From: Rhizobiaceae bacterium
GTDB lineage: Bacteria > Pseudomonadota > Alphaproteobacteria > Rhizobiales > Rhizobiaceae
Assembly (NCBI GenBank): GCA_004299545.1
Contig: SCRB01000989.1
Coordinates: 1-11,991, forward strand
Direction of reading: 5' to 3'
Length of the DNA: 11,991 nucleotides
The position numbers and the translations under genes are program-made. Positions 1 through 11,991 of the stretch are shown piece by piece. The notes beneath the pieces were generated by a model, which saw nothing but the letters and a program-made list of their open reading frames with translations, was not told where the DNA came from and ran no database searches. How positions within the stretch are numbered: the first letter of the stretch is position 1; every line of letters begins with the position of its first letter.

Positions 1-711
1 CGCGAAGTGACGGAGCGGATCCGCGCTGCCGATGTCGATGTCGTACTCAACCTGACGGCCGGGATGGGCGGCGACATGGTCTTCGGCTCGCCCGAGAAGC
101 CTCTGCCTCTCGTCGAGGCGGGGACGGACATGGCGGGGGCCGCGGAGCGCGTCGAGCATGTGCGGCAATGCCTGCCGGAAATCTGCACACTCGATTGCGG
201 CACCATGAATTTCGCCGAAGCCGACTATGTCATGACCAACACACCCGGCATGCTGCGCGCCATGGGCGGCCTGATGACGAAGCTCGGCGTCAAGCCGGAG
301 ATCGAGGCCTTCGACACCGGCCACCTCTGGTTCGCCAAGGAACTGGTGAAAGAAGGCGTCCTCAAGCCTGATGCTCTGGTGCAGCTTTGCATGGGCGTGC
401 CGTGGGGCGCACCGGACGACCTCAACACCTTCATGGCGATGGTCAACAACGTGCCGCCGGAATGGACATTCTCGGCCTTTTCGCTCGGCCGCAACCAGAT
501 GGCATACGCTGCGGCGGCGGTGCTTGCCGGCGGCAATGTCCGCGTCGGCCTGGAAGACAATCTCTGGCTCGGCAAAGGCGTTCTTGCAACCAACGCGCAG
601 CTTGTCGAACGCGCCGTCACGATCATCGAGAACATGGGCGCGCGGGTTATCGGGCCGGAAGAGGTGCGCAAGAAGCTCGGTCTGACGAAGCGGGCGCCGC
701 TGGCGGCATAG
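1..711 (+). CDS. Beta-keto acid cleavage enzyme (BKACE), probably 3-dehydrocarnitine cleaving; 5' partial
   Basis: BKACE enzymes (formerly DUF849) condense a beta-keto acid with acetyl-CoA to give a new CoA ester and acetoacetate; with 3-dehydrocarnitine the products are betainyl-CoA and acetoacetate. The frame is open to the left edge, and the GTG at 7 is internal, because the family has about 60-70 more N-terminal residues carrying the HxH zinc ligands. Numbered from that GTG, the visible part shows the barrel motif NLTAGMGGD (15-23), the stretch CTLDCGTMNF (60-69), and RVGLED (179-184). RVGLED matches the family's R-x-x-x-E-D site, where Glu is the third metal ligand and the Arg and Asp are catalytic. 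The stop TAG at 709-711 overlaps the ribosome binding site of the next gene, carnitine dehydrogenase, which supports dehydrocarnitine as substrate. Family assignment is firm; substrate is inferred from context. Confidence 0.9.
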   Translation, partial: REVTERIRAADVDVVLNLTAGMGGDMVFGSPEKPLPLVEAGTDMAGAAERVEHVRQCLPEICTLDCGTMNFAEADYVMTNTPGMLRAMGGLMTKLGVKPEIEAFDTGHLWFAKELVKEGVLKPDALVQLCMGVPWGAPDDLNTFMAMVNNVPPEWTFSAFSLGRNQMAYAAAAVLAGGNVRVGLEDNLWLGKGVLATNAQLVERAVTIIENMGARVIGPEEVRKKLGLTKRAPLAA

Positions 712-714
712 GAG
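710..714 (+). promoter_or_regulatory. Ribosome binding site of the carnitine dehydrogenase gene
   Basis: AGGAG lies 6 bases upstream of the ATG at 721 and overlaps the stop codon of the BKACE gene. This fixes the start of the dehydrogenase and suggests that the two genes are translated in a coupled way. Confidence 0.7.
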
Positions 715-720
715 AATCAC

Positions 721-1755
721 ATGACGATCAACAAGGCAGCCTGCATCGGCGGCGGTGTCATCGGCGCGGGCTGGGTTGCCCGGCTCACCCTGAACGGCGT
801 CGACGTTTCGCTCTTCGATCCCGATCCCGAGGCGTCGCGCAAGATCGGGGAGGTGATGAAGAACGCCCGGCGTGCGTACAAGCAGATGGTGCCTGCCGGC
901 CTGCCGAAGGAAGGAGACGTCACCTATGCGAAGTCCGTCGCGGAAGCCGTCGCAGGCGCGGATTTCATCCAGGAAAGCGTGCCCGAACGCCTTGATGTCA
1001 AGCACAAGGTTCTGGCCGAGATCGACGCGCATGCGGCACCTGATGCCCTCGTCGGCTCCTCGACTTCGGGCATCTTGCCATCCGACATGCAGGTGGCGAT
1101 GAAGCATCCTGAGCGGCTGGTCGTCGCCCACCCCTATAATCCCGTCTACCTGCTGCCGCTGGTGGAGATCGTCGGTGGCAAAGATACGTCGAAAGCCACC
1201 ATCGAGAAGGCGCAGGCGGCCTACGCCTCGATCGGCATGAAGCCGGTCGTCATCCGCAAGGAGATCGAGGCGTTCGTCGGCGACCGGCTGCTTGAAGCCG
1301 CATGGCGGGAATCGCTTTGGCTGATCAAGGACGGCATTTGCAGCGTCGAGGAACTCGACGACATCATGCGCTATGGTTTCGGCCTCAGATGGGCGCAGAT
1401 GGGCATGTTCCAGGTCTATCGCATCGCAGGCGGCGAGGCCGGCATGCGCCACTTCATGGCGCAGTTCGGGCCGTGCCTCAGCTGGCCGTGGACGAAGCTG
1501 ATGGATGTGCCGGAATTCAACGACGAACTGGTGGATCTGATCGCCGGCCAGTCCGATGAACAGTCCGGCCGATGGTCGATCCGGGAGCTTGAAAAGATCC
1601 GCGACGAGAACCTTGTCGCCATGATGGAAGCCCTGTCGAAGACCAACAAGGGCAAGGGCTGGGGCGCCGGCGCCCTTCACAGGGATTATGTGAAGAAGCT
1701 TTCGAAATCCGCGGAGAAGGCCAGGGCGGAAAAGCCAAAGAAAAAGAGCAGGTGA
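721..1755 (+). CDS. lcdH: L-carnitine dehydrogenase (3-hydroxyacyl-CoA dehydrogenase fold)
   Basis: Oxidises L-carnitine to 3-dehydrocarnitine with NAD+ in the cytoplasm, feeding the BKACE encoded just upstream. The protein has 344 residues. An N-terminal Rossmann domain has the GxGxxG motif at G10-G12-G15 and an acidic D33 at the end of the second strand, as expected for NAD rather than NADP. Then come ESVPER (85-90), SSTSG (113-117) and a catalytic-His segment AHPYNPVYLLPLVE (136-149); NPVYLLPLVE is typical of carnitine dehydrogenases and differs from the HFFNP form of fatty-acid enzymes. The helical C-terminal domain follows. The protein ends in a lysine-rich tail (about 325-344). No thioesterase domain is fused to it, although some rhizobial and pseudomonad homologues have one. 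The stop codon overlaps a GTG and lies 14 bases before the ATG of the acyl-CoA dehydrogenase. Confidence 0.9.
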   Translation: MTINKAACIGGGVIGAGWVARLTLNGVDVSLFDPDPEASRKIGEVMKNARRAYKQMVPAGLPKEGDVTYAKSVAEAVAGADFIQESVPERLDVKHKVLAEIDAHAAPDALVGSSTSGILPSDMQVAMKHPERLVVAHPYNPVYLLPLVEIVGGKDTSKATIEKAQAAYASIGMKPVVIRKEIEAFVGDRLLEAAWRESLWLIKDGICSVEELDDIMRYGFGLRWAQMGMFQVYRIAGGEAGMRHFMAQFGPCLSWPWTKLMDVPEFNDELVDLIAGQSDEQSGRWSIRELEKIRDENLVAMMEALSKTNKGKGWGAGALHRDYVKKLSKSAEKARAEKPKKKSR

Positions 1756-1769
1756 AGGATGCTGGGGTC

Positions 1770-2933
1770 ATGAATTTCGGCCTCTCGGAAGAACAGCAGT
1801 TGATCGTGGAGACGACGCGGGCGTTCGTCGAGAACGAGCTTTATCCGCATGAAGCGGAGGTCGAGCGCACGGGACATCTGAGGTCCGACCTGATCAAGGA
1901 ACTTCAGGCGAAGGCGATCGCCGCCGGGCTTTATGCCGCCAACATGCCGGCCGAGGCTGGCGGGGCCGGGCTCGATACGGTCAGCTGGCTGCTCTACGAG
2001 AAAGAACTCGGCCGCGCTAATTACGCGCTGCACTGGACCTGCGTGGCGCGACCTTCCAACATCCTGCTCGCCGGCACGGATGAGCAGAAGGAAAAATATC
2101 TCTATCCCTGTATCCGCGGCGAGAAATGGGATTGCCTTGCCATGACGGAGCCAGGCGCCGGTTCCGATTTGCGCGGCATGAAGGCGACAGCGGTTCAGGA
2201 TGGCGATGACTGGGTGCTGAACGGCACCAAGCATTTCATTTCCCACGCCGACCTCGCGGATTTCGTCATCGTCTTCATGGCGTCAGGCGAGGAAGAGGGG
2301 CCGCGAGGAAAACGCAAAAAGATCACCGCCTTCTTCGTCGACAAGGGAACGCCGGGCTTCGCCGTGCGCGACGGCTATCGCAACGTCTCGCATCGCGGTT
2401 ACACCAATTCCATCCTCGAGTTCGATGACGTACGTCTCCCTGCTTCGCAGGTTTTGGGAGACCCGCATCGGGGTTTCGAAGTAGCGAATTCCTGGCTTGG
2501 CGCGACGAGGCTTCAGGTCGCCGCGACCTGCCTTGGCCGGGCGGAAAGGGCGCTGGCGCATGCGATCGACTACGCCGCGACGCGCGAGCAGTTCGGCCAG
2601 AAGATCAGCAAATTCCAAGGCGTATCGTTCAAGCTGGCCGACATGGCGACCGAATTGAAGGCTGCCAATCTCCTGACCTTCGAGGCAGGGTGGAAAGTCG
2701 ATCAGGGCACCATCACTGACGAGGACATGGCGATGGCCAAGCTCAAGGCGACGGAGGTTCTCGCCTTCATCGCCGATGAGGCGATCCAGATCCATGGCGG
2801 CATGGGGTTGATGGACGATCTGCCGCTTGAGCGCATCTGGCGCGATGCGCGCGTCGAACGTATCTGGGAAGGCACGAGCGAAATCCAGCGGCATATCATC
2901 AGCCGTGCGCTGCTGCGGGCGGTGGGGGGATGA
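1770..2933 (+). CDS. Acyl-CoA dehydrogenase, probably gamma-butyrobetainyl-CoA/crotonobetainyl-CoA type
   Basis: FAD-dependent alpha,beta-dehydrogenation of an acyl-CoA. In this cluster the likely step is gamma-butyrobetainyl-CoA to crotonobetainyl-CoA, with electrons passed to ETF. From the ATG at 1770 the protein has 387 residues, a normal length. The frame also allows a GTG at 1752 (six extra residues), but MNFGLSEEQ is the usual beginning of this family, so the ATG is preferred. Motifs: AMTEPGAGSD (124-133, flavin/substrate loop), TREQFGQKI (271-279), QIHGGMG (340-346) and RDARVERIWEGTSEIQ (358-373), where E367 is the expected catalytic base. The stop TGA overlaps the start of the next gene as ATGA. 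CaiA would be the E. coli functional counterpart, but substrate is inferred from the neighbours. Confidence 0.88.
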   Translation: MNFGLSEEQQLIVETTRAFVENELYPHEAEVERTGHLRSDLIKELQAKAIAAGLYAANMPAEAGGAGLDTVSWLLYEKELGRANYALHWTCVARPSNILLAGTDEQKEKYLYPCIRGEKWDCLAMTEPGAGSDLRGMKATAVQDGDDWVLNGTKHFISHADLADFVIVFMASGEEEGPRGKRKKITAFFVDKGTPGFAVRDGYRNVSHRGYTNSILEFDDVRLPASQVLGDPHRGFEVANSWLGATRLQVAATCLGRAERALAHAIDYAATREQFGQKISKFQGVSFKLADMATELKAANLLTFEAGWKVDQGTITDEDMAMAKLKATEVLAFIADEAIQIHGGMGLMDDLPLERIWRDARVERIWEGTSEIQRHIISRALLRAVGG

Positions 2934-5140
2934 GGTGTTCAGGTCAAGATGAAATGCGGGCGCTCTACGGCGTTTTTGGGAGTGGCGCCTTGCATAGGCT
3001 CGACCGCCTGCTGCGCCCGAGGTCGATCGCTGTTATCGGCGGCGGCGCTTTTGCGGCCAATGTTGTCGCGCAATCGCACAAGATGGGATTCGACGGCGCT
3101 GTCTGGCCCGTCCATTCGTCGAAGGATGAAATCGCCGGCGCTCGGGCTTTCCGCTCCGTTGCGGACCTTCCCGGCGCACCCGACGCCAGCTTCGTCGGAG
3201 TCAACCGATATGCCAGCGTCGAAATCGTCGGATCGTTGCGGGAACGGAACGCCGGAGGTGCGGTCTGTTTCGCGGCTGGCTTCAAGGAGACGGAGCACTA
3301 CGATTCCGATGGCGCGCGACTTCAGGATGAACTTGTGCGGGCGGCCGGCGAGATGCCGATCATCGGGCCGAACTGCTACGGGCTGATCAACTATGCGGAC
3401 GGGGCGCTGCTTTGGCCCGACCAGCATGGCGGCCGCCGGTTGGAGCCCGACCAGCGTGGCGCGGCAATCATCACGCAATCCTCCAACATCGCCATCAACC
3501 TGACCATGCAGAAGCGCGGCCTGCCCATCGCCTTTCTGATGACGGCCGGCAACCAGGCGCAGACAGGCCTGTCCGAAATGGCGTGCGGGCTGATCGAGGA
3601 CGAGCGTGTGTCCGTGCTTGGACTTCATATCGAGGGCTTCGATTCGGTCGCCGGTTTCGAGCATCTCGCGCGTCGCGCGCGCGAACTGAAAAAGCCGGTC
3701 GTGGCGATGAAGGTCGGCCGGTCCGAGCAGGCGCGCGCCGCGACGATTTCGCATACGGCTTCACTGGCCGGCTCGCATGCGGCGTCGGATGCCTTCCTGA
3801 GCCGGCTCGGCATTGCGCGCGTCGAGACGATCCCCTCTTTCCTCGAGGCGCTGAAACTGCTGCACGTCACCGGCCCGCTTGCCGGCCGCCGGCTTTCCTC
3901 GATGAGTTGCTCGGGTGGCGAGGCGTCGGTGATGGCGGACAGCGCGGAAGGGCGGAGGATTTATTTCCCTCCCATTACCGACGCTCACAAGGCGCGTGTT
4001 CAGGAGACGCTGGGGCCGCTTGTGGCCGTTGCCAACCCGCTCGACTACAATACGTTCATCTGGGGAAATGAGCCGGCCTTGACTGCCGCTTTCACGGCGA
4101 TGGCGTCCGGAGGCTTCGATCTCAATTTTCTGGTGCTCGATTTTCCGCGCGGCGACCGCTGCTCCGATGAATCGTGGTGGCCGACGGTGCGCGCCTTCGA
4201 GGCGGCGCAGAAGGCCAACGGATCGAAGGGCGCGGTCGTCGCCTCGCTTGCCGAAAACCTGTCGGAAGACCATGCGATCGACCTTATGGAACGCGGTGTC
4301 GCGCCGCTCAACGGCATTGCCGAGGCGTTCGATGCAGCGGAAGCGGCGGCGTTTGTCGGCGAGGCGTGGCAACGCCCTTCCTCGCCCCCCGTCGGGGGGA
4401 GAGGTGCCGAGCGTAGCGAGGCGGAGAGGGGGACTTTATCTGTTGCCTGCCCCCCGCTCCGTCCCGGCTTCGCCGGTCCACCTCTCCCCCCGATGGGGGG
4501 CGAGGAAGGGAACCAACCAGACGAAGCTATCGCCAAATCGCTTCTCACAGCGGCGGGACTCTGCGTGCCAGCGGGACGGCGAGCCCTCACCCCGGACGAA
4601 GCTGTTGCCGTCGCCGGAGACCTCGGCTTTCCGGTAGCGCTCAAAGTCCTCGGCATCGCGCATAAATCGGAACATGGCGCGGTTCGGCTGAATTTGAAGG
4701 ATGCTGGCGCGGTTCGGGCGGCGGCGGACGATCTGCTGCGGCTCGGCACCGGCCTCTATGTCGAGCGTATGATCGAAGGCGGCGTTGCCGAACTGATCGT
4801 CGGCGTCACGCGTGACCCGCTCTTCGGCCCGGTCATGACGATCGGTTCCGGCGGTGTGCTGGTGGAGCTTCTGAAGGACAGTGCTACGCTGCTCTTGCCA
4901 ACGACGTGCGAGGCAATCGAGGCAGCGTTGCGGTCGCTCAGGCTCTTTGCGCTGCTGGACGGTTATCGCGGGCGGCCGCAAGCCGATTTGCAAACGGCGA
5001 TCGACGCGATCGAAGGAATCGCCCGTTTCGCCCTCGAACATGCGGGCGCGATCGAAGAACTCGACGTCAATCCGCTGATCGTCTGCGAAAAAGGGAAGGG
5101 CGCCTGGATCGCCGATGCGCTGCTGGTGGTAGGACAATGA
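2930..5140 (+). CDS. NDP-forming acyl-CoA ligase (acetyl-CoA synthetase-like) carrying an in-frame palindromic insert
   Basis: Forms an acyl-CoA from free acid, CoA and ATP through a phospho-histidine; here it probably activates carnitine, crotonobetaine or gamma-butyrobetaine. It replaces the AMP-forming CaiC of enterobacteria. The 736 residues contain a CoA-binding Rossmann domain (about 24-150; RPRSIAVIGGG, IGPNCYG), ligase-CoA domains (about 175-475) with the catalytic-His motif ISHTASLAGS (273-282, H275), and a C-terminal ATP-grasp part (about 530-736; GFPVALKV at 566-573, ELDVNPL at 710-716). Residues 482-527 are encoded by a 136-bp palindromic element and form a Pro/Gly/Arg-rich linker just before the ATP-grasp part. 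Without it the length is about 690, close to the family norm. The ATG at 2930 overlaps the preceding stop; a second in-frame ATG at 2954 is possible. The specific substrate is inference. Confidence 0.87.
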   Translation: MRCSGQDEMRALYGVFGSGALHRLDRLLRPRSIAVIGGGAFAANVVAQSHKMGFDGAVWPVHSSKDEIAGARAFRSVADLPGAPDASFVGVNRYASVEIVGSLRERNAGGAVCFAAGFKETEHYDSDGARLQDELVRAAGEMPIIGPNCYGLINYADGALLWPDQHGGRRLEPDQRGAAIITQSSNIAINLTMQKRGLPIAFLMTAGNQAQTGLSEMACGLIEDERVSVLGLHIEGFDSVAGFEHLARRARELKKPVVAMKVGRSEQARAATISHTASLAGSHAASDAFLSRLGIARVETIPSFLEALKLLHVTGPLAGRRLSSMSCSGGEASVMADSAEGRRIYFPPITDAHKARVQETLGPLVAVANPLDYNTFIWGNEPALTAAFTAMASGGFDLNFLVLDFPRGDRCSDESWWPTVRAFEAAQKANGSKGAVVASLAENLSEDHAIDLMERGVAPLNGIAEAFDAAEAAAFVGEAWQRPSSPPVGGRGAERSEAERGTLSVACPPLRPGFAGPPLPPMGGEEGNQPDEAIAKSLLTAAGLCVPAGRRALTPDEAVAVAGDLGFPVALKVLGIAHKSEHGAVRLNLKDAGAVRAAADDLLRLGTGLYVERMIEGGVAELIVGVTRDPLFGPVMTIGSGGVLVELLKDSATLLLPTTCEAIEAALRSLRLFALLDGYRGRPQADLQTAIDAIEGIARFALEHAGAIEELDVNPLIVCEKGKGAWIADALLVVGQ
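4375..4510. repeat. Palindromic repeat element inserted in frame within the acyl-CoA ligase gene
   Basis: The outer arms 4375-4406 and 4479-4510 are inverted copies of each other over 32 bases with a single mismatch. Each arm is itself a hairpin: a C6 run and a G6 run around a 3-base centre (4385-4399 and 4486-4500). A second inner pair, 4422-4432 and 4451-4461, matches at 10 of 11 positions around an 18-base loop. The whole resembles the C/G-rich intergenic palindromic elements that are dispersed in rhizobial genomes, although the family could not be named from sequence alone. It carries no stop codon in the ligase frame, so the gene stays open. Confidence 0.88.
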
Positions 5141-5150
5141 CGGAGAATTC

Positions 5151-5933
5151 ATGACCGAAATCATCACGACCCGCCGTGAAGGCAGCATCCTCGAAGTCAC
5201 GCTCGACCGGCCGAAGGCGAACGCCATCGATCTCGCCACGTCGCGGCTGATGGGCACGGCCTTCCAAGCCTTCCGCGACGATCCTGACCTGCGCGTCGCC
5301 ATTGTGAAGACGGCTGGCGACAAATTCTTCTCCGCCGGCTGGGACTTGAAGGCCGCCGCGTCGGGCGATGCGGTCGATGGCGATTACGGCGTCGGCGGTT
5401 TCGGCGGATTGCAGGAGCTTCGCGACATGAACAAGCCGATCATCGCCTGCGTCAACGGCATGGCGGTCGGCGGCGGCTTCGAATTGGCGCTGTCCTGCGA
5501 CCTGATCTACGCATCGGAGCACTCGTCCTTCGCGCTGCCCGAAATCCGTGCCGGCACGCTGGCCGACGCGGCGACGGTGAAATTGCCGAAGCGTATTCCC
5601 TATCACGTCGCCATGGACCTGTTGTTCACCGGCCGCTGGATGGATGTTCGGGAAGCGCATCGCTGGGGCCTGGTCAACGAAGTGCTGCCGGCCGACAAAC
5701 TGGAAGAGCGGGTCTGGGACGTGGCGCGGTTACTCGCCGGCGGCCCGCCGTTGGTCTTTGCGGCCATCAAGGAGGTGGCGCGCGAGGCGGAGTCCATGAA
5801 TTTCCAGGAGGCGATGAACTGGATCACCAAGCGCAAGTTCCGCACGGTGGACACGCTCTACGCTTCGGAGGACAATCGTGACGGATTCCGCGCCTTCGCC
5901 GAGAAGCGTGACCCGGTGTGGAAGGGAAGGTAG
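5151..5933 (+). CDS. caiD: Carnitinyl-CoA dehydratase / crotonobetainyl-CoA hydratase (CaiD-like)
   Basis: Crotonase-fold enzyme that reversibly adds water to crotonobetainyl-CoA to give L-carnitinyl-CoA. The 260 residues match the length of E. coli CaiD, and several CaiD stretches are recognisable: GSILEVTLDRPKANAID (11-27), FFSAGWDLKAAA (59-70, oxyanion-hole region), GGGFELALSCD (107-117) and the C-terminal FAEKRDPVWKGR (249-260). The two catalytic glutamates of active crotonases are present, E111 in GGFEL and E131 in LPEIRAG. The gene starts 10 bases after the ligase stop, with GGAG shortly upstream of the ATG. Of all genes in the operon, this one ties the cluster most directly to carnitine. 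A related short-chain enoyl-CoA hydratase is the alternative but less likely. Confidence 0.88.
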   Translation: MTEIITTRREGSILEVTLDRPKANAIDLATSRLMGTAFQAFRDDPDLRVAIVKTAGDKFFSAGWDLKAAASGDAVDGDYGVGGFGGLQELRDMNKPIIACVNGMAVGGGFELALSCDLIYASEHSSFALPEIRAGTLADAATVKLPKRIPYHVAMDLLFTGRWMDVREAHRWGLVNEVLPADKLEERVWDVARLLAGGPPLVFAAIKEVAREAESMNFQEAMNWITKRKFRTVDTLYASEDNRDGFRAFAEKRDPVWKGR

Positions 5934-5958
5934 GCCGGATTTTCCAAGGCATGGTTCG

Positions 5959-6900
5959 ATGACCGACTATACCAAGCTGCTCGACGCAGAGACCTGGGCC
6001 TTCATCGAGAAGACCAACAGCTATTATCCGCCCGACACGGTCGATTGCACCATTGCCGAACGACGTGCGATCTACGACCGGATGTGCCGGAGATTCCATG
6101 CCGGCGATCCCGAGGAGGTCACCGCCGAAACGACTGCCATCGATGCGGGGGACCGCCAAATACCGATCCGCGTCTATCGTCATGCCGCTCCGGAAAGCGA
6201 TGCGCTGGTGCTCTATTTTCATGGCGGCGGCTTCATCCTCGGCGACCTGGAAAGCCATGACGATGTCTGCGCGGAACTGTGCGGGCGGACCGGCTATGAG
6301 GTGGTGTCGGTCGACTACAGGCTGGCGCCGGAACACATTCATCCGGCGGCGTTTGACGATGCGCTTGCGGCGTTCGAATGGGCAATCCGGCGGGACGAAC
6401 GCCCGGTGCTGCTCGCAGGCGATTCCGCCGGAGGCAATCTCGCGGCCGCGGTTTCCCACGCCACGCGTGGCCACCAGCGCCGGCCAACCGGCCAGGTGCT
6501 GATCTATCCGGTGCTCGGCGGAAATACCCGCAAAGGGTCCCGTATCGAGCATGCTGAAGCGCCGATGCTGACCATGCGCGACATCCTTTTCTACCAGGAG
6601 ATCCAGACGGGCGGAGCCGATGTGGTGGGCGACATTACCTATGCGCCGCTCGCCGATGCCGATTTCGCCTACCTGCCGCCGACCGTCGTCGTCTCAGCCG
6701 AATGCGACCCGCTCTCGTCTGACGGCAGGGATTATTGCGAACGGATCGCGGCCGACGGCGGCAAATGTGTCTGGTTCAACGAGGAAGGCCTCGTCCATGG
6801 CTATCTGCGCGCCCGCAACTCGGTCGGCCGGGCGCGTACGAGTTTCACGCGCATCGTCGAGGCGGTGAAAACGCTGGGCCAAGGTGAATGGCTTTATTGA
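5959..6900 (+). CDS. Alpha/beta hydrolase, hormone-sensitive-lipase (HSL) family
   Basis: A 313-residue esterase/lipase-like hydrolase without a signal peptide, so probably cytoplasmic. The oxyanion motif HGGGF is at 88-92. The catalytic serine is S156 in GDSAGGN (154-160), the acid is D250 in ECDPLSSDG, and the base is H280 in VHGYLRA; all three triad members are present with normal spacing. The start is placed at the ATG at 5959 because MTDYTKLL begins a natural helix and AAGG lies 9 bases upstream. A longer frame from 5878 would overlap the hydratase gene and has unnatural composition. It is the last gene of the operon, 25 bases after the hydratase. Its substrate is unknown. Acyl-carnitine esters or a CoA thioester of the pathway are possible, since no thioesterase is visible in the window. 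Confidence 0.87.
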   Translation: MTDYTKLLDAETWAFIEKTNSYYPPDTVDCTIAERRAIYDRMCRRFHAGDPEEVTAETTAIDAGDRQIPIRVYRHAAPESDALVLYFHGGGFILGDLESHDDVCAELCGRTGYEVVSVDYRLAPEHIHPAAFDDALAAFEWAIRRDERPVLLAGDSAGGNLAAAVSHATRGHQRRPTGQVLIYPVLGGNTRKGSRIEHAEAPMLTMRDILFYQEIQTGGADVVGDITYAPLADADFAYLPPTVVVSAECDPLSSDGRDYCERIAADGGKCVWFNEEGLVHGYLRARNSVGRARTSFTRIVEAVKTLGQGEWLY

Positions 6901-6910
6901 CCGGGCCGGA

Positions 6911-7015
6911 TTAGAGCATGACCCGGAAAAGTGGATATCGGTTTTCCGAAAAGATCATGCTTAAACAAAGAGTTAAGAGTACAAGGCGATTCAACTTGAT
7001 CGCATCATGCTCCAG
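6911..7015. repeat. Rhizobial-type inverted repeat at the convergent gene junction, possible two-way terminator
   Basis: GAGCATGA at 6914-6921 is repeated inverted as TCATGCTC at 7005-7012. A second inverted partner, TCATGC, lies at 6955-6960 and encloses a CGGAAAA/TTTTCCG stem (6924-6930 and 6942-6948). The GAGCATGA...CCGGAAAAGTGGAT...TTTTCCG pattern is familiar as a highly repeated intergenic sequence of Rhizobium, Ensifer and Mesorhizobium genomes (recollection, not a search). It fills the space between the converging hydrolase and phosphodiesterase genes and extends into the coding end of the latter. There is no clear U-tract, so a terminator role is inference. Confidence 0.7.
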
Positions 7016-7845
7016 GTGAGAAACGGCTTTTCCTTCATCGTCTCCGCAATGGGCACCCCAAGCCGGCTGAGGATCGTCGGTGCAAGCTGGAGCTGGTCGA
7101 GAAGGGCATTTTCCTCGGGGCCCCGGCCGGCGCCGAAATAATAAAGCGCGACATCCTGCTGCGCCTCTTCACGGCCGCCATGATGGCCGCGGTCGGTTTG
7201 CCCGTGATCGGCGGTGACGATCACCTCGTAGCCCGCAGCGCGCCATCTCGGCAGAAAGGCTGCAAGCATGCCATCCATGGCGTAAACGGCATGATCCATC
7301 TCGTAGCAGTCGTGGCCGAAACGGTGGCCCATCGAATCCAGCGTGCAGGTGTGGAGAATAGCGTAATCGACGCCGAAGCGTTCCGTCAGCATGGTCAGCG
7401 TAGCGAAAAGGTCGACGTCGGACGGCGTCATCTGGTTGTGGCGGTCGTAACCCGTCATGGTGTGGAAACGGCCATGGGTGATGGTGCCGCCCGATTCGTC
7501 ATATTCGATATCGCGCACCGGATCGAAGGGGTAGCGGTTGAAGAATTCCGACCAGTAGGAATGCGTCACCGCCCCCGTTTTGCCACCCGCCTTTATAATT
7601 TCGGAGAAGATGTCGGGCTGCGCGACGCGGAAGCGAACCTCGTTCGACAGGATGCCGTGGACCTGCGGCGGCACGCCGGTGTGGATCGAGGCGTAGCAGC
7701 AGGCCGAGGTCGATGGCAGGACCGAACGCATCTTCCAGACGAGCGCCTCTCCCGACTGGACCCAGCCTTCCAGATTACCCATCAGGCGGCGCCAGTTCCG
7801 GTAGGGGACACCGTCAATGATGATGAGCAGGAGTTTCGAGCGCAT
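6991..7845 (-). CDS. Small phosphodiesterase/nucleotide pyrophosphatase, alkaline phosphatase superfamily
   Basis: A 284-residue metal-dependent phosphodiesterase or phosphatase with no signal peptide. Metal-ligand and active-site motifs of the type I phosphodiesterase family can be followed: IIIDGVP (8-14, D11); LPSTSACCYASIHTGVPP (43-60), where alignment to P-T-K-T-F-P puts the nucleophile at S47 instead of the usual Thr; TLDSMGHRFG (168-177, D170 and H174); and TADHGQ (211-216, D213 and H214). HHGG follows at 221-224. It is shorter than secreted family members. The last residues, from about 279, are encoded by the junction repeat. The ATG is 48 bases after the ATPase gene, so it is likely the last gene of the transporter operon and may cleave an imported phosphodiester. 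Family is clear; substrate unknown. Confidence 0.85.
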   Translation of the reverse strand: MRSKLLLIIIDGVPYRNWRRLMGNLEGWVQSGEALVWKMRSVLPSTSACCYASIHTGVPPQVHGILSNEVRFRVAQPDIFSEIIKAGGKTGAVTHSYWSEFFNRYPFDPVRDIEYDESGGTITHGRFHTMTGYDRHNQMTPSDVDLFATLTMLTERFGVDYAILHTCTLDSMGHRFGHDCYEMDHAVYAMDGMLAAFLPRWRAAGYEVIVTADHGQTDRGHHGGREEAQQDVALYYFGAGRGPEENALLDQLQLAPTILSRLGVPIAETMKEKPFLTWSMMRSS

Positions 7846-7893
7846 GGGTGATCGATCCAGACAAGAATTTCAGATTGCGTCAGCGAACTGAAA

Positions 7894-9567
7894 TCAATTC
7901 CCCGCCGATTCCATCCGCCGTCCGCTGATCGCCTTTTCAAGCCAGCCGATCTCCATCTCCGGCACCGAGGAAAGGAGAAGGTCGGTATAGGCGTCGAAGG
8001 GAGGCGTGAGCACCTCGCTTCGCGGTCCGTAGCGTACGACGCTGCCGCGATACATCACGGCAATGGAATCGGCGATCGATTTCACCGTCGCAAGATCGTG
8101 GGTGATGAAGAGATAGGCGACGTTTTCCTCCTGCTGGAGGTTCAAAAGCAGCTTGAGGATGCCGTTCGCGACGAGCGGATCGAGCGCGCTCGTCACCTCG
8201 TCGCAGATGATGAGCTTAGGCTTGGCCGCAAGCGCCCGAGCGATGCAGACACGCTGCTTCTGGCCGCCCGAAAGCTCCGCCGGATAGCGGTCGAAGAAGC
8301 CGCTGCCCATCTCGATCTTGTCGAGCAATTCGCGCACCATCTCATCGCGCTTGCGGCCCTTGAGGCCAAAATAGAACTGGATGGGGCGGCCGATGATTGT
8401 GCCGACCGTCTGCCGCGGGTTCATTGCCACGTCGGCCATCTGATAGATCATCTGCAATTCGCGCAGGTCGTTCTTCTTGCGGTCGCCAAGTCTGGGCGGC
8501 AGCGGCCGTCCATCGAAGACGATCGACCCTTCCATCGGCGGCAACAGGCCGGTGATGGCGCGCGCCAGTGTCGATTTGCCGGATCCGGATTCGCCGACGA
8601 CGGCGAGCGTCTGGCCGGCCGAGAGATCGACGGAAACGTTCTTCAGCACCTTCACCTGGCCGCCGCCATAGGCCGCGGTGACGTTTTTCACCGACAGGAT
8701 GGGTTCCGCCGGCTTATGTTCCTCATGGGGGATCTCATGGACCGAAACCAGCGCGCCCGTATATTGCTCCCTCGGTTCCTTGATGATCTGCCTGGTGTCG
8801 CCCTTTTCGACCTTCTTGCCATGGCGGAGAACCATGATGTCGTCGGCTACCTGCGCCACGACGGCGAGGTCGTGGGTAATGTAGAGCGCGGCGACACCGG
8901 TGTCGCGGATCGCCTTCTTGATCGCGGCGAGAACGTCGATCTGTGTCGTCACGTCGAGCGCGGTGGTGGGCTCGTCGAAGACGATGAGATCCGGCTTGGA
9001 ACAAAGCGCCATGGCGGTCATGACGCGCTGCAACTGGCCACCTGAAACCTGATGCGGATAGCGATCGCCGATATGTTCCGGATCCGGAAGGCTCAACTCC
9101 TTAAAGAGCGCGATGGCGCGCTTCTCAGCTTCGGCGCGGGAGAAGACACCATGCTTGAGCGACGCCTCGATGACCTGCCGCATCAAGCGGTGCGCGGGGT
9201 TGAAGGCAGCGGCTGCGGATTGCGCGACATAGCAGACTTCGCGCCCGCGCAACTGGCGGAAGCCTTTCTGCCCGCCCTTCAATATATCGCGCCCGTTCAG
9301 GATCACCTGCCCGCCGGTGATGCGCACACCGCCCCTGCCATAACCCATGGAGGAAAGGCCGATCGTCGATTTTCCCGCGCCCGATTCGCCGATCAGGCCA
9401 AGCACCTTGCCCTTGGTGAGCGTCAAGGAGACATCGTCGACGATGACGATATCCCTCGGGTCCTCTCCCGGCGGATAGACGGTCGCCTCTATCCTGAGGT
9501 TGCGGATGTCGAGAAGCGCACCGGATTCGGAACCCTGCGGCCTTTTCGCTTGCCTAGGCATTGCCAC
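7894..9567 (-). CDS. Peptide-type ABC transporter ATP-binding protein with two fused NBDs (DppD-DppF type)
   Basis: Energises a Dpp/Opp-family importer. The 557 residues hold two complete ABC domains. NBD1: Walker A GESGAGKST (60-68), Q-loop Q116, signature VSGGQLQRV (174-182), Walker B LIVFDEP (194-200), H-loop H232. NBD2: Walker A GESGSGKST (325-333), Q376, signature LSGGQKQRV (432-440), Walker B LIICDEV (452-458), H490. Both sites have intact catalytic residues, so both may hydrolyse ATP. A DppF/OppF C-terminal extension follows each domain (YTGALVSVHEIP; YTDLLLSSVPE). The ATG at 9567 overlaps the end of the upstream permease gene by 14 bases; an in-frame ATG at 9561 is also possible. The fused form is common in rhizobia, where it replaces separate DppD and DppF subunits. 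Confidence 0.93.
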   Translation of the reverse strand: MAMPRQAKRPQGSESGALLDIRNLRIEATVYPPGEDPRDIVIVDDVSLTLTKGKVLGLIGESGAGKSTIGLSSMGYGRGGVRITGGQVILNGRDILKGGQKGFRQLRGREVCYVAQSAAAAFNPAHRLMRQVIEASLKHGVFSRAEAEKRAIALFKELSLPDPEHIGDRYPHQVSGGQLQRVMTAMALCSKPDLIVFDEPTTALDVTTQIDVLAAIKKAIRDTGVAALYITHDLAVVAQVADDIMVLRHGKKVEKGDTRQIIKEPREQYTGALVSVHEIPHEEHKPAEPILSVKNVTAAYGGGQVKVLKNVSVDLSAGQTLAVVGESGSGKSTLARAITGLLPPMEGSIVFDGRPLPPRLGDRKKNDLRELQMIYQMADVAMNPRQTVGTIIGRPIQFYFGLKGRKRDEMVRELLDKIEMGSGFFDRYPAELSGGQKQRVCIARALAAKPKLIICDEVTSALDPLVANGILKLLLNLQQEENVAYLFITHDLATVKSIADSIAVMYRGSVVRYGPRSEVLTPPFDAYTDLLLSSVPEMEIGWLEKAISGRRMESAGN

Positions 9568-10384
9568 GTCCTCCCTTGAGGTCGGTCGTGCGGTTCAAAA
9601 TCCAGTCTGCGACCAGATTGACCGAGATGGCAAGGATGGAAATGGCCGCCGCCGGCAGGAGCGCGGCCGGAACGCCGAAGACGATGCCGTCCTTGTTTTC
9701 CTTGACCATGCCGCCCCAGTCGGAGGCCGGCGGCTGGACGCCGAGGCCGAGGAAGGAGAGCGCGGACAGGAACAGGATGGCGAAGATGAAGCGCAGCCCG
9801 AGTTCCGCCACGAGCGGCGAGAGCGCGTTCGGCAGGATCTCGCGGAAGATGATCCATAGCTTGCCTTCGCCGCGCAGCTTGGCCGCCTCGACGAAATCCA
9901 TGACGTTGATGTCGACGGCGACGGCGCGCGAGATACGGAAGACTCGCGTCGAATCGAGAATGCCCATGACGAGAATGAGGATCAGCGTATCGGCCGGCAG
10001 CACGGACAATACGACGAGCGCGAAGATCAATGTCGGTATCGACATGATCAGATCGATGAAGCGCGACAGCAACTCGTCGAACCAGCCGCCGACGACCGCG
10101 GCGGTAAAGCCGAGGCTGGCGCCGAGCGTAAAGGAAAGCGCAGTGGCGAGAGCGGCAATGAAAAGAGTGATGCGCGCGCCGTAAAGCAGCCTCGTCAAAA
10201 GGTCGCGGCCGAGATTGTCGGTGCCGAGCCAGTGCGCCGCAGAACCTGGCGCCCAGACGTCCCCAACCACCGCGGTGTCGGAATAGGGAGCGATCCACGG
10301 CGTGAAGATCGCCACCAGGATATAGAGAGCGGTGATGATGATGCCGAGCAGGGCGGTCGGCGGGATGCGGCGAATGTCAAGCAT
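9554..10384 (-). CDS. Peptide-type ABC transporter permease (DppC/OppC family)
   Basis: Inner-membrane permease of 276 residues. An OppC-type N-terminal segment with a first membrane helix (about 12-30) is followed by HWLGTDNLGRDLLTRLLYGAR (51-71), the hallmark of DppC/OppC proteins. Further helices lie at about 73-97, 112-145, 190-214 and 242-263. The cytoplasmic EAA loop that docks on the ATPase is at about 164-187 (EAAKLRG followed by ILPN). The start is 9 bases after the stop of the first permease, with GAGG about 8 bases upstream of the ATG. It would pair with the DppB-type permease to form the translocation pore. Confidence 0.93.
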   Translation of the reverse strand: MLDIRRIPPTALLGIIITALYILVAIFTPWIAPYSDTAVVGDVWAPGSAAHWLGTDNLGRDLLTRLLYGARITLFIAALATALSFTLGASLGFTAAVVGGWFDELLSRFIDLIMSIPTLIFALVVLSVLPADTLILILVMGILDSTRVFRISRAVAVDINVMDFVEAAKLRGEGKLWIIFREILPNALSPLVAELGLRFIFAILFLSALSFLGLGVQPPASDWGGMVKENKDGIVFGVPAALLPAAAISILAISVNLVADWILNRTTDLKGGRGNA

Positions 10385-10393
10385 CGGCGATCC

Positions 10394-11353
10394 TCACTTC
10401 GGGTGCCGCAGGCGCGGGTTTGAAAGGATCGCGAAAATATCGGCCAGCATGTTGAGGCCGATATAGACGGCCGCGAAGATCAGGCCGCAATCCTGCACCA
10501 CCGGCACGTCGCGCTTGGCGACGTGATCGACCAGATATTGGCCCATCCCCGGATAAACGAAGATCACCTCGATCACGACTACACCGACGACCAGATAGGC
10601 GAGGTTGAGCATGATGACATTGATGATCGGCGCGATCGAATTGGGAAAGGCGTGGTGCCAGATGATCTCGAACTGAGACAGCCCCTTGAGTTGGGCAGTC
10701 TCGACATAGGCGGACTGCATGACGTTGAGGATCGCCGCGCGCGTCATGCGCATCATCTGCGCCAGAACGACCAGCGTCAGCGCGGTGGCCGGCAGGACGA
10801 TGGCGTTCATCCGCTGGAGGAACGGCATGCCGTCGAAGACCGTCGAGACGCTGGTGAACCAGCCGAGCTTCACCGCGACGAAATAGATCAGGAGATAGCC
10901 GATGAAGAAATCGGGCAGCGAAATGGTCAAAAGCGTGGTGGCGGAGATCATCTTGTCGATGAAGCCGTTCTTGTGGCGCACTGCGATCAGCCCCAGAACG
11001 GTCGACAGGGGAACGGAAATCGCCGCCGCCCAGAACGCTAGGAAAAGCGTGTTTTTCAGCCTTTGCCAGAGTTCCGGGCCGATCGGAAGGCCGTTCGACA
11101 GCGCGTTACCAAGATGGCCCGTGAGCAGCCCGCCCAGCCATTCGAGGTAACGCAGATAGGCGGGCTGGTTGAGACCGAGCGACTCACGCAGATTGGCCAC
11201 GGCTTCTGGTGTCGCCGACTGGCCAAGGATGGATTGAGCGACGTCGCCGGGAAGAATCTGCGTCCCGACGAAGATCAGGAGGGAAACCGCGAACAACAGG
11301 ATGACGCTCAGGCCAACACGCTGCGCGACCAGTTTCAGCAGCGGTGATTTCAT
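10394..11353 (-). CDS. Peptide-type ABC transporter permease (DppB/OppB family)
   Basis: Inner-membrane permease of 319 residues. The N-terminus has a first helix (about 13-31) followed by ILPGDVA (33-39), then the periplasmic segment LGLNQPAYLRYLEWL (59-73) typical of DppB. Helices follow at about 102-125, 136-162, 184-200, 240-264 and 288-310. The EAA loop YVETAQLKG...HAFPN (216-238) contacts the ATPase. PDFF (147-150) is a conserved family motif, and VFVYPGMGQ is represented as IFVYPGMGQ (264-272). The gene begins 15 bases after the binding-protein stop. Since the binding-protein gene upstream is interrupted by an insertion sequence, transcription of this gene may be reduced or may depend on readout from that element. 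Confidence 0.93.
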   Translation of the reverse strand: MKSPLLKLVAQRVGLSVILLFAVSLLIFVGTQILPGDVAQSILGQSATPEAVANLRESLGLNQPAYLRYLEWLGGLLTGHLGNALSNGLPIGPELWQRLKNTLFLAFWAAAISVPLSTVLGLIAVRHKNGFIDKMISATTLLTISLPDFFIGYLLIYFVAVKLGWFTSVSTVFDGMPFLQRMNAIVLPATALTLVVLAQMMRMTRAAILNVMQSAYVETAQLKGLSQFEIIWHHAFPNSIAPIINVIMLNLAYLVVGVVVIEVIFVYPGMGQYLVDHVAKRDVPVVQDCGLIFAAVYIGLNMLADIFAILSNPRLRHPK

Positions 11354-11368
11354 GGAGAGCGGCCCCGT

Positions 11369-11873
11369 TCAGGCCGCAAGCCAACATTCAGCCAGAGCGT
11401 ATCCGTTACCCATTTCCTGCGCCGGATTCTTGACGAAGCCTTCGACACCCTTGCCGGTGGCGTCGATATACTGATTGAAGAAGGGAACGATCAGGCCGCC
11501 CTGATCGCGCATCATCATCGCCATGTCACGATAGATCTTCTTGCGCTTTTCCTTGTCGAGTTCGCCGCGCGCCGCGATGATCATCTTGTCGAATTCCGGC
11601 CGTTTCCAGCGCGTGTCGTTCCAGTCGGCGCTGGAAATGTAGGCGGTGGAATACATCTGGTCCTGCGTTGGACGCCCGCCCCAATAGGAGAGCGAGAACG
11701 GCTTCTTGTTCCAGACTTCCGACCAGTAGCCGTCCCCCGGTTCCCGCTTGACCGTGATGGTAATGCCGCATTTGGCGCAGCTTTGCTGGTAGAGCTGCGC
11801 CGCATCGACGGCACCGGGGAAGGCGACGTCGGAGGTGCGCAGAAGGATGGCGCCGCTGTGGCCGGATTTCTTG
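11369..11873 (-). pseudogene. Peptide-type ABC solute-binding protein (SBP_bac_5), C-terminal fragment cut by an insertion sequence
   Basis: Only about 167 C-terminal residues of a protein normally some 500-550 long are seen. They read from KKSGHSGAI through SDVAFPGAVDAA, GDGYWSEVW and YWGGRPTQDQMYSTAY to GLIVPFFNQYIDATG near the end; these are typical of the last lobe of peptide-binding proteins in rhizobial Dpp-like systems. The stop TGA is at 11369-11371, 15 bases before the first permease gene, as expected for the leading gene of this operon. Homology-like sequence ends near 11873, where an insertion-sequence end begins. The frame happens to stay open into that element up to the window edge, but the added residues do not look like a binding protein. 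The N-terminal part and signal peptide may lie beyond the element. Confidence 0.82.
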
Positions 11874-11991
11874 TGTCCGTCGTCAGAACATTTGGCGCAA
11901 GTCGCGGCGTAAATTAGCGGAGTGTCGGCCTCGTCTGGGGTTGATGTTAGGCGGCGAGCTTGCGGTGGTGCAAGCGCCGGTGTTCGATGGT
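11874..11991 (-). mobile_element. Right end of an insertion sequence, transposase-downstream side; continues past the window
   Basis: Beyond the binding-protein fragment the sequence becomes that of an insertion-sequence end: a noncoding terminal stretch (11874-11946) followed by the last codons of a transposase on the minus strand. The boundary is placed where the plus strand reads TGTCCGTCGTCAG, since many IS3-like elements end in TG...CA, and where binding-protein similarity stops. The exact base is uncertain by several positions, and no target-site duplication can be seen because the other end is outside the window. Confidence 0.7.
11947..11991 (-). CDS. Transposase (integrase-core type), last 14 residues only
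   Basis: Read on the minus strand, 11991 to 11947 gives TIEHRRLHHRKLAA followed by TAA. This matches my recollection of the C-terminus of rve/DDE integrase-core transposases common in rhizobia, whose tails run ERIKRKTIEHRRL... . The frame differs from that of the interrupted binding protein. The fragment is too short to fix the IS family; IS3-like or IS481-like are the candidates. Confidence 0.65.
   Translation of the reverse strand, partial: TIEHRRLHHRKLAA

Follow-up and report, generated by a model that had tools for sequence, protein, structure and literature searches.

An in-frame palindromic element at the interdomain linker of an ADP-forming acyl-CoA ligase in Mesorhizobium-like bacteria

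Introduction

Rhizobia carry short intergenic palindromic mosaic elements known as RIME1 and RIME2. The locus described here raises the question of how a short rhizobial palindrome, likewise intergenic in most of its copies and likened to RIME by description, not by sequence, comes to lie within the open reading frame of a conserved enzyme. Protein-coding palindromes have been described for Rickettsia, Wolbachia and some REP-rich genomes (PMC2229807, PMC10969869, PMC3767692, PMC3733652). The window, i.e. the whole stretch of DNA that was analysed (11,991 nucleotides of contig SCRB01000989.1 of a Rhizobiaceae bacterium), holds such a palindrome in an acyl-CoA ligase gene, and a preliminary description made from the sequence had read it as a new linker added by one clean insertion and compared it to the Rickettsia palindromic elements (RPEs). 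Here we report that the element very probably inserted in or before the ancestor of the genus at the junction of the alpha- and beta-subunit-like parts of the ligase, is probably translated as a disordered linker and forms part of a hotspot at which such elements turn over.

The palindrome and its host gene

The features referred to throughout are the following:
2948..5140 (alternative ATG 2930), plus strand: gene of the ADP-forming acyl-CoA ligase, holding the element in frame (ORF, Pfam, structure matches)
3020..4369, plus strand: alpha-subunit-like part with the CoA-binding and Succ_CoA_lig domains, ending at the conserved Trp that precedes the linker (Pfam, PDB, dN/dS 0.08-0.18)
4367..4522, plus strand: interdomain linker, 52 codons (orthologue alignment, AlphaFold pLDDT)
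4375..4510, no strand: palindromic element made of two inverted half units
4375..4406, plus strand: left arm, C/G-run hairpin (inverted-repeat search)
4407..4421, plus strand: left variable GC hairpin, unlike between species (sequence)
4464..4476, plus strand: right variable GC hairpin (sequence)
4479..4510, minus strand: right arm, C/G-run hairpin, inverted (inverted-repeat search)
4517..5131, plus strand: beta-subunit-like part, ATP-grasp_5 (Pfam, PDB 4xyl_B and 1wr2_A, dN/dS 0.17-0.21)
5151..5933, plus strand: downstream enoyl-CoA hydratase gene (CaiD-like), intact (ORF, Pfam)

The palindrome is as first located: its two 32-nt arms (4375-4406 and 4479-4510) are complementary at 31/32 positions (97%) and enclose 72 nt. 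The element measures 136 bp, a length not divisible by three, which contradicts the initial assertion that it must add a multiple of three bases. The arms constitute terminal inverted repeats, a trait of MITEs, and both the size of the palindrome (within ~100-150 bp) and the presence of more copies in the genome are traits of RPEs. By eye, the copies resolve into two inverted half units with three pieces each: a hairpin formed by a C run and a G run, a GC hairpin that varies, and a tail rich in G. A search of the element against Rfam returned sub-threshold microRNA models only.

The frame 2948-5140 is stop-free and carries CoA_binding_2, Succ_CoA_lig and ATP-grasp_5 domains (Pfam); this domain set and the fold of solved ACDs both identify the product as an ADP-forming acyl-CoA ligase. 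Foldseek matched DddX, PatZ and ADP-forming synthetases, and a PDB structure search retrieved the same enzyme family and nothing else. The neighbouring genes on the same strand encode a BKACE protein, a 3-hydroxyacyl-CoA dehydrogenase, an acyl-CoA dehydrogenase and an enoyl-CoA hydratase, a neighbourhood that we take to suit gamma-butyrobetaine/carnitine breakdown, in which the ligase probably takes part.

The domain-boundary position given in the preliminary description is confirmed by Pfam and by a solved homologue in which the two halves are separate chains. PDB 4xyl_A, the alpha subunit of an archaeal homologue, aligns with residues 17-368 of the query and the alpha-like chain 2csu_A with residues 18-453, and the matches to the beta subunit 4xyl_B and to 1wr2_A begin at residues 527-528; the element sits between the two sets of matches, at the alpha/beta border of 4xyl. 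Single-chain relatives have also been solved (8wzu, 7cm9). An AlphaFold model built with 44 sequences reaches a mean pLDDT of 83.7, with residues 485-520 below 50, ten-residue blocks directly outside 481-520 at 84 and higher values further out; the linker, rich in Pro, Gly, Arg and Glu, is thus predicted to be disordered between confidently modelled domains.

Palindrome-free relatives have linkers of 23-32 residues, most often 25, and the window ligase has 52, which amounts to some 27 extra residues instead of the 46 first proposed. The insertion replaced part of the original linker and did not simply add 136 bp. The orthologue alignment, which lacks a near empty site, demonstrates neither the exact gap at 4375-4510 nor the target duplication that had been predicted at the ligase site. 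The residues of palindrome-free orthologues differ from those of the window linker; the same residues in such orthologues would have counted against a palindromic origin.

Age of the insertion and selection on the ligase

The linker is older than the word 'new' in the preliminary description implies. In 4/4 species of the genus examined an insert lies at the identical point of the ligase, in frame, as a palindrome or its remnant. Five loci with short translations were left out of this comparison: L019, L020, L023 and L039, which are minus-strand matches, and L022, whose match contains a TAA. Three of these copies are full palindromes with like arms and different centres, and the fourth (G002, L013:2890-3132) is a remnant that has lost the partner arm and retains a decayed left arm, with a second, different palindrome nested behind it. 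All three full copies belong to one type and begin at an identical base relative to the flanking codons; the decayed arm of G002 is of the same type and starts at the same base. Among three species the flanks have a dS of 0.6-1.2, and dN/dS is 0.08-0.18 upstream of the insert and 0.17-0.21 downstream of it; both flanks are under purifying selection. The element thereby shares with RPEs a stop-free, in-frame position inside a conserved gene that has element-free orthologues.

In the three species that have a full palindrome, the inner 26 nt of the arms differ by 0-2 positions from one species to another and are complementary at 25/26 positions in each, while 45-60% of synonymous sites differ among the same species. 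Since the arms are near-identical despite this divergence, the palindrome appears to have been renewed or corrected, and we infer that it is held near-perfect either by intrastrand copy correction between the two arms or by being copied anew from other elements. The same near-identity, along with the spacers and centres that differ between species and the entry of other element types near the same point of the linker, would also be expected if each species had received its own recent insertion at a preferred target instead of inheriting a single old one. We regard this main alternative as possible but unlikely: one type with one start base in three species, and a decayed arm of that type at that base in a fourth, argue for descent, and no constant target was found in the flanks of 32 elements of a sister type (see below).

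The ligase linker as an insertion hotspot

The ligases of related bacteria reveal that elements of several types have repeatedly occupied this site, a hotspot that the preliminary description missed. Named ligase loci were taken from the best 80 of 410 relatives, and 80/80 have a ligase frame of >600 codons, 12 of them after re-anchoring. With ten linker sequences as queries and self-matches included, element sequence was found in the linker of 17/80 loci, some as remnants and two of them congeners. Elsewhere in these loci (631 kb, called 94% coding) the elements occupy 10 ligase-gene ends, 39 intergenic places and no other gene's interior; two rows classed as elsewhere in the ligase ('ligase_else') were placed behind its conserved core by reading their coordinates. 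The reverse search, with nine intergenic copies as queries, yielded eight linker matches, one at the C-terminal tail, none in any other part of the ligase interior and three outside. Open ligase frames containing element sequence include those of M. albiziae DSM 21822, M. camelthorni, Pseudaminobacter soli and M. composti.

Sorted by hand according to sequence, the linker elements fall into six types, and those other than the type in the window enter near its insertion point. A ligase tree of 44 rows calculated without the linker columns requires at least 11 changes of presence or absence and at least 15 changes of type; it is a quick tree in which 16/41 inner branches are weak and long-branch warnings were raised. 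Its rows derive from 90 by removal of two duplicate congeners and by retention of eight of the 52 rows (52/90) that share a palindrome-free 25-residue linker of one kind, and these eight form one clade. Turnover is also evident between close relatives: ligase cores 98.3% identical (P0118/P0102) or 94.6% identical (L087/L076) carry two element types, those of the former pair judged by peptide, and in a pair with 95.7% identical cores (P0031/P0022) one has no element and the other has one.

The succession of different palindromes at one site could mean that the hairpin persists because it regulates at the RNA or DNA level, by attenuation, through mRNA stability or by slowing translation between the domains, with the peptide incidental. 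The predicted RNA fold of 4370-4515 is indeed very strong (-118.1 kcal/mol, z -11.95, equalled in 0/200 shuffles) and the arms are more conserved than flanking synonymous sites. The hairpin is dispensable, however, because 52/90 rows have the palindrome-free linker, and no terminator-like site was detected within 4200-5400, which renders a regulatory role improbable. The idea that the hairpin lowers expression of the downstream caiD and hydrolase genes likewise finds no support, given the lack of a terminator-like site in this interval and the intact downstream genes.

We favour instead the tolerance of insertions at this joint. A short repeated palindrome of a Mesorhizobium-like lineage would have entered the alpha/beta junction of the fused ligase in the ancestor of the genus or earlier, and would be translated as a disordered linker. 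Almost any in-frame, stop-free filler may be tolerated there, because the two halves fold independently and form distinct subunits in the archaeal homologue, and frame-breaking versions would be removed by purifying selection on the enzyme. Tolerance of filler together with purging of frame-breakers would make the linker a landing place for several element types, and gain, trimming, nesting and exchange of elements have taken place there repeatedly.

Two observations concern the ends of the ligase gene. A second palindrome often forms or overlaps its C-terminal tail (nine stretches in eight loci):
L041:5156-5201, ligase C-tail element
L044:5161-5301, ligase C-tail element
L057:5131-5267, ligase C-tail element
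L060:5138-5279, ligase C-tail element
L061:2991-3121, ligase C-tail element
L070:5176-5296, ligase C-tail element
L076:5119-5277, ligase C-tail element
L087:5173-5201 and 5303-5365, ligase C-tail elements
In a metagenome-assembled genome (L111:2944-3000) an element supplies N-terminal residues of the ligase, provided that the start codon is rightly called.

Copies across genomes

The genome of the window gave 18 matching rows, the window copy on both strands included, which merge into 13 further places; eight of these were inspected and 8/8 were called intergenic. Three congeners gave at least 82, 82 and 87 rows, 40 candidates per genome being scored, and one palindrome may yield rows on both strands. 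The search with the arm sequence therefore returned what the preliminary description had anticipated, namely other copies, mostly intergenic.

Three surveys placed copies relative to genes. The genus survey (40 stretches, 30 from G002 and 10 of the best from G003, ligase copies left out) comprised 41 copies, of which 39 are intergenic, one is at the C-terminal end of a gene and one is inside a gene. DNA copies were also surveyed in the genomes behind L087 and L076, because a peptide search sees one frame only. In the L087 genome (39 stretches, 40 of 109 candidates scored) nine of 41 places are inside called genes, 31 are intergenic and one overlaps a gene end. The L076 genome (34 stretches, 40 of 92 candidates scored, six contig-end places left out) has 35 places, 31 intergenic and four in genes. 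Pooled, the 117 places are made up of 101 intergenic ones, two gene ends and 14 within genes, the last representing 12 different genes. One fetched stretch, L175, held no copy at the cut-off. Gene calls, in the named ligase loci and the window's own genome too, stem from a codon model trained on the genes of the window and three orthologues, not from annotation, and a copy that breaks a gene would be classed as intergenic or end and never as inside; the in-frame rate among in-gene copies is for this reason partly a matter of construction.

These copies bear on two further explanations. That the locus is an assembly chimera or a pseudogene might be suspected from the fragmented source assembly (4.59 Mb, 1067 contigs, 85% complete), and is refuted by the agreement of independent genomes: the one-contig genome G002 has the same site and an open frame (remnant plus second element), several named strain genomes have element sequence in open ligase frames, and dN/dS is low on both flanks. 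That a plain low-complexity Pro/Gly-rich linker is palindromic by chance or convergent codon use would suit its composition and predicted disorder, and is refuted by the dozens of intergenic copies that match its half units; the element's codons, moreover, score non-coding in 3/3 forward frames and the flanks coding, under a model trained on the window's genes with these flanks among them.

Six contigs of G042, the genome behind L076 (C45, C54, C15, C47, C17 and C24), start in or within ~100 bases of a copy, and because several contigs begin in this manner the repeats probably break assemblies.

Elements in frame inside other genes

The expectation of mostly intergenic copies has stood (101/117); what the preliminary description did not foresee is that many unrelated genes hold related elements in frame. 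The peptide of the window element retrieved ligases only (8/26 candidates). Outside ligases, the sole in-gene copy of its type that was found is in an ImuB-like gene, and one other copy forms a C-terminal end. In the ImuB-like gene (L170:1927-2095, gene 1588-3300, minus strand), which has an IMS domain and a DUF6504 match just below the Pfam cut-off, palindromes lie in frame before the C-terminal part in two species of the genus; the alignment is continuous through the element in these two and has a gap in the others listed.

The sister type is more widely distributed. Its peptide, taken from the L076 ligase and searched in that reading frame only with E up to 10, is carried by 41/78 candidates, four of them ligases and the rest from nine other families. 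Six of these families match at E 1e-3 or better, with 18 GlyS beta chains (three sites), six dehydrogenase E2 proteins, five isoleucyl-tRNA synthetases, two UvrD, two PolA and one molybdopterin oxidoreductase. Weaker matches are one UvrB (E 0.14), one CobN (E 0.7) and one HAD protein (E 1.6). That unrelated proteins share one peptide read in one frame, another trait of RPEs, thus holds for the sister type; the peptide of the window type was found in ligases only.

The in-gene hosts in the L087 genome (Pfam) are PolA, a CobG-like protein, CobN (near its end), an ATP-dependent DNA ligase, an amine oxidase, Lhr, XdhC, a PGA_cap protein and E2; those in the L076 genome are aconitase X, PGA_cap, E2 and the ligase, Pfam having been run there for aconitase X and E2. 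The E2 and PGA_cap insertions are common to both genomes. Judged by Pfam limits, 9/12 host genes have their copy in an interdomain stretch or after the final domain; in the DNA ligase, the amine oxidase and PGA_cap it falls inside a domain match. Of seven other genomes, six yielded an orthologue of the DNA ligase, and 6/6 have a short empty loop at the site.

The first CCTCCCC of the in-gene copies has its T at codon position 1 in 7/8 cases and at position 3 in one (CobN left out); of the four in-gene rows of the L076 survey, three are in phase 1 and the ligase row, represented by its right half only, is in phase 3. In 54 readings of intergenic copies on both strands, 29 are open with this T at position 1, 12 at position 2 and 30 at position 3. 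Stop codons can explain why phase 2 is unseen in genes, and the excess of phase 1 over phase 3 is suggestive, with P ~0.01 by a hand estimate from readings that are not independent. It is conceivable, if rather doubtful, that the elements are portable translatable linkers, with one stop-free phase encoding a soluble Pro/Gly-rich spacer, and spread through multi-domain proteins as interdomain hinges; element-for-element swapping at permissive joints would then amount to a natural linker-exchange system in Mesorhizobium-like bacteria. What is proposed for the ligase probably also takes place in further proteins of these bacteria, most of which consist of several domains.

Replication and repair genes recur as hosts, namely PolA, DNA ligase, Lhr, ImuB-like, UvrD and UvrB (L201, L208, L218, L170, P0138, P0157), and passages of PMC3733652 report such genes as hosts of REPs in other bacteria.

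Movement and relation to known elements

A search for the Y1/RAYT transposase (PF01797) was positive in 0/5 genomes (one is 85% complete) and in 5/14 control genomes; this enzyme was rejected as the mover. Beside 32 paired sister-type elements there is no constant target duplication: the adjoining direct repeat measures 0, 1, 2, 3 and 4 bases in 18, 9, 3, 1 and 1 elements, respectively. A TA target was discarded as well, T...A flanks being present in just 6/32. Movement would presumably proceed by transposition or by copying.

The comparison with RPEs made at the outset is supported by in-frame palindromes whose copies elsewhere are mostly intergenic. RPEs, in the passages of PMC2229807, PMC10969869 and PMC3767692 that treat them, are palindromes found in frame in unrelated conserved genes and also between genes, with insertion sites shared by orthologues and solvent-exposed positions, and PMC3767692 already considers hotspots for them. 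Like RPEs and the Wolbachia palindromic elements as described in those passages, ours are ~100-150 bp long and occur both intergenically and in frame in unrelated genes. Unlike RPEs, their hosts include named Mesorhizobium and Pseudaminobacter strains and several types replace each other at one linker; the likeness is one of description, not of sequence. We propose that the elements work like RPEs, by analogy, which does not imply RPE membership by descent.

Intragenic REPs of the GTAG/CGTC families are reported in PMC3733652 from PolA, UvrD, DNA ligase and tRNA-synthetase genes, where they keep the reading frame. Its authors propose flexible linkers or loops as sites and report different REPs at about one recB site in two Xanthomonas. 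The elements described here are similar in forming inverted pairs of short hairpin units and in their in-frame presence in PolA, DNA ligase, UvrD and tRNA synthetases. They differ in their half units of ~35-58 nt, in having no constant tag (GTAG in 4/32 and CGTC in 0/32 paired sister-type elements, left end examined) and in the absence of Y1/RAYT from the five genomes. PMC3733652 treats REP families of Bradyrhizobium and other rhizobia, and its main text does not mention Mesorhizobium. ERIC and RU elements are also small, non-autonomous and able to add in-frame peptides (Delihas 2007, PMC2759123; PMC2229807), but by description belong to a different element family and host, and the passages of PMC2229807 contain no such single hotspot.

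The kind of element is therefore already known from RPEs and intragenic REPs, and its occurrence in Mesorhizobium-like bacteria is a variant of it. No report of protein-coding palindromes in these bacteria was present among the matches listed (open-licence literature, titles and abstract starts), and in view of this scope we make no claim of priority.

If our reading is correct, the elements are a concrete source of new interdomain linkers. With in-gene elements at 9/41 surveyed places of one genome, among named strains, and with differences in the presence or type of element between close relatives, the entry of selfish palindromes into proteins and its effect on function become directly testable by genetics. 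Alignments of the ligase, GlyS, PolA and similar proteins from this group should be treated with caution, as they hold repeat-derived residues. In the plasmid collection the element has a single 38-nt match, in Aminobacter.
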